From: Dictyoglomus sp. NZ13-RE01
Lineage (GTDB): Bacteria > Dictyoglomota > Dictyoglomia > Dictyoglomales > Dictyoglomaceae
DNA: 64,000 nt
Assembly (NCBI GenBank): GCA_002878375.1
Contig: NIRF01000003.1
Coordinates: 1-64,000, forward strand
Direction of reading: 5' to 3'
Below the pieces are notes generated by a model that did not search any database, was not told the DNA's origin, and saw only the letters and a program-made list of their open reading frames with translations. A program made the position numbers and the translations under genes. Shown here piece by piece: positions 1 through 64,000 of the stretch (the stretch's first letter is position 1; each line of letters opens with the position of its first letter).

Positions 1-202
1 CATGATATAAGTTAATAGTTACTCCTCTCGCCCTCTCCTCTGGCGCTTTGTCTATGTCTTCATACTTTAAGGGCTTAGCTAATCCCTCCGCAGCTAGTAC
101 CTTCGTTATCGCAGAAGTTAATGTCGTCTTACCATGGTCTACGTGACCTATTGTCCCTATATTTACATGTGGTTTCGTCCTTACAAATTTCTCCTTCGCC
201 AT
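1..202 (-). CDS. tuf: Elongation factor Tu, N-terminal part (cut by window edge)
   Basis: GTPase that delivers aminoacyl-tRNA to the ribosome. Translating the minus strand from the ATG at 202 gives [20 protein letters not shown] followed by VDHGKTTLT, which is the EF-Tu P-loop. The switch I start (ERARGVTIN) lies close to the window edge. Only about 67 codons are present. It lies downstream of fusA on the same strand, 38 bases away, so it is probably the last gene of the rpoBC-rpsL-rpsG-fusA-tuf block. An AGGAGG-type ribosome binding site precedes the ATG. Confidence 0.96.
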
Positions 203-240
203 CCTCTTCCTTCCTCCTATTCAAAATTTTTTATTTTATA

Positions 241-2307
241 TTATTTTGCTGAAAGAATTTTTTCCTGAATATTTAAAGGCGTCTCTTCGTAGTGAGAAAA
301 TTCCATAGAGAACAGTCCTCTTCCTTGTGTAAGAGATCTTAAGACTGTAGCATAACCAAAGATCTCTGCGAGTGGAACTTTCGCCTTTATAACTCTTGAA
401 TTCTCCATAAATTCAATATTTTCAATATGTCCTCTTCTACTATTAAGATCACCTAACACTTCTCCCATATACTCTTCAGGCACAATAATTTCTAACTTCA
501 TTATTGGTTCTAAAATAACTGGATCACCTTTAAGTACTCCATCCTTAAAGGCTTGAGCAGCAGCAATTTTAAAAGCCATGTCTGATGAGTCTACTTCATG
601 GGATGAACCATCAAAGAGGGTTACTCTAATATCTGTAACTGAATAGCCAGCTATAACCCCTCTTTCCGCTGCTTCTCTTACCCCTGCCTCAACGGCTGGA
701 ATAAATTGTTGAGGTATTACTCCTCCGACAATCTTATTAACAAACTCTAAACCACTCCCACGAGGTAGTGGCTCTAACAATAACCATACATGACCATATT
801 GTCCTCTACCACCAGACTGCCTTATATATTTACCTTCCACTTTTACAGGTTTCTTAATAGTCTCTCTATAGGAGACTTGAGGCTTACCAACATTTGCAGA
901 AACCTTAAATTCTCTTTTTAATCTATCAACAATGATCTCTAAGTGTAATTCTCCCATACCGTGAATAAGGGTTTGTCCTGTTTCTACGTCGTATGTTACT
1001 TTAAAGGTTGGATCTTCCTCTGCTAACTTTTGCAGAGCTAAGCTCAATTTATCTTGCTCCTCAGAACTCTTAGGCTCTATAGCCACAGATATTACAGGCT
1101 CTGGGAAAGTCATTGCTTCTAAAACTATGGGTCTTGACTCATCACATAATGTATCGCCAGTAGTAGTGTATTTCAATCCTACCACAGCTGCAATATCTCC
1201 AGCTGTAACTACATCTATATCTTCTCTATGGTTAGCATGCATTTGTAAAAGTCTACCTATTCTTTCCTTTTTACCTTTTGAAGCATTATATACATAACTT
1301 CCTTTTTCTAATTTACCAGAATAAACCCTAAAGTATGTTAATCTACCCACGTAAGGGTCAGTCATTATTTTGAAAGCTAAAGCACAGAAAGGTTCATCCT
1401 CAGATGGGTATCTAACCTCTTCCTCATTAGTTAAGGGATTTACACCTTTAGCTGGAGGAAGATCTAATGGTGATGGAAGATAATCTATAACAGCATCCAA
1501 AAGAGGTTGTACCCCTTTATTTTTAAAAGCAGAACCACATAATGCAGGGAAGATTTTCCCCTCTATTGTAGCTCTTCTTATAACTCTTTTTAGATCTTCA
1601 ATAGTAATTTCTTCTCCCTCTAAGTATTTCATCAACAATTCATCATCTAACTCAACTACATCTTCTATGAGTTTTCTTCTGTACTCACTTACTTTTTCCT
1701 TATATTCTTCGGGAACGGGTAAAATTTCCCATTTTATACCTAAATCATCATAATAAACAACCGCTTTTTCTTCTAATAAATCAATAACACCTTTGAAACT
1801 ATCCTCACTTCCAATAGGGATATTTATAGGTATGACTTTAACTCCTAATTTATCCTTTATCATTTCAATAACACGATAATAATCAGCCCCCACTCTATCC
1901 ATCTTATTAACAAATATTAAGCGAGGAACATTATATTTAGAGGCTTGTCTCCAAACAGTTTCTGATTGGGGCTGAACTCCTGCAACTCCACAAAAGACAA
2001 CAATTAAACCATCTAAAACCCTCATCGATCTTTCTACTTCTACAGTAAAATCAACGTGCCCTGGAGTATCAATTATGTTAATTACATGATCTTTCCAGCT
2101 ACAAGTTGTTGTTGCTGCAGTTATGGTGATACCTCTTTCTCTTTCCTGCTCCATCCAATCCATAACTGCAGTTCCTTCATGTACTTCTCCTAACTTATAT
2201 GTTTTTCCAGTGTAAAAAAGTATCCTCTCGGTAAGAGTTGTCTTACCTGCATCTATGTGAGCTGCAATACCTATATTTCTTAATTTTTGTAATGGAACTC
2301 TTGGCAC
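241..2307 (-). CDS. fusA: Elongation factor G
   Basis: Ribosomal translocase GTPase. G1 (AHIDAGKTT), the switch I region ([10 protein letters not shown]), G3 (DTPGHVDF), G4 (NKMD) and the G5-like GSAFKNKG are all visible, followed by domains II to V of normal length. The frame is open to an ATG at 2331 that would overlap the rpsG stop, but no ribosome binding site precedes it. A strong GAGGAGG lies 8 bases before a GTG at 2307. Starting there gives [24 protein letters not shown] split as usual for EF-G, 688 residues in all, and leaves a 17-base gap to rpsG. The GTG start is therefore preferred. It is cotranscribed with rpsL and rpsG. Confidence 0.95.
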
Positions 2308-2324
2308 TTTACTTTCCTCCTCTT

Positions 2325-2795
2325 TTACCATCTATAATGAGCAAAGGCTCTATTAGCCTCTGCCATACGATGCATTTCATCTCTCTTCTTTATTGCTCCT
2401 CCAGTATTATTAAGAGCATCCAATATCTCATTTGCTAATTTTTCCTGCATAGATTTACCACTTCTTTCCCTGGCAGATCTAACAATCCACCTTAAAGCCA
2501 AGGAAAGCCCTCTTCTTGGAGGAACCTCCACAGGAACCTGATAAGTAGCTCCTCCTACCCTTCTTGGTCTAACTTCCAAGAGGGGCGTTACATTTTGTAC
2601 AGCCTTCTCAATAACCTCTAATGGATCTTGTTTTGTCCTATCTCTTATTATGTCCATTGCCCCATAAACAATTTTTTCTGCTTTACTTTTTTTTCCATCC
2701 AACATAACCTTATTTATCAACTTTGCAATTAAAACACTATTATAAACAGGATCAGGAGGTATTTCCCTTGGAGTAACTGGACCTCTACGTGGCAT
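2325..2795 (-). CDS. rpsG: 30S ribosomal protein S7
   Basis: Primary 16S rRNA-binding protein of the 30S head. It has 156 residues, the usual bacterial length. The N-terminal [19 protein letters not shown], the [17 protein letters not shown] strand region and the C-terminal [15 protein letters not shown] are typical. The ATG overlaps the rpsL stop by one base (TAATG), a sign of translational coupling. In E. coli S7 represses the str operon by binding its mRNA; this is known for that species and was not shown here. Confidence 0.97.
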
Positions 2796-3181
2796 TATTT
2801 CTTACCTCCTTCTTTAGGTCTCTTTGCTCCATATTTAGATCTTCCTTGTCTTCTACCCTCAACCCCTGCAGCATCCAAAGCTCCTCTTATAATATGATAA
2901 CGAACACCAGGTAAATCCTTTACACGTCCCCCTCTTACAAGGACTACAGAGTGTTCTTGTAGATTATGCCCAATTCCAGGAATGTAAGCCCATACCTCAA
3001 CCCCATTAGTTAGCCTTACCCTCGCCACCTTTCTTAAAGCAGAGTTAGGCTTTTTTGGGGTTTGAGTAGTTACACGTAAACAAACCCCTCTTTTCTGGGG
3101 ATTACCCATCAAAGCAGGAGACTTACTTTTTCTCTTCTTTGGCGTCCTACCTTTCCTTACTAACTGATTAACAGTTGGCAA
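2795..3181 (-). CDS. rpsL: 30S ribosomal protein S12
   Basis: Decoding-centre protein of 128 residues. The [15 protein letters not shown] and [14 protein letters not shown] loops contain the lysines changed in streptomycin-resistant mutants of other bacteria, and both have the wild-type (sensitive) residues. The start codon is TTG at 3181, read from AGGAGGTG followed by TAATT and then TTG. No in-frame ATG or GTG fits better. It is the first gene after a promoter pair that begins inside the rpoC 3' end. Confidence 0.97.
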
Positions 3182-3238
3182 AATTACACCTCCTATTCTT
3201 TACTATAAAAGATACTTTTTAATGATGACAGGCGTGAA

Positions 3239-3281
3239 ATTTTATCATTTAAATTATACCTTTGTCAAGACTCTTCTTCAA
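3239..3281 (-). promoter_or_regulatory. Overlapping promoter pair ahead of rpsL
   Basis: Two sigma-70-type promoters can be read on the minus strand. The first is TTGAAG (3276-3281), 17 bases, TATAAT (3253-3258). The second is a perfect TTGACA (3263-3268), 18 bases, TAAAAT (3239-3244). The TTGACA of the second includes the rpoC stop codon TGA, and the TTGAAG of the first lies inside the last rpoC codons. They would let rpsL-rpsG-fusA-tuf be expressed apart from rpoBC. The second has the same layout as the tRNA-Leu promoter at 62508. Confidence 0.6.
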
Positions 3282-6200
3282 CTTCACTTCCACCATTCTC
3301 CAAAATTTCTGCAACTTCCTTAGGTAAAATTTTCTTTGGAACTACATTCTTAAAGAGCCCTGTACCAGCTGGGATCAATCTACCAATGATCACATTTTCC
3401 TTTAGTCCCTCTAAAGTATCTTCTTTTCCTTTTACAGCTGCCTCAGATAAAACTCTTGTCGTTTCTTGGAATGATGCTGCAGATATTACACTTTCAGTAG
3501 TTAAAGCAGCCTTTGTTATACCTAAGACAACTGCTCTTCCTTCAGGTGGTCTCTTCCCTTGTTCTAATAATTCTTTTTGTACCTTTTCGAATGTAACCCT
3601 GTTTACTAACTGACCTAAGATAAAATTACTATCTCCAGGATCTTCTATTCTTACTTTATTAGTCATTTGTCTAACTATCACTTCAATGTGTTTATCATTA
3701 ATTTCTACACCCTGCTTGCAATAAACCTTCTGAACTTCATCTACAATGTAACGTTGAACTGCATAAATTCCCTCATTAATCAATATTTCTGCAGGATTCT
3801 TATAACCCTTTGTTAATTCTTGTCCAGCTTCTACACTCTCTCCATCTCTAACAAGAAGTTGAGCTCCAGCAGGAAGTATGATATCTCTTTTTTCTTCTTG
3901 TCCTTCAATTACTATTTTTTCTCCTGTCTTTGTTCTTACAATCCTTACAATTCCACTTATTGGTGCGATAATAGATCTTCCTTTAGGCTTTCTTGCCTCA
4001 AAAAGTTCCTCAACTCTTGGTAAACCTTGAATAATATCTTCTGTTTTAGCAGTTTTTTGCATGTAACTGGGGTAATATGCAAGAACAGTTTTGAACTCTA
4101 CTTCCTCTCCTTCTTCTACATTTAATCTCAATCCTCTTGGAATTCTATAGATTTCTTCTCCATTATATGTTTGAACATAAATATATGCCTCACCTGTTGC
4201 GACTACTTTCTCAATAATTTCTCCCTTAGAATCGTCAATCCTAACCACTTTCCCTTTTGAACAAGATTGAATCTTCAAATTCTCTCTATCAAATTCCGCT
4301 ACTACATCACCCTCAGAGATCTCATCTCCAATATCAAAAAGGAGGTAAGAGCCTTGAGGGATGTAAAACTCTTTCCTAATACCATCTTTACTCTCTAAGA
4401 TTACTTTGTATGAAGAAGGAAGTGTTTCTTCCACCAAACTTACTTCAGCCTTCTCAAGCCCCTCTTCATATCTGATCAAATTGAGATAAAACTTTCTATC
4501 TACTTCATCCTTTTCCTTAATCACTTCCACAATCTTCCCACTGTAAGGTGAACGCAAATATCTTAATGCAGGATCTAACGATGCTAATACTGTTCCTTTT
4601 ATAATTTCTTCATTATTCTCCACATTAATCATAGCTCCAAAAGGTATATCTACTTCTCTCTTTTCGTTTCCATTCTGTAGAATGATCTTTCCATTGTTTC
4701 TTGCAATATTGTGCTCAATACCTAATATATCTTTCTTTCTATATATCCTTAATGCGGATTCATCAATCAAAACTTTTCCAGAAATTTTTGCTTTTATCAA
4801 TTTGTAGTTTAGAGAAGTGAGAGCAACTCCACCTGTATGGAATGTTCTCATTGTTAACTGAGTTCCTGGCTCACCAATAGACTGAGCAGCTATAATACCA
4901 ACTGCTTCTCCAATATTAACTAATCTGTGGGTAGATAAATCTTCACCATAACACTTCTGGCAAATACCTTTCTCTGCCTTACAGGTCATTGGAGAACGAA
5001 TTTTTACCCTTTGTACTCCAGCCTTTTCTATCTCTTTCGCCTTCTCTACACTAATATATTCATTTTTCCTTACTAATAATTCACCAGATGGAGAATATAC
5101 ATCTTCAGCAGCAAACCTACCTATAATTCTATCCTTTAAAGACAATAATACTCTACCTTCATCTACTAAAGCTTCCACATATATTCCATCATCAGTACCA
5201 CAATCATCCATTCTAATTACAAGACTTTGTGCCACATCCACTAATCTTCTGGTTAAATAACCAGAATCAGAGGTTCTTAAAGCAGTATCAACAACACCCT
5301 TTCTTGCCCCATAGGATGAAATAAAGTGTTCTGATACAGTTAATCCCTCATAGAAGCTTGATTTAATTGGAATATCCATTATTCTTCCAGATGGATCTGC
5401 CATTAATCCTCTCATCGCAGCTAATTGTCTAACCTGATCAACATTACCTCTTGCACCAGAAAATGCCATCATGTAAACAGAATTTAGTAAGTCAAAATTA
5501 GACAACATTATTTCTTTTACTTCTTCGCTTGCCTTACTCCATATTTCAATACTTCTATTGTATCTTTCTTCCTCTGTGTATTTTCCAGACTCATAAGCTC
5601 TTTGTAATCTCTCAGATTCCTCTTCCGCCTTATTTATTACTCTCTCCTTTGCCTCTGAAGGAATCTCTATATCTACAATAGAAAAGCTAACTCCTGCTTT
5701 GGTTGCATACTTAAATCCAATTGCCTTCAGTTCATCAAGAAATTCTGCAGTTTTAGTCCATCCATATTCTTGGAAGCATTTCTCAACAATTTTTCTTATC
5801 TCTTTTCTATTCAAAGTTCCATTGTAATACCTAAGTTTTTGAGGAACTATCTCATTTAGTATGATCCTACCTGCAGTAGTTTCCACAAGTTTTTCTTCTC
5901 CAAAACTTACTTGATAAGTTTCTTCCATGCTTTTTGCATATACTTTAATCCTTGCATGCATATCTATTTCCTTATTTTCCAAAGCCATTAGTACTTCTTC
6001 AGGAGTTGAGAATATTCGTCCTTCCCCTTTTGCTCCAGGCACATTAAGAGTTAAATAATATAAACCAATAACAATATCTTGAGCAGGAAGCGTTAATGGT
6101 TTTCCATGAGCAGGAGATATCAAGTTATAAGATGATAACATTAAAATTCGAGCTTCGGTTTGTGCTTCAGTTGATAATGGAACGTGTACAGCCATCTGGT

Positions 6201-7554
6201 CTCCATCAAAATCAGCATTAAATGGAGGACATACCAAAGGATGTAATTGTATAGCATTTCCATCAATCAATTTAGGTTTAAATGCTTGAATACTTACCCT
6301 ATGAAGGGTTGGAGCTCTATTTAAAAGAACTAATTTTTCACTAATAACCTCATCTAATACGTCCCAAACCTCTGAACTTTCTCTCTCTACTTTCTTCTTT
6401 GCGTTTTTAACATTTGCTGCAAAACCTTTCTCAATGAGCTTATTGATAACAAATGGTTTAAAAAGTTCCAAAGCCATTTTCTTTGGCAGCCCACATTCAT
6501 GCAACTTTAAATCGGGACCAACCACAATAACAGCTCTTCCAGAATAATCTACTCTCTTTCCAAGGAGATTTTGTCTAAATCTACCTTGTTTTCCTTCTAA
6601 TATATCGGAAAGCGATCTTAATGCTCTGCCACTTGCATTAGTTACTGGTTTACCCCTTCTTCCATTATCAATAAGCGCATCAACAGCTTCTTGCAACATT
6701 CTTTTTTCATTCCTTACAATAATTTCAGGAGCATTAATTTCTAACAATTTCTGTAAGCGATTGTTTCTATTTATTACCCTTCTATATAAGTCATTTAAAT
6801 CAGAGGTTGCAAATTTTCCTCCTTCAAGCTCTACCATAGGTCTTAGATCAGGAGGTATTACAGGTAGCACTTCCAATACCATCCATTCTGGTTTATTTCC
6901 AGACAGTCTGAAACTTTCAACAATTTCGAGTCTTTTTATTAGTTTTGCCTTTTTTTGTCCTTGAACCTCATTAATCTGTTTCTTTAATTCAAAAGAAAGT
7001 TTTTCCAAATCCAGTTCCCTTAACAAATATTTTATAGCCTCAGCCCCCATCCCTACTCTAAAGGAGTTACCATACTTTTTGAGGGCCTGTTCATATTCCT
7101 CTTCTGTTAGTGTCTGCATCTTTTGAAGTTCCGTATCTTCTGGATCTAAAACAATGTAACTATGGAAATATATGACCTCTTCTAAAGATTTACTACTTAT
7201 ATTTAGAAGAAGAGCAATATAATTAGGTACATTTTTGAAATACCATATGTGAACCACAGGGACTGCCAATTTTATGTGTCCCATTCTTTCTCTTCTCACA
7301 GAGCTTCTTGTAACAGTCACACCACATCGGTCACATGTAATACCCTCATATTTCTGCCCCTTATATTTTCCACAATGACATTCATAGTCCTTTACAGGAC
7401 CAAAAATCTTTTCACAGAACAAGCCATCTCTCTCAGGTCTTAAAGTTCTATAGTTAATAGTTTCTGGCTTTTTAACCTCTCCGTAAGACCAGCTCAATAT
7501 ATCTTCTGGAGAAGCAAGACTAAAAACTAATTTATCAAAGTCTTTTATCTTCAA
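3265..7554 (-). CDS. rpoC: DNA-directed RNA polymerase subunit beta'
   Basis: Catalytic large subunit, 1429 residues. It contains the N-terminal zinc ribbon (CHCGKYKGQ ... CDRCGV), the active-site [12 protein letters not shown] with the three magnesium-binding aspartates, the bridge/trigger region (MRTFHTGG) and the second zinc site (CGTDDG ... CQKCYGEDL). The start is TTG at 7554: GGGGGAG lies 8 bases upstream and translation gives (M)[15 protein letters not shown], the usual N-terminus. The gap to rpoB is only 21 bases, so the two are cotranscribed. The C-terminus ends in an acidic EVEEES tail. Confidence 0.98.
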
Positions 7555-7575
7555 GATAAAATCTCCCCCTTTTCT

Positions 7576-10500
7576 TTAAGAATCATCCTCTGTTTTGTAT
7601 AGATTGATTTGTCTTCCACCTATATATGCAACTACTTTAATACCTAAACCTTGCAATTCCCTTACTAATACTTTAAAGGACTCGGGAATTCCAGGTTCTT
7701 TAATATTAGAACCATTAACAATAGCATTATAAACCTCAGTTCTTCCTTTAATATCATCAGATTTATAAGTAAGCATTTCCTCTAAGGTATGAGCTGCACC
7801 AAAAGCCTCAAGAGCCCAAACTTCCATTTCACCGAATCTTTGTCCACCAAACTGCGCTCTACCTCCAAGAGGCTGTTGTGTAACCAAAGAGTAAGGTCCA
7901 ACGGAACGAGCATGAATCTTATCGTCAGCCAAATGAATTAGTTTCATTATATACATATATCCTACAGTAACCTTCTGATCAAAAGGTTCACCTGTTCTAC
8001 CATCATATAATGTGACTTTACCGTCTTCAGGCAATCCTGCTTTTCTTAACATCTCCTTTACTAACTTTGCAGATCTATTTTCCTCTATCACCTCATCGAA
8101 GGGTGGAACAATTGCATAAATCCCTAATTCTTTAGCAGCCCACCCTAAATGAGTTTCTAATATTTGTCCTACATTCATTCTTGATGGAACTCCTAATGGA
8201 TTGAGAATAATATCTACTGGTGTTCCGTCCGCTAAGTACGGCATATCCTCTTCAGGAAGAATTGTTGCAATTACTCCCTTATTTCCATGTCTACCTGCCA
8301 ACTTGTCACCTACAGATATTTTTCTAATTTGAGCTACCTTTACCTTAACAATTTTATTTACTCCTGGAGGAAGTTCGTCCTTATCCCTGGTTAAAACTTG
8401 CACATCAATAACCTTACCCCACTCACCATGAGGCATTCTTAGAGAAGTATCTCTTATTTCTTTAGATTTCTCACCAAATATTGCTCTCAAAAGCCTTTCT
8501 TCAGGAGTTAGCTCTGTTTCTCCTTTTGGTGTAACCTTCCCAACTAATATATCATTGGGACCAACCTCTGCTCCTATCATAATGATGCCGTCTTTGTCTA
8601 AGTATCTTATGGCATCTTCGCTAATATTAGGAATATCCCTTGTAATTTCTTCTGGTCCTAATTTTGTATCCCTTGCTCTAACCTCATACTCTTCAATATG
8701 AATAGAGGTAAAAATATCTTCTTTCACTAATCTCTCACTTATTATTATTGCATCCTCGTAATTGTATCCACTCCATGGCAAGAAGGCAACTAATACATTC
8801 CTTCCTAAAGCTAAAGACCCATTAGATGTAGCAGATCCATCCGCGAGTACATCACCTTTCTTAATCCTTTGACCCTCTTTTACAATGGGTTTTTGATTCC
8901 AACAGGTACCCTGGTTTGTTCTTCTGTATTTTACTAAGTGGAAAGTCTTAATATTTTTATCATCTGTTTCTACTACAATCTCATCTGAAGTTACTTTTTT
9001 AACTACGCCATCAACATCTGAAATTACAAGAACACCAGTATTTCTTGCAACAGTTTCTTCTATACCAGTACCAACAAGCGGAGGTTCCGTATTAATTAAT
9101 GGCACGGCCTGTCTTTGCATGTTTGCGCCCATCAATGCCCTGTTTGCATCATCATGTTCCAAGAATGGAATTAATGCTGTAGAAACACTAACAGTTTGAT
9201 AAGGTGAAACCCCAATATATTGAACTTCCTTAGGTGTACATAGTATAAATTTACCTTTTCTCCGAGCATTAACTAATTTATCAGTAATCTCATAATTTTC
9301 ATTTAAATGTACATCAAAAGATGCAATTGTATAATTTTCCTCCTCAGATGCAGAAAGATATTCTATCTGATCTGTAACTTTACCATTAACCACTTTAAAA
9401 TATGGTGTTCTTAAAAACCCATATTCATCAACAATAGCCAACGTAGCTAAGTAGTTAATTAAGCCAGCATTTGGACCTTCTGGTGTTTCAATAGGACAAA
9501 CCCTTCCATAGTAGGATGGATGGATGTCCCTTACCTCAAAACTTGCTCTTTCTCTTGTTAACCCACCAGGCCCTAAAGCACTAATTCTTCTCTTATGAGC
9601 TAATTCAGATAGAGGGTTTGTTTGATCCATAAATTGTGAGAGAGGATTCCTATTAAAGAACTCTTTAATAGCGGAATTTAACGGACGAGTACTAACTAAA
9701 TTTTGGGGTGTTGATTCCTCAGGACCTTGCAGAGCCATTCTCTCCTTAATTATTTTCTCCACCCTTGCAAGTCCAGCTCTAAATTGCATTTGCAAAAGCT
9801 CACCTACGGATCTTATTCTTCTATTGCCTAAATGATCTATATCATCCTCTTCCTCTTTTCCGTTTTTCACTCTAATAAGGTGAATTACAATATTAATAAG
9901 ATCTTCCTCTGTGAAAGCATGATTATCTAAAGAAATATTCAGCTTAAGTTTTTGATTTAGTTTATATCTTCCTACCCTTCCTAAATTATATCTCTTCTCA
10001 TCAAATAAAAGCTGTCTAATAATATCTAATGCATCTTTCTCCTTACTGGGAACATCACTTGGTCTTAAACGAGCACAAGTTTCAAAAATTGCCTCCGTTC
10101 TGGAAAGCCCACCGTCTTTTTCAAAAGTGTCCTTCAAATACTTTAAATCATCTTCATCCATAAGATTTCTAAAGAATTCAAGATCATACCCTAATGCCTT
10201 TAATAATAAAGACAAGAGGAATTTTTTCATTCCATTTGGATGGATATACATTAGTCCATTTCCATCTATTTCAAATTCTATCCATCCGCCCCTTGTAGGT
10301 ATTAACGTAGCTATAACACTATGTCCTTCTTCTTGGAAATAAACTCCTGGAGACCTTGTTATTTGATTTACAATTACCCTTTCTGTCCCATTAATAATAA
10401 AGGTTGCTCTTTCAGTCATCCTTGGTATGTTTCCAAAAAATACAGGCTGAGTAATATGATTATCAACATCTTTTTTAGTCAATTTTACATCTACATATAA

Positions 10501-10770
10501 AGGAGATTCATAAGTTAAACCTTTTTCCAAACACTCCTCAGGAGATTTTACAGGATCATAAATTTTTATATTGTCAGGACCTGTTAAAAATTCCAAAGAA
10601 AGTCCCTGTCTTGAGGACTCTATAGGGTTAAACTCCTCTAAAACTTCTCTTAATCCTTCCTTTAAAAACCATTCAAAAGATTCATACTGAATTTTTAACA
10701 AGTTAGGTAGGTTATTTACACTAAGTCTTTGAGACCAAAAAATCTCCTTTTTGAATTCCTTCTCCATCAT
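7576..10770 (-). CDS. rpoB: DNA-directed RNA polymerase subunit beta
   Basis: Second-largest core subunit, 1064 residues, short among bacterial beta subunits and without the large lineage-specific inserts of proteobacteria. The rifampicin-pocket segment reads [20 protein letters not shown] followed by ISALGPGG, close to the E. coli sensitive sequence. However, the residues just before it (FFNRNP) differ from the E. coli FFGSSQ. The C-terminal [20 protein letters not shown] anchor for beta' is present. The first ATG of an ATGATG pair (10770) has AAGGAG at the better distance. First gene of the rpoBC block. Confidence 0.98.
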
Positions 10771-10787
10771 ATCCCTAAACTCCTTAT

Positions 10788-10902
10788 TTTTTCTTAGATT
10801 TTTTTATCCTCCTTTAAGTTTAGACAAAGTTTCATTATATAATACAATTTCCTAAAAACAAGTTATAAAACTTAGAGAAAATAAAAGAAAATCTAAGAAA
10901 AA
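10788..10902. repeat. 15-base perfect inverted repeat bracketing the rpoB promoter
   Basis: The arms TTTTTCTTAGATTTT (10788-10802) and AAAATCTAAGAAAAA (10888-10902) are exact reverse complements separated by 85 bases. One arm lies in the rpoB 5' leader just ahead of its ribosome binding site, the other upstream of the promoter near the end of the Gdt1-like gene. It could be two operator half-elements or, on a read-through transcript, a long-range stem. No regulator is identified. Confidence 0.5.
10834..10862 (-). promoter_or_regulatory. Probable rpoB promoter
   Basis: On the minus strand TATAAT (10834-10839) follows a weak -35 region (CTTGTT/TTGTTT, about 10855-10862) and would start a leader of about 55-60 bases before rpoB. 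An AAAGGAGGAT stretch at about 10807-10815 looks like a ribosome binding site, but no start codon follows it. It may be part of the untranslated leader. Confidence 0.45.
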
Positions 10903-10914
10903 TTACAAAAAAAA

Positions 10915-11187
10915 TCAATTTTTCTTTATAATCATAAAAATTCCAATAATTATAAATAAAAGACCTGCAATTTTTTCAATCAAATCTCTTAGTATATATC
11001 TTACAAGGAAGTCTCCTAAATAAGCCCCTAAGAAACTTAATAAAGATAATGCCAATGAAGCTCCTAAGAAAATAGCAAGAGGAGATTTTGTTTTTACAGA
11101 CAAAGAGATAACTGCAAGTTGAGTCTTATCTCCCAATTCTGCCAAAAATATTGTTAGAAAGGCTAATAAAAAATTTGATAAATCCAT
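10915..11187 (-). CDS. Half-size Gdt1/TMEM165-family (UPF0016) membrane protein
   Basis: 90 residues with three hydrophobic segments (about 3-24, 36-58, 67-87) and the family motif ELGDKT (residues 17-22) in the first helix. UPF0016/Gdt1 proteins are cation exporters (manganese or calcium) built from two such repeats. This protein carries only one, so it would have to work as a dimer or with a partner, as half-size members are thought to do. A Shine-Dalgarno GGAGGAT precedes the ATG at 11187. It is divergent from the MFS gene and lies upstream of rpoB on the same strand. Confidence 0.75.
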   Translation of the reverse strand: MDLSNFLLAFLTIFLAELGDKTQLAVISLSVKTKSPLAIFLGASLALSLLSFLGAYLGDFLVRYILRDLIEKIAGLLFIIIGIFMIIKKN

Positions 11188-11266
11188 AGTTTATCCTCCT
11201 TCAATAAAAAAGTAGTATAATGTTATTTAACATTAAACATATCAAAAAGTAAAGGAGGTTTTTTAA

Positions 11267-12430
11267 ATGTGGAATGTTATCATAGCCGGACTTGGAAGTT
11301 TCTTCACCGATATAAGTACTGAAATGTTTTACCCCTTAATATCTTTTTATCTGTCCGCATTAGGTGCTGGACCTGCTATTTTAGGATTAATTGAAGGGAT
11401 AGCAGAAAGTCTTGCTTCTCTATTAAAGGTATACTCAGGATATATTTCTGACAAAATAAAGAAAAGAAAGCCTCTTGCTATTTTAGGCTATTCCTTTTCT
11501 TTCATCGGGAAAATTTTTCTTTACGTCGCCCAAAATTGGGTCTGGATCTTTACAGGCAGATTTATCGATAGGTTTGGAAAAGGAATAAGAACAGCCCCAA
11601 GAGATGCCCTAATTGCTGAATCCTCAAAAGAGAAAGAAAGAGGAAAATCTTTTGGTCTTCACAGAGCTATGGACACTTTAGGAGCAACCTTAGGAGTATT
11701 AATTGCCATACTTATAATAAAAAATTTCTCCTTTTCTGAGACATTAGATCTTAAAAACTATATTCCTATATTTAAAAAGGTAATCTTATATAGTCTAATT
11801 CCAGCCTTTTTAGGAGTAGCAGTTTTATTTCTTCTAAAAGAGACAGGCAAAGTATCATCATCAAATAAAAATGCACCTCGTTTTGAATGGAAAAGGCTTG
11901 ATCGTAAACTGAAATCCTTCTTAATTTTTTCTTTTCTTTTCACCCTTGGAAATTCCTCCAATCAATTCCTACTTTTAAGGACAAGAGATTTAGGAGGAGA
12001 TTTAATCCAAGTTTTAACTTTATATCTATTTTATAACATTATTTATGCGCTATTTTCCTATCCTGCAGGATACCTTTCTGATAAAATCGGAAGAAAGAGG
12101 CTATTAATTTTTGGGTACTTATTTTATGGTTTAGTTTATTTAGGTTTTGCTGTTGCAAAAAGTGTTAATACTTTATGGGGACTATTCTTTCTTTACGGAT
12201 TATACATAGCATTCACTGAAGGCGTTGAGAAGGCTTTAATCTCTGATTTGGCATCCCCTGATATTAGAGCAACCACCATTGGATTACATGCAACCTTAGT
12301 AGGCGTAGGACTTTTCCCAGCATCACTGATTGCAGGTTTGCTATGGTCTTACTTAGGGGCTTCTGCTCCTTTTTATTTTGGAGGTATACTTGGAATCTTA
12401 GCCTCAATTGGTTTGGCTATTATATTGTAA
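11267..12430 (+). CDS. Major facilitator superfamily transporter
   Basis: 387 residues with about 12 hydrophobic segments. The MFS loop signatures occur twice: SGYISDKIKKRKP (about 57-69) with GRFIDRFGKGIRTAPRDALI, and AGYLSDKIGRKRL in the second half. This RxAPRDALIA type is common in a group of MFS proteins of unknown substrate, often related to efflux. AAAGGAGG lies 9-10 bases before the ATG, and a TATAAT at 11216-11221 could be its -10. It stands alone on its strand and ends against the convergent KaiC-associated pair at a shared hairpin. Confidence 0.85.
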   Translation: MWNVIIAGLGSFFTDISTEMFYPLISFYLSALGAGPAILGLIEGIAESLASLLKVYSGYISDKIKKRKPLAILGYSFSFIGKIFLYVAQNWVWIFTGRFIDRFGKGIRTAPRDALIAESSKEKERGKSFGLHRAMDTLGATLGVLIAILIIKNFSFSETLDLKNYIPIFKKVILYSLIPAFLGVAVLFLLKETGKVSSSNKNAPRFEWKRLDRKLKSFLIFSFLFTLGNSSNQFLLLRTRDLGGDLIQVLTLYLFYNIIYALFSYPAGYLSDKIGRKRLLIFGYLFYGLVYLGFAVAKSVNTLWGLFFLYGLYIAFTEGVEKALISDLASPDIRATTIGLHATLVGVGLFPASLIAGLLWSYLGASAPFYFGGILGILASIGLAIIL

Positions 12431-12439
12431 TTAAAGATA

Positions 12440-12463
12440 GGGGGATACTAAAGAGTATCCCCC
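12440..12463. terminator. Hairpin between convergent genes
   Basis: GGGGGATACT, loop AAAG, AGTATCCCCC is a perfect 10-bp stem between the MFS gene and the convergent KaiC-associated gene, whose stop codon lies inside it. There is no strong T run on either side; the minus strand has only ATCTTTAATT. It probably ends both transcripts. Confidence 0.6.
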
Positions 12464-12822
12464 ATCTCCTTCTTTATCTCCTCATAAGCTAATTTAGCTA
12501 AGGCTCCAGCCACATGGGTTTCTATCTTTTCATTCTCCGAAAACCCTTCACTTAGTCGCTTCTTTACAGCTTCAACATCTGCTCTTAACATGTTCCTAAC
12601 ACTTTGCTTACCAATTCCCAAAAAACTTGCAATTTCATCAGAAGTCTTCTTCTCTTCCTCATGTAGTACAATCGCATAAGAAGCAGAAAGAAGAGATGGA
12701 ACCCATGTCAAATTTCTAAGCTCAATTAACTTTCTTGGACCGCCTGCTATCTCTAACGTCTTCAAAAAGACTTTCATAGCAAGTTCGTCAATATTAACCT
12801 TCTTAGGTGATATTTCTCTCAT
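12448..12822 (-). CDS. Small regulator found beside KaiC-domain proteins
   Basis: 124 residues. The central KTSDEIASFLGIGKQSVRNM segment (about 59-79) is a helix-turn-helix. The protein matches from memory the near-KaiC regulatory domain family (TIGR03879 type), which accompanies KaiC-domain proteins of the AF_0795 type. Its ATG overlaps the end of the KaiC-like gene by 4 bases (ATGA), so the two are translationally coupled and probably act together. Target and signal are unknown. Confidence 0.75.
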   Translation of the reverse strand: MREISPKKVNIDELAMKVFLKTLEIAGGPRKLIELRNLTWVPSLLSASYAIVLHEEEKKTSDEIASFLGIGKQSVRNMLRADVEAVKKRLSEGFSENEKIETHVAGALAKLAYEEIKKEMGDTL

Positions 12823-13736
12823 TCTTCCGTCACCTCGACTTTACTACCACTTGATAATTTACTCAAAGGAGGTCCTATTTTAACAAGTCCAGTCTCTGAT
12901 ATTTCCATGATGCGAGTTGACGTATCATGTCCGCACAATCTACATCCATCAATCCTAAATAAGCGTACAATTTCACCTATTGGCTTCTTGAATATGCTCT
13001 CCTCATACTTTTTAGTTATAACATACTTAGTAAGAACTATAGAACAATCTACGATATGGGAGACTGCATATCCTCCTGCTGCTTCAGCAGATAGTTCCTC
13101 ATGTCCCGATCTCTTTTGAGAAACAAAAATAGCAGTTTGGTGCCACTTTTTCATCAGATTAAAAAATCTTCTTACAACCCCTCTTGCCAACATCTCCTTT
13201 TCTTCAAAAAACCCAGTTATTGAGTCTATAACTGTGCATTTTATATTATAATCTTTAATTGCTGAAATTATAGTTTTTTGTAAAGTTAAAAAACTTTCCC
13301 TTAATTCAGAATTAGTACTTGCATCAATTATAAATATCTTGTCTTCAATATTTTCATAATTTATACCCATTGCTTTAGCTCTTTCTCTTAAAGATAAGGC
13401 AATAAAAGGTGCTGGAGACTCAACAGTAATAAACAAGACAGAATTTCCTAAGGATGCCTGCTTAACGGTAAATTGCTCAACCATCAAGCTTTTACCTGTA
13501 TCAGAAATGCCTGTAAGGTTAATAACAGAATAAGCTGGATATCCTTTTAAACTTTCCTTATGAGGCTTTCCATTGACAATTCTTGTTGTAAAAAATAAAT
13601 CATCGAGCCCTTCAACCCCTGTTGGAATGCCATATAATTTAATAGTTTTCTTCTCTAAATCTTTTAACGAAACTATAAATTTCTCTTTAACATCCTCTAA
13701 CTTTTCTTCTGATAATTCTTCCATATTACTCTCCAT
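12819..13736 (-). CDS. KaiC-domain ATPase, thermophile-restricted family
   Basis: 305 residues, RecA/KaiC fold. Walker A is GISDTGKS (about 76-83), Walker B KCTVIDSITGFF (about 165-176), and an SQKRSGHEELSAEAAGG segment follows. Near the C-terminus CRLCGHDTSTR could bind a metal. The layout fits the AF_0795-type KaiC proteins (TIGR03878 as remembered), described as occurring only in thermophiles. It is not a clock protein; a role in signal-dependent regulation with the coupled small regulator is an inference. GGAGGTGAG lies 8 bases before the ATG at 13736. Confidence 0.8.
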   Translation of the reverse strand: MESNMEELSEEKLEDVKEKFIVSLKDLEKKTIKLYGIPTGVEGLDDLFFTTRIVNGKPHKESLKGYPAYSVINLTGISDTGKSLMVEQFTVKQASLGNSVLFITVESPAPFIALSLRERAKAMGINYENIEDKIFIIDASTNSELRESFLTLQKTIISAIKDYNIKCTVIDSITGFFEEKEMLARGVVRRFFNLMKKWHQTAIFVSQKRSGHEELSAEAAGGYAVSHIVDCSIVLTKYVITKKYEESIFKKPIGEIVRLFRIDGCRLCGHDTSTRIMEISETGLVKIGPPLSKLSSGSKVEVTEE

Positions 13737-13786
13737 TTATCTCACCTCCCCAATTAAATTATATCATAAACTATTTTACTTTTTTC

Positions 13787-13795
13787 TGTTATAAT
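13787..13795 (+). promoter_or_regulatory. Extended -10 promoter of rel with very short leader
   Basis: TGTTATAAT (13787-13795) is a perfect extended -10 element with no clear -35. The expected transcription start is about 13802, leaving roughly 9 bases before the rel ATG, and no Shine-Dalgarno lies between. The same TGTTATAAT occurs before the HEPN gene at 33238 and the DUF433 gene at 57168. Confidence 0.6.
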
Positions 13796-13810
13796 ATTAA
13801 ACAAAAAAAT

Positions 13811-16024
13811 ATGGCAGTTGAAAAATTGATAAATATAGAAGAAGAGTTATTTAGGGAGTTAATAAATAAAATCTCAGATACTAACAAGTATTCAATAGAA
13901 AACTTGGAGAAAGCCTTCCGTTTTGCCCAAAAAGCCCATGCTGGTCAATTTAGAAAATCTGGAGATCCATACATAATTCACCCTTTAGAAGTAGCCAAAA
14001 TTCTCATAGATTTAGGAATGGATGAAAATAGTGTTATAGCTGGTTTGCTTCATGATGTTCTTGAAGATACAGACGTAACTCCAGAAACGATTGAAAAAGA
14101 ATTTAACAGTGATGTTTTATCATTAGTAGAATCTGTAACCAAATTAGAAAAATTAAATTTCTACCCTAAAGAATTTCCCGCAGATTTCTATAGAGCTAAA
14201 AATATTAAAAAAATGTTCTTATCAATAGCAAATGATGTAAGGGTAGTTATTATAAAGCTTGCAGACAGACTACATAATATGCGTACTCTTGAGTTTCATG
14301 ATCCTGAAAAGCAAAAAAGAATAGCCAAAGAAACATTAGAAATATATGCTCCCCTTGCTCACAGATTAGGAGTTTGGGAAATAAAATGGCAATTGGAGGA
14401 TTTGGCTTTTAAATTCTTAGAGCCTGAAAAATATAGAGAAATTGCACGAAAAGTTACTGAAACAAGAAAAGAAAGAGAAGAATCAGTACAAAAAGCTATT
14501 GAAAAAATCAAAAAAGCTTTAGAAGAAGCAAATATTAAAGCGGAGGTTACAGGCAGAGCTAAACACTTATACAGTATATATCAAAAAATGGAGAAGAAAA
14601 ATATTGATATTGAAGAGATGTATGATCTCCTTGGCATAAGAATTATTGTTAATGAAGTAAAAGAATGCTATGAAGTTTTAGGAATAGTGCATAATATATG
14701 GGTACCAATTCCTGGAAGATTTAAAGATTATATCGCAAATAAGAAAAGCAATAATTATCAATCCCTACATACCACTGTTATTGGTGAAAATGGTAAACCA
14801 TTAGAAATTCAGATCAGGACATGGGAGATGCATAGAATTGCAGAATATGGAGTTGCTGCTCACTGGAGATATAAAGAAGATATGAAACAAATTGATTATT
14901 TTGAACTCAAATTGTCATGGCTAAGACAAATATTAGAATGGCAAAAAGATCTCCCATCGGATGTATTTGTTGAGTTAGTAAAGAACGATTTATTTGGAAA
15001 AGAAATCTATGTATTTACTCCAAAAGGAGAGATTATTTCTTTACCTCAAGGATCTACTCCTATAGATTTTGCATATGCCATCCATACAGAAATAGGACAT
15101 AGATGTAAGCAAGCAAAAGTAAATGGTAAGATTGTACCGCTTGATTATGTTTTACAAAATGGAGATATAGTAGAAATAATAACCAGTAAAGAGGAAGGAA
15201 AACCAAGTAGAGATTGGTTAAATATTGTAAAAACATCCCAAGCCAAAACCAAAATAAAACAATATTTTAAAAAATTATTAAGAGAAGAAAGAATTGAAGA
15301 GGGGAAGAAAGCTCTTGAAGAGGAACTAAAAAGAAATGAAGATTGGGTTAAGAAGCTATTAAATAAGAAAGAAAATATATCTTTAAATGAATTATTAGAA
15401 AGCGAATATTTAAAAAACATTTTACAGGAATTAGGTTTTAAAGAAAAAGATGTATCATCGTTCCTTGCTGCAGTAGGATCAGGGGAAATAACTCCTCAAA
15501 AAATCTTTGATAGACTAAGAAGAGAATATCAAGAGGAAAGAACTATAATCATACCCCCAAAAACACCTTCCAAAATCTTAGATATAAATGTAGATGGTTT
15601 AGATAATCTTATGATTAGATTAGCAGAATGCTGTAAACCAATTCCAGGGGATAAAGTATTGGGTTATATTAGCAAAGGAAAAGGCATTGTTATTCACCGA
15701 GAGGACTGCCCCAATATTAAAAATTTGAGGAAAAAATTCCCCGAAAGAATTGTAGAAGTATCAATGGAAAGAACCTTAAGGGGTCCTTTTAAGGTAGGAT
15801 TAGAAATAGATGCCATAGATAGAGTAGGTTTACTAAGAGATATAACGGATAAAATATCACAAGCCAAAATAAATATAATAGATTTATCTACAAAAGTAAA
15901 AGATGGGATAGCCCATATAAAAGTTGTAGTTGAGATTGACAACGACACAATTTTCAAATATCTTATGGAAGAAATATCCCAACTAAGTGACATAATAAAT
16001 GTCAGAAGAATGGTAAAAATATAA
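13811..16024 (+). CDS. rel: Bifunctional (p)ppGpp synthetase/hydrolase (Rel/SpoT)
   Basis: Stringent-response enzyme, 737 residues. Domains in order: HD hydrolase (HDVLEDT near residue 82), synthetase with [21 protein letters not shown]-type core, TGS ([26 protein letters not shown]), and a C-terminal ACT domain. The RFKD motif is the form found in bifunctional Rel/SpoT enzymes, not the acidic version of synthesis-only RelA, and the HD motif is intact, so both activities are expected. It overlaps dtd by one base. No ribosome binding site precedes the ATG. Confidence 0.95.
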
Positions 16025-16491
16025 TGAGATGCGTAATTCAGAGAGTAAATTATGCTAAGGTATATGTTGATGGAAAACTTATAAGTAAAATAGATAAAGG
16101 TCTCCTAATATTGTTAGGTATTGGGAACGATGATAAAGAAGACGATGTCTATTTATTAGCAGAGAAGATAAGAAATCTAAGAATTTTTGATGATGAGAAC
16201 CACCTTATGAATCTATCCCTTCAAGATATAAATGGAGAGATAATGGTGGTGTCACAATTTACACTTTATGGAGATTGTAGAAAAGGAAGAAGACCAAGCT
16301 TTTCCTCAGCTGCACCACCTGAAAGAGCAAAAGATCTATACGAAAAATTTATAAATTATCTTTCTGAAAAGGGAGAGAGAGTAAAAACTGGAATTTTTCA
16401 AGCTTATATGAATGTTGAATTATCAAATGATGGTCCTGTTACTTTAATTATTGATTCTGAAGATCTAAAAAGACCAAGGAGGCAGAAATGA
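16024..16491 (+). CDS. dtd: D-aminoacyl-tRNA deacylase
   Basis: Hydrolyses D-amino acids from mischarged tRNA. 155 residues with the two signatures of the family: [17 protein letters not shown] (residues 77-93) and NDGPVT (about 136-141), which carries the Gly-cisPro region. The ATG overlaps the rel stop by one base, and its own end overlaps hisS by 4 bases. The rel-dtd-hisS-aspS order is common in Gram-positive bacteria. Confidence 0.95.
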
Positions 16492-17741
16492 AAAATCTTG
16501 GACTACCAAGGGGAGTTCAAGATATACTCCCTCAAGAATCAAGACTTTGGCAATATATTGAGAACTTAGCCAGGAATTTATTTGAAAGCTATAATTTTCA
16601 AGAGATAAGAACACCCATATTTGAATTTACAGAATTGTTTATTAAAGGAACAGGAGAAACAACAGATATTGTAACAAAAGAGATGTATACATTCTATGAT
16701 AAAAAGGGCAGATCGCTGACACTAAGACCAGAAGGAACACCAGGTGTTGTAAGAGCATATTTAATGCAAAAGGTATATGCCCAAAATATACCTTGGAAAG
16801 TATATTATATTGGACCTATGTTTAGATATGAAAGACCACAAGCAGGAAGATATAGACAATTCCACCAATTAGGAGTTGAGGTTTTAGGTATTGCAGATCC
16901 TATAGCAGATTTTGAAGTTATAAATGTGGCTGTAGAGTTCTTGCAAAAACTAAATCTTCCTAACGTTGAGGTTGAGTTAAACTCCTTAGGATGTGATAAA
17001 TGTCGACCAAACTATAGAAAGGCTCTTATTAACTACTTTACAAAATACAAAGATATGCTCTCAGATGTGGATAGAGAAAGACTTGAAAAAAATCCACTAA
17101 GATTATTAGATTCAAAGGAAGAGTATATGGAGAGTTTAAAAGAAAATGCTCCATCCTCCTTGGATTATCTTTGTGATGATTGTATAAATCATTTTGATAA
17201 AGTAAAAAATTATTTAAGAATTGCCAATATTAATTTTAAATTAAATCCCAAATTAGTAAGAGGATTAGATTACTATACCAAAACTGTATTTGAAATAACA
17301 ACTAATCTTTTAGGATCACAAAATGCCATTGTTGGGGGTGGAAGATACGATAATTTAGTAGAAACTTATGGGGGACCATCTATTCCAGGTCTTGGATTTG
17401 CATTAGGTATGGAGAGATTAATTTTATTATTATCAAAATCAAACTACCAAATAAAAAATGAAAAACCTCTTATTTACTTTGCAATAGTAGACGAAAACTT
17501 TATTAATTCCCTTATAGAGCTATCAAAAAACTTGAAAAACGAATTCAGAATTGAATTAGGTATACCTTCTCTCTCTTTAAAAAATCAGTTAAAAATGGCG
17601 GATAAGTTGGGTGCAAGAATAGTTGTTTTTATTGATGATCAGATTAAGAATGGTAAGTTAAAGATAAAAGATCTTTTGTCTGGCGAAGAAAAACTTATAA
17701 ATTATAATGGCATAATTAAAGAGATAAAAGATATGTTATAA
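16488..17741 (+). CDS. hisS: Histidyl-tRNA synthetase
   Basis: Class II synthetase, 417 residues. Motif 2 region ([21 protein letters not shown]), the histidine-specific [13 protein letters not shown] loop (about residues 258-270) and motif 3 ([15 protein letters not shown]) are present, followed by the anticodon-binding domain. In the catalytic loop, YYT-K-TVFE has Lys where many enzymes have Gly. AAGGAGGC lies within the dtd end ahead of the ATG. Confidence 0.96.
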
Positions 17742-17772
17742 TTACAAAGATTTTTCAAAAGAAGGGTGGGAA

Positions 17773-19533
17773 ATGGACTTGAAAAGAACTAATTATTGCG
17801 GTGAGATTAACTTATCATATGTAGGAAAGAAAGTTTATCTTTCAGGTTGGGTACATAGGATAAGACATCATGGAGGCATAATTTTCATTGATTTAAGAGA
17901 TAGAAGTGGAATTGTACAGCTTGTAGTAGATCCTTCTATCTCAAAAGAAACTTATGATATTGCGGATAACTTAGGCTTAGAGTGGGTTATTAGTATAGAA
18001 GGGGTCGTTAAAGAAAGACCGGAAGGGATGAAAAACCCAAAAATCAAGACTGGTGATATTGAGGTAGAAGTTTACAAAATAGAAGTAGAAAACCCTTCTA
18101 AACCTCTACCTTTTAACCTTTGGGATAACAAAGAAATTGATGAAAACATTAGGCTAAAATACAGATATTTAGATCTAAGAAGAGAAAAGATGTATAGAAA
18201 CTTTGCCATAAGACATAAGTTATTTTTGGAGATCAGAAAGTTTTTAGATAGCAAAGGATTTATAGAGGTTGAAACTCCCAATCTAATAGTTAGTACTCCG
18301 GAAGGGGCAAGAGATTTTATAATACCGAGTAGACTTCAGCCAGGAAAGTTTTATGCACTCCCACAATCTCCTCAATTGTTCAAACAACTATTAATGGTTG
18401 CTGGTTTTGATAAATATTTTCAGATTGCTCGCTGTTTTAGAGATGAAGATTTAAGAGCGGATAGACAGCCTGAATTTACACAACTTGATTTAGAAATGTC
18501 ATTCGTTGAAAAAGAAGATATTTTTAATCTTATAGAAGAGTTATTCTCTAATGTGCTCTATAATGTTTTAAATATAAAAATAGAGACGCCATTCCCTAAA
18601 ATAACCTATAAAGAAGCAATGGAAAAATATGGGAGTGACAAACCAGATTTAAGATACGATCTAACCATTTCAGATCTCACAGAAATCTTTAAAGATGTTA
18701 AGCTAAACTTTATACAAGATACTCTTGCAAAAAATGGGAAAATTAGAGGAATCATTCTAAAGAATATCAAGCCTTCTCGTAAAGAATGGGAGATATTAGA
18801 AGAAAAAGCTAAAAGCTATGGAGCTAATGGAATCATATGGCTTACTTATCAAGAAGACATTCGCTCCTCTATAAACAAGTATATAGATGAGGAGTTCAAA
18901 TACAAAATTAAAGAGCTATTACCCTCTCAAGAGGGAGGATCTATAATTGCTATTGCAGGAGAAGATGAAGAAATATTGAAAATCTTAGGAAGAATCAGAT
19001 TAGATATTTGTGATATGTTTAATATCCCTCCTAAAGAGGGCTTACATTTCCTCTGGGTTGTGGACTTTCCTCTTTTCGAATTAGAAAAGGAAACAGGAAG
19101 GATTACAGCAGAACACCATCCCTTTACATCACCTAAAGCAGAGGATTTAGAATTATTGGATAAAGATCCATTAAAAGTGAGAGCGGAATGCTATGATCTT
19201 GTTTTAAATGGAGTAGAGCTTGGAAGTGGAAGCATTAGAATCCATAAAAGGGATATTCAAGAAAAAATATTTAGAATTTTACAACTTTCTAAAGAAGATA
19301 TAGAAAAAAGATTTGGATTTCTATTAGAAGCCTTTGAGTATGGAGCACCACCTCACGGAGGGATTGCCTTAGGTTTAGACAGAATTGTTGCAATATTAAC
19401 CAATTCCACTTCCTTAAGAGATGTGATAGCTTTTCCAAAAACCCAGAGTGGTACATGCCCACTAACAGGAGCACCATCAGAAGTTGATGAACAACAACTA
19501 AAAGAAGTTCATATTTGTATAATACCTGAATGA
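17773..19533 (+). CDS. aspS: Aspartyl-tRNA synthetase
   Basis: Class IIb synthetase, 586 residues, bacterial type with the GAD insert. N-terminal OB-fold (GWVHRIRHHGGIIFIDLRD), catalytic motif 2 (FQIARCFRDEDLRADRQPEFTQ) and motif 3 (GIALGLDRIVAIL) are seen. The C-terminal ...GAPSEVDEQQLKEVHI is typical. Whether it charges tRNA-Asn as well cannot be decided from this window. GGGTGGGAA precedes the ATG; 31 bases separate it from hisS. Confidence 0.96.
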   Translation: MDLKRTNYCGEINLSYVGKKVYLSGWVHRIRHHGGIIFIDLRDRSGIVQLVVDPSISKETYDIADNLGLEWVISIEGVVKERPEGMKNPKIKTGDIEVEVYKIEVENPSKPLPFNLWDNKEIDENIRLKYRYLDLRREKMYRNFAIRHKLFLEIRKFLDSKGFIEVETPNLIVSTPEGARDFIIPSRLQPGKFYALPQSPQLFKQLLMVAGFDKYFQIARCFRDEDLRADRQPEFTQLDLEMSFVEKEDIFNLIEELFSNVLYNVLNIKIETPFPKITYKEAMEKYGSDKPDLRYDLTISDLTEIFKDVKLNFIQDTLAKNGKIRGIILKNIKPSRKEWEILEEKAKSYGANGIIWLTYQEDIRSSINKYIDEEFKYKIKELLPSQEGGSIIAIAGEDEEILKILGRIRLDICDMFNIPPKEGLHFLWVVDFPLFELEKETGRITAEHHPFTSPKAEDLELLDKDPLKVRAECYDLVLNGVELGSGSIRIHKRDIQEKIFRILQLSKEDIEKRFGFLLEAFEYGAPPHGGIALGLDRIVAILTNSTSLRDVIAFPKTQSGTCPLTGAPSEVDEQQLKEVHICIIPE

Positions 19534-19548
19534 AAAAGGAGAGTTTCA

Positions 19549-20781
19549 ATGGAGGAGTTAAATAAATTAGCTATAGACTTACATAAGAAATTCTGTGGCA
19601 AATTAGAGATCAAAAGTAAGGTTCCACTAAAAGATAAAAAAGATCTATCTTTAGCTTATACTCCTGGAGTTGCAGAGGTTTGCAAAAAAATTTACGAAGA
19701 TCCAAATAATGTTTACGATTTAACAATTAAATCAAACTCAGTTGCAGTTGTAAGTGATGGATCTGCAGTATTAGGTTTAGGGAACATTGGTCCTCTTTCT
19801 GCAATTCCAGTTATGGAAGGAAAGGCAATATTATTTAAAAAATTTGCAGGTATAGATGCTTTCCCTATTTGTCTCAATACCCAAGATCCAGAAAAAATTA
19901 TAGAAACTATATATTTACTATCTCCTGTTTTCGGTGGAATAAACTTAGAAGATATTTCCGCACCAAGGTGCTTTTATATTGAAAGAGAACTAAAAAAGTT
20001 ATTAGATATTCCTGTTTTCCATGATGATCAGCATGGGACAGCAATAGTCACTTTAGCAGGATTACTAAATGCTTTAAAAATTAGAGGTTCAAGAATAGAT
20101 GAAATTGGTATAGTAATAATAGGAGCTGGAGCAGCAGGGCTTGCTATAGCGGACATGCTTCTTCATATGGGAGCAAAAGAGGTCAAAATTGTAGATAAAC
20201 ATGGCATAATTTATCCTGGCAGAAAAGAAGGGATGAATGAAGAAAAAGAAAAGTTTGCTTTAAAAACAAATCCTGAAGGCATATCTGGAGATTTAGAAAA
20301 GGCGTTAGAAGGAAAAGATGTACTCATTGGAGTCTCCCAAGGAAATTTAGTAACAAGAGAAATGATTCGAAAAATGAATAAAAATCCAATAATTTTTGCT
20401 ATGGCAAATCCAATTCCTGAAATAATGCCAGAAGAGGCTAAAAAAGAGGGAGTAAAGATTATTGGTACCGGAAGATCTGATTATCCAAATCAAATAAATA
20501 ATCTTCTTGCTTTTCCAGGAGTATTCCGTGGTGCTTTGTTAGTAAGAGCAAGAGATATAAACTTAGAGATGAAAATCTCCGCTTCCTTTGCTATTTCAGA
20601 ATTAATAGAAAATCCTACAGAAGATTATTTCATCCCATCTCCATTAGATAAGAGAGTTGTCCCTGCTGTAGCCTTAAGAGTTGCAGAAACTGCCATAAAA
20701 ACTGGGGTTGCAAGAATAAATAAATCCAGGGACGAACTTAAAAAAGAGATAGAAAGATATGTGGGAGGTGAATATGAATAA
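19549..20781 (+). CDS. NAD(P)-dependent malic enzyme
   Basis: Oxidative decarboxylation of malate to pyruvate. 410 residues, the short bacterial form. Signatures: AYTPGVAEVCKKI (about 37-49), SDGSAVLGLGNIGPLSA (about 69-85), metal-binding PVFHDDQHGTAIVT (about 152-165), and a Rossmann loop IIGAGAAGLAIADML. No phosphotransacetylase extension is present. Shine-Dalgarno AAAAAGGAGAG precedes the ATG. It sits in the same run as aspS and purA, though no functional link is evident. Confidence 0.93.
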   Translation: MEELNKLAIDLHKKFCGKLEIKSKVPLKDKKDLSLAYTPGVAEVCKKIYEDPNNVYDLTIKSNSVAVVSDGSAVLGLGNIGPLSAIPVMEGKAILFKKFAGIDAFPICLNTQDPEKIIETIYLLSPVFGGINLEDISAPRCFYIERELKKLLDIPVFHDDQHGTAIVTLAGLLNALKIRGSRIDEIGIVIIGAGAAGLAIADMLLHMGAKEVKIVDKHGIIYPGRKEGMNEEKEKFALKTNPEGISGDLEKALEGKDVLIGVSQGNLVTREMIRKMNKNPIIFAMANPIPEIMPEEAKKEGVKIIGTGRSDYPNQINNLLAFPGVFRGALLVRARDINLEMKISASFAISELIENPTEDYFIPSPLDKRVVPAVALRVAETAIKTGVARINKSRDELKKEIERYVGGEYE

Positions 20782-22075
20782 ATACAAAACCTTGGTAATT
20801 GTAGGAGCTCAATGGGGAGATGAAGGTAAAGGCAAAATAATAGACTATATTGCCCAGAAGGCGGATATGGTAGTTCGATTTAATGGAGGAAATAATGCAG
20901 GTCATACTGTAGTTGTTAACGGTAAAACCTTCAAATTTAGACTTCTTCCCTCTGGGATTATTTCAGAAAGTACAGTAAATGTTATTGCTAATGGAGTAGT
21001 AATAAACCTAAATGCACTGCTGGAAGAGATTAAAGAGGTAGAAAAATTGGGGGTTAAGATTAACAAGCTATATCTAAGTAGTCAAGCCACTTTAATACTG
21101 CCATATCATATTGAAATGGATAAATTTATTGAGGAGAAAAGAGGCAGTAAAAAGATTGGTACTACAGCAAGAGGAATTGGCCCAGCTTACACAGATAAGG
21201 TTTCTCGAGAGGCAATATTCTTAGGAGATATCTTAGATAAAAATGTTTTTGCTGAAAAATTAAGAGATATTTACTCCCTTAAAAAGCAGATTCTATCCTC
21301 AGAATTTCCCTTTCCTCCTTTAGAGGAAGTACTATCCTCACAATTTTCTACTTTTGAAGAGATTTCAAAAAGAAATATAAGTGTAACGGATACATCATTA
21401 TTGATTAATCAATATATTGACAATGGGTACAAAGTATTATTTGAGGGAGCACAAGGCACTTTACTTGATGTAAACTTTGGGACCTATCCTTATGTCACCT
21501 CATCAAATACTATTTCAGGAAGTGTTTGCGTAGGAGCTGGAGTAAGTCCTACAAAAATTAATAAGATTATAGGAGTTGTAAAGGCATATACATCAAGAGT
21601 TGGAGAAGGACCCTTTCCAAGCGAAATCTTCGGAGAGTTAGCGGATTATATTAGGGAAAAAGGTAGAGAATTTGGCACAGTTACAAGAAGACCAAGGAGG
21701 ATAGGATGGCTTGACATACCTGCCTTAAAATACGCAAATAGAATAAACTCTTTCACAGATATAGCGCTGACTAAGATTGATGTGCTAACTGGTTTAAAAG
21801 AGATAAAAATTGCAAAGGAATATAAATATAAAGGCAAAATAATAACAGAATTTCCAACAACTATGCATGAACTTAGTGCTTGTGAGCCTGTTTTAGAAAC
21901 CTTACCAGGCTGGAACGATTCTTTTTCAAAAATAAAAAGCAGAGAAGAAATTTCCCAAAATGCTGAAAATTACATAAAATATATTGAAAATGAGTTAAAA
22001 GTTCCTGTAACAATAATAGGTACAGGAGAGGAAAGGGACCAAATTATTATAACGAGAGACCCATGGGAAATGTAA
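20774..22075 (+). CDS. purA: Adenylosuccinate synthetase
   Basis: Converts IMP to adenylosuccinate using GTP. It has VVGAQWGDEGKGKIID at the N-terminus, NGGNNAGHTVV, the catalytic-loop region GTTARGIGPAYTDK, and VTRRPRRIGWLD near the 3' end. The frame is open to an ATG at 20759, but GGGAGGTG lies between it and the ATG at 20774, so the latter is chosen (433 residues, a normal length). The coding region overlaps the malic enzyme end by 8 bases. Confidence 0.95.
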   Translation: MNKYKTLVIVGAQWGDEGKGKIIDYIAQKADMVVRFNGGNNAGHTVVVNGKTFKFRLLPSGIISESTVNVIANGVVINLNALLEEIKEVEKLGVKINKLYLSSQATLILPYHIEMDKFIEEKRGSKKIGTTARGIGPAYTDKVSREAIFLGDILDKNVFAEKLRDIYSLKKQILSSEFPFPPLEEVLSSQFSTFEEISKRNISVTDTSLLINQYIDNGYKVLFEGAQGTLLDVNFGTYPYVTSSNTISGSVCVGAGVSPTKINKIIGVVKAYTSRVGEGPFPSEIFGELADYIREKGREFGTVTRRPRRIGWLDIPALKYANRINSFTDIALTKIDVLTGLKEIKIAKEYKYKGKIITEFPTTMHELSACEPVLETLPGWNDSFSKIKSREEISQNAENYIKYIENELKVPVTIIGTGEERDQIIITRDPWEM

Positions 22076-22524
22076 TTTTTACATCTTTATCTCCTGAAGA
22101 TACAATAAATTTAGGTGCAAAATTGGGGGAGAAATTAAAACCTGGAGCTTTCTTAATACTAACTGGTGAATTAGGGAGTGGAAAGACTACATTTATAAAA
22201 GGAATTGCAAAAGCCTTAGATATTAATATTCCTATAACAAGTCCTTCTTTTTTAATCATAAAAGAATATGAAGGAAAGTATCCTTTTATACATGTAGATG
22301 CCTACAGACTAACTTCCCCTTTAGAGCTTATAAACATAGGATGGGAAGAATATTTAAATGGCACAAAGATTATAGCGGTAGAATGGGGAGAGAAAATATT
22401 AGAAATATGCCCTGAAGAGTATTTACAGATAACATTTTTTCATGAAGAATTAAATATAAGAAAATTAATATTTAAAGCTAATGGGGAAAAATACGAGGAG
22501 CTTTTGAGGGAACTCCATATATGA
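22063..22524 (+). CDS. tsaE: tRNA t6A modification ATPase TsaE
   Basis: 153-residue P-loop ATPase (Walker A GELGSGKTTF at about 39-48; HVDAYRL; AVEWGEKI) needed with TsaB and TsaD for threonylcarbamoyl-adenosine at tRNA position 37. It overlaps the purA end by 13 bases and tsaB by 4. The close grouping of tsaE, tsaB and tsaD here supplies the transfer complex; the TsaC/Sua5 enzyme is not in the window. Confidence 0.95.
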   Translation: MGNVIFTSLSPEDTINLGAKLGEKLKPGAFLILTGELGSGKTTFIKGIAKALDINIPITSPSFLIIKEYEGKYPFIHVDAYRLTSPLELINIGWEEYLNGTKIIAVEWGEKILEICPEEYLQITFFHEELNIRKLIFKANGEKYEELLRELHI

Positions 22525-23216
22525 GAATATTAGCGATTAATACAGCATCAAAACAAGCAAATATAACTTTATGGGAAGATAAAGGAGAGATTTGGGAACT
22601 TTCATATACTACAGACAATAGATCCTTTGGAGAATTGCTTATTCCCAATCTGCAAACTTTACTTTCAAAGAGCCATTGGAGCTTAGAGGATATAGACCTC
22701 TTTGTGGTAACAAAAGGTCCAGGCTCCTTTACTGGATTAAGAATAGGTATAGTTACTATAAAAACTTTGGCACAAATTTACGAAAAACCAATCTCCGCTC
22801 CAACCTATTTAGATGTACTTGCGTATCAGAATAAATTTCCAGGTTTGATATTTAGTATTATTCCTGCGAGAAAAAATGAATTCCATGTATCCATTTACAA
22901 AAATTGGGATGAATTCTCTAAAATAGAGCCTGAAAAGGTTTATGAGAAAAATGAGTTAATTAAAAAAATTAATTATACAAGTAATATTCTTATAGTTGGA
23001 GAAATAACAAAAGAGTTGGAAGATTTATTACCAGAGGAATTAAAGCCTGCAGTTTGCCATTCTACTTTGAAAGGATCAGCATTAGCAGAATTGGGCTTAA
23101 TAATGTTCAAAAACGGAGAATCAACAACCTATTTAGATCTATATCCTTATTATGGACAAAAATCCAGTGCAGAAATTAATTGGGAGAAAATCTATGGAAG
23201 TCAAAAAAAATATTGA
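22521..23216 (+). CDS. tsaB: tRNA t6A modification protein TsaB
   Basis: 231 residues, ASKHA-fold partner of TsaD. The N-terminal MRILAINTASKQANITLW and the VTKGPGSFTGLRIGIVTIK segment (residues 63-81) are typical. It overlaps tsaE by 4 bases and extends 23 bases into the rimI coding region. Confidence 0.94.
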   Translation: MRILAINTASKQANITLWEDKGEIWELSYTTDNRSFGELLIPNLQTLLSKSHWSLEDIDLFVVTKGPGSFTGLRIGIVTIKTLAQIYEKPISAPTYLDVLAYQNKFPGLIFSIIPARKNEFHVSIYKNWDEFSKIEPEKVYEKNELIKKINYTSNILIVGEITKELEDLLPEELKPAVCHSTLKGSALAELGLIMFKNGESTTYLDLYPYYGQKSSAEINWEKIYGSQKKY

Positions 23217-23646
23217 AATTCGCCCCATGGAATTAAAAGATATTGATGATGTGTATGAAATAAATAGACTTTCTTTTTCATCCCCATGGAGTAAAGAGAG
23301 TTTTGAAAGAGAACTTATAAGTAATAAAATTGCTCATTATTTTGTGGCATTATTAGATGAAAAAATAGTAGGATACATAGGAATATGGCAAATATTTCAA
23401 GAAGCCCAAATAACTGCTATAGCGGTACATCCAGATTATAGAAGGATGGGAATTGGTGAAGCACTTTTGGATTATATAATAAATCTATGTGAGCAGAATT
23501 ATATAAAAGAAATCATTCTGGAAGTGAGAGTTTCGAATACAATAGCTCAAAATTTGTATTACAAAAAAGGTTTTAAAAAAGTTGGTATTAGAAAATGGTA
23601 TTACAAAGATGGGGAAGATGCTTTAGTCATGGTAAAAAAACTATGA
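23194..23646 (+). CDS. rimI: Ribosomal-protein-alanine N-acetyltransferase RimI
   Basis: GNAT acetyltransferase, 150 residues from this start. The acetyl-CoA-binding loop is AVHPDYRRMGIGEALLDYI, and the C-terminal LEVRVSNTIAQNLYYKKGFK is typical of RimI. The frame is open back to an ATG at 23152, but GGGAGAAAATCT lies just before the ATG at 23194 and the N-terminus then fits the family. It is embedded between tsaB and tsaD, a common arrangement. Confidence 0.9.
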   Translation: MEVKKNIEIRPMELKDIDDVYEINRLSFSSPWSKESFERELISNKIAHYFVALLDEKIVGYIGIWQIFQEAQITAIAVHPDYRRMGIGEALLDYIINLCEQNYIKEIILEVRVSNTIAQNLYYKKGFKKVGIRKWYYKDGEDALVMVKKL

Positions 23647-23658
23647 GGGTGATAATCA

Positions 23659-24660
23659 ATGATAGTATTAGGTATAGAAACATCTTGTGATGAAACCAGT
23701 ATTGCGCTTGTAAAAGAAGGTAAAGAAATATTGTCAAACATAATATCTTCCCAGGTAGATATACACAAAATTTATGGAGGAGTAGTTCCAGAAATTGCCT
23801 CACGTCTCCATGCAGAAAGAATTAATTCTCTCCTAAAATTAGCTTTGGACTCAGCCCATATTAGATTTAAAGATATAGATCTGATAAGCGTCACCTATGG
23901 ACCTGGATTAGTTGGAGCTTTATGGGTCGGTATAACTATGGCAAAAACCATATCTCTTGCCCTTAACAAGCCTTTAATAGGAGTAAATCACTTAGTGGGA
24001 CACATATTTGCTAACTTCTTAAGAGAAGATCCACCAGAGTTTCCTTTTATTTCCTATATAATTTCTGGAGGTCACACAGAACTCATTTTAGTAGAAGATT
24101 ATGATAAATATAAATTATTGGGACAAACCTTAGATGATGCAGCTGGGGAAGCTTTTGATAAAGTAGCAAGACTATTAGGGTTAGAATATCCTGGTGGTCC
24201 TGCTATTGAGAAAGTTGCAAAGGATGGGAAATTAACCTTTGATTTTCCAAAAGTAAAATGTGATAGAGATCTTGATATAAGTTTTAGCGGACTCAAAACT
24301 TCTGTTTTATACTTAATTAGAAATCTCCAAAAAGAAGGGAAAGCAATACCTATTGCGGATATAGCATTTTCTTTTCAGCATAGAATTGTAGAAGAACTTC
24401 TGGAAAGGGCACTTTTAGCTCTTAATAAATTTAATATATCCACATTGGTTCTGGCAGGAGGAGTAGTTGCAAATAAATATCTACAAGAGAGATTCTATAA
24501 GGCATCTAAGGAAGAGGGTTTCAAAATATATATGCCTCCTCCAATCTTATGTACTGATAATGCTGCTATGATTGCTAGTGCTGGATATTATTTATTCAAA
24601 AAGGGGAAAATTGATAATTTATATATTTCCGCAAATCCCTCTTTGACCTTAGGAGTTTAA
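23659..24660 (+). CDS. tsaD: tRNA N6-adenosine threonylcarbamoyltransferase TsaD
   Basis: 333-residue catalytic subunit for t6A37. [16 protein letters not shown] at the N-terminus, the metal-binding histidines in [10 protein letters not shown] (about 110-119), [12 protein letters not shown], and [11 protein letters not shown] near the C-terminus are all present. 12 bases after rimI, same strand, with GAGGGTGATAATCA before the ATG. Confidence 0.96.
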
Positions 24661-24662
24661 TA

Positions 24663-25688
24663 ATGAAAAATATTAATAGTACTTTGAAAAAAGGACTGAG
24701 ATACTCAATAAGTCTAACCATACTTGTTATTATAATTCTTTTAATCTTTACAACCGAAGATAAAACCTTTACTGCTCTTAAAAAAATAAACTTCTCCGCT
24801 ATAGTCTGCGCAATATCTTTAAATATACTTAGTTGGTTTATCTCCGCATTAAGATATAAAACATTAGTTAACAGTTTTAGTAATAAAATAAGTTTTGTTG
24901 AGGCATTACAAATTCATCTATCCTATTACTTTGCATCTGGTATAACACCCACGTCTGCAGGCGGAGAACCATTAGAAATGTACCTTCTTTCTAAAAAAAA
25001 CATACCTCTTGGACAGGCAACGGCATTTAGCCTCCTGAGGTATATGACAAATACTTTAACTTTTGCAGTAGCAACACCTATTGTGATCTATTTTTATTCG
25101 TACTTATTTCCTAATAAGATAGTTAGAGATTTAATTAAATATGGAGCTGTTTTATTAGGGATCATTATTGGATTATTTCTTATAAGTTTATACAAACCAA
25201 GACCCATAAAAAGATTGATTGCAAGATTACTGCTAAAATTTAAAAATCTTCCCTTATTAAAAAACCTTCATCCCTATAAAATAATTAGAATTGTATTTAA
25301 GACTGTGGACGATTTTCATTCCACCCTATGGAGCTTTTTAAAAGATAAAAAACTTGCTCTCTTTCAATTTATTTTGTTAAACATATTAGCATGGATAACG
25401 TACTTTCTGATTGCTCCCACTATTCTTTTAGGCTTTGGTCTTAAAGTACGCTGGGTTGAAATGGTTTTAGTCCAAATACCTGTTCTCTTTCTACTATTTT
25501 ATGTTCCCACTCCAGGAGGAAGTGGAGCATCAGAATTACTCTTTTCTTTGGTATTTGCACCTTATGTCCCTAAGTATATCTTAGGTATATTTATAATAAT
25601 TTGGAGAACCCTCACCCACTACTTTACCCTCATTGTAGGAGGATTTATCCTCTTCTATATTTTAGGCATTAAAAATTGGGGTGAGTAA
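24663..25688 (+). CDS. UPF0104/lysylphosphatidylglycerol-synthase-TM family membrane protein
   Basis: 341 residues with about eight hydrophobic segments. The loop SGITPTSAGGEPLEMYLLSK (about 98-117) and PTPGGSGASELLFS near the C-terminus are the two conserved signatures of the family, which covers flippase-like domains and many proteins of unknown role. No catalytic lysyltransferase domain is attached. It starts 2 bases after tsaD with TAGGAGT as ribosome binding site, so it is cotranscribed. Confidence 0.85.
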   Translation: MKNINSTLKKGLRYSISLTILVIIILLIFTTEDKTFTALKKINFSAIVCAISLNILSWFISALRYKTLVNSFSNKISFVEALQIHLSYYFASGITPTSAGGEPLEMYLLSKKNIPLGQATAFSLLRYMTNTLTFAVATPIVIYFYSYLFPNKIVRDLIKYGAVLLGIIIGLFLISLYKPRPIKRLIARLLLKFKNLPLLKNLHPYKIIRIVFKTVDDFHSTLWSFLKDKKLALFQFILLNILAWITYFLIAPTILLGFGLKVRWVEMVLVQIPVLFLLFYVPTPGGSGASELLFSLVFAPYVPKYILGIFIIIWRTLTHYFTLIVGGFILFYILGIKNWGE

Positions 25689-25701
25689 TTTATATATTGA
25701 T

Positions 25702-25730
25702 TTGAATTTTAGGTAAGAGAGCATTATAAT
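25702..25730 (+). promoter_or_regulatory. Promoter of the radical SAM/winged-helix pair
   Basis: TTGAAT (25702-25707), 17 bases, TATAAT (25725-25730). The expected start is about 25737, giving a leader of roughly 30 bases with GGGGGTG before the ATG at 25767. Confidence 0.65.
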
Positions 25731-25766
25731 AATATCAAAAATTTTGGTTATTTTGGGGGTGTAAAC

Positions 25767-27155
25767 ATGTATGAATTAACCAAATTAAAGATGCATACAG
25801 CAAGTTGGACTTTCGAGAAAGTATTCCGATATGTCGCCAAAGATTACCAAAAAAGAATTCCTCAACTTATAAATCTTGTAAAGAAATTTAGCCCTGATGA
25901 AGGAACAGATAAAATAATTAAAATAGTAGAAGACAATTTTTACAATAATCCTGATGTACAGAGATTAATTAATAAAGTATTTACTGATTATGATCCTGAA
26001 TATGTAGGTAAAATATTAGCATTGGTTATTATAAATGTTGGATTCTTCTGGATTCACTATGATAAACTTAATAGAGAAAAGTTTGGAGATATAGCCACAC
26101 CTTACACCATTCTCATAAGTCCTACCATGAGATGCAATCTGAGATGCATAGGATGTTATGCAGGAAATTATTCAAAAGATGATGATCTTCCTCCTGAGAT
26201 TGTTGATAGAATAATAAGAGAAGGCGAAGATATTGGATGCTACTTCTATACAATTTTAGGAGGAGAGCCTTTTGTATATCCTAAACTATTAGATATAGTA
26301 AATAAGCATCCAAACTCAGTATTTCAAATCTTCACAAATTCAACATTATTGAATGAGAAAATCATTGAAAGATTCTGGAAAAGTAAAAATGTAGTACCTG
26401 TTCTTTCTATAGAAGGAGATGAGGAAGAAACTGACAAGAGAAGAGGAAATGGGGTTTATGCTAAAGTGGTAGAAGCCATGGATATGTTAAAGAAAGAAGG
26501 AATTCCTTTTGGATATTCTATAACTTTAACAAGATATAATTACGAAAAGGTAACAAGACCAGAATTTTATCAATGGCTTTCAGATAAAGGAGCCTTCTTT
26601 GGATGGACCTTCCTATATATGCCTGTAGGTAGAGACGATGATCCATCTTTAATGCCAACTCCAGAGCAGAGAGCAGAATACGGAAAGTTCATTAGAAAAA
26701 TAAGAGGAAAACTTCCTATTTATCCAATGGACTTTTGGAATGATGCGCCTTATGTAGGTGGGTGTATTGCAGGTGGTAGAAGATATCTTCATATAAATCA
26801 TAAAGGTGAAGTAGAACCTTGTATATTTGCCCACTTTGCTGTAGATAACATTAAGGAAAAATCTTTAGTTGATGCTTTAAGATCTCCTTTCTTTAGAGAA
26901 ATTCGATCTCGACAGCCATTCCATGAAAATCTACTTCTTCCTTGTATGATAATAGACTCTCCATGGATATTAAGAGAGATAGTTGCAAAAACTGGAGCTC
27001 ATCCCACCCATCCTGGAGCAGATGATATAATAACCAAGTTTGCACCAGAAATGGATAAATATGCGGAAGAAGTAAGAAGAGTTTTGAATCCAATATGGGT
27101 AGAAGAATTTGGAGGGAAAGTTCCTGTAGAAGAAGATAAAGGGGTGAAGGTATAA
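25767..27155 (+). CDS. Radical SAM protein with SPASM/twitch-like C-terminus
   Basis: 462 residues. An all-helical N-terminal part of about 110 residues is followed by the radical SAM core with SPTMRCNLRCIGCYAG (CX3CX2C at about 124-131), LGGEPFVYPKL and LSIEGDEEETDKRRG. The C-terminal part has GGCIAGGRRYLHINHKGEVE and PCIFAHF, with further cysteines that could bind a second cluster. The substrate is not known. A single-base-gap partner encodes a winged-helix protein, suggesting a locally regulated or coupled function. Confidence 0.85.
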   Translation: MYELTKLKMHTASWTFEKVFRYVAKDYQKRIPQLINLVKKFSPDEGTDKIIKIVEDNFYNNPDVQRLINKVFTDYDPEYVGKILALVIINVGFFWIHYDKLNREKFGDIATPYTILISPTMRCNLRCIGCYAGNYSKDDDLPPEIVDRIIREGEDIGCYFYTILGGEPFVYPKLLDIVNKHPNSVFQIFTNSTLLNEKIIERFWKSKNVVPVLSIEGDEEETDKRRGNGVYAKVVEAMDMLKKEGIPFGYSITLTRYNYEKVTRPEFYQWLSDKGAFFGWTFLYMPVGRDDDPSLMPTPEQRAEYGKFIRKIRGKLPIYPMDFWNDAPYVGGCIAGGRRYLHINHKGEVEPCIFAHFAVDNIKEKSLVDALRSPFFREIRSRQPFHENLLLPCMIIDSPWILREIVAKTGAHPTHPGADDIITKFAPEMDKYAEEVRRVLNPIWVEEFGGKVPVEEDKGVKV

Positions 27156-27728
27156 ATGGCAATAACAGAAAGAAGAAGACAGTTTTTACAAGTCCTCCAT
27201 GAGCTTTACAAGGAGAAAAATAGACCTATTCATTACTATGAGATAGCTAAAAAAGTAAAAGTTAGCCCTGCAACTGCCTATGATATTCTCCAACTTCTAT
27301 ACAAAGAAGGGTATGTTGAAACCATATATGAAGAGGATAGTTTAAGAAAAAGGGGAAGAAAAAAGGTATTTTTTAGGCCAAAGGAGGAAAAAGGCGATCT
27401 CTTTGAGATTAATATAGACAGAACAAACGCTCTTCTTCTTTGCACAAGTTTTCTGCTTTTTCTTATCAAAAAATTAAAATGGAGTGAAGATTTAAAAAAT
27501 TATGTTCTTTTCTTATTAGGAAGTAATCTAAAAATTAATATAGATTATATCCTTTTAGCTATACCTCTTTTAATCATTGGCTATATTGGTAAAAGTATAT
27601 TTGAAGGAATAGATAGAGAAAGAATTAGAAGTACATTAGAGGATTACTGGAGATCACTAACAAGTTTAGCGGATGAGGAAAAAAGAGCACTTTTCAATCT
27701 AATTATATCCACTGTAAAAAGCATATAA
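27156..27728 (+). CDS. Winged helix-turn-helix protein with hydrophobic C-terminus
   Basis: 190 residues. The N-terminal third (YYEIAKKVKVSPATAYDILQ, about 27-46, then LLYKEGYVETIYEE) is a winged helix. After a basic RKRGRKKVFF stretch come two hydrophobic segments (about 93-107 and 125-145), so it could be membrane-tethered. The ATG follows the stop of the radical SAM gene directly, and the two are cotranscribed. It may regulate that operon; the sequence does not show the target. Confidence 0.65.
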   Translation: MAITERRRQFLQVLHELYKEKNRPIHYYEIAKKVKVSPATAYDILQLLYKEGYVETIYEEDSLRKRGRKKVFFRPKEEKGDLFEINIDRTNALLLCTSFLLFLIKKLKWSEDLKNYVLFLLGSNLKINIDYILLAIPLLIIGYIGKSIFEGIDRERIRSTLEDYWRSLTSLADEEKRALFNLIISTVKSI

Positions 27729-27731
27729 AAA

Positions 27732-27754
27732 GAGGGGGGAATCTTTCCCCCCTC
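27732..27754 (-). terminator. Intrinsic terminator of the arabinoside operon
   Basis: GAGGGGGGAA, loop TCT, TTCCCCCCTC is a perfect 10-bp GC-rich stem. On the minus strand it is followed by TTTTTATATG, so it ends the NIF3/sugar operon, whose stop codon lies at its edge. On the plus strand there is no T run, but the stem may still slow read-through from the winged-helix gene. Confidence 0.8.
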
Positions 27755-28706
27755 ACACTCTTGAAACTCTTATAAATCCTGACGCATTTATTATTTCTAC
27801 TCCATTTTTCTCAATATTATCTAGTATAATGTTCATCCCTAAAGAATCAGAAGCCATATGCCCTGCTATCACCACATTTATATGATGCTTTTCTGCCTCT
27901 TTTCTATGGTCTTCACTCATATGCATCCCTACTATGGTTCCTATTCCAGCTTGTGCCATTTTTTCTATCAGCTCTACAGCTCCTTCCGTTCCTCCTGTCA
28001 TATCTACAAAGATTTTTCCAGCCCTATTTTTAGGGTTTCCAACTAATATTTTTGGTGGATTATTCCTCTTAATTGCCTCTTTATACTCAGGAATTTCCTC
28101 CAAGATTTCTAAGACTTCTCCTAAGGTATATGGAGTTTTCTCGTCAAACAATCTTTGTAAATAAGTAGCTACACAGTTGTCTGCAGGAGTATGACAGCAC
28201 ATAAAAGGAATATCTAATATTCTTGCAGAATCTACAGACTTATAATGATTAGCAGGGAGAACTCTTCTTTCCACCTCTCCAATACGAGGATACATTAATC
28301 CTTCTGCAATATTTATAGGAATGCCCCATTTATATAAAAGGTCTTCTTGAAGATGCATAACCTCGTAGAAATTGGCATATGCCTTTCCCTGAGGATGATG
28401 GGATATTACAAGATCAACCTTTCTGTTTTGCCTTTCCAATTCTTTTGCAAGTAGTAATTCCGATGTATCAATATCTATACCTACTAAAACTCTTTTAACC
28501 TCTCTTTCTGGATCACCATAAAGAATTCTTGTGTCAGCATATGGGTTTTTTAGCTTTTCTAAGTCAAATCTTTCCCTTTCTTTATCATTCATCTTCTCAT
28601 ATTCTCTTCTAGTTCTTTCTAATAACTTTTGTACCTCATCCCAACCTCTGGGATCATTCTTCATGCCAATCTCCACAAAGAGTTCATATATTTCCTGTAT
28701 TTTCAT
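27753..28706 (-). CDS. NIF3-family metal-binding protein
   Basis: 317 residues. ISHHPQGKAY (about 98-107) and the C-terminal VVIAGHMASDSLGMNI are the two metal-ligand regions of the NIF3/YbgI/DUF34 superfamily, with CCHTPADNC between. The N-terminal 60-residue helical part is not typical of the short YbgI form. Function in this superfamily is unsettled. Here it is the last gene of the arabinofuranosidase operon (GGGGAGGAAATTAC before the ATG, 22 bases after the isomerase gene), which suggests a role around sugar metabolism. Confidence 0.75.
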   Translation of the reverse strand: MKIQEIYELFVEIGMKNDPRGWDEVQKLLERTRREYEKMNDKERERFDLEKLKNPYADTRILYGDPEREVKRVLVGIDIDTSELLLAKELERQNRKVDLVISHHPQGKAYANFYEVMHLQEDLLYKWGIPINIAEGLMYPRIGEVERRVLPANHYKSVDSARILDIPFMCCHTPADNCVATYLQRLFDEKTPYTLGEVLEILEEIPEYKEAIKRNNPPKILVGNPKNRAGKIFVDMTGGTEGAVELIEKMAQAGIGTIVGMHMSEDHRKEAEKHHINVVIAGHMASDSLGMNIILDNIEKNGVEIINASGFIRVSRV

Positions 28707-28728
28707 GTAATTTCCTCCCCTACATCGT

Positions 28729-30213
28729 TTATTTTAAAAACGGATTTTCATCTGGATAAAGAGTTCCTGCTGGTAAAGGATAGTAAATCTCCTCTATTCC
28801 CAAAACCTTAAGAACTTCAAATAAGGTTTTTCCTACATGTTTAAAACCAACTGCAGAGTGATGTGGAAACTTCTTTTCTAACAACACATACCTATAAAAT
28901 CTTCCCATTTCTTTTACTGCAAATACACCTATACAACCAAAAGACTTAGGATCTATGTCTAAGACTTCTCCTTCCGCTATGTATGCTCTCAAGTTTGTTG
29001 ATGGTGTACTCTGCAGTCTAAAGAGAATTATTTCACCAGGTCTTATTCTACCCTCTAAAGTACCTCTTGTAATATCAGGTTCTTTCCCAGGTTCCATTAG
29101 TCTATGCATTATTAACTGATATTTCATTGAATAATCTAACAAACAGCATGATGGTGTATTTCCACAATGAAATCCCATAAATAGGTCTGTTGCCTTATAA
29201 TCTTTAATTTTGTCCTTTGATTCCTCTATTAAATCATAAGGAACAGTATTATTTATATCTAGTAGTGTTGCAGGTACTTCACTGGCTGTATATATCATAT
29301 ATTCACTAAGAGCTCCGTAAACATCAACCTCACAAGCAACAGGAATACCACGTGTAGCAAGACGTGAATTCACATAGCAAGGAACAAAGCCAAAGAATTT
29401 CTCAAAGGCTGGCCAGCATTTATTTGCAAATATAGCAAACTCCGCCATACCTAAATTTTTCTCTAAAAATTCTGTTAGTGCCACTTCATACTGGGCTAAT
29501 TTTCTTAGTAGCTCAGGATATTTGTTTCCAACTCCAAGCTCTTTTGACATATCCTCCATTATTTCAGGAATTTTAGGATGATTTTCTGCACTTCTATATA
29601 TATCTAATAAATCTAATTCACTATTTTCCATTATAGATATTCCAAGATCATATAGAGGCTTAATTGGAGTATGCATAGTAACAAAATCTTCTGGTCGAGG
29701 TCCAAAAGAAAAGATCTTAAGTTTTTTCAATGCCAATAAAACCCTTGCTATTGGTATAAATTCCTTAATCATATCCGCAATTTCAGAAGGTATACCTACT
29801 GGATATGTGGGGATATAAACCCTTCTATTTCTCAAGCCTAAATTGTATGAAAGACTTAAGAAGCCACAGTATGCGTCTCCTCTTCCATTAAAAAGATCTC
29901 TTCCCGTTTCCTCCCCAGCTGCACATGCCATCACAGGACCATCAAATTTTTGGGCAAGAAGAGAAGTAGGTCCTTCAGGACCAAAATTACCAAGATATAT
30001 GACTAAACTATTAACACCTTTATCCTTTATCTCTTGTAATGCTTTTCCTACATCCGCTTCTTTCTCAACGATAGTTTCCAAATTTATTATTGGAATACCT
30101 TTTTTATTACATTCCTCAACTACCTTATTTCTTCTATTTCTCGATAGCTCAATAGGGAAGCAATCTCTACTTACCGCTACAATCCCCAATTTTACCTCTG
30201 GAATATTTTTCAT
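28729..30213 (-). CDS. L-fucose/L-arabinose isomerase-fold sugar isomerase
   Basis: 494 residues, related to the FucI/AraA fold. PVACEVDVYGALSEYMIY (around 315-332), LLDINNT and GFHCGNTPSC carry the likely Glu, Asp and His metal ligands of the active site. The N-terminal domain has LVIYLGNFGPEGPTSLLAQK. It is not a canonical AraA. As it lies between a GH51 arabinofuranosidase and a class II aldolase/epimerase, it may isomerise L-arabinose (or a related pentose or L-fucose). The substrate is an inference from context. AGGAGGTG precedes the ATG. Confidence 0.75.
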   Translation of the reverse strand: MKNIPEVKLGIVAVSRDCFPIELSRNRRNKVVEECNKKGIPIINLETIVEKEADVGKALQEIKDKGVNSLVIYLGNFGPEGPTSLLAQKFDGPVMACAAGEETGRDLFNGRGDAYCGFLSLSYNLGLRNRRVYIPTYPVGIPSEIADMIKEFIPIARVLLALKKLKIFSFGPRPEDFVTMHTPIKPLYDLGISIMENSELDLLDIYRSAENHPKIPEIMEDMSKELGVGNKYPELLRKLAQYEVALTEFLEKNLGMAEFAIFANKCWPAFEKFFGFVPCYVNSRLATRGIPVACEVDVYGALSEYMIYTASEVPATLLDINNTVPYDLIEESKDKIKDYKATDLFMGFHCGNTPSCCLLDYSMKYQLIMHRLMEPGKEPDITRGTLEGRIRPGEIILFRLQSTPSTNLRAYIAEGEVLDIDPKSFGCIGVFAVKEMGRFYRYVLLEKKFPHHSAVGFKHVGKTLFEVLKVLGIEEIYYPLPAGTLYPDENPFLK

Positions 30214-30236
30214 TTAAAATTCACCTCCTACAAAAT

Positions 30237-30926
30237 TTATCTTTGACCATAAATATTATGGAATCTCTCATACCATTTTCTAACCTCTTCCATCGGAATA
30301 GCAGAAGGCTGTCCCATTGTGATTGCCAAATAACAAGTTTTAGCAATTTCCTCTACCATAACAGCATATTTTAAAGCTTCTGTAGGACTCTTTCCAAAAG
30401 TAAAAACACCATGATTTTTCAGAAGTATCACTGGGACAAAAAAAGTATTACTTTTTACCCACTCAGGTCTATTTATAGTCTCCATTGTTTCTAAAATTGC
30501 ATTTCCAACATCCTCTAAAGGGATAGGTGAAGCATATCTTGCTACAGGAATTTCTTCCCCAAAATAATCTGCATGGGAAGTTAAATAAACAGGAATAGGC
30601 TTTCCTAATATGGCAAAGCTTGTGGCATAAGGAGAATGAGTATGGACAATACCACAAATCTCCTTCCTCTTTCTGTAGACTATAATATGAGAAAGAGTAT
30701 CAACTGATGGTTTTAAATCTCCTTCTACAATATTTCCTTCTAAATCAACTACCACCATCTTTTCAGGAGAAAGATCCTCATATTTTACCCCACTTGGCTT
30801 TATTACCACAAGATTTGTCTCAGGATCTCTGCCACTCACATTTCCACTAGTCATAACTACTAAGTTATTCTTAGGAAGCTCCATATTCATCTCATAAACT
30901 TCTTTTCTCAACCTTTCTAAGATCAT
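30237..30926 (-). CDS. Class II aldolase / L-ribulose-5-phosphate 4-epimerase family protein
   Basis: 229 residues. SGNVSGRDPETNLVVIKPSG (about 27-46) and the zinc-ligand HTHSPYATSFA, HADYFG and LLKNHGVFTFG motifs are those of the AraD/FucA family. The family contains L-ribulose-5-phosphate 4-epimerase and L-fuculose-phosphate aldolase; with the adjacent arabinofuranosidase, AraD-type activity is the better guess. 19 bases follow the GH51 gene on the same strand, with GGGGG before the ATG. Confidence 0.85.
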   Translation of the reverse strand: MILERLRKEVYEMNMELPKNNLVVMTSGNVSGRDPETNLVVIKPSGVKYEDLSPEKMVVVDLEGNIVEGDLKPSVDTLSHIIVYRKRKEICGIVHTHSPYATSFAILGKPIPVYLTSHADYFGEEIPVARYASPIPLEDVGNAILETMETINRPEWVKSNTFFVPVILLKNHGVFTFGKSPTEALKYAVMVEEIAKTCYLAITMGQPSAIPMEEVRKWYERFHNIYGQR

Positions 30927-30945
30927 CTTTAATCCCCCATTTCAT

Positions 30946-32567
<1,622 letters not shown>

Positions 32568-32596
32568 AGCCTCATTCACCAAATTTTTTACTAAAG

Positions 32597-32625
32597 TATA
32601 TACTATAATTTTAAATGTATGTCAA
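32597..32625 (-). promoter_or_regulatory. Promoter of the arabinoside operon
   Basis: TTGACA (32620-32625), 17 bases, TATATA (32597-32602) on the minus strand. The -10 lies within the perfect palindrome AGTATATACT (32595-32604). Transcription would begin near 32590 and read the LacI-domain remnant before the GH51 gene. Confidence 0.6.
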
Positions 32626-32658
32626 ATAAGATTCTTTACTACGATCAATCTTAGGAAT

Positions 32659-32763
32659 TCACTGCGATAATATGGCTTCTAATCCATTTTGGAAATCTAC
32701 TAACTGAGATATATACTCTTCTAATTCTGATATTTTTCTTAATATCAAATTCTTATCTACCAA
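32659..32763 (-). pseudogene. HepT (DUF86) toxin, N-terminal remnant
   Basis: Reading from the TTG at 32763 gives (M)VDKNLILRKISELEEYISQ then LVDFQNGLEAILSQ and a TGA: 34 residues. The first 25 are the start of HepT/DUF86 HEPN toxins. The catalytic Arg-x4-His region of the full protein is missing. AAGGAG lies 8 bases ahead of the TTG, inside the preceding MNT gene, which it overlaps as in intact MntA-HepT pairs. Confidence 0.65.
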
Positions 32764-33181
32764 TATTGTATCTCCTTTTAAAAATAGCTCTCTCTTTTAC
32801 AGAGAAATCAAAATATTCTCTTAATGTTAAAGATTCAAAAGAATATCTTAATGAAGGATCTTTATCAACAAGAACTTTCTTATTCTGTATAATTCTTGCT
32901 TTTAGGGATAATGGGGCGGTATTAAGAATAACTAAATCAATCTCATCTGTATTTAGAGCATCAATTAATAAAGAGAGAATTTCCAACTTTGTTTCTAATA
33001 TATTTTCTGTTTCTAAAAGATATATGGCTATATCTATATCGCTTATAGGAGAAATTCTTCCCTTAGCTAAACCCCCAAATAAATATGCAAACACAACATT
33101 ATGATGCTTTTCAAGGATATTCTTAGCCCTTAAAATAAGCTCTTCTATATTTTCAGGTAAAACTCTTTTACCAATTCTCAT
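32753..33181 (-). CDS. MNT-type nucleotidyltransferase (MntA-like antitoxin)
   Basis: 142 residues. The nucleotidyltransferase signature reads FGGLAKGRISPISDIDIAIY (about 36-55); the usual GS is GG here, while the DxD is intact. In MntA-HepT modules MntA AMPylates and silences the HEPN toxin. Its partner gene downstream is truncated. No ribosome binding site precedes the ATG; a TTGACT followed by TATAAA (on the minus strand, about 33195-33220) would give a very short leader. Confidence 0.8.
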   Translation of the reverse strand: MRIGKRVLPENIEELILRAKNILEKHHNVVFAYLFGGLAKGRISPISDIDIAIYLLETENILETKLEILSLLIDALNTDEIDLVILNTAPLSLKARIIQNKKVLVDKDPSLRYSFESLTLREYFDFSVKERAIFKRRYNIGR

Positions 33182-33222
33182 TTCTACTATAATTTATAAT
33201 TCTAAAGTTTTTTAGTCAATCA

Positions 33223-33231
33223 TGTTATAAT
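33223..33231 (+). promoter_or_regulatory. Extended -10 promoter, probably giving a leaderless HEPN mRNA
   Basis: TGTTATAAT (33223-33231) ends 6 bases before the HEPN ATG at 33238. Transcription would begin at or within a base of the ATG. No -35 consensus is evident. The position and the absence of a ribosome binding site point to leaderless initiation. Confidence 0.6.
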
Positions 33232-33237
33232 AAAAGT

Positions 33238-33630
33238 ATGAATAGGGCTTTTGATTGGTTAAGACAAGCAAAAAGAGACTTGGAGCAGGCAATAGATTCG
33301 CAAAAGGCAGGAAGACATGAATGGGCATGCTTCTCTGCACAGCAATCAGCAGAAAAAGCGGTAAAGGCACTTCATCTTTTTTTAAAACAGGAAGCATGGG
33401 GGCATGTTATTGCAAAACTTCTGGCAGAACTTCCTGAAGAAATTTCTGTCCCTCAGGAGCTAATTGAAAAAGCAAAAGTATTAGACAATTTTTATATACC
33501 TACAAGATATCCTAATGGGCATCCCGAGGGAGCACCTTTTGAACATTATGGACCTATACAAAGTAAGGAGGCAATAGAATATGCCAGTGAGATCCTTGAA
33601 TTCGTCAGTTCTAAAATGGGCGGATCATAA
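33238..33630 (+). CDS. HEPN domain protein
   Basis: 130 residues. MNRAFDWLRQAKRDLEQA at the N-terminus is the standard start of this HEPN group, followed by RHEWACFSAQQSAEKAVKAL and DNFYIPTRYPNG. HEPN domains pair with MNT nucleotidyltransferases; many act as ribonucleases, but this subgroup is less well studied. It overlaps the following MNT gene by 50 bases. The module is divergent from the MNT/HepT remnant at 32.7-33.2 kb. Confidence 0.85.
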   Translation: MNRAFDWLRQAKRDLEQAIDSQKAGRHEWACFSAQQSAEKAVKALHLFLKQEAWGHVIAKLLAELPEEISVPQELIEKAKVLDNFYIPTRYPNGHPEGAPFEHYGPIQSKEAIEYASEILEFVSSKMGGS

Positions 33631-33949
33631 GAAGATAGAAGAAGAGTTAAAAAATTGGATAAATAATGTTGTGAGGGAAAAAAGGGGGATAATAAAAATA
33701 GGATATTTTGGGTCTTATGCTCGAGGAGACTATGGAGTAGGAAGCGATCTTGACTTAATTATAATCTTAGAGAGTTCTTCCCTTCCTTTTGAAAAAAGAG
33801 GAATAGATTGGGATACAACAAAATTTTCCGTCCCCGTAGATCTTTTAATATATACAATAGATGAATGGAAAAAGCTTGAAGAAGAAAACTCTCCCTTCTA
33901 CAAAAAAGTAAGTAGAGAAATTGTTTGGGTGTTTGAAAGTGACGAGTGA
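33581..33949 (+). CDS. MNT-type nucleotidyltransferase, partner of HEPN
   Basis: 122 residues. GYFGSYARGDYGVGSDLDLI (about 41-60) is the GSx10DxD motif. The N-terminal MPVRSLNSSVLKW is typical of partners of this HEPN type, and AAGGAGGC lies 9 bases before the ATG at 33581. The last codons (GAA AGT GAC GAG TGA, giving ESDE and the stop) lie in the GTGACGA heptad array, so the natural C-terminus may have been replaced. Confidence 0.85.
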   Translation: MPVRSLNSSVLKWADHKKIEEELKNWINNVVREKRGIIKIGYFGSYARGDYGVGSDLDLIIILESSSLPFEKRGIDWDTTKFSVPVDLLIYTIDEWKKLEEENSPFYKKVSREIVWVFESDE

Positions 33950-33955
33950 CGGGTA
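33939..33955 (+). repeat. Heptad array A (2 units and a partial)
   Basis: GTGACGA (33939-33945), GTGACGG (33946-33952), then GTA. It is a short member of the dispersed GTGACRN heptanucleotide family, sense-oriented at the 3' end of the MNT gene and containing its stop codon. Confidence 0.7.
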
Positions 33956-33962
33956 AATTCTT

Positions 33963-34157
<195 letters not shown>

Positions 34158-34168
34158 CTATATTACGC

Positions 34169-35287
34169 TCAACTTACTACTGACATTACTGCCTTTTCCA
34201 AAACTCTTATTACCTCATCTATCTCTTCCTCAGTCAAATTATTGTGAAAGGGCAAAGCCAAAGTCCTCTTTGCAATATTTTCTGTTACAGGAAGTTCTCC
34301 TCCTTTATATCCAAACATCTCTCTCATATATGGCTGTAAATGTATTGGTGAAAAATATCCCCGTGCTGGAATTCCCTCTTTTGCCATCTCTTCAATAACT
34401 TTATCTCTATCAATCCCATTTTCCAAAGTAATTACGTACACAAACCAGCTCATACGAACATATGGCTTTACCTTAGGAGGTCTTACCCAAGAAAATTTTT
34501 TAAGCTTTTCTGTATACATTTGAGCAACTTTTTCTCTCTTTTGTAAAAAACTCTCAATTCTTTTTAATTGGGACACTCCAAGAGCGGCAGACATTTCGTC
34601 CATCCTGTAATTATATCCTAACCTTTCATGATGAAGCCATGCGCCCATCTCTCCCCTTCCCTGATTTCTCAAACTTCTTGCCATCTTAGCTATATTTTCA
34701 TCATCTGTTACTATTATTCCACCTTCACCTGTTGTTATCTGCTTATTCGGATAAAAGGCAAAAGCACCTGCAGATCCAAATTGCCCAATCTTTTTTCCCT
34801 TATACTCTGCTCCTAATGCCTCACAGGAATCATCTATAACTTTTAAATTGTATTTATCCGCAATCCTTAATATTTCATCCCACTCTGCAGGATGACCAAA
34901 AACATCTACCACCATTATTGCTTTTGTCCTTTTTGTAATCTTTCTCTCTAAATCTTCTGGATCAAGATTATATGTCTCTGACTCTATATCTACAAAAACA
35001 GGAATAGCTCTCTCATAAAGAATAACATTCACACTGGCACAAAAGGTAAAAGAAGGAACTAAAACCTCATCCCCTTCCCCTATCCCTAAGGCTCTAACAA
35101 TTGTATGAAGAGCGGTTGTTCCAGAGCTAACTGCAACTGCATATTTTACCCCAACATATTTCGCCATAAGCTCTTCAAATTCCTTTGTTTTTGGTCCTAA
35201 AGATAACCTCCCAGATTTTAAAACCTCAACTACCGCCTGAATATCAGACTCATCAATATCAGGTGAAGACATAGGTATTTTTTCCAT
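34169..35287 (-). CDS. DegT/DnrJ/EryC1 aminotransferase for nucleotide-sugar synthesis
   Basis: 372 residues. PLP lysine in FYPNKQITTGEGG (about 180-192), VSSGTTALH phosphate loop, and PGDIDESD-like start SSPDIDESDIQAVVEVLKSG. The sequence resembles enzymes making 4-amino-4,6-dideoxy sugars (PglE type). With the 4,6-dehydratase at 52950, the PglD-like acetyltransferase at 39923 and the PglC-like transferase at 40559 it would complete a bacillosamine-type route. It could also serve as the WbpE-type 3-aminotransferase. The start at 35287 has AAGGGGG upstream; the frame is open to 35314. Confidence 0.85.
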   Translation of the reverse strand: MEKIPMSSPDIDESDIQAVVEVLKSGRLSLGPKTKEFEELMAKYVGVKYAVAVSSGTTALHTIVRALGIGEGDEVLVPSFTFCASVNVILYERAIPVFVDIESETYNLDPEDLERKITKRTKAIMVVDVFGHPAEWDEILRIADKYNLKVIDDSCEALGAEYKGKKIGQFGSAGAFAFYPNKQITTGEGGIIVTDDENIAKMARSLRNQGRGEMGAWLHHERLGYNYRMDEMSAALGVSQLKRIESFLQKREKVAQMYTEKLKKFSWVRPPKVKPYVRMSWFVYVITLENGIDRDKVIEEMAKEGIPARGYFSPIHLQPYMREMFGYKGGELPVTENIAKRTLALPFHNNLTEEEIDEVIRVLEKAVMSVVS

Positions 35288-35297
35288 AAATGCCCCC

Positions 35298-35948
35298 TTA
35301 TTTAACCTTATCAAAGTTTAAAATGTCCATATTATCATCTTTCATAGCCATAGCATAAATCTTTTTCTTTGTTAAGTATACTACTACTTCTTCAGGAAGA
35401 TATAAAGATGAAAATATTGGTATTATTTTCTTATCTTTATATTCAGGAAAGTAATCATATATCTCCTTTAGAACGTCTATGAATTCATTTATATACTCCA
35501 TCCTTGGATTAGACTTTGTCTCATTTATTATTACATTATCATTCCAGATCGCAATGACATCAAATTCTCTAAACTTGCTTCGATCTTTGGTATTCCTTCT
35601 CCTTACTCTTACTGCAAAGAAATCAAAATCTTCACATCCAAAATACTTCTTAGCGACCCCTCCTATATTTGGAGCTACAATATCCTCTACTAATGTTCCC
35701 ATTTTATTGGCAAGATCTCCCCAGCGTTTGTTCATTTCATCCTTAAAAGCCTTCATCTCATCCTTGAATTCTTCCAAAGATGTCTCTAATCTTCTTAGAG
35801 CCACATCAGTATTTACAATAAATTGACTCAATATACTCTCTAATCTTTTTGTCATTTTCAACTGTTTTAGACATTTATTCTCCTCAGATAGCAACACTTT
35901 CACTAATGCCTTTTTTAAGATTGTATCACATTTTACAAGCCGTGACAT
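35298..35948 (-). CDS. PD-(D/E)XK nuclease-like protein with coiled coil (DUF3782 type)
   Basis: 216 residues. A coiled-coil stretch (about 45-85, LRRLETSLEEFKDEMKAF) precedes a nuclease-like core: FREFDVIAIWNDNVIINETKS gives D, E and K in the PD-D/EXK spacing. Such proteins are common in thermophiles and filamentous bacteria; the role is unknown. No ribosome binding site lies before the ATG at 35948. A GAGGAGAATAA-ATG at 35874 starts a different frame that overlaps the N-terminal part, so the 5' end may carry a frameshift. Confidence 0.6.
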   Translation of the reverse strand: MSRLVKCDTILKKALVKVLLSEENKCLKQLKMTKRLESILSQFIVNTDVALRRLETSLEEFKDEMKAFKDEMNKRWGDLANKMGTLVEDIVAPNIGGVAKKYFGCEDFDFFAVRVRRRNTKDRSKFREFDVIAIWNDNVIINETKSNPRMEYINEFIDVLKEIYDYFPEYKDKKIIPIFSSLYLPEEVVVYLTKKKIYAMAMKDDNMDILNFDKVK

Positions 35949-36031
35949 ATGATATTTTAACTTGCCCTATAACCCTTATTTATAGGATCTATTTATATAT
36001 TCTTCCAAGAGAATTAATAATAATTCTTTAA

Positions 36032-36223
36032 CTAGAGTTTCTTTAATACTTCTACCACTTCTCTAAAGATCTTTTCAATACTCGGCTCTTCACATTCTAA
36101 ATGGTCATTTGGATTTTCAAAGGGATGCTTGTGCCATTCTTTAAGATTGTCATAACCTATTATATTTTTATCCTTCTTAACAAAGATAACCAGTGTTTCT
36201 TTTCCATCTCTAAAGCTTCCCAT
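36032..36223 (-). pseudogene. TumE-like (DUF6516) toxin, 5'-truncated
   Basis: 63 codons. VIFVKKDKNIIGYDNLKEWH followed by KHPFENPNDH and EEPSIEKIFREVVEVL resembles the C-terminal two thirds of TumE/DUF6516 proteins. The expected N-terminal strands are absent, and the frame begins inside the 3' end of the upstream gene (64-base overlap). A deletion that joined the two genes is the likely cause. The family match is from memory of the motif and is moderate. Confidence 0.45.
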
Positions 36224-36468
36224 TCAATATAATCTGTCTCAACTTCATGGGAAAATTTATTCTCTATCTTGTCTTCATCCCATAATTTTTTAAATTCTTC
36301 AAAAGTCATTCCATACTTTGTCTCATATCTTAAGATATTTTTGTTACATTCCTCCAGATTAGACCTGATCTTTTCTATAGCAAGTACTTTTATCTTCTCT
36401 TCATAACTCTCTCCCTGAATTATGTCCAAAAGCTCTTTTATATCTTCTGGCAATTTCACAATACTCAT
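36160..36468 (-). CDS. Antitoxin-like helical protein
   Basis: 102 residues, mostly charged helices. KYGMTFEEFKKLWDEDKIEN (about 49-68) followed by DYIEWEALE is typical of small antitoxin-like proteins found ahead of DUF6516/TumE-like genes. The last ten residues (HWLSLLRRIKI) are read across the truncated toxin gene in another frame. It is probably the antitoxin of a broken pair. A role in binding the toxin is inferred only. Confidence 0.55.
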   Translation of the reverse strand: MSIVKLPEDIKELLDIIQGESYEEKIKVLAIEKIRSNLEECNKNILRYETKYGMTFEEFKKLWDEDKIENKFSHEVETDYIEWEALEMEKKHWLSLLRRIKI

Positions 36469-36781
36469 ATCTCTATCACCTCATTAATTTAGGCTAAGTG
36501 TTTCTTTATTAAGTATACCATAAGCAAGTCTTTAGCCGATATATAAGAAATACTGAACAATTTATATTGTACTTAGACATTCTCTTTCTTTATTGCATTC
36601 TGAATAAGGATACCATAAAAATAGAAAAATGCCATGTTCTTTTTTCACTCCTTTCCTTTAATACTTAGATTATCTTCTATGAAATCTAATAAAATTAGGG
36701 GATACCATCTCCCTTCCGTGTTCCAGACTCATTCCTAATATCCTCTTGCTTTTTTATAATTTTTGTATTATTATTCAATGT
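36469..36781. other. Intergenic stretch without recognised genes
   Basis: About 310 bases between the divergent antitoxin-like and ATPase genes. The only readable frame is a 20-codon minus-strand ORF (36573-36635) with a poorly spaced GGAG; no family is recognised. TATAAT at 36755-36760 may be the -10 of the ATPase gene. No repeat unit of the heptad family occurs here. Confidence 0.5.
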
Positions 36782-38020
36782 ATGAATGAAAATCATTCAG
36801 GTTTTGAATTAAAATATAAAAAGAGACTGCTAGGAGAAAAAGTTAAAAGGGCAATAGAGAACTTTCCTGTTGTGGTTATAACTGGAGCAAGACAGGTAGG
36901 CAAGAGTACTTTTCTTCAAAATGAATTCCCAGATTTTAAATACTTAAACTTAGATGACTTTTCTATATTAGAGCAAGTAAAGATAGACCCCTATTCTCTA
37001 TGGATTGGAGAAGAAAAGATTATTATAGATGAAGTTCAAAAGGCTCCAGAAGTTCTTTTGGCTATAAAAGATACTGTAGATAAAACAAAAAGAAAAGTGA
37101 GATTTATCCTTTCAGGGTCATCAAATCTACTACTTATGAAAGAGGTTGGCGAGAGTCTTGCAGGAAGAGCTGTATATTTTGAAATGTTTCCTATGACGTA
37201 TAGAGAAATTAAAGGAGATATTCAAGAGAATAACTTTTTAAAATTATGGCAGGATGAAATTATAAAGGAGGAAACAATTGAGAAGGTTAATTCTATAACT
37301 TTTCTTCTAAAAGGATTTATGCCTCCTCTTCTATATATGGATGATTTAGACGCAATACTTTTATGGTGGGAAGGATATATAAGAACTTACTTGGAGAGAG
37401 ATTTAAGAGAACTTTCTCAGATAGAGAGCATAATTGATTTTAGAAGATTGATGACAGCCTTAGCTCCAAGGAGTGGAAATGTAATTAATCAGTCAGAAAT
37501 AGCAAGGGAAGTTGGGATTAGCCAGCCAACAGTATACAGGTATCTAAAATTATTAGAAGTCTTAAACATAATTAAAAGAGTACCTCCTTATTTTTCTAAT
37601 ATTCTTAAAAGAATAATAAAATCTCCAAAATTATTCTTTATTGACCCTGCCCTTTGCAGTTACTTATCGGGCTATTATGGAGAAGAAAGTTTAATTAATG
37701 CACGTGAATTGGGCAATTTCTTTGAAACTATTGTTTTTCTTCATCTACAAGTTTATTCGGAACTCCTCACTCCAAGAGGAAAAGTCTGCTATTATAGAAC
37801 CACATCAGGAAAAGAGGTAGATTTCATAATTGAATGGGGAAGAAAGACTCTTGCCTTCGAAGTCAAGTTCACAGAAAAACCAACCCAAAAAGATATTAAG
37901 AATTTATTAGAATTTATAGAGGAAAATCCTAATACCATAAGAGGGATTTTGATTTACAGCGGGAATTCAATAAGATACCTGCATTCAAAAATACTTGCCA
38001 TTCCCTGGTGGTGGCTATAA
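36782..38020 (+). CDS. AAA ATPase with DUF4143 domain
   Basis: 412 residues from the ATG at 36782. Walker A ITGARQVGKST, Walker B KIIIDEVQKAP, sensor LSGSSNLLLMKEVGESLAGR, then a winged-helix segment (SEIAREVGISQPTVYRYL) and the C-terminal DUF4143 nuclease-like part (TTSGKEVDFIIEWGRKTLAFEVK). This family is common in many copies in anaerobes; its role is unclear. No Shine-Dalgarno is evident. The frame is open to a TTG at 36746, but the extra residues are unlike the family. Confidence 0.85.
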   Translation: MNENHSGFELKYKKRLLGEKVKRAIENFPVVVITGARQVGKSTFLQNEFPDFKYLNLDDFSILEQVKIDPYSLWIGEEKIIIDEVQKAPEVLLAIKDTVDKTKRKVRFILSGSSNLLLMKEVGESLAGRAVYFEMFPMTYREIKGDIQENNFLKLWQDEIIKEETIEKVNSITFLLKGFMPPLLYMDDLDAILLWWEGYIRTYLERDLRELSQIESIIDFRRLMTALAPRSGNVINQSEIAREVGISQPTVYRYLKLLEVLNIIKRVPPYFSNILKRIIKSPKLFFIDPALCSYLSGYYGEESLINARELGNFFETIVFLHLQVYSELLTPRGKVCYYRTTSGKEVDFIIEWGRKTLAFEVKFTEKPTQKDIKNLLEFIEENPNTIRGILIYSGNSIRYLHSKILAIPWWWL

Positions 38021-38100
38021 AGACTTATATGCTTTACAGGATTAATAAATTGATGTCTAATTTTAGTATTAAAATTAGACTTCATATAAAGGAGGCACAT

Positions 38101-38340
38101 ATGGAAAAAACAGTAAGTCTTACAGTAAGAATCCCTCAATCTCTCTATAAGAGAATAAAAGAACTTTCTAAAAAGGAAAACAAATCTCTCAATGAATTGA
38201 TAAGAGAACTCACAAAAAATTGGTTAAAAGAGAAAGAAGAAAAGTTGCTTTTTGAGGCATTTAGCATATTAGGAGAAGAAGATGTAGAATATGCATCTAT
38301 AGCACAAAAAGAGATAATCTTTGCCGATGAAAAACCCTAA
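38101..38340 (+). CDS. Ribbon-helix-helix antitoxin (MazE-like)
   Basis: 79 residues from the ATG at 38101, which is preceded by AAAGGAGGCACAT. VSLTVRIPQSLYKRIKELSK is the RHH strand and first helix, and KSLNELIRELTKNWL the second. The tail EEDVEYASIAQKEIIFADEKP is typical of antitoxins paired with MazF. The next gene starts inside its 3' end as expected, but that toxin gene is broken after 28 codons. Confidence 0.8.
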   Translation: MEKTVSLTVRIPQSLYKRIKELSKKENKSLNELIRELTKNWLKEKEEKLLFEAFSILGEEDVEYASIAQKEIIFADEKP

Positions 38341-38413
38341 GAGATTTGAGATTTGGCTTGTTAACTGGAATCCAGGAAGAGGCTCAGAGCAAGAAGGCTT
38401 GAGACCATCTTAG
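38327..38413 (+). pseudogene. MazF/PemK toxin, N-terminal remnant
   Basis: Translation from the ATG at 38327 gives MKNPKRFEIWLVNWNPGRGS then EQEGLRPS and a TAG: 28 residues. The start (KRGEIWLVNWNPGRGSEQ in intact relatives) is the first strand and RNA-binding loop of MazF; the catalytic remainder is missing. It overlaps the antitoxin by 14 bases. The sequence after the TAG shows no further MazF similarity, so a deletion rather than a point mutation broke the gene. Confidence 0.75.
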
Positions 38414-38493
38414 GTACCTCATCTATTATTTCTTTAAGCATCATCTCACCTCTATTTTTATTACAAATTATATTGTATCACATCTTAAAGGCC

Positions 38494-38603
38494 GTGACAG
38501 GTGACACGTAACAGGTAACAGAGAAAGAACGTGACGGGTGATGAGTGACACGTGACGGGAAAAAGGCCGTGATGCGTGATACGTGACGCGTAACAGGTGG
38601 CAT
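38494..38603 (+). repeat. Heptad array B (three blocks, 13 units)
   Basis: Block 1 at 38494-38521: GTGACAG, GTGACAC, GTAACAG, GTAACAG. Block 2 at 38531-38558: GTGACGG, GTGATGA, GTGACAC, GTGACGG. Block 3 at 38569-38603: GTGATGC, GTGATAC, GTGACGC, GTAACAG, GTGGCAT. Short A/G-rich spacers separate the blocks, and blocks 1 and 3 are both preceded by AAGGCC. The array lies between the mazF remnant and a decayed Phd gene and overlaps the latter's end. Confidence 0.85.
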
Positions 38604-38835
38604 TAACCCTCTCGCAATAAAATTCCATCTTTGGCTAATTTCTCTTGTAGGTCTTCTAAAGATATCGTAGGTTTGCTTTACATCCTGAAATAATTGCAAG
38701 ATCGTGTAAATCTTTCAATAATTCTTCAAGTTCTTCTATAGGGATTATTACTGCTATCTTTTTCCCTTCTCTGGTCACAATGTATTGTCCTCATAGATTT
38801 TTTATCATCTTCCACTCATCATCCAATTTTTCCTT
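38603..38835 (-). pseudogene. Phd/YefM-type antitoxin, decayed
   Basis: Minus strand: KEKLDDEWKMIKNL, an in-frame TGA (38791-38793), then GQYIVTREGKKIAVIIPIEE and LEELLKDLHDLAII. A frameshift follows, and the +1 frame continues KPTISLEDLQEKLAKDGILL ending REG-stop at 38603. This is the Phd/YefM domain with the acidic EPTISLEDL-type tail. One nonsense change and one frameshift make it non-functional. No toxin partner is seen. Confidence 0.7.
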
Positions 38836-38916
38836 AAAACTTTACAGTTGTTATTATAGCTAATAAAAATCTCTCTTTCTCTATCCCTCTAAATTCATGT
38901 ATACACATTCTAAATA

Positions 38917-39855
38917 TCAAAAAAGTAATCCCAAATCTCTATACTTTTCTTTATAATATTCAACTGCTTCTCTTAATCCATCTTCTAAACTATATTCTGG
39001 TCTCCATCCAAGTACTTTTAAAGCTTTTCTATTATCAAGATAACTATGCACTATGTCTCCTTTTCGAGGGTCTGAATAAATAGGTTTCAAGGATGTATTC
39101 ATTATTTTATTCATTATCTCAACAAGCTCATTTATACTTGTAGGCTTACCTGTACTTATATTCAAAATCTCATTATCTCCTCTTTCTAAAGCTAAAAGAT
39201 TAGCTTTAGCAACATCTTTCACATAAACAAAATCCCTCGTCTGATTTCCATCTCCAAAAATAATAGGTCTTTCCCCTCTAAGCATTCTATCTATAAAAAT
39301 AGATATTACTCCACCTTCTCCTTTTGGATCTTGCCTTATTCCATATACATTAGCATAGCGTAAAATTGTATATTTCAAGCCATATAGTTTGCTGTATACA
39401 TCAAGATAATGCTCTGGGGTATGCTTTGATACTCCATAGAAAGATATAGGATTTACTTTATGATTCTCATCTATAGGAAGATATTCAGGATCTCCATATA
39501 CTGCTGCAGAAGATGCATAAACAATCTTTTTAATATTAAATTTTCTACAACATTCTAATAAATTCACTGTGCCAAGCACATTTACTTTTAAATCAAACAT
39601 AGGGTCATTAATTGATTTTTGAACATCTATTTGTGCTGCCTGATGAATTACATAATTAGGTTTTTCTTTCTCAAAAATTTCATATAAATCATCATCTGTG
39701 ATGTCTTTTTTATAAAAAACTGCTTTTTTATTAATAAACCCTTCTTTTCCTGTTGAAAGATTATCTATAATTACAACTTCATATCCATTTTCAACCAGTA
39801 AATCTACAATATGCGAGCCTATAAACCCAGCTCCACCTGTAACTAAAATTTTCAT
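38917..39855 (-). CDS. NAD-dependent sugar epimerase (UDP-glucose 4-epimerase type)
   Basis: 312 residues, extended short-chain dehydrogenase. Rossmann loop VTGGAGFIGSHI, catalytic SSAAVYGD (Ser) and YGVSKHTPEHYL (Tyr-x3-Lys), substrate region GGVISIFIDRMLRG. It is close to GalE-type enzymes that act on UDP-glucose or UDP-GlcNAc. It is the last gene of the polysaccharide locus on the minus strand. Confidence 0.88.
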   Translation of the reverse strand: MKILVTGGAGFIGSHIVDLLVENGYEVVIIDNLSTGKEGFINKKAVFYKKDITDDDLYEIFEKEKPNYVIHQAAQIDVQKSINDPMFDLKVNVLGTVNLLECCRKFNIKKIVYASSAAVYGDPEYLPIDENHKVNPISFYGVSKHTPEHYLDVYSKLYGLKYTILRYANVYGIRQDPKGEGGVISIFIDRMLRGERPIIFGDGNQTRDFVYVKDVAKANLLALERGDNEILNISTGKPTSINELVEIMNKIMNTSLKPIYSDPRKGDIVHSYLDNRKALKVLGWRPEYSLEDGLREAVEYYKEKYRDLGLLF

Positions 39856-39922
39856 AACATATTTTCCTCACCAAATTATCTTAACTAAATAGCATAAAAA
39901 TTTAAAATAGATTAATAATAAA

Positions 39923-40558
39923 TCAAATAGAAATCTTATTTTCTTTCACTGGAATAGCAGGAACTCCTACAGCAATAGTAAATTCTGGAATATCTTTAAT
40001 AACACATCCTCCAGCTCCCAAAATACTCCACTTTCCTACTTTTCTATATTGAATAACCGAACTTCCTATTCCTAAAAATGCTCCCTCTTCTACAATAACT
40101 CCACCTGCCAAATGAACTCCCGGAGCAAGATGAACAAAATCTCCTATAACACAGTCATGATCAATAGAAACACTTGTATTAACTATAACATTATTTCCTA
40201 TTCTTACATCAGGCTGAATAACTACCCCAGCAAAAATAACACTACCTTCTCCTATTTCTACGCTTGAATGAACATATGAAAAAGGATGTATTATACTTAC
40301 AAAATTAGTATATTCTTTATACAAGTAATAGATTTTTCTTCGGATACTATTATCTCCTATAGCTATGATAGAAAAATCAAAATTTCCTTCTTTCAAAAGC
40401 TCAATATTACCAATAACTGGAATATCAAGTAATTTTGTACCTATTTTTTTCTCATCATCATCTAAAAAACCTATCACATTATATCCACAAATCAAAAGAG
40501 TAGAAGCTACAACTTTAGCATGACCACCAGCACCTATTATTACTACTTTTTTAGACAA
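39923..40558 (-). CDS. PglD/NeuD-type sugar O/N-acetyltransferase
   Basis: 211 residues. N-terminal Rossmann-like part (VVIIGAGGHAKVVASTL, about 4-20) and a C-terminal left-handed beta helix of hexapeptide repeats. SIDHDCVIGDFVHLAPG contains the catalytic His of PglD. Expected role: N-acetylation of UDP-4-amino-4,6-dideoxy-GlcNAc. The start is TTG at 40558 with GGAGGAGGA about 9 bases upstream. The preceding sugar transferase stops at the adjacent base, so the two are coupled. Confidence 0.85.
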   Translation of the reverse strand: MSKKVVIIGAGGHAKVVASTLLICGYNVIGFLDDDEKKIGTKLLDIPVIGNIELLKEGNFDFSIIAIGDNSIRRKIYYLYKEYTNFVSIIHPFSYVHSSVEIGEGSVIFAGVVIQPDVRIGNNVIVNTSVSIDHDCVIGDFVHLAPGVHLAGGVIVEEGAFLGIGSSVIQYRKVGKWSILGAGGCVIKDIPEFTIAVGVPAIPVKENKISI

Positions 40559-41170
40559 TTAGTTTTGTCCTCCTCCCCTAAACTCAGGCATTGTAGCATG
40601 ACCTTCAGCACTTATTCCTTCTCTTTTTAACACTTTTAAAATCGTAAGGAATATAATTTTTAAATCCAAAAGAATATCCCAATTGTCTACATACCAGACG
40701 TCAAGCTTAAATTTTTCTTCCCAAGATATAGCATTTCTTCCATTAATCTGTGCCCAACCTGTCATACCTGGCTTAACCTCATGTCTTCTTGCCTGTTCTG
40801 AAGTATATCGATCAAGATATTCCATAAGAAGGGGTCTTGGACCAACTAAACTCATATCTCCTTTTAAAACATTCCAAAATTCAGGAAGTTCATCTAATGT
40901 GGTACTTCTTAAAAACTTTCCTATAGTTGTTAATCTTTTCTCATCAGGTAAAAGATTCCCATTCTCATCCCTTAAATCAAGCATAGTTCTAAATTTATAA
41001 ATAACAAATGGTTTTCCATTTAGTCCTGGACGAACTTGTTTAAAAAATATTGGTCTTCCCATAGTTAAGTAGATAATAAAAGAAACAAAGAACATTAGTG
41101 GAGCTGAAATAATCAACCCCGCAAGAGCTCCTATTATGTCTATCACACGTTTAAGCTTTTGGTTTCTCAT
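40559..41170 (-). CDS. Undecaprenyl-phosphate sugar-1-phosphate transferase (PglC/WcaJ type)
   Basis: About 203 residues. A single N-terminal hydrophobic helix (about 9-34) precedes the catalytic domain: FKQVRPGLNGKPFVIYKFRT with Asp-Glu in STTLDELPEFWNVLKGDMSL, VGPRP, and KPGMTGWAQINGRN. It links the first sugar to the lipid carrier at the inner membrane. It overlaps the end of the glycosyltransferase gene. The ATG at 41170 has a weak GAGAAG ahead, while the one at 41182 has none, so 41170 is preferred. Confidence 0.9.
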   Translation of the reverse strand: MRNQKLKRVIDIIGALAGLIISAPLMFFVSFIIYLTMGRPIFFKQVRPGLNGKPFVIYKFRTMLDLRDENGNLLPDEKRLTTIGKFLRSTTLDELPEFWNVLKGDMSLVGPRPLLMEYLDRYTSEQARRHEVKPGMTGWAQINGRNAISWEEKFKLDVWYVDNWDILLDLKIIFLTILKVLKREGISAEGHATMPEFRGGGQN

Positions 41171-42341
41171 ATTTCTTCTCATTTAGTAAATCATTATACA
41201 GCCTTAAATATTGCTCTACAATATTTCTAATATCAAATTCTCTTATTATTTTCTCTCTTGAATATTCCCCAAAAGCTTTCCTCATACCTTCATTATTAAT
41301 TAATATCTCAATACTTTTAGCTAAAGAAATATAATCTTTAATCGGAACTAAAAAGCCATTTCTCCCATGCTCTACAACTTCTTTACACCCTATTGTATCT
41401 GCAGTTATAATAGGCTTTCCCATAGATCCGGCTTCTAATAATGTTCTTGGTATTCCCTCTCTATAAGAAGGTAAAACAAAGATATCAGATATAGCTAAAA
41501 GTTCTTTTATATCATTTCTCCAGCCTAAAAATTTTATAATCTTTCTCTCAATATAATTTTGTAAGGTCTCTTTTGAAATATTATAAAAATTTCCAGGGTC
41601 AAAATTACCTGCAATTAAAAATTCAATTTTATCTCCATATTTTTCTTTTAAAATTTCAGCAGATTTAAAATATTCCAAAACCCCTTTATGAATAAGTAGT
41701 CGAGAAAGCATTAATATAACAACTTGATCATCTTTCAAGTTTAATTCTCTTCTTAATTGGTTAATTTTTTGAGAATCAATCTTCTTAGGATTATATTCTT
41801 CAGAATCTATCCCTACACTTTTAATTAATATTCCCTTTTCTTTAGGTAAGATCTTCTTAGAGATTAAGTAATTCACGTCATCAGAGTTTATAACTATACA
41901 CCTATCAGATAACCTAAAAGTAATACTTGAAAGAATTTCAATGATCTTTCTCATAGATCTACTCTTTAGACTATCTTCAACATATAAAGAGCCTAATCCT
42001 TCTACAAGATTAATTATGATTGGTATTTTAGCTAATCTTCCAGCTATAGTCCCATATATATTAGGTTTATAGGTAAAAGTATGTAAAATATCCAAATTTA
42101 AAGGTCTCAAAACCCTATATAATTCGTATATGGTTTCAATTTCCTTAAATGGATTTAAACTCTTTCTTTCCACATTATATTCTATATGTTCTATTCCAAA
42201 ATCTTTAAATTTGTTTGAAATATTGCCTTTGGGACATACAGCATAGACTTCCCAACCCAATTTTTTAAGTCGAAGCATAATTGGTAAGCGAAATAAATAT
42301 AAATTATAATCTACATGAGATAGAAAAGCTATTTTAGCCAT
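41151..42341 (-). CDS. Glycosyltransferase family 4
   Basis: 396 residues, GT-B fold. N-terminal acceptor domain begins AKIAFLSHVDYNLYLFRLPI. The donor domain has VLPSYREGIPRTLLEAGSMG (about 300-319) with the E-x7-E-type motif for the nucleotide sugar. This gene group resembles transferases that add the second sugar after PglC (PglA type). No membrane segment. The 3' end overlaps the sugar transferase gene. Confidence 0.88.
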   Translation of the reverse strand: MAKIAFLSHVDYNLYLFRLPIMLRLKKLGWEVYAVCPKGNISNKFKDFGIEHIEYNVERKSLNPFKEIETIYELYRVLRPLNLDILHTFTYKPNIYGTIAGRLAKIPIIINLVEGLGSLYVEDSLKSRSMRKIIEILSSITFRLSDRCIVINSDDVNYLISKKILPKEKGILIKSVGIDSEEYNPKKIDSQKINQLRRELNLKDDQVVILMLSRLLIHKGVLEYFKSAEILKEKYGDKIEFLIAGNFDPGNFYNISKETLQNYIERKIIKFLGWRNDIKELLAISDIFVLPSYREGIPRTLLEAGSMGKPIITADTIGCKEVVEHGRNGFLVPIKDYISLAKSIEILINNEGMRKAFGEYSREKIIREFDIRNIVEQYLRLYNDLLNEKKYEKPKA

Positions 42342-42349
42342 ATTTATTC

Positions 42350-43603
42350 TTAATACAATTTTCTCTTTTTTCGTAAAAATAATCCGAGACTATACCAATA
42401 TATTGCCATTGGCCTATATGTTGTAAGGGTCTCAGAAATAGCTATAATAGGAAAAGTTAGAGAAACATAAAACAAAAATTTACCAAATTTATCTTCTGCA
42501 GATTTGGGTACTAAAATCCCTGCAAAAACCATTATCAAAAAACTTACTACATATATGATACCACCTTGAAGTAATAATCTAATCCAATCATTATCCACTG
42601 CTGTTTTCAAAACAAACTCTGGTGGCCCAAGAGTCCCTAAAGGGTATTTTTTAAATAACCATATACTTTGTTTCCATACTTCCACTCTTGTAAAAAAATT
42701 TTGATCTACAGAAGCTCCATATAAAAAAATAGAAAAGCCATTTTTAAACCTTTCAATAGGCAGATATTTAATCAAATCAAAGTTTATAGAAAATATCATA
42801 ATAAGCATAATAAGTATCAAGAAAATATAAACTGATAAAAATTGCATAAAATTTATTTTCTTAAATGCCAACAAATTAATTATTAACATGATTACTATTG
42901 CAAAAAGTAATCCGAATAAGCAACCGCGAGATTGACTCAAAATAAGTGTAAAAAAACTCAAAATTAACATTAAATACTTTAACCATCCTTTTATCAAATA
43001 AAGCGAAAGACCAAAGACAGTTACAGACCAAAATCCAAGTATATTAGGATTTATAAATGTTCCTATACTTCTTCCAAAAATAGGGAAAGAATATAATTGT
43101 TGAGTATATATATCCCATGATAAGAAAATTCCTATAAAGTTTCCATTCAAGTATCCTAGGAAATTGAGAAATTGAATAAATGAATATAAAAACTCTAAAA
43201 TTATTGCTAACACTAGATATTTTGTAAACATAGATTCCAAGAAATCCATTTCTTTAGCAATCCAGTAGCCAATTATTACAAAAAATATATCTGATAATAC
43301 ATTTAAATTCAGTATAGTTCTAATTGGATAGCCATTTATAAGAATACCTAAAATAGGTAATAAAAGTGTCAATAATAAAAAAGGCCACCACAACATAAAA
43401 AATCTGCTTTTAAATACTTTTAATACTTTACCTCTGGATTTTAACAATATGTAGAAAACCAATAAAAAATTTATTAATACAAGAATAGGAATTATCCCTC
43501 TTCCTCCACTTTCAATTTTTAAAACAAATCTTTCTGCAAAGAGGGTATAAAAAAATAACCAAAATATAATAAAATTAATCAAAAAATAATTTCTATTTTT
43601 CAT
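42350..43603 (-). CDS. O-antigen polymerase/ligase-like membrane protein (Wzy/WaaL type)
   Basis: 417 residues with about 10-12 hydrophobic segments and a large loop between residues about 275 and 345 (VDQNFFTRVEVWKQSIWLFK). That loop carries R-x-E-x-W, often seen in O-antigen ligases and polymerases. Sequence motifs cannot separate Wzy from WaaL. Its place among glycosyltransferases favours a polymerase. It overlaps the next upstream gene by 11 bases. Confidence 0.75.
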   Translation of the reverse strand: MKNRNYFLINFIIFWLFFYTLFAERFVLKIESGGRGIIPILVLINFLLVFYILLKSRGKVLKVFKSRFFMLWWPFLLLTLLLPILGILINGYPIRTILNLNVLSDIFFVIIGYWIAKEMDFLESMFTKYLVLAIILEFLYSFIQFLNFLGYLNGNFIGIFLSWDIYTQQLYSFPIFGRSIGTFINPNILGFWSVTVFGLSLYLIKGWLKYLMLILSFFTLILSQSRGCLFGLLFAIVIMLIINLLAFKKINFMQFLSVYIFLILIMLIMIFSINFDLIKYLPIERFKNGFSIFLYGASVDQNFFTRVEVWKQSIWLFKKYPLGTLGPPEFVLKTAVDNDWIRLLLQGGIIYVVSFLIMVFAGILVPKSAEDKFGKFLFYVSLTFPIIAISETLTTYRPMAIYWYSLGLFLRKKRKLY

Positions 43604-44711
43604 ACTTGACTCTTTTCTTTAATATTTCTCTTAAGACTTTTTCTGTATATTCTGCCTTCCTATCCCAAGAATGTTCTTTTAAAATAACCTCCCTTCCTCT
43701 ACGCCCCATTTCTTTTCTTTTATTTTCGTCTTCATAAAGATATCTTACCGCCCTTGCAATTTCCTCCGGACTATCTAGTGAAACTACTATACCGCATTGA
43801 TGCTCTCTAATAATATCAGCCTGTCCAGGGAAGTCTGTAACAATAGCAGGTACCCCACAAGCTAAAATTTCATACACCTTTAACGGTGAAAGTCCCGTAT
43901 TAGATCGTCCTCCAATATTATTTTTAGGACTTAATCCAGCAATACTATTAGATACTACCCCTGGCACTTCTTTGTAAGGTATTTTGCCAAGATATATAAT
44001 TCTGTTATTTTCTTGTACTGCCTTTTCGACCTTTGGCCGTTCTACACCATCTCCCATTATTACCAGTTTTACATTTTCAGGCCAATTAGAATCTTGGACA
44101 GCTTCTAACATAGTATCTATCCCCTGCCATGGAGCAAGTGCACCAAAAAATACTACATACGGTTTTTCTAATTTATATTTTGACTCAGCATTCGGTGTAA
44201 ACAAGTTAGTATTTGCTCCATTTGAAATCACGTAAATATTTGTGCTTTTTGAGCCCCCAATTTCACTCATTATCCATTCTTTTAATTGAGGTGTAACCAC
44301 AATTATTGCATCAGATATTTTATACTGTACCTTAATTAACCACTTGAAGAAGCCTTTAAAATGCCTTGTCCATGGCCAAGCAATAAATAAATCTTCATAA
44401 GGACCATTAACTTCTTGAATGACCGGTATTTTCCTTAATTTAGCAACTATAGAAGTAGGAAAGGCTGCAAAGTGGGATCTTATATAAATAAGATCGCCTT
44501 TTTTTATTTTTATTAAAAGTTTAAGCTGGGTAAATATAAATTCAAATAACCTTTGTAAAATAGTAGGAGCAAAATTTTTTTTACTGTAAGAAGGTTCAAA
44601 AAGTTCCACATCCCACCCTCTTTTTTGCAATCCATTTATTATCTCATGTACATGAGTATAACTCGCCTGCCCTTCTTGTGTTGCTTGTAAACATAAATAT
44701 TTTAATTTCAT
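43593..44711 (-). CDS. Glycosyltransferase family 4
   Basis: About 372 residues. QATQEGQASYTHVHEIINGL in the N-terminal domain, FFGALAPWQGIDTMLEA, and the donor-site KVYEILACGVPAIVTDFPGQ are typical GT4 features. The frame is open to a TTG at 44717, but the ATG at 44711 gives the usual start MKLKYL. A TATAAT on the minus strand lies 15 bases before that ATG and no Shine-Dalgarno is present, suggesting a short-leader internal promoter within the upstream gene's end. Confidence 0.88.
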   Translation of the reverse strand: MKLKYLCLQATQEGQASYTHVHEIINGLQKRGWDVELFEPSYSKKNFAPTILQRLFEFIFTQLKLLIKIKKGDLIYIRSHFAAFPTSIVAKLRKIPVIQEVNGPYEDLFIAWPWTRHFKGFFKWLIKVQYKISDAIIVVTPQLKEWIMSEIGGSKSTNIYVISNGANTNLFTPNAESKYKLEKPYVVFFGALAPWQGIDTMLEAVQDSNWPENVKLVIMGDGVERPKVEKAVQENNRIIYLGKIPYKEVPGVVSNSIAGLSPKNNIGGRSNTGLSPLKVYEILACGVPAIVTDFPGQADIIREHQCGIVVSLDSPEEIARAVRYLYEDENKRKEMGRRGREVILKEHSWDRKAEYTEKVLREILKKRVKYEK

Positions 44712-44734
44712 ACACAATCAACTTATATTATAAT

Positions 44735-45877
44735 CTAGTGATTAATAAAATACTTATATATCTGTATAAACTTCTTAGCATGACTAATATAACCATGGTT
44801 TTCTTCTACATATTTTCTTGCATTATAGCCAATTTCTACTCTTAATTCTGAATTCCTCTTAATATCTCTAATTGCCTTTGCAATATCCTCCGGAGATTTT
44901 TGTGGAACTAAAATACCTGTTTGTCCATTTTTTACAACCTCTCTCATTCCACCAATATTGCTACATATAACTACTTTACCACATGCCATTCCTTCAAGCA
45001 TTGATAATGATGTAGCCTCTTCTATGTCATCTGAAATAACAGAAGGCACAAGTATAATATCTGCAAGTTGGTAATATTCAACAATCTGTTCATGAGGAAC
45101 AGCATCTAATACAATAGCCCTTTTATCACTACCAAGTTCATTAATGATATTTTCTCTTTCTGGTCCTCTTCCAATAAAAATCATCAATAAATCATTATCA
45201 TCCATTAACCTGAGCGCTTTTGCTGCAAAAACTACTCCATTCTTTTTTACATATCTTCTTGGTATTAGTATTACACATTTATCTGGAGGAATTCCTTTTC
45301 TCATACGTAATTCTTTCTTTTTTTGCTCATTTATTGGTTTAAAATTTTCTGTATCAATAGAATTGTAAATTACAAATATCCTATTTTCGGGAATATTGAA
45401 ACTATTTATTACATAATCCCTTAGTCTACTATCTACCTTAATAATAGCCTTAGCTTTTTTTAAAGCTAATTTTTCTATTTCCATAGCATAATCAAAAATT
45501 TTAGTTTTTTCTTTTTCATTATAATTTCCATAGTTAATAGTCTCTCGAGCAAAATACCCATGTAAGGTAAGTATAATATTACCTTTAATACCAACTGCCG
45601 ATATAACATCGTGGGCATTTACTATCTCATAGGAGTTGAAATTTATTTTCTCATAAAATTTAATCATTTTATCTATCGCAGATTTGAATTGGTAGTATTT
45701 ATTCCTAAATCTTTTAAAAATTTTTGTAATAAAAGCTATTTTAGAAGGAACATAATAGTAAGTATCAACATAAACTCCATTATATTGTAATCCTTTCTCT
45801 AAAAGATATAAATGTACATGTTTACCACCAGATTTTATAATATAAGGATTATCAACTGATGCTAGTGCTACTCTCAC
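44735..45877 (-). CDS. Glycosyltransferase family 4
   Basis: 380 residues beginning with a GTG (MRVALASVDNPYIIKSGGKH). IFVIYNSIDTENFKP, VLIPRRYVKKNGVVFAAKAL and the donor-binding EEATSLSMLEGMACGKVVIC are seen. Soluble GT-B enzyme; the sugar is not predictable. Followed 18 bases downstream by another GT4. Confidence 0.87.
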   Translation of the reverse strand: MRVALASVDNPYIIKSGGKHVHLYLLEKGLQYNGVYVDTYYYVPSKIAFITKIFKRFRNKYYQFKSAIDKMIKFYEKINFNSYEIVNAHDVISAVGIKGNIILTLHGYFARETINYGNYNEKEKTKIFDYAMEIEKLALKKAKAIIKVDSRLRDYVINSFNIPENRIFVIYNSIDTENFKPINEQKKKELRMRKGIPPDKCVILIPRRYVKKNGVVFAAKALRLMDDNDLLMIFIGRGPERENIINELGSDKRAIVLDAVPHEQIVEYYQLADIILVPSVISDDIEEATSLSMLEGMACGKVVICSNIGGMREVVKNGQTGILVPQKSPEDIAKAIRDIKRNSELRVEIGYNARKYVEENHGYISHAKKFIQIYKYFINH

Positions 45878-45895
45878 AATTCCTCACCTACTCTC

Positions 45896-47125
45896 TTAAT
45901 AAATTTTATTCAATATAGACTTATATACCTCTAATTCTTTATCTATAATATTTTTCCAACTATATTGTAAAGCCCTTTCCCTAAGCTTTACCGGTGATAA
46001 GGGATGATTTAGTAATTCTACGATATTATTAGCGAAAATATTTACAAAGTTCTCTTTAAATTCAACTACTCTTCCAAAATCTTCGCTTCCTATAACTTCT
46101 GGTATACCTCCTGCATTACTGCCAACAGTTGGAACCCCACATGCTAAAGCTTCTAAAATTACATTACCCCATCCTTCTTCTGCACTTGGTAATACTAACA
46201 CATCTAAAGCATTAAGCCAAAATGGTATATCATCGTGTGATACTATGCCTGTAAAAATAACATCAAGATTATATTTTTGACACTCTCTCTGGATATAGCT
46301 ATATAATTCTCCAAATCCAATAACAATAAACTTTACATTATTATAACTCTTTTTTACTAAATTAAAAATTTCAGGAAGTAATTGAGCGTTTTTAATAGGA
46401 ATTAAATTGCCTACAAAACCTACATATTTATAATCTGTTGATAATTGTAATTTTCTTCTTATCTCAAACTTATCCATTGGAGTAAACTTTCTTACATCAA
46501 CACCATTTGGTATAATTACAAAATTATTACCTTTATATTCCAAAACTGAGACAGCTATATCTAATAATCTTTTACTTACAAAAATTACTTTATCGGCACG
46601 ATTCAATATTTCTAATGTAGTTTTTCTAATTTCTAAATTTGATTTTGGATATGTATGGATGTCACTCCCATGTGCGGTAACTACATAAGGTATTCCATAT
46701 TTTTTCTTAAACATTAAAGCTATATATCCAGTTGGATAAGTAGGATGTGCATGAATTATGTCAAATTTCGATATATCCTCAGAATTCTCTATTACATTGA
46801 AAAATTTCATTTGTAGATACTTATAATATTTATCTTTACTAAACAATCGAGTAAAACAATCATAAATATTTGAATGGCAAAATATATATTTATAATACAT
46901 ATAATACTCTAAATTTTTATTTTTTAATTCCTTATAAAGTGACGGAAAAGATCTAGTTTTTAAATAATAAAAGTATTTAAAAAAATTACAATATTGAATA
47001 ACAGTAGCATATACTTTAAAGTCAATTTTTCTTTGTGCAATTTCTTCTAGTCTACGAGTTATAAATATACCAGATACTGGATTTCCATTGTAAGGATATA
47101 AATTAGTTAAATATAGAATCCTCAT
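45896..47125 (-). CDS. Glycosyltransferase family 4
   Basis: 409 residues. The N-terminal MRILYLTNLYPYNGNPVSGI with FITRRLEE, the central TAHGSDIHTYPKSN and IIPNGVDVRKFTPMDKFE, and the donor motif PSAEEGWGNVILEALACGVP are those of GT4 enzymes. An AAAGGAG precedes the ATG. It is the first of three consecutive GT4 genes on the strand. Confidence 0.88.
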   Translation of the reverse strand: MRILYLTNLYPYNGNPVSGIFITRRLEEIAQRKIDFKVYATVIQYCNFFKYFYYLKTRSFPSLYKELKNKNLEYYMYYKYIFCHSNIYDCFTRLFSKDKYYKYLQMKFFNVIENSEDISKFDIIHAHPTYPTGYIALMFKKKYGIPYVVTAHGSDIHTYPKSNLEIRKTTLEILNRADKVIFVSKRLLDIAVSVLEYKGNNFVIIPNGVDVRKFTPMDKFEIRRKLQLSTDYKYVGFVGNLIPIKNAQLLPEIFNLVKKSYNNVKFIVIGFGELYSYIQRECQKYNLDVIFTGIVSHDDIPFWLNALDVLVLPSAEEGWGNVILEALACGVPTVGSNAGGIPEVIGSEDFGRVVEFKENFVNIFANNIVELLNHPLSPVKLRERALQYSWKNIIDKELEVYKSILNKIY

Positions 47126-47316
47126 ATATTATTTTTCAGCTCCTTTATAAGTTTCAAAAAATATTTCAATTCTTGGTACTCATATATATAACTATTTTCA
47201 AAATCTAAAACTTAAATTTCGAAAATATAAACAACTTAAAATTTAGCTTAATTACTCTTTCTTTCATTATATATTATTCAATAGCATTAATTTCCATCAT
47301 ATATCACTTCATAAAA
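47126..47316. other. AT-rich intergenic gap in the polysaccharide locus
   Basis: About 190 bases between the WbpD-like gene and the next GT4 gene. No ORF with family resemblance, no heptad units and no strong hairpin with a T run was found. It may hold the GT4 promoter, but no convincing -35/-10 pair was seen. Confidence 0.4.
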
Positions 47317-47898
47317 TTATATCTCTATTATTTTTCCTTCCTCAATTTTATAAGATTTGCCACACTCTTTACAAGTAGCTTCTCCTTTATCGTCAAACTC
47401 CAATCTTACCCCACATTTGCATACCCAGCCAATTTGTCTTGCTGGAACTCCTATTACAAGAGCATAGGGTGGTACATCCTTTGTTACTACTGCTCCTGCT
47501 CCTACAAAGGCATATTCTCCTATAGTTACTCCACATACTATGGTGGCATTTGCTCCTATAGTTGCTCCTTTTTTAACTATTGTTTTTCTAAATTCATGTT
47601 TTCTTTCTATAAATGCTCTTGGATTTATTACGTTGGTAAATACACAGGAAGGTCCACAAAAAACATCATCTTCTATTTCTACTCCTTCATAAACACTTAC
47701 GTTATTTTGTATCTTCACATTATTTCCAATTTTTACCCTTGGTCCTATCATTACATTCTGCCCTATTACACAGTTTTTACCAATAACTGTATGGGGAAGA
47801 ATATGGCAAAAGTGCCAGATTTTGGTCCCTTCTCCTATTTCTACAGGATCATCTATATAGGAGCTTTCATGAACAAAGTATTTTTTGTTTTCAGACAT
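47317..47898 (-). CDS. WbpD/WlbB-type N-acetyltransferase with C-terminal zinc ribbon
   Basis: 193 residues of left-handed beta helix ([60 protein letters not shown]) as in enzymes that acetylate the 3-amino group of UDP-2-acetamido-3-amino-glucuronate. The C-terminus adds CKCGVRL ... [10 protein letters not shown], a four-Cys zinc ribbon seen in many WbpD relatives. It lies beside the WbpB- and WbpA-like genes. GGAGGTG precedes the ATG and a TATAAT (minus strand, 47911-47916) lies between it and heptad array C. Confidence 0.85.
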
Positions 47899-47920
47899 TC
47901 AGACACCTCCATTATAATGA

Positions 47921-47997
47921 GTGATGGGTGACGCATAATGGGTGACTGGTAAAGGGAAATGGGTGACGCGTGACGGGGGACGAGTGACAGGAAAGAG
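47921..47997 (+). repeat. Heptad array C (11 units in perfect 7-nt phase)
   Basis: Units from 47921: GTGATGG, GTGACGC, ATAATGG, GTGACTG, GTAAAGG, GAAATGG, GTGACGC, GTGACGG, GGGACGA, GTGACAG, GAAAGAG. No insertion or deletion breaks the 7-base phase over 77 bases although single units have diverged. The array runs opposite to the genes around it and lies upstream of the WbpD-like promoter. It faces array D across the four-helix-bundle remnant. Confidence 0.85.
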
Positions 47998-47998
47998 A

Positions 47999-48097
47999 CT
48001 ATTTTTCATTTCTTTCTCTCCTTTTTAGAGATTTTATTAGACCAATTAAGAGTTTTCTAACTTTCAATACATCCAAATCCTTATGAGTCCTAATCAT
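47999..48097 (-). pseudogene. Four-helix-bundle (23S rRNA intervening-sequence type) protein remnant
   Basis: ATG at 48097 opens MIRTHKDLDVLKVRKLLIGL then IKSLKRRERNEK and a stop, 32 residues. The first dozen residues match the start of four-helix-bundle (IVP/S23) proteins (MI-R-HKDL-VW type). The last 15 match their C-terminus (GLIKSLKRRE type); the middle 80 or so are missing. An in-frame internal deletion is the simplest explanation. GGAGAATGAGAG precedes the ATG. It lies between arrays C and D. Confidence 0.6.
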
Positions 48098-48109
48098 CTC
48101 TCATTCTCC

Positions 48110-48137
48110 TCATCACCCGTTACCCCTCACTCGTCAC
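48110..48137 (-). repeat. Heptad array D (4 units), encodes the 3' end of the WbpB-like gene
   Basis: On the minus strand: GTGACGA (48131-48137), GTGAGGG (48124-48130), GTAACGG (48117-48123), GTGATGA (48110-48116). The GTG ACG AGT GAG GGG TAA codons give VTSEG and the stop of the upstream gene. Confidence 0.8.
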
Positions 48138-49073
48138 CCTTTCAAGCACTTTAATTACCCTCAACCCTTCATATCCATCTGTTTTTGGAGTTTTTCTTTC
48201 TCTTACACATTCAATGAAATGCAAAAGTTCCTCTTTTAATGGTTCCTTTCTCTCTACAGGAATTATCTCCCTATCCTCCTTTTTGGCAACAGGTATACTT
48301 CCATTCCAATCTACCTTATGAGGATATAGGAATAATTTTTCTTCAGTGGTATCATCAAAAACAAGCATTCCTCTTGAGCCTATCACTACTAATTTTTGTT
48401 CTTTATAGGGATGCCACCAGCTTACAAAGATATGTCCCTTGATTCCATTATTAAATTCAATAGATGCCAAAGCAATATCATCTATTCCTTTTGTGATAAA
48501 TGAGGCACCTTGGTAATTTATCTTTTTAGGTTCTGCTTCAGTTAACATAAGAGTTAAAGATATATCGTGAGGGGCAAGACTCCACCACACATTTTCGTCA
48601 GTTCTTATTTTACCTACATTAACTCTATGAGAATAAATATATAATATATCTCCTATTGATCCTTGAGAAATAAGCTCCTTCAGTTTCACCACTCCTGGAT
48701 GATACTGCAATATATGTCCTACCATGATAATTCTATTTTTTTCTTCTGCCATTTTTACAAGCTCTTCTCCCTCTCTCACCGAAGTAGTCATTGGCTTTTC
48801 TATAAATACGTCTTTTCCAGATAAAAGAGCTTTTTTAGCAAGTTCATAGTGAGTAATAGCTGGAGTTGCTATAGCTATAGCTTTTATTTCAGGATTATTA
48901 AGTAGCTCATTAAAATCTGTAGTATAATTTATATCTGGATAATGTTTTTTCCTTTCCTCTATAACCTCCTGACTAAAATCACAAGCGGTATGAATTACTC
49001 CAAGCTCGTAAAAATTTCTCAAAATATTCTTTCCCCAATATCCAAGTCCCACAACTCCAATAAACCTTTCCAT
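48120..49073 (-). CDS. Gfo/Idh/MocA oxidoreductase (WbpB/WlbA-like)
   Basis: About 317 residues. Rossmann loop GVVGLGYWGKNILRNF, cofactor region IATPAITHYELAKKAL and EKPMTTSVREGEELV (catalytic Lys), and VWWSLAPHDISLTLML (catalytic His/Asp region). It resembles enzymes that oxidise C3 of UDP-GlcNAcA. Its final codons (VTSEG) come from heptad array D and its 5' flank is array E, so the gene is bracketed by same-orientation arrays. Start 49073 or a GTG at 49079. Confidence 0.85.
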   Translation of the reverse strand: MERFIGVVGLGYWGKNILRNFYELGVIHTACDFSQEVIEERKKHYPDINYTTDFNELLNNPEIKAIAIATPAITHYELAKKALLSGKDVFIEKPMTTSVREGEELVKMAEEKNRIIMVGHILQYHPGVVKLKELISQGSIGDILYIYSHRVNVGKIRTDENVWWSLAPHDISLTLMLTEAEPKKINYQGASFITKGIDDIALASIEFNNGIKGHIFVSWWHPYKEQKLVVIGSRGMLVFDDTTEEKLFLYPHKVDWNGSIPVAKKEDREIIPVERKEPLKEELLHFIECVRERKTPKTDGYEGLRVIKVLERVTSEG

Positions 49074-49088
49074 CTCCACTTATCTCCC

Positions 49089-49123
49089 TTCTTACCTCTC
49101 ACTCGTCACCTGTCACCTGTCAC
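49089..49123 (-). repeat. Heptad array E (5 units), encodes the 3' end of the wbpA-like gene
   Basis: Minus strand: GTGACAG (49117-49123), GTGACAG (49110-49116), GTGACGA (49103-49109), GTGAGAG (49096-49102), GTAAGAA (49089-49095). The codons GTG ACA GGT GAC AGG TGA give VTGDR and the stop of the dehydrogenase. The lower end lies just ahead of the ribosome binding region of the WbpB-like gene. Confidence 0.8.
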
Positions 49124-51862
49124 CCCCAAAATACTCACTCTATCATCCACCTTTATCCCTCTTTTTCTCAATGCATTTCTTGTATCTACAATTAATTTTG
49201 CATCTTTAAATATCATTTCATAATCAATATTGTCGTGGTCAGTTATAATAAGAATGCAATCCGCATTTTTAATGCTATTTTCATCTAATACACAAGATTT
49301 CATGTATTTTACTTCTTTTGTTTTACTATTCTCAATTTTTATTTCAGGTATGTAAGGATCATAAAATTCTACTTCTCCTCCAAGTTCTTCAAGCAATGGA
49401 ATAATTTTTAAAGCAGGCGACTCTCTTGGGTCCGCTATATTGGGTTTGTAGGCAACACCAATTACAAGTATTTTAGATCCATTTACAGGCTTTTTCTGCT
49501 TATTTAGAGCTTCCATAACAAGCTGAACAATATATTTTGGCATACTATCATTTATCTCTCCTGCAAGCTCTATAAATCTCACATTAAAATCATATTCTTT
49601 AGCCTTCCAAGAAAGATAAAAGGGATCAATGGGAATACAATTGTGAACATATATTCCACTTCCAACAGCAAAAGTATGTGTATTTTCGACCTCCAACGAA
49701 TATACATCTATATTATCACTGTTTTCAAATTCGATCTTTTTAACAATAACTGAAGGAATTACTGAATTGATTTTTTTATTTATTTTTTTCAAGTTAAATT
49801 TAAAGTAATTATTATACTTTTTCCCTTTTTCATCTAAAAACCATCCTGAAAATCTCTCCAAATTATCATATCCCGTAATTCTTAAATGATTCTTATCCTT
49901 AGAAATAGAAGGATATATGCCCATTTCTTGAAGAAGATATATAACTTGATGAAAAAGTACATCACTAATTGAAAAATATCCAATTGCTAAAGAATTATCG
50001 TTATGATTATATTCACGTCCATTTTTACTATATCTTCTCTTACCAGTTCTATAATGAATATCTCCATCACCTCTAAATAAACCCTTCAATAGCTCCTTCT
50101 TTAAGTCTAAAGAAGCAGACATTAGTTCATCTGGTATTCTCATGGAGTACGAATCTTCACCACATCCAAGTCTACTTACTAATAACCATCCAAGTAACGG
50201 TGAATTAATGCGAATAGTCTTAGATTTAAATTTAGGAGACAAATACAAAGAATAAGTTATTCCTAATTTCTTAAGTATAAATTCTATGTCATTAAATAAT
50301 TCAGTTTCATCTCTATTTATAGTTATCCTTATCCTATAACATCCTTTCTCTTTAGTAGCACAACCTTCGGAAAGATAATATCCAATAAATCTTGCCCAAT
50401 CCTTATCAATATTAACTACCGCTGGAAACTTCGTAGTAGATGGTCCCCTTCCTGTTAATAGTAATAAAGAATTATGATCGATATCTATCTTTTTTTCTTT
50501 CTCAAGTTTTCTAAAAATACCAAGAGGAATATAATCATCTTTTATATAATCATATCTTCTATCGGTTTCACATACAGAATATATCTCTTCTTTATAATCT
50601 TTCCATGAACCATTTATTATCTTTACTCTAACTCTACTTTCCCATTCTTCACTTAGCTCCTTAATAATATCAATAATAATTTCTTTTTTTTCTATTTTTT
50701 CATCAACATCTTCTTTGAATATAGGTAACATATCTCCTACTTTCAAATCTTTTGCTTCTACTACTTCAATATTCTCCTTATTAATACGTAACATAGGGTG
50801 TTTATCCGTCACTATAAGTTTTCTATTATCATTCGTTATAATTTTTACAAGATTTCCATTATATTTTCTTCTAAATAGATAAGAAACAGGCATCCATGAA
50901 GACCTTAAATCACTACTATCTAAACTATTAACAAAAAGTTCTTTAGGTTTTATACATTCTAAATCCCCTATTTTGTATACTTTATTTTCTTTTCTCTCCA
51001 ATTCGAAAAGTTCTTCTAAAGAATAAACATTTGATATTTTGGAATTTTTAACCCAAATTTTCTCCCTTCCTAATAAACAATGTCCCCCTAAACCTGGTCC
51101 TGGATAAAAGGGCATAAATCCATAAGGTTTTGTGGATGCTGCAGAAATTACTTCCCATATATCTATTCCCATCTTTTCACATAACATAGCAAGCTCATTT
51201 ATAAAGGAAATATTCACAAGACGAAAGATATTCTCAAGAAGTTTTTCCATTTCTGCCACTTTTGGAGAGGATACTTTATGCACCATAGGAAAAATTAGAG
51301 AATAAAGTTTTCCTGCCTTCTCTGTGGAAATTTCATTTATTCCTCCTACAACTTTTGGAATATCTTTTGTAGTAAACTTTTTATTCCCCGGGTCAACTCT
51401 TTCTGGTGAAAAGGCAAGATAAAAGTCTTCTCCACCTTTAAGCCCACTTTTTTCTAAAATTGGAAGCACTACTTCTTCTGTAGTTCCAGGATATGTGGTA
51501 CTTTCTAATACTACTAATTGTCCTTTCTTTAAATATTTAGAAATTTCAGTAGTAACATTTATAATATACGAGATATCTGGTTCTTTATGAGGACCTAAAG
51601 GTGTAGGTACACAAATAACTACTGCATCAGAATCTTTTACTGGCTCAAAATCTATGAAAGCTTTAAGATTTCCATTATTTACAACCTCAAAAAGTTCATC
51701 ACTTTTTATATCATCAATATATGAAATCCCTTTATTAACCATCTCAACCTTTTTAGGATTTTGCTCAATGCCATATACTATAAGTCCAGCTTTTGCAAAT
51801 TCTACAGCAAGGGGAAGTCCTACATATCCAAGTCCCACAATAGAGATCTTATTAAAGCCCAT
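49106..51862 (-). CDS. wbpA: UDP-N-acetylglucosamine 6-dehydrogenase (WbpA type), intein-containing
   Basis: 918 codons: N-extein residues 1-261, intein 262-741, C-extein 742-918. After splicing the enzyme has 438 residues, normal for UDP-GlcNAc dehydrogenase. SIVGLGYVGLPLAVEFA (NAD loop), ESTTYPGTTEE, and the catalytic PGPGLGGH joined to CIPIDPFYLSWKA are present, plus the C-terminal VIGVAYKPNIADPRESPAL. The intein sits directly before the catalytic Cys. The last codons are from heptad array E. GAGGAGGAAAATTATAG precedes the ATG. Probably makes UDP-GlcNAcA for the locus. Confidence 0.92.
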   Translation of the reverse strand: MGFNKISIVGLGYVGLPLAVEFAKAGLIVYGIEQNPKKVEMVNKGISYIDDIKSDELFEVVNNGNLKAFIDFEPVKDSDAVVICVPTPLGPHKEPDISYIINVTTEISKYLKKGQLVVLESTTYPGTTEEVVLPILEKSGLKGGEDFYLAFSPERVDPGNKKFTTKDIPKVVGGINEISTEKAGKLYSLIFPMVHKVSSPKVAEMEKLLENIFRLVNISFINELAMLCEKMGIDIWEVISAASTKPYGFMPFYPGPGLGGHCLLGREKIWVKNSKISNVYSLEELFELERKENKVYKIGDLECIKPKELFVNSLDSSDLRSSWMPVSYLFRRKYNGNLVKIITNDNRKLIVTDKHPMLRINKENIEVVEAKDLKVGDMLPIFKEDVDEKIEKKEIIIDIIKELSEEWESRVRVKIINGSWKDYKEEIYSVCETDRRYDYIKDDYIPLGIFRKLEKEKKIDIDHNSLLLLTGRGPSTTKFPAVVNIDKDWARFIGYYLSEGCATKEKGCYRIRITINRDETELFNDIEFILKKLGITYSLYLSPKFKSKTIRINSPLLGWLLVSRLGCGEDSYSMRIPDELMSASLDLKKELLKGLFRGDGDIHYRTGKRRYSKNGREYNHNDNSLAIGYFSISDVLFHQVIYLLQEMGIYPSISKDKNHLRITGYDNLERFSGWFLDEKGKKYNNYFKFNLKKINKKINSVIPSVIVKKIEFENSDNIDVYSLEVENTHTFAVGSGIYVHNCIPIDPFYLSWKAKEYDFNVRFIELAGEINDSMPKYIVQLVMEALNKQKKPVNGSKILVIGVAYKPNIADPRESPALKIIPLLEELGGEVEFYDPYIPEIKIENSKTKEVKYMKSCVLDENSIKNADCILIITDHDNIDYEMIFKDAKLIVDTRNALRKRGIKVDDRVSILGVTGDR
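49640..51079 (-). mobile_element. Intein with LAGLIDADG homing endonuclease
   Basis: 480 codons. It starts with Cys1 (CLLGREKIW) and ends VYVHN-like as GIYVHN, followed by the host Cys as +1 nucleophile. Block B is NDNRKLIVTDKHPML with T91 and H94 (intein numbering). Blocks F/G are IDVYSLEVENTHTFAVGSG and IYVHN with penultimate His. Two LAGLIDADG-type helices are seen: ARFIGYYLSEG (about 229-239) and LLKGLFRGDGDI (about 330-341), with acidic residues E and D. All splicing residues are present, so it is expected to be active. Confidence 0.93.
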
Positions 51863-52987
51863 CTATAATTTTCCTCCTCTCTTTTCCAATTCTTTTATTA
51901 AAATTTCTCTCATTTTAGGTGCTGAGTATTTTTCTTCAAAATTTACATCTTCTCCCCCTTTTATATTTCTTATAGCCTCCAATATCCTTTCCTTATCTGT
52001 GCCAACTAATCTATTCCAACCAAACTTTACTGTTTCTACCCATTCTGTTTCTTCCCTTAAGGTAATACATGGAACTTTAAGCCAAAAAGCCTCTTTTTGG
52101 ACACCACCAGAGTCTGTTAAAATGGCATATGCATTCTTCTCAAGCTTTATCATATCAAGATATCCTACCGCATCTATTATTCTAACTTTCCCTTTTAAAT
52201 AATCTTCTAAACCAAATTCTTTTACTCTATTTTTCGTTCTTGGATGAATAGGAAAGATTACTTCTTTATCCAATTCTTGAAGGGCAGAAAAAATATTTTT
52301 TAACTTTTTAGGATCATCAGTATTTTCCGCTCTATGAATTGTAACTAAGTAATAATCCTGACTTTTAAGAGAAAGATTTTCCAAAATCTTACTCTTTTCT
52401 TCCGCTAATTTAGAAAAATGTATAAGAGCATCAAACATTATATCCCCTACTAAATATACTCCCTTTTCTATTCCTTCTCTTTTGAGATTTTCCACTGCAG
52501 TTTCTGTGGGTGCAAAAAGAATATCCGAAACGTGATCCGCCACAATTCTATTTATCTCTTCAGGCATATTTTTATTAAAGCTTCTAAGTCCTGCTTCTAC
52601 ATGGGCTAAAGGTATGTGAAGTTTGGATACTGCTAAAGCTCCTGCTAAGGTAGAATTAGTATCTCCATATACTATTACTACATCAGGTTTTTCTTTTATC
52701 AAAACTTCTTCTATTCCTATAAGCATTTTTCCTGTTTGCTCACCATGGGAGCCTGAACCTATTCCTAAATTATAATCTGGCTCTGGAATTTCCAACTCTT
52801 TGAAGAAAAACTCACTCATATTCTCATCATAGTGTTGACCTGTATGAAGAATAATTTCCTTTATTCCATTCTTCCTTAACTCTATTGATAAAGGAGCAAG
52901 CTTTATAAACTGAGGACGGGCTCCTACTATGGAAAGTACTTTTAAATTGTTATTGTTTTTGGATTTTTCCTGAATATACTTTCTCAT
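51863..52987 (-). CDS. wecB: UDP-N-acetylglucosamine 2-epimerase family (WecB/WbpI-like)
   Basis: 374 residues. VLSIVGARPQFIKLAPLSIE, HTGQHYDENMSEFFF, VVIVYGDTNSTLAGALAVSK, HVEAGLRSFNKNMPEEINR and LTDSGGVQKEAFWLKVPCIT are the family hallmarks. It could supply UDP-ManNAc (WecB) or, as in the WbpA-B-E-D-I route, epimerise the 2,3-diacetamido glucuronate (WbpI). Its location next to the wbpA-like gene suggests the latter as much as the former. It overlaps the dehydratase gene by 38 bases. Confidence 0.88.
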   Translation of the reverse strand: MRKYIQEKSKNNNNLKVLSIVGARPQFIKLAPLSIELRKNGIKEIILHTGQHYDENMSEFFFKELEIPEPDYNLGIGSGSHGEQTGKMLIGIEEVLIKEKPDVVIVYGDTNSTLAGALAVSKLHIPLAHVEAGLRSFNKNMPEEINRIVADHVSDILFAPTETAVENLKREGIEKGVYLVGDIMFDALIHFSKLAEEKSKILENLSLKSQDYYLVTIHRAENTDDPKKLKNIFSALQELDKEVIFPIHPRTKNRVKEFGLEDYLKGKVRIIDAVGYLDMIKLEKNAYAILTDSGGVQKEAFWLKVPCITLREETEWVETVKFGWNRLVGTDKERILEAIRNIKGGEDVNFEEKYSAPKMREILIKELEKRGGKL

Positions 52988-54839
52988 CCAATTGCTTCTT
53001 ATAAGTTGGTATCAATTCTTTGAAGATTTTCTCTATTTCATTTCTATCTCTATTTTCTACAGCCCATTGAAGCTTTGTAATATATTTTTGAAGGGCAGAA
53101 TTAGAAATATGACTGTTTCTTTTAATCTTATAAATCTTTGGATGATCAGTTTTTTCTATCACCTCATCTTCCTCCCAAAGTTCCTCCCTTAACTTTTCAC
53201 CAGGACGCATACCCACTATCTTTATCTCTATATCATCCAAAGAATATCCAGAAAGCTCAATAAAGTTTTTAGCAAGATCTATAATCTTTACAGGCTCTCC
53301 CATATCAAGAACAAAAAGGTCTCCAGAATCTCCCATACTTCCTGCCTGAAGTACAAGCCCCACTGCTTCTGGAATTGTCATAAAGTATCTTTCCATATCC
53401 TCATGGGTAACAGTGATTGGTCCTCCTTTTTCTAATTGTTTTTTGAAAACTTCCAAAACACTTCCTCTACTTCCCAAGACATTTCCAAATCTTACTGCTA
53501 TAAGCTTTGTATATGTATTATCATTGTAGTTTTGAATAATCATTTCACCCACTCTTTTTGTAGCTCCCATAATGTTATTGGGATATACCGCTTTATCTGT
53601 AGATATAAAGATAAATTTTTCTGCTTTAAATTCACAGGCTGCATCCACCACATTTATTGTGCCAAAAATATTGTTTAACACTGCCTCATCAGGATTTTCC
53701 TCCATAAGGGGCACATGTTTATGAGCGGCGGAATGAAAAACAATATGGGGCTTTTCTTGAGAAAAAATATAAAACAATTTTTCTCTATCCTTTATATCCG
53801 CAATGTAGGATTTCATATTTAGATTGGGATAATTCATTTTTAGCTCCATCTCTATGTTGAATATACTGTTTTCTCCTCTTCCTAAAAGAATCAATTTTTC
53901 TGGTTCATAGCTTGCCACTTGTCTACATATTTCCGCCCCAATAGATCCTCCAGCTCCCGTTACAAGAACCCTTTTCCCTTTTAAATATTCTCTTATTTTA
54001 TAGGAATTTAAATTAATCACATCTCTTGATAAAAGGTCCTCAATCTTCACATTTCTTATTTTGCTTATGCTTACCTTTCCATCAATTAATTCCCAAATAC
54101 CAGGAAGAGTTTTTACAGGAATCCTTATCTTAGAAGCCATGCTAACAATCTTTTTAATAAGAGAGGGAGGAGCGGATGGAATAGTGATTATAATCTCATC
54201 AATCTTCTTTTCTCTTGCAATTTGAGGAAGGGAAGATATAGATCCAAGAACTTTAACGCCATGAATAGTCTTTTTTATTTTCCTTGTATCATCATCCAAA
54301 AATCCTATAACTTCATAATTTAGTTCTCTATGGGTTTTTATCTCTCTTAATATTTTCTCTCCTGCATCTCCCGCCCCAACAAGAATCACTCTTTTAGGAG
54401 AAGATGTCTTATATAAAGAATTTGTCCTATATTTTTCGTAAATCCATCTTACCAATGCACGGTAGGAAAAGAGCATAAGAAGGGATAAAACATAAGAGAT
54501 AATTACAATAGATCTTGGGAAACCAGTTATAGGGAAAACAAGATAAGATATATAGAAGGTAATTTTTTCAAGGGTTACTGCAAGAGTAAGGTCCTTTAAT
54601 GCTTCTAGGCTAAAATACTCCCATAAAGAAGCATGGATTTTAAAAATATAATAAAATATTATAAAAATGGGAATTTCTCTTAAAAGAACTAAAGGAATAA
54701 TATTAAAATACTGAGGGGGTAGAGAGAATTCAAATCTTATAAAAAAGGCAAGAATTACTCCCAATATATAAGAAGAGATATCAAGAAAAACATGAAACCA
54801 AAAGCTTTTATAAATATTCAATATCCTCCTAAAATTCAT
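52950..54839 (-). CDS. Membrane-bound nucleotide-sugar 4,6-dehydratase (CapD/WbpM/PglF type)
   Basis: 629 residues. Four N-terminal hydrophobic segments (about 10-32, 44-64, 78-100, 108-126), then a first Rossmann domain (VILVGAGDAGEKILREIK) and the catalytic domain with VTGAGGSIGAEICRQVA, HSAAHKHVPLMEENP and the active-site ISTDKAVYPNNIMGATKR (Met in place of Tyr, as in this family). It removes water from UDP-GlcNAc to give the 4-keto-6-deoxy sugar, the first step to bacillosamine-type sugars. Confidence 0.92.
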   Translation of the reverse strand: MNFRRILNIYKSFWFHVFLDISSYILGVILAFFIRFEFSLPPQYFNIIPLVLLREIPIFIIFYYIFKIHASLWEYFSLEALKDLTLAVTLEKITFYISYLVFPITGFPRSIVIISYVLSLLMLFSYRALVRWIYEKYRTNSLYKTSSPKRVILVGAGDAGEKILREIKTHRELNYEVIGFLDDDTRKIKKTIHGVKVLGSISSLPQIAREKKIDEIIITIPSAPPSLIKKIVSMASKIRIPVKTLPGIWELIDGKVSISKIRNVKIEDLLSRDVINLNSYKIREYLKGKRVLVTGAGGSIGAEICRQVASYEPEKLILLGRGENSIFNIEMELKMNYPNLNMKSYIADIKDREKLFYIFSQEKPHIVFHSAAHKHVPLMEENPDEAVLNNIFGTINVVDAACEFKAEKFIFISTDKAVYPNNIMGATKRVGEMIIQNYNDNTYTKLIAVRFGNVLGSRGSVLEVFKKQLEKGGPITVTHEDMERYFMTIPEAVGLVLQAGSMGDSGDLFVLDMGEPVKIIDLAKNFIELSGYSLDDIEIKIVGMRPGEKLREELWEEDEVIEKTDHPKIYKIKRNSHISNSALQKYITKLQWAVENRDRNEIEKIFKELIPTYKKQLDEKVYSGKIQKQ

Positions 54840-54955
54840 CGCCTACCATCTAAGAATCTTAATTTGTAAGATTATTTTATTATAATTTCTTATACGTTGC
54901 AATAATATAGATCATAGAAAAATTTCAATTTTTATGATAAAATACTAATTTGATT

Positions 54956-56359
54956 CTAAAATTTCAATTTTTTCTCTAAATCTTCCTCATCTTTTGAGAA
55001 TATTTCTATATCATCTTCTCCTATATACTCTCCGCTTTGTACTTCAATAATCTCAAGAGGAAAATCTTTTGGATTTTTTAACTGGTGCTTTTTTCCCTTA
55101 GGCACAAAAATGCTTTCTCCTTCATATACATAATACTTTCTATCCTCCATATCTACCTCTGCAACTCCTTTTATTACTGTCCAATGCTCTGTCCTATTTC
55201 TATGAAGATGAGTTGTAAGAGAAGCTCCAGGATTTATCACTAATTTTCTAATAGTATATTCTTTGTTTTTCTCCAATATTTTATACATTCCCCAGGGACG
55301 ATAAACTTCTGTATGATATATTATTTCCTCCCTTTTATCCCTTTCAAGAATTTCTAAGAGTTTTTTAACACCTTGTCCATCGCCTCTTCTTCCTATAAAG
55401 ATTGCATCATCAGTCTCTACTACTATTGTATCTTCAAGTCCAAGAACTGCAACTAATCTCTTATTACTAAAGACTAACGAACTCTTTGTATTTAAAGAGT
55501 ACACATCCCCAATTATGACATTGCCATTTTCATCCTTTTCTTTTATTTCATAAAAAGAGTCCCAAGAACCGAGATCGCTCCACTTAATATCCATAGGAAC
55601 TACAACTACTTTATTTGATCTTTCTATTACTGCATAATCAATGGATATGGATGGAAGTTTTTCGAAGTTTTCCAGCATTTCTTTATAAGAGCTTGAAAGG
55701 GCAAGATATATTGAGGGTTCATATTTTTTAAATTCATCAACTATTGTAGAAATTTGAAAGGCAAAGATTCCTGCATTCCAAAGAAAAGACTCATCCTTTA
55801 TATACTCTTTTGCTAATTCTAAACTTGGTTTTTCTGTAAATTTTTCTACTTTTCTAAAGACTTCCACTTCTTCCCCTACCTTAATATACCCATAGCCTGT
55901 TTCAGGCTTTGTAGGTTTTATTCCAAAGGTTACAATGAAACCCTTTTTTACTGCATTAAGACCCAACTTCAAATATTCTATAAATTTCTCATCAGGCTCA
56001 ATGAGATGGTCTGAGGGAAAAACAAAAACTTCTTCATTCTCTTTTCCTTTTAATTTTTCTAATATATATTTGCAGGAGAGAGCAATAGCGGGCGCAGTAT
56101 TTCTTCCCACAGGTTCCAATATTATATTTTCTCCCATAATTTTTGAATATTTCTCCGCTATTCTTTTTACAAAATAAAAATAATCCCTATTCGTTATGGT
56201 AATAATATTTTCTGGGTCAATAAGTTTAAGGATTCTTTCATAAGTAGATTCCAAGAGAGATTTTCCTGGAAGGAGGTTCAAAAATTGCTTTGAAAACTTC
56301 CCCCTGGAAAGAGGCCAAAGCCTTGTCCCCTTGCCACCTGCTAAAACTATAGCCTTCAT
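54956..56359 (-). CDS. manC: Mannose-1-phosphate guanylyltransferase / mannose-6-phosphate isomerase
   Basis: 467 residues from the ATG at 56359. Nucleotidyltransferase domain: MKAIVLAGGKGTRLWPLSRG, SFLWNAGIFAFQ, FTEKPSLELA. C-terminal cupin (WGMYKILEKNKEYTIRKLVI and HLHRNRTEHWTVIKGVAEV) for the isomerase. It makes GDP-mannose for the surface polymer. GTGGAGGAG lies just ahead of the ATG; the frame is open to a GTG at 56371, which overlaps that site and is unlikely. A TGTTATACT extended -10 lies at 56391-56399. Confidence 0.93.
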   Translation of the reverse strand: MKAIVLAGGKGTRLWPLSRGKFSKQFLNLLPGKSLLESTYERILKLIDPENIITITNRDYFYFVKRIAEKYSKIMGENIILEPVGRNTAPAIALSCKYILEKLKGKENEEVFVFPSDHLIEPDEKFIEYLKLGLNAVKKGFIVTFGIKPTKPETGYGYIKVGEEVEVFRKVEKFTEKPSLELAKEYIKDESFLWNAGIFAFQISTIVDEFKKYEPSIYLALSSSYKEMLENFEKLPSISIDYAVIERSNKVVVVPMDIKWSDLGSWDSFYEIKEKDENGNVIIGDVYSLNTKSSLVFSNKRLVAVLGLEDTIVVETDDAIFIGRRGDGQGVKKLLEILERDKREEIIYHTEVYRPWGMYKILEKNKEYTIRKLVINPGASLTTHLHRNRTEHWTVIKGVAEVDMEDRKYYVYEGESIFVPKGKKHQLKNPKDFPLEIIEVQSGEYIGEDDIEIFSKDEEDLEKKLKF

Positions 56360-56390
56360 TTTCTCCTCCACTTATGTATTTTATTATTTT

Positions 56391-56399
56391 AGTATAACA
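56391..56399 (-). promoter_or_regulatory. Extended -10 promoter of manC
   Basis: TGTTATACT on the minus strand, an extended -10 like those at 13787, 33223 and 57206. TGTTAA 18 bases upstream (56415-56420) may serve as a weak -35. The expected leader is about 25 bases and contains GGAGGAG. Confidence 0.5.
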
Positions 56400-56563
56400 T
56401 TTTAATTTTAGGGTTTAACAGAAGTTTATGCGGATCTGTATCTCAAATTTATACATCCTTACTGCAATTACAAGCTAAATTTCTTATGAAGATTTTATCA
56501 CTATAGGCATTTCTATAAAATCTGCTAGAATTCTCTCAAAGTACCTCAATAGAAAGGATGTTT

Positions 56564-56935
56564 TTATATGATAGGTAGTTTCCGAACACGTACAGCGATA
56601 TCTTCAAATATTAAAACACAGCCTTTCTGAAGCTCCTGTTCAAAGATAGGAATTACTTCCAGTAACTTATTGGTAATTATCTCTGGATCTGACACTGCAA
56701 GCCGTAGAGTAATCAAACTGGGGCTGTCATAACCACCTAATGCTAAAAGTATCGAGAAATCCAGATCTTGAGTTATAACAACTCTATCTTCCTGACGAGC
56801 AAACCCCAAAATTTCCTGATCTGTAGCATTGACTGGTAAAAACTGTGAAACTCTAACAATATCCCAACCAAATTCTTGCAAAGCTTTTACTGTTTTTGGT
56901 GAAATATTCATATCAGCCAGAAACTTGATCCTCAT
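56564..56935 (-). CDS. DUF5615 PIN-like toxin-side protein
   Basis: 123 residues from the ATG at 56935. FLADMNISPKTVKALQEFGW (about 5-24), VVITQDLDFSILLAL (about 68-82) and the acidic residues D8, D73 and D75 form the PIN-like core of DUF5615. The ATG overlaps the DUF433 stop by 4 bases (ATGA). Such DUF433-DUF5615 pairs are thought to be toxin-antitoxin modules (VapB45/VapC45-like). This copy is full-length. Confidence 0.82.
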   Translation of the reverse strand: MRIKFLADMNISPKTVKALQEFGWDIVRVSQFLPVNATDQEILGFARQEDRVVITQDLDFSILLALGGYDSPSLITLRLAVSDPEIITNKLLEVIPIFEQELQKGCVLIFEDIAVRVRKLPII

Positions 56936-57168
56936 AGCTTTTTGGTTGAAACCATATAAATCTGATCTGAAACTACCCAAGCCGCGTATTTGATTGCTTG
57001 TCTAATATCCTCTTCTTCCAATTCAGGATATGCAGAAAGAATTTCTTGGATAGATTTGCCACTTGCAAGCATCTTTAGAATAACACTTACAGTAATCCTC
57101 ATTCCTCGAATCGTAGGTTGACCTAAACAAATATCAGGATTAATTGTAATACGATCTAACTTTTCCAT
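56932..57168 (-). CDS. DUF433 antitoxin-side protein
   Basis: 78 residues. ITINPDICLGQPTIRGMRIT then VSVILKMLASGKSIQEIL and SAYPELEEEDIRQAIKYAAW. The frame is open to 57207, but a TATAAT overlaps that ATG, so the start is taken at 57168, preceded by GAAGGA. It is coupled to the DUF5615 gene. A decayed paralogue lies at 59563-59758, and a shortened one at 33963. Confidence 0.85.
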   Translation of the reverse strand: MEKLDRITINPDICLGQPTIRGMRITVSVILKMLASGKSIQEILSAYPELEEEDIRQAIKYAAWVVSDQIYMVSTKKL

Positions 57169-57205
57169 TCCTTCTTTCCCCCTTTTATTGTACTTACCGC
57201 CTTTC

Positions 57206-57214
57206 ATTATAACA
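57206..57214 (-). promoter_or_regulatory. Extended -10 promoter of the DUF433-DUF5615 pair
   Basis: TGTTATAAT on the minus strand. The expected start is about 57199, with a leader of about 31 bases. No clear -35. A single heptad unit (GTGATGG, 57231-57237) lies upstream on the other strand. Confidence 0.5.
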
Positions 57215-57270
57215 TATTAACACATAAAGCGTGATGGGGAAAAGAATAGCCTATTACACACTACTAAATA

Positions 57271-57373
57271 GGTATGGACATAGGTACCAGTATAGTAATA
57301 TATTCTTTCCATTTATGGCTTATTTACTAAAAATTTATCTATATTTCTTAAGGGTGTTACCTATATCCATACC
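57271..57373. repeat. 18-base inverted repeat (16/18) between two toxin-antitoxin modules
   Basis: The left arm 57271-57288 reads GGTATGGACATAGGTACC. The right arm 57356-57373, read on the minus strand, is GGTATGGATATAGGTAAC. They are 67 bases apart. Each arm itself contains TAGGTA- or GGTA-type direct half-repeats spaced about 11 bases, one helical turn. It may be a pair of operators or ends of a small element. No gene lies between the arms. Confidence 0.55.
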
Positions 57374-57401
57374 AAGTGCCTCATTGATAAACTAAGAGAA
57401 T

Positions 57402-57866
57402 TCATCCTTCCAAAAATTTACAAAAGACATCTAGCTCTTCTACTAATTTATAATACACCTTATCTAAATTTTCTATCAGATTTCTCATTTTGTCTGTATT
57501 CAACTGATATGAATAAACATTTCTTACCAAATGCCTAAATGCTCTATATTCATCAAGAACCTCTCTAAGTTCTAAGGATATAACAGCTGGTCTCACATTA
57601 GGAATTTCTAAAGACATTTGTTTCAATAAATCTTTGTGCCACTGAGAACTTTTGGGCTTCAGATCATCTATATCTTCAGCTACTAATTCAAATATCCTTT
57701 CCACTCCACTATAAAAATTATGTAAGTTAAGAGCGACACTATCAATATAAATAGGATCTCCACTCTCTTTAAAAAGATTCCAAGCTTTGTGAACCCTTTT
57801 TACAACAATTTGAAGCTCTGAAATCTCATACTTTATTCTACTTACTAAAGCTAAAAACTTTTCCAT
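57402..57866 (-). CDS. HepT-like HEPN domain protein
   Basis: 154 residues, helical. ALNLHNFYSGVERIFELVAE (about 46-65), SSQWHKDLLKQMSLEIPNVR and the YRAFRHLVRNVYSYQL segment are typical of HepT-like HEPN proteins. They form pairs with MNT nucleotidyltransferases. The ATG overlaps the stop of the MNT gene by one base (TAATG). Its coding region appears complete. Confidence 0.8.
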   Translation of the reverse strand: MEKFLALVSRIKYEISELQIVVKRVHKAWNLFKESGDPIYIDSVALNLHNFYSGVERIFELVAEDIDDLKPKSSQWHKDLLKQMSLEIPNVRPAVISLELREVLDEYRAFRHLVRNVYSYQLNTDKMRNLIENLDKVYYKLVEELDVFCKFLEG

Positions 57867-58249
57867 TAAATTCTAATTCCCTTCTCCATAATTACTTTTT
57901 TTAAACTTTCACTGCAACTCTCAACATCTACAATATCTATATCAAAATCTTCACTCATTGATAAAATCTCTGCTACTGCTTTAAAGTATAAATCATCAGG
58001 AATTCCTACTATGGCTATATCAATATCAGACCATTCATTAAAACAGGATAGATCTATCATAGATCCAAAAACTATTACCTCTTTTGCATGATATTTTTCA
58101 TGAAGAATTTTAGACATCTTTCTTACTAAATCCCACGCCTTATGAAATCTTCTCTCAACAGCTTTTTTTCTTTCTTTTTCTCTTTTTACTAAAGCCTCAC
58201 GATACTTCTTTATTTCTTCCTCACTTAAATCCCTAAAAGTTCTTGACAT
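57866..58249 (-). CDS. MNT-type nucleotidyltransferase partner
   Basis: 127 residues. A charged N-terminal helix (EEEIKKYREALVKREKERKK) precedes the nucleotidyltransferase motif VIVFGSMIDLSCFNEWSDID, with GS and the DxD. This MNT-first order with a one-base overlap to the HEPN gene is the usual one for this type of module. GAGGATACAT precedes the ATG. Confidence 0.82.
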   Translation of the reverse strand: MSRTFRDLSEEEIKKYREALVKREKERKKAVERRFHKAWDLVRKMSKILHEKYHAKEVIVFGSMIDLSCFNEWSDIDIAIVGIPDDLYFKAVAEILSMSEDFDIDIVDVESCSESLKKVIMEKGIRI

Positions 58250-58458
58250 ATGTATCCTCTTTTAAGTTATTTTTTCATTAATTCTGAACAACATTTTAAT
58301 AGATATATTAAATAAAAGCAAAATATTTTAATAAGAAGGAATTAAAGATCTATTTCTATAAAGAGTTTCTTCTTGCTTCTTCAATTAAATCTTCAATGGA
58401 AACACTTTCTTTTATTTGAATAAATTTTTACAATTTTCTACCTCCTACAAAATTTCTA
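58250..58458. other. Gap after the hicA remnant with possible gene debris
   Basis: About 210 bases. On the minus strand FIQIKESVSIEDLIEEARRN can be read at about 58360-58420, preceded by a stop and with no start codon. It may be debris of another small gene, but no family is recognised. GTAGGAGGTAG lies upstream of it without a usable start. Confidence 0.3.
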
Positions 58459-58635
58459 TTAGAATTTAAAATTTATACTATTTTTGTCAAGTAGAAAAGT
58501 GTGAATCGGTACAGTTACTAATATATTCCCTCTTTTAAGTTGTAAATGGCTTCCTTTACTCCTAATTATCACAAATCCCAGTCTCTCTAAAGCCTTAACT
58601 ACATCCTTGGATTTCAAAATAGGCAGTTTAGACAT
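58459..58635 (-). pseudogene. hicA: HicA mRNA interferase, C-terminally truncated
   Basis: 58 residues from the ATG at 58635. LPILKSKDVVKALERLGFVI, then IRSKGSHLQLKR with the catalytic His, then GNILVTVPIHT. After the second histidine the sequence becomes FLLDKNSINFKF and stops, where intact HicA would have the KPLKPGTL-type strand and the last helix. The C-terminal third is lost, so the toxin is probably inactive. It overlaps hicB by 8 bases. Confidence 0.72.
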
Positions 58636-58912
58636 AAGCTTTGATTTGAAGATCAATATTTATCTTAAATACTTCTACAACTCTCGCAGGATCTACTCTT
58701 AGAGGATTCTCTTCCTCTGGAACAGGTCTTATAATAGGCAAATTACTTTCTATAGCACTCTCTAAATAAAGGGTAACTGCTTCCATAAGGTTTTTCTTCG
58801 CCTCTTCAAGAGTTTCTCCTTGGGAAGCTACGTCAACTTCAAGACATAAGGCACTATACCCTTCTTCCTCTTTTATTAATATACCTGTAAATACCAGCGA
58901 TGACTTATCCAT
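58628..58912 (-). CDS. hicB: HicB-family antitoxin
   Basis: 94 residues. FTGILIKEEEGYSALCLEVD and VASQGETLEEAKKNLMEAVT are the partially degraded RNase H-like fold of HicB. No DNA-binding C-terminal domain is attached. GGGAGGC lies ahead of the ATG. Order hicB-hicA with overlap, antitoxin first. Confidence 0.82.
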   Translation of the reverse strand: MDKSSLVFTGILIKEEEGYSALCLEVDVASQGETLEEAKKNLMEAVTLYLESAIESNLPIIRPVPEEENPLRVDPARVVEVFKINIDLQIKAYV

Positions 58913-58954
58913 AAATTAGCCTCCCTTATTTATCCCAATCAGTTTACTATGGAA

Positions 58955-59152
58955 TTATAACTCTTCTTTTAATAAACTCAAAAGAGAATTTATTATAAAA
59001 TCTTTAGCGTCTGATATTTCTATAAGAACAGGTTCTCCTTCTTTAGAGAAATGAATTATCAACTGTCCTTCTTCTTTCGTATAATCTATAGGTTTATTAG
59101 ATAGCTCAATTAAAAGTATATCAACATCTTTACTATACTTAATCTTTCTTAT
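58955..59152 (-). CDS. DUF2283 family protein with a non-standard start
   Basis: Minus-strand translation gives RKIKYSKDVDILLIELSNKP, IDYTKEEGQLIIHFSKEGEP and VLIEISDAKDF, the complete DUF2283 pattern, ending at a TAA at 58955. AAGGAG is well placed, 8 bases before an ATA codon (59150-59152), but no ATG, GTG or TTG lies in a suitable position. Either AUA initiates here or an ATG-to-ATA change has damaged the gene. DUF2283 proteins often accompany DUF4258 toxins; none is present. Confidence 0.6.
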   Translation of the reverse strand: MRKIKYSKDVDILLIELSNKPIDYTKEEGQLIIHFSKEGEPVLIEISDAKDFIINSLLSLLKEEL

Positions 59153-59191
59153 AACTATCTCTCCTTTCTGAATAAAAATTATAAAAAGCTA

Positions 59192-59233
59192 CAATCACTG
59201 ATTACCATTTACCCATAACTCATCACTCGTCAC
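59192..59233 (-). repeat. Heptad array F (6 units in phase)
   Basis: Minus strand: GTGACGA (59227-59233), GTGATGA, GTTATGG, GTAAATG, GTAATCA, GTGATTG (59192-59198). All six keep the 7-base phase though the last four have drifted. The array starts with the last base of the upstream gene's stop codon, again sense-oriented at a gene 3' end. Confidence 0.75.
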
Positions 59234-59475
59234 TATATGTTACCACAATACTCGAGCTTTTCTAAGAATTTTTTACAATCTTCCCATGTAAGATGAAAAT
59301 CAATAATGTCAGAAAGTCCAATATAAGCTAATATATCCCTTATCGTATCAAAATGCTCTTCTTCAAATTCTTCTTCCATAAAAGCTTTCTCTGCCCAATT
59401 TACCAATTCCTCTATAGAAATTTTATTATACATGTAATTTATCAATTTACTTGCTAAATCCTTAGTCGTGATCAT
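59233..59475 (-). CDS. Conserved small helical protein
   Basis: 80 residues. MITTKDLASKLINYMYNKIS then IEELVNWAEKAFMEEEFEEE and IGLSDIIDFHLTWEDCKKFL. Very similar short proteins are widespread beside toxin-antitoxin genes, but no function is known to me. All-helical with an acidic middle. GGGAGAAAAT precedes the ATG. Its stop codon abuts heptad array F. Confidence 0.6.
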   Translation of the reverse strand: MITTKDLASKLINYMYNKISIEELVNWAEKAFMEEEFEEEHFDTIRDILAYIGLSDIIDFHLTWEDCKKFLEKLEYCGNI

Positions 59476-59562
59476 ATTTTCTCCCTTTAACCAAAATAAA
59501 ATTTTTTAGAAAAAGTATAACAAAATTTTATCTTTCTTTACAGAAAAGCAGTGAAATGTTGA

Positions 59563-59758
59563 ATTTGTTTAGGACAACCTACAATTCGAGGGATGAGAAT
59601 TACTGTAAGTGTCACTCTGAAAAATGCTATCAAGTGGTAAATCCATTCAAGAAATACTTTCTGCATATTCTGGATTAGAAGAGGAAGATATAAGATGAGC
59701 ATTTAGGTATACAGCTTAGGTAATTTCAGATTAAGTTTTTATGATATCAAACAAATAA
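59563..59758 (+). pseudogene. DUF433 gene remnant, paralogue of 56932-57168
   Basis: Plus strand: ICLGQPTIRGMRITVSVTLK, a one-base gain in an A run at 59620-59624, then in the next frame SSGKSIQEILSAYSGLEEED followed by IR-stop-AFRYTA-stop-VISD-stop-VFMISNK. It aligns end to end with the intact DUF433 gene. One frameshift and four stop codons make it clearly dead. Its DUF5615 partner fragment lies at 62283, beyond two glycosyltransferase genes. Confidence 0.8.
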
Positions 59759-59831
59759 CAACAAGACTATCATGATTATCAAAGTTTTAATGGTTACATA
59801 TTTTGTAATATCAGATTCAGAGGTGGCTATA

Positions 59832-61034
59832 CTAAATCCAAGTTTTGTTTTTAGATAGTATTAACCTATATAAATCTTCCCACTGAGTTAACCATCCTTC
59901 ATAATCTAAAAATTTTCGAGCACTTTGTCTTATAATATCAGATTTATTCCTCCATTCTAAAATACCAGCTTCAAACCTTAGCAATTTTTCTTCTAAATCT
60001 CCTTCTTTATAAGGGTCAAAAAGAATACCATTTACTCCATTAATAATCATCTCAGGTATGCCACCTATATCACTTCCAATTACAGGTACACCAAAGGCAA
60101 ATGATTCTATGACAACCATTCCAAAGGTTTCATAACAAATACTTGGGACAATTGTAACATCTACTTTCTCAAAAAAGCTTTTAGGTTCAACCCTTCCCAT
60201 AAAATTTATCGAATCATCACCATATTTTGATTTTAAATACTCCTCATAATCCTGCTTGCCAGAACCTGCTACAAATAATCTATAGTTTGGCTTTTTAACT
60301 TTATGATAAGCTTTCAATAAAACCTCTATACCCTTATTTGGAGCCAAAGTTCCAATAAAACCCAAATTTATATATTTAGGGTCCAATTTTTTTTCAACTA
60401 TAAAATCACTAAGTTTAAGAGAGTTATATATTACTTTCTTGATAGGCACTTCTTTAAAATATCCGTAACTTAAATATTTACTGAGAATAAAATTGCTAAC
60501 TCCAACAACTGCTTTAAGGTTATTAGATTTTAATTTATAAGGAAATCTCATTAGTTTACAAGTTAAACATTGATTTACACATACAACATTATTTTTAAAC
60601 ATGTTTGCTGGACATAGGAGATATAGATCATGAAGAACTTGAATAGCTGGCACATTAGAATCGCTTATAGCATACCATATAGAACTAGACCAACCTTGAG
60701 TATTATGAATTGATAAAATATCAGGTTTAAAATCTCTAACTTGTTTTAGTATAATTTTTTTAGCTATAGGATTATAAACATCTAGAATATGCCATAATCT
60801 TCGCTTTAATAAAGGTTGTCTAATTTTTCCATAAGGTAAATATATATTAGGAATTTTAGCTCTATAAACTGGAATCCCATTTATAATTTCCTCCTTATCA
60901 TTTTTATCCCAAAAACTCAAAACTTTTACTTCATGCCCCATATAAAACGCACCTTCCACTAAATTTTTTAAAACAATTTCAGCTCCACCACCTATGAATG
61001 GCTCATAAAGAACATTGATAAAAAGAATTTTCAT
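59832..61034 (-). CDS. Glycosyltransferase family 4
   Basis: 400 residues. FINVLYEPFIGGGAEIVLKN, LSIHNTQGWSSSIWYA, IGTLAPNKGIEVLLKAYHKV and PSICYETFGMVVIESFAFGV are GT4 features. A CVNQCLTCKL segment (about 152-161) is found in a subgroup of these enzymes. It lies with the divergent HlpA-like gene inside a segment that splits a decayed DUF433/DUF5615 pair. Confidence 0.87.
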   Translation of the reverse strand: MKILFINVLYEPFIGGGAEIVLKNLVEGAFYMGHEVKVLSFWDKNDKEEIINGIPVYRAKIPNIYLPYGKIRQPLLKRRLWHILDVYNPIAKKIILKQVRDFKPDILSIHNTQGWSSSIWYAISDSNVPAIQVLHDLYLLCPANMFKNNVVCVNQCLTCKLMRFPYKLKSNNLKAVVGVSNFILSKYLSYGYFKEVPIKKVIYNSLKLSDFIVEKKLDPKYINLGFIGTLAPNKGIEVLLKAYHKVKKPNYRLFVAGSGKQDYEEYLKSKYGDDSINFMGRVEPKSFFEKVDVTIVPSICYETFGMVVIESFAFGVPVIGSDIGGIPEMIINGVNGILFDPYKEGDLEEKLLRFEAGILEWRNKSDIIRQSARKFLDYEGWLTQWEDLYRLILSKNKTWI

Positions 61035-61215
61035 ATCAACCTCACCTTTTCTAATTTTCTTTTCTCACTTAGCTTATTAATAATTATGTTTTTTTTAAAT
61101 TATTTTATATCAAAATATAGAGCTATTCTACTAAATAACTATTTACTGATTATGTAAGATATTGTATTTTAATATAAAAAACTATGTCTTTAAAATTATT
61201 AAGGAGAAAGTTTAA

Positions 61216-62214
61216 ATGAATCAATTTAATAAACCTATACTATTTATTGTCTTTAATAGATTAGATACTACAAAGAAGGTTTTTGACCAAATTAGAAAAA
61301 TTAAACCTCCAAAATTATATATTGCTTCAGATGGACCAAGAAACGAATCCGAAAAACTCAAAGTTTTACAGGTTCGAGAATTCATAATGAAAAATATTGA
61401 CTGGAGTTGTGAAATAAAAACAAAATTTAGAGAAAAGAACTTAGGAGTAGGTTTTGGTCCAAATGACGCTATTACTTGGTTTTTTTCTGAAGAGGAGTCT
61501 GGGATTATTCTTGAAGATGATTGTTTACCCTCTATAAGTTTTTTCGAATTTTGTAATGAATTATTAGATTTATACAAAAATAATAAAAAAGTTGGAGTTA
61601 TACAAGGATTTAATCCTTTTCCTAGAGAAAACTATCTATATAGTTATTTTTTCTCTAAATACGATTTAAAATGGGGATGGGCTACGTGGAGAGATAGATG
61701 GGAATATCAAGATATGTATACTATAGATTGGCCGCAAGTTAAAAAATCTAACTTTTTAAGCAAAATTTCACGGGGTAATAGATTAGTCAAACTTTACTGG
61801 GAATTAGTTTTTGACCAAATTCATAGAAATCCTTCTCTGGCATGGGATGTCCAGTTTACATATCAAATTTTAAAAAGGAATTTATTGACAATTGTTCCCA
61901 AAAAGAATCTTATTTTAAATATTGGTTATAGAGAAGATGCATCAAGTACTAAATGGGAAATCCCAAAACATATAAAGCTTCTAAATCTTGATGAAATTGA
62001 ATTTCCATTAATACACCCTCAAGAGATTAAAACATGTGAAGAGTATGATAATTTAGTAGAAACTATTCATTTTGAAATGAATTTAAGAACTATTTTAAGA
62101 TATAAATTTAGAAATTTCCTGGATTCTAATGCATTTACTAGAAAAACTTTTTTGCCCGTGTTTACAAGTATTTATAGAGGTTATAAATATCTAAAATTAA
62201 AATTAAAAAGGTAA
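61216..62214 (+). CDS. HlpA-like glycosyltransferase (GT-A nucleotide-diphospho-sugar transferase)
   Basis: 332 residues. KPILFIVFNRLDTTKKVFDQ, LYIASDGPRNESEK, NLGVGFGPNDAITWFFSEEE and GIILEDDCLPS (metal-binding acidic motif) mark this family, often annotated as hemolytic protein HlpA-like although the name gives no reliable function. SKYDLKWGWATWRDRWE is the second conserved block. AAGGAG lies before the ATG. It has no neighbour on its own strand. Confidence 0.8.
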   Translation: MNQFNKPILFIVFNRLDTTKKVFDQIRKIKPPKLYIASDGPRNESEKLKVLQVREFIMKNIDWSCEIKTKFREKNLGVGFGPNDAITWFFSEEESGIILEDDCLPSISFFEFCNELLDLYKNNKKVGVIQGFNPFPRENYLYSYFFSKYDLKWGWATWRDRWEYQDMYTIDWPQVKKSNFLSKISRGNRLVKLYWELVFDQIHRNPSLAWDVQFTYQILKRNLLTIVPKKNLILNIGYREDASSTKWEIPKHIKLLNLDEIEFPLIHPQEIKTCEEYDNLVETIHFEMNLRTILRYKFRNFLDSNAFTRKTFLPVFTSIYRGYKYLKLKLKR

Positions 62215-62282
62215 TCTGAAAATAATCAGATATGCAACTTGGTTAGTTTCAGAGTAGATTCATTGGCTTATATTACACACTC

Positions 62283-62360
62283 ATGAAAAACAGGTTTCTG
62301 ATCGATGTGAACATTTCACTAAAAACAGTAAAAACCTCACAAGAACAAGGAATAAGCTAA
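62283..62360 (+). pseudogene. DUF5615 gene fragment (partner of the DUF433 remnant)
   Basis: MKNRFLIDVNISLKTVKTSQ then EQGIS and a stop, 25 residues. It aligns with the first 22 residues of the intact DUF5615 protein (FLADMNISPKTVKALQEFGW). The rest of the gene is gone. Same strand as the DUF433 remnant 2.5 kb upstream. Confidence 0.65.
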
Positions 62361-62372
62361 AATAATAAGATA

Positions 62373-62438
62373 TTAGGATGAGAATGATAGATATTGATAC
62401 TTTTTTCCTGTACCTCCTGCTAGTATTACTCCCTTCAT
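62373..62438 (-). pseudogene. RmlA-type nucleotidyltransferase N-terminal fragment
   Basis: Minus strand from the ATG at 62438: MKGVILAGGTGKKYQYLSFS, then S and a stop. KGVILAGGTG is the nucleotide-binding start of glucose-1-phosphate thymidylyltransferases and relatives. GAGGTGAACAG precedes the ATG. Nothing after the glycine loop resembles the family, so only the 5' end survives. Confidence 0.65.
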
Positions 62439-62507
62439 CTGTTCACCTCAAATAATCAAAATATACCATTGTTTTTATCATATATTGATATCTAATTTAT
62501 TTCAACA

Positions 62508-62537
62508 TTGACAATCTCTAAAATTGAAAACTAAAAT
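62508..62537 (+). promoter_or_regulatory. tRNA-Leu promoter
   Basis: Perfect TTGACA (62508-62513), 18 bases, TAAAAT (62532-62537), predicted start about 14 bases ahead of the tRNA. Confidence 0.6.
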
Positions 62538-62557
62538 ATAACTTAGAGTTATTTTAT

Positions 62558-62645
62558 GCGGATGTGGCGGAATGGCAGACGCGCAAGACTCAGGATCTTG
62601 TGGGGTAAACTCCCCGTGGGGGTTCAAATCCCCCCATCCGCACCA
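62558..62645 (+). tRNA. tRNA-Leu (anticodon CAG)
   Basis: The acceptor stem GCGGATG/CATCCGC closes the molecule, with discriminator A and an encoded CCA end (62643-62645). The anticodon stem CAAGA/TCTTG encloses the loop CTCAGGA with anticodon CAG. A long variable arm (GGGG-TAAA-CTCCCC type) marks a class II tRNA, and the T arm is GGGGG-TTCAAAT-CCCCC. It reads leucine CUG codons. Confidence 0.95.
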
Positions 62646-62650
62646 ATCTT

Positions 62651-63515
62651 CTATTTTATTTCCTCTATTCTTACTGGTCTTTTCTCTACATAACCTTTCT
62701 TGGCAGCTAATGAAACTTTTAAAGACTCTATAGCATCTCTTGATCCTAGAGAGGGTTTTTTTCCTTCAAAAATCGCTTTAAAGAATGCTTCTTTCCCCAT
62801 GAATTTCTGCCCTTATATCATAGCCATATACCGCTCTTCTTGAGTTTTCAATTACCCCTAAAGCTCCATTTTTAAATCTCAATAAGATTACTGCCGTATC
62901 TACATCTTCTAATTCCCCAATTCTCGTATTAATTTAAAACATTACCCCACACCATTACCTCTTCGATTTCTCCCATAAAAAACCTTGCTACATCAAAATC
63001 ATGTATTGCCATATCCACAAAGACACCCTAAGAAACCTTTAAATATTCAATAGAAGGAGCTGGATCTCTTGTCAGACTTGAAAATTGTTCTAACCTTCCC
63101 TCTTCAATTAATTCCTTAGCTTTTGAATAAGAAGGATCAAATATTCTCTAAAAACCAATTTGGAAAGGAACATTCATTTCTTCAACAACTTTTAATGCCT
63201 CTTCAGTTTCAAAAAGATTTAATGCTACTGGTTTTTCACAAAAAATTGCCCTTTTGTTCTTTGCAGATAATTTTATATAGTGAGCATGGGTGTTTGTTGG
63301 CATTACAATTATCACTGCTTCCACATTAGGATCTAAAATAGCAGATTCAGGATCACCAGAATCTTTTTCTGCTTTTGCTAAAAATTGTGCTTTCTTTGCG
63401 GATTCTATTATAGTATCTTCCACAACAACTACTTTTACATGTGAAAGACAACTAAGATTTTTAGCAAGCTCCTGTTCTATCCTTCCTGCCCCTAAAAGGG
63501 CAACTCCAATTTTCT
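62651..63515 (-). pseudogene. Gfo/Idh/MocA (inositol-dehydrogenase-like) pseudogene
   Basis: Minus strand: KIGVALLGAGRIEQELAKNL at the start, AVIIVMPTNTHAHYIKLSAK and FCEKPVALNLFETEEALK in an intact 91-codon middle part (63148-63423). After PFQIGF comes a stop, then RIFDPSYSKAKELIEEGR, then EYLKVS-stop-GVFVDMAIHDFDVARFF, with more stops and frame changes up to EEIK-stop at 62651. No start codon is left at the 5' end (TAG precedes KIGV). Several independent lesions. It follows a sugar isomerase gene, as iolG-like genes often do. Confidence 0.85.
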
Positions 63516-63519
63516 ATAT

Positions 63520-64000
63520 CTAAGATTCCTTCCTTAAAAATTTTTTCAAAAAATCAAGATTCCTTTTTACTGTTTCCTCTATACTTAAATTAGATACACA
63601 TTCTAATGATACAAATCCATTATAATTTATTTCTCTTAGAGCTTTAAAAACTTCTGAAAAATCTAAATTTCCTGTACCTGGAATTCCTCTATTATCATCT
63701 GCAACATGAACATACCAAATTTTATCTCTATATTTTAAAATAGTCTCATAAATACTTTCTTCTTCTTTATTCATATGATATGTATCTGCAAGAATCCCCA
63801 AATTATCCAAACCTAAATCTTCTATAAACTCGTAAGCCTCGGAAAATTTATTAAGAAGGGTGGTATTTAAAGAATTTATAGGTTCTATCAAGATCTTAAC
63901 TCCTAAACTTTGAGCGTATTCACCACATTCTTTTACACTATCCTTTAAAATTTTCAAAGCTAACTCTTTGTTTTCAGGTTTTCCCCTTATTAGTCCAATT
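63520..64000 (-). CDS. TIM-barrel sugar phosphate isomerase/epimerase, 3' part
   Basis: The C-terminal 159 or so residues are in the window and the frame stays open to the edge. IGLIRGKPENKELALKILKD, VKILIEPINSLNTTLLNKFS (metal Glu), LGILADTYHMNKEEESI (Asp, His) and YVHVADDNRGIPGTGNLDF (His, Asp) are the metal-site strands of the xylose-isomerase-like TIM barrel family (IolE/IolI/hydroxypyruvate isomerase group). It is probably of the myo-inositol/ketose epimerase type. Its neighbouring dehydrogenase is dead. Confidence 0.85.
   Translation of the reverse strand, partial: IGLIRGKPENKELALKILKDSVKECGEYAQSLGVKILIEPINSLNTTLLNKFSEAYEFIEDLGLDNLGILADTYHMNKEEESIYETILKYRDKIWYVHVADDNRGIPGTGNLDFSEVFKALREINYNGFVSLECVSNLSIEETVKRNLDFLKKFLRKES

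Follow-up and report, generated by a model that had tools for sequence, protein, structure and literature searches.

Oppositely oriented arrays of tandem heptamers enclose the remnant of a small gene in the window, the 64,000-nucleotide stretch of Dictyoglomus sp. NZ13-RE01 DNA analysed here (Table 1). The feature is probably an internally deleted copy of a mobile unit of about 0.5 kb, in which a gene for a four-helix-bundle (4HB) protein of the IVP/S23 family lies between two arms of tandem short repeats (usually 7 bp), each arm being the reverse complement of the other. This probability applies to the statement as a whole, including the mechanism proposed below, which taken by itself is tentative and rather doubtful. 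In the genomes surveyed, the arms match copy by copy and are periodic, they accompany 4HB genes across numerous phyla, duplications include both arms and gene, and sites are filled, partly filled or empty.

Table 1. Features at and around the 4HB remnant, in positions of the window
Feature	Position	Strand	Remark
Hexapeptide-repeat (WbpD-like) acetyltransferase gene	47317..47898	-	Host gene on the 3' side of the element; anchor for the syntenic site
Array C, tandem heptads	47921..47988	+	3' arm when the element is read along the gene
32-codon in-frame IVP/S23 4HB remnant	47999..48097	-	Syntenic remnants in G001 and G004
Array D, inverted heptads GGGTGAC GAGTGAG GGGTAAC GGGTGATGA	48110..48139	-	5' arm
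Gfo/Idh/MocA oxidoreductase gene	48120..49079	-	Host gene on the 5' side of the element
Third GTGACNN array	49091..49123	-	Just upstream of the Gfo/Idh gene; orientation as array D

The window copy is an in-frame, internally deleted remnant of the arm-4HB-arm unit. The original prediction had described oppositely oriented heptad arrays around a 32-codon 4HB remnant that keeps its first dozen and last 15 or so residues, and this description holds: the translation, MIRTHKDLDVLKVRKLLIGLIKSLKRRERNEK, retains about 12 N-terminal and about 17 C-terminal residues of an IVP/S23 4HB protein. At 32 codons the remnant is too short to match any Pfam or NCBIfam model by itself, including PF05635 and TIGR02436, and it was identified because 4HB copies are present at the syntenic site in two relatives (G001 and G004, see below). 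The window copy is dead, or mobile only in trans, since most of the protein has been lost. Array C is composed of the heptads GTGATGG GTGACGC ATAATGG GTGACTG ... GTGACGC GTGACGG GGGACGA GTGAC, and array D overlaps the stop and last codons of the Gfo/Idh gene, the C-terminus of which (VTSEG) is encoded by the array. Within the window, GTGACNNGTGACNNGTGAC with up to three mismatches has 23 matches (0.07 in shuffles) and GTGACNNGTGAC has six exact matches (0.01 expected). Arms C and D pair with a local score of 15.5, whereas the best of 1000 shuffles reached 14.0, and the folded strand of the element is at -81.9 kcal/mol (z=-4.3). The window copy has an ORF between inverted, self-matching arms and tandem units of about 7 bp, and it is present or absent among relatives; these are the features of the class described below.

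Using orthologues of the acetyltransferase, we located the site in four near relatives of the window's own genome (G000): G001 from the same genus, G004 from the sister genus, and G002 and G003, which belong one to the former and one to the latter genus or vice versa. In G001, degenerate heptads (GTGATAA GTGATAG GTGATAT GTGATAA) are followed by an ORF and then by inverted remnants, CACCTATTACACATTATAATGGAGG, that resemble the right flank in the window. The ORF (L074:1385-1561) encodes 58 residues, MIRTHKDLDVWRASILETQIVISKELGYLKEDKIIDKIDTIRRMLLGLIKNIRIKSSK, with MIRTHKDLDVW...IRRMLLGLIKNIR retained, and matches TIGR02436 (E=7e-4). The first 10 residues of the window remnant are those of this copy, and the C-terminus also aligns. 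The G001 arms have drifted too far to register as a pair (pair score 8.5). The G004 remnant (L018:about 1480-1620) retains the first 38 model positions behind the heptad GGTGACGGGG and has lost the C-terminal part; it scores 6e-12 with TIGR02436 (over the cut-off) and 2.9e-15 with PF05635. In G002 and G003 the site is empty, with the host genes about 15-20 bp apart and no heptads. The 4HB gene at this site is decaying in three different ways (G000, G001 and G004). The original prediction had proposed to look in a close relative for a full-length gene or an empty site; the relatives provided differently truncated copies and clean empty sites. Given the remnants in three genomes and the array-free empty sites in two, gene and arrays are therefore present or absent jointly.

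Heptads elsewhere in the window have other settings. Three GTGACNN blocks in the same direction, with short A/G-rich spacers between them and no inverted partner nearby, are located at 38494-38601(+), and a degenerate heptad array at 59200-59233(-) directly follows a small ORF and immediately precedes what, judged by eye, resembles a broken DUF2283 gene. A DUF4258-like and DUF2283 gene pair is also encoded inside the heptad/4HB locus that holds the G004 remnant (L018:951-1428). Other small gene cassettes may also be bordered by heptads. An intein that contains a LAGLIDADG domain (Pfam Intein_splicing 5e-19) splits the UDP-sugar dehydrogenase gene of the window (49106-51862(-)), so that another selfish element is only one gene from the 4HB remnant. 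The orthologue of this dehydrogenase in G001 is similarly long (906 aa), and those in G002 (445 aa) and G003 (432 aa) are without the insert.

A link between heptad arrays and 4HB genes, as suggested in the original prediction, stands in the form of matched inverted arms around most 4HB genes, but GTGAC is only one of the heptads that make up such arms. We scored arms as the local score of the upstream flank against the reverse complement of the downstream flank. In the main set of 126 distinct 4HB genes from 43 genomes, partly chosen for GTGAC heptads, the mean score was 21.3 for own pairs, 8.3 for mismatched pairs within a genome and 7.8 for those between genomes. The 99th percentile of between-genome mismatched pairs (14.4) was exceeded by 89 of the 126 genes (71%), and for 84 of the 126 the own downstream flank was the best partner in the entire set. 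In the part of this set not chosen for GTGAC heptads, 18 of 27 genes were over the threshold. The validation set comprised 80 4HB genes whose genomes had been taken without regard to heptads; with the threshold fixed beforehand, 44 (55%) were over it, compared to 0.6% of mismatched pairs, the own flank was the best partner in 48 of 80, and flanks were periodic in 65 of 80. Matched arms were also identified for 22 of 29 4HB genes on viral contigs and 6 of 10 on plasmids, mostly cyanobacterial (off-pairs 4-7% in the viral and plasmid sets). As a control, neighbouring ORFs in the heptad-picked loci have matched arms in 10 of 729 cases (about 1.4%; Fisher p about 2e-78).

Detectable matching arms are lacking for 29-45% of the 4HB genes in the main and validation sets. 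Across many bacterial phyla, most of the sampled 4HB (S23/IVP) genes are in a mirror-image arm layout. Such a layout might be coincidental, resulting from common intergenic simple repeats that pair through their composition, and an excess of intergenic heptads is known from several bacteria (PMC4692102). However, this explanation is rejected by the own- versus mismatched-pair scores, the mismatches within genomes, the neighbouring ORFs and the unselected validation set, and we give it practically no weight.

The choice of search terms affected how the link appeared. A search for GTGAC alone near 4HB genes in other phyla apparently refuted it, since every copy has its own heptad and the link therefore looks absent in most genomes; this result was overturned when the flanks were found to contain other heptads. 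As a search family, PF05635 had no match in G000 or in the control genomes, and TIGR02436 was productive instead. Genes matching TIGR02436 are encoded in 41 of 42 genomes chosen from heptad loci; the count is 16 of 41 for genomes spread over the phyla, and the 14 well-known control genomes have none. When species genomes were scanned for four consecutive GTGACNN units, at least 116 stretches were returned, and the matches listed include two full-length 4HB genes, both inside an inverted heptad pair at 15-50 bp. One genome, G014, has 19 TIGR02436 matches, many of them 4HB-like and arranged as divergent neighbouring pairs, with no matched arms in the one copy scored. Since the few copies examined there are without matched arms, the lifestyle of this 4HB subfamily may differ from that of the others.

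Both flanks are periodic, with a period of 7 bp for 74 of the 126 main-set genes, 8 bp for 17 and 9 bp for 5, and no stretch inside the 4HB genes reaches the lag-7 level of the flanks. The arm words differ from copy to copy (e.g., GGTAAAA/TTTTACC, GAAGACA/TGTCTTC, AAGGCTC/GAGCCTT, CAGGTAT/ATACCTG and GTGACNN/GTCACNN). In G044, a Saprospiraceae MAG, long TGACGAACG-type arrays are present beside 4HB copies (L206), and several copies have period 9. The whole element has a median length of about 510 bp. The arms are tight around the gene, the median gap being 24.5 bp before the start codon and 16 bp after the stop codon, as might be the case if they served the cis-regulation of a resident gene (as binding sites for 4HB autoregulation, or as an attenuator) and were not mobile ends. 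Nucleic-acid binding, proposed for Avd and similar relatives, is also consistent with regulation. We consider this reading very unlikely: there is no conserved arm sequence that the protein could read, copies within a genome have arms in common in just 1.4% of comparisons, the gene occurs in either orientation relative to co-directional neighbours, it is patchy between close relatives, and whole units are duplicated.

We conclude that arm, 4HB gene and arm very probably constitute one small mobile element, because in two genomes the complete unit occurs at two places whose surroundings are unrelated. In G048, copies on different contigs (L230 and L232) share 551 bp at 88% identity that comprise arm, gene and arm and end at the arms, and the flanks are unrelated. 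In G287, a distance of about 216 kb separates two copies (L439 at C1:1520305 and L438 at C1:1736782) that share 532 bp at 95% identity, with homology that extends slightly past the arms. The 4HB gene has a premature TAA in both of these near-identical copies, suggesting that the unit moved in trans or was duplicated later. The duplicated units and the patchy syntenic site support the earlier proposal that the inverted arrays are ends of a mobile unit. Across genomes, arms are shared in 39% of pairs with >60% protein identity, compared to 1.4% for different copies within a genome. The element is mostly found between co-directional genes, in either orientation (24 same, 14 opposite), and the next ORFs are at median distances of 16 and 24 bp from the outer edges of the arms. 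Insertions were identified in conserved operons, for example between cas10 and cmr3 (type III-B CRISPR operon), cas6 and cas4, and nrdB and nrdA (ribonucleotide reductase). Lacking is any movement enzyme encoded by the element, and no target-site duplication was seen at L230/L232, where none can be called because the ends are repeats.

Heptad hairpins without an ORF are common. Among the GTGAC-scan matches listed, 34 converging GTGAC...GTCAC pairs (<700 bp) were identified versus 4 of opposite polarity, with loops mostly of 3-150 bp, and the ORF-less pairs outnumber those with a 4HB gene. The galE-yicC gap of Geobacter argillaceus contains a 4HB copy flanked by GTGACNN arms (L213), whereas that of its sister genome G083 has an ORF-less GTTCANN hairpin; either the site was struck twice or heptad turnover is fast. 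In G000, five cassettes (C1:323118, C8:38977, C10:65829, C19:16159 and C19:17505) have the order stop codon, GTGACNN heptads and a near-identical terminator (GGGAGCAGGGAGAAAATCC.TGCTCC and a T run), and similar terminators form a cluster of four in G003. The hairpins, the galE-yicC gap and the terminator cassettes leave room for an explanation in which heptad hairpins are independent, terminator- or regulator-like intergenic repeats and 4HB genes home into their loops, so that the arms are the target rather than part of the element. This explanation appears unlikely to us, though it deserves more weight than the regulatory one. It is at odds with the array-free empty sites of G002 and G003, with the copying of arms along with the gene in L230/L232, with the tracking of protein relatedness by arm sequence across genomes, and with the rarity of matching arms around control ORFs even in heptad-chosen loci.

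For the arm-gene-arm element as a mobile unit, the matching of arms without a conserved word implies that some process keeps both arms of a copy alike. Either selection on pairing (as an RNA stem) or correction of the DNA by fold-back copying upholds the match. A test of wobble pairs for RNA-pairing selection (186 G.U versus 161 A.C, p=0.20) returned no RNA-strand signal, thus DNA-level correction is at least equally likely. An early indication of RNA-level selection in this test (p=0.02 with 62 arms) faded with more data, to p=0.11 and then p=0.20. The purine-rich 5' arm (72 of 89) was considered as a transcript-strand signal and rejected; it is uninformative on strand, since an inverted pair has equal polarity on both strands.

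The proposed mechanism is as follows. The unit would slip into gaps between operon genes, and when transcribed in either direction its arms could pair into an extended stem whose loop carries the ORF, similar to the intervening sequences of 23S rRNA. Cutting of the stem by RNase III, on the same analogy, might leave the insert nearly harmless to its host operon. Slippage by 7 bp would alter arm length. Quasipalindromes are corrected by fold-back copying, and such copying may keep the arms of one copy alike; together, slippage and fold-back copying would account for heptads that drift between copies yet match within one. The role of the protein is the weakest part of the mechanism. Avd is an accessory protein of retroelements, and the 4HB protein, as a pentameric and distant relative of Avd, may bind the hairpin and, so bound, aid re-insertion via host or other enzymes. 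A relative with a solved structure, 2GSC, which is the S23 protein XCC0516 of Xanthomonas campestris, is described as a homopentamer (PMC4990558).

The closest known system is the 23S rRNA intervening sequence (IVS) with an S23/IVP ORF, as in Leptospira and Coxiella. The protein family (PF05635/TIGR02436) is common to both, as is a patchy distribution. S23 ORFs of rRNA IVSs have complementary ends and the IVS is excised from the precursor RNA by RNase III, and in Coxiella the ORF decays while the element persists (PMC4990558). Like an IVS, the window element is bordered by complementary, stem-forming sequences (score 15.5; z=-4.3), but it is located between Gfo/Idh and acetyltransferase genes, not inside an rRNA gene, and the borders of the hairpin-flanked 4HB element are tandem 7-mers of copy-specific sequence. 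By analogy, the hairpin-flanked 4HB element would work like a 23S rRNA IVS, outside rRNA. Tandem intergenic heptamers, some as inverted pairs, are known from Nostoc/Calothrix, Xanthomonas (GGGAATC, as in X. campestris ATCC 33913), Geobacter metallireducens and Beggiatoaceae (TAACTGA) (PMC4692102, PMC2700814, PMC4679880); PMC4692102 reports that they have no general association with mobile elements. Unlike these, the repeats of the 4HB element bracket a gene and move along with it. As in miniature inverted-repeat elements (MITEs), short, internally deleted derivatives retain inverted ends. However, the terminal repeats of a MITE family share a sequence read by a transposase, whereas the 4HB element has its own word in each copy and no transposase; the low sharing of arms within genomes and the lack of a visible target duplication at L230/L232 also differ from MITEs and insertion sequences. 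The 4HB protein is distantly related to Avd and bAvd of diversity-generating retroelements (E=0.0032 and 0.024, respectively, both under the curated cut-offs).

S23 or four-helix-bundle genes were looked for in the texts of PMC4692102, PMC2700814 and PMC4679880 and were not found, and the open-access literature provided no published account that joins heptamer repeats with S23 ORFs. This agrees with the expectation that the link would be new, although earlier work may exist in subscription journals, which were mostly outside that search. It is possible, at somewhat less than an even balance, that these units are a new class of bacterial mobile element, present in many phyla, with ends that are matching inverted stacks of 7-bp repeats particular to each copy and a small 4HB protein as sole product; the class would be one source of heptamer repeats, and the rRNA IVSs would be members that landed in rRNA genes. 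Such a class would pose a puzzle, in that movement would occur without a recognisable recombinase or a fixed end sequence, and the reason for the period of 7 is part of it. The odd rRNA intervening sequences would be placed in a wider class, and intergenic heptamer repeats, which are enriched in many bacteria and have been sparsely treated in detail (PMC4692102), would have a possible origin. S23/IVP, a common and functionally unexplained protein family, gains a consistent DNA context.
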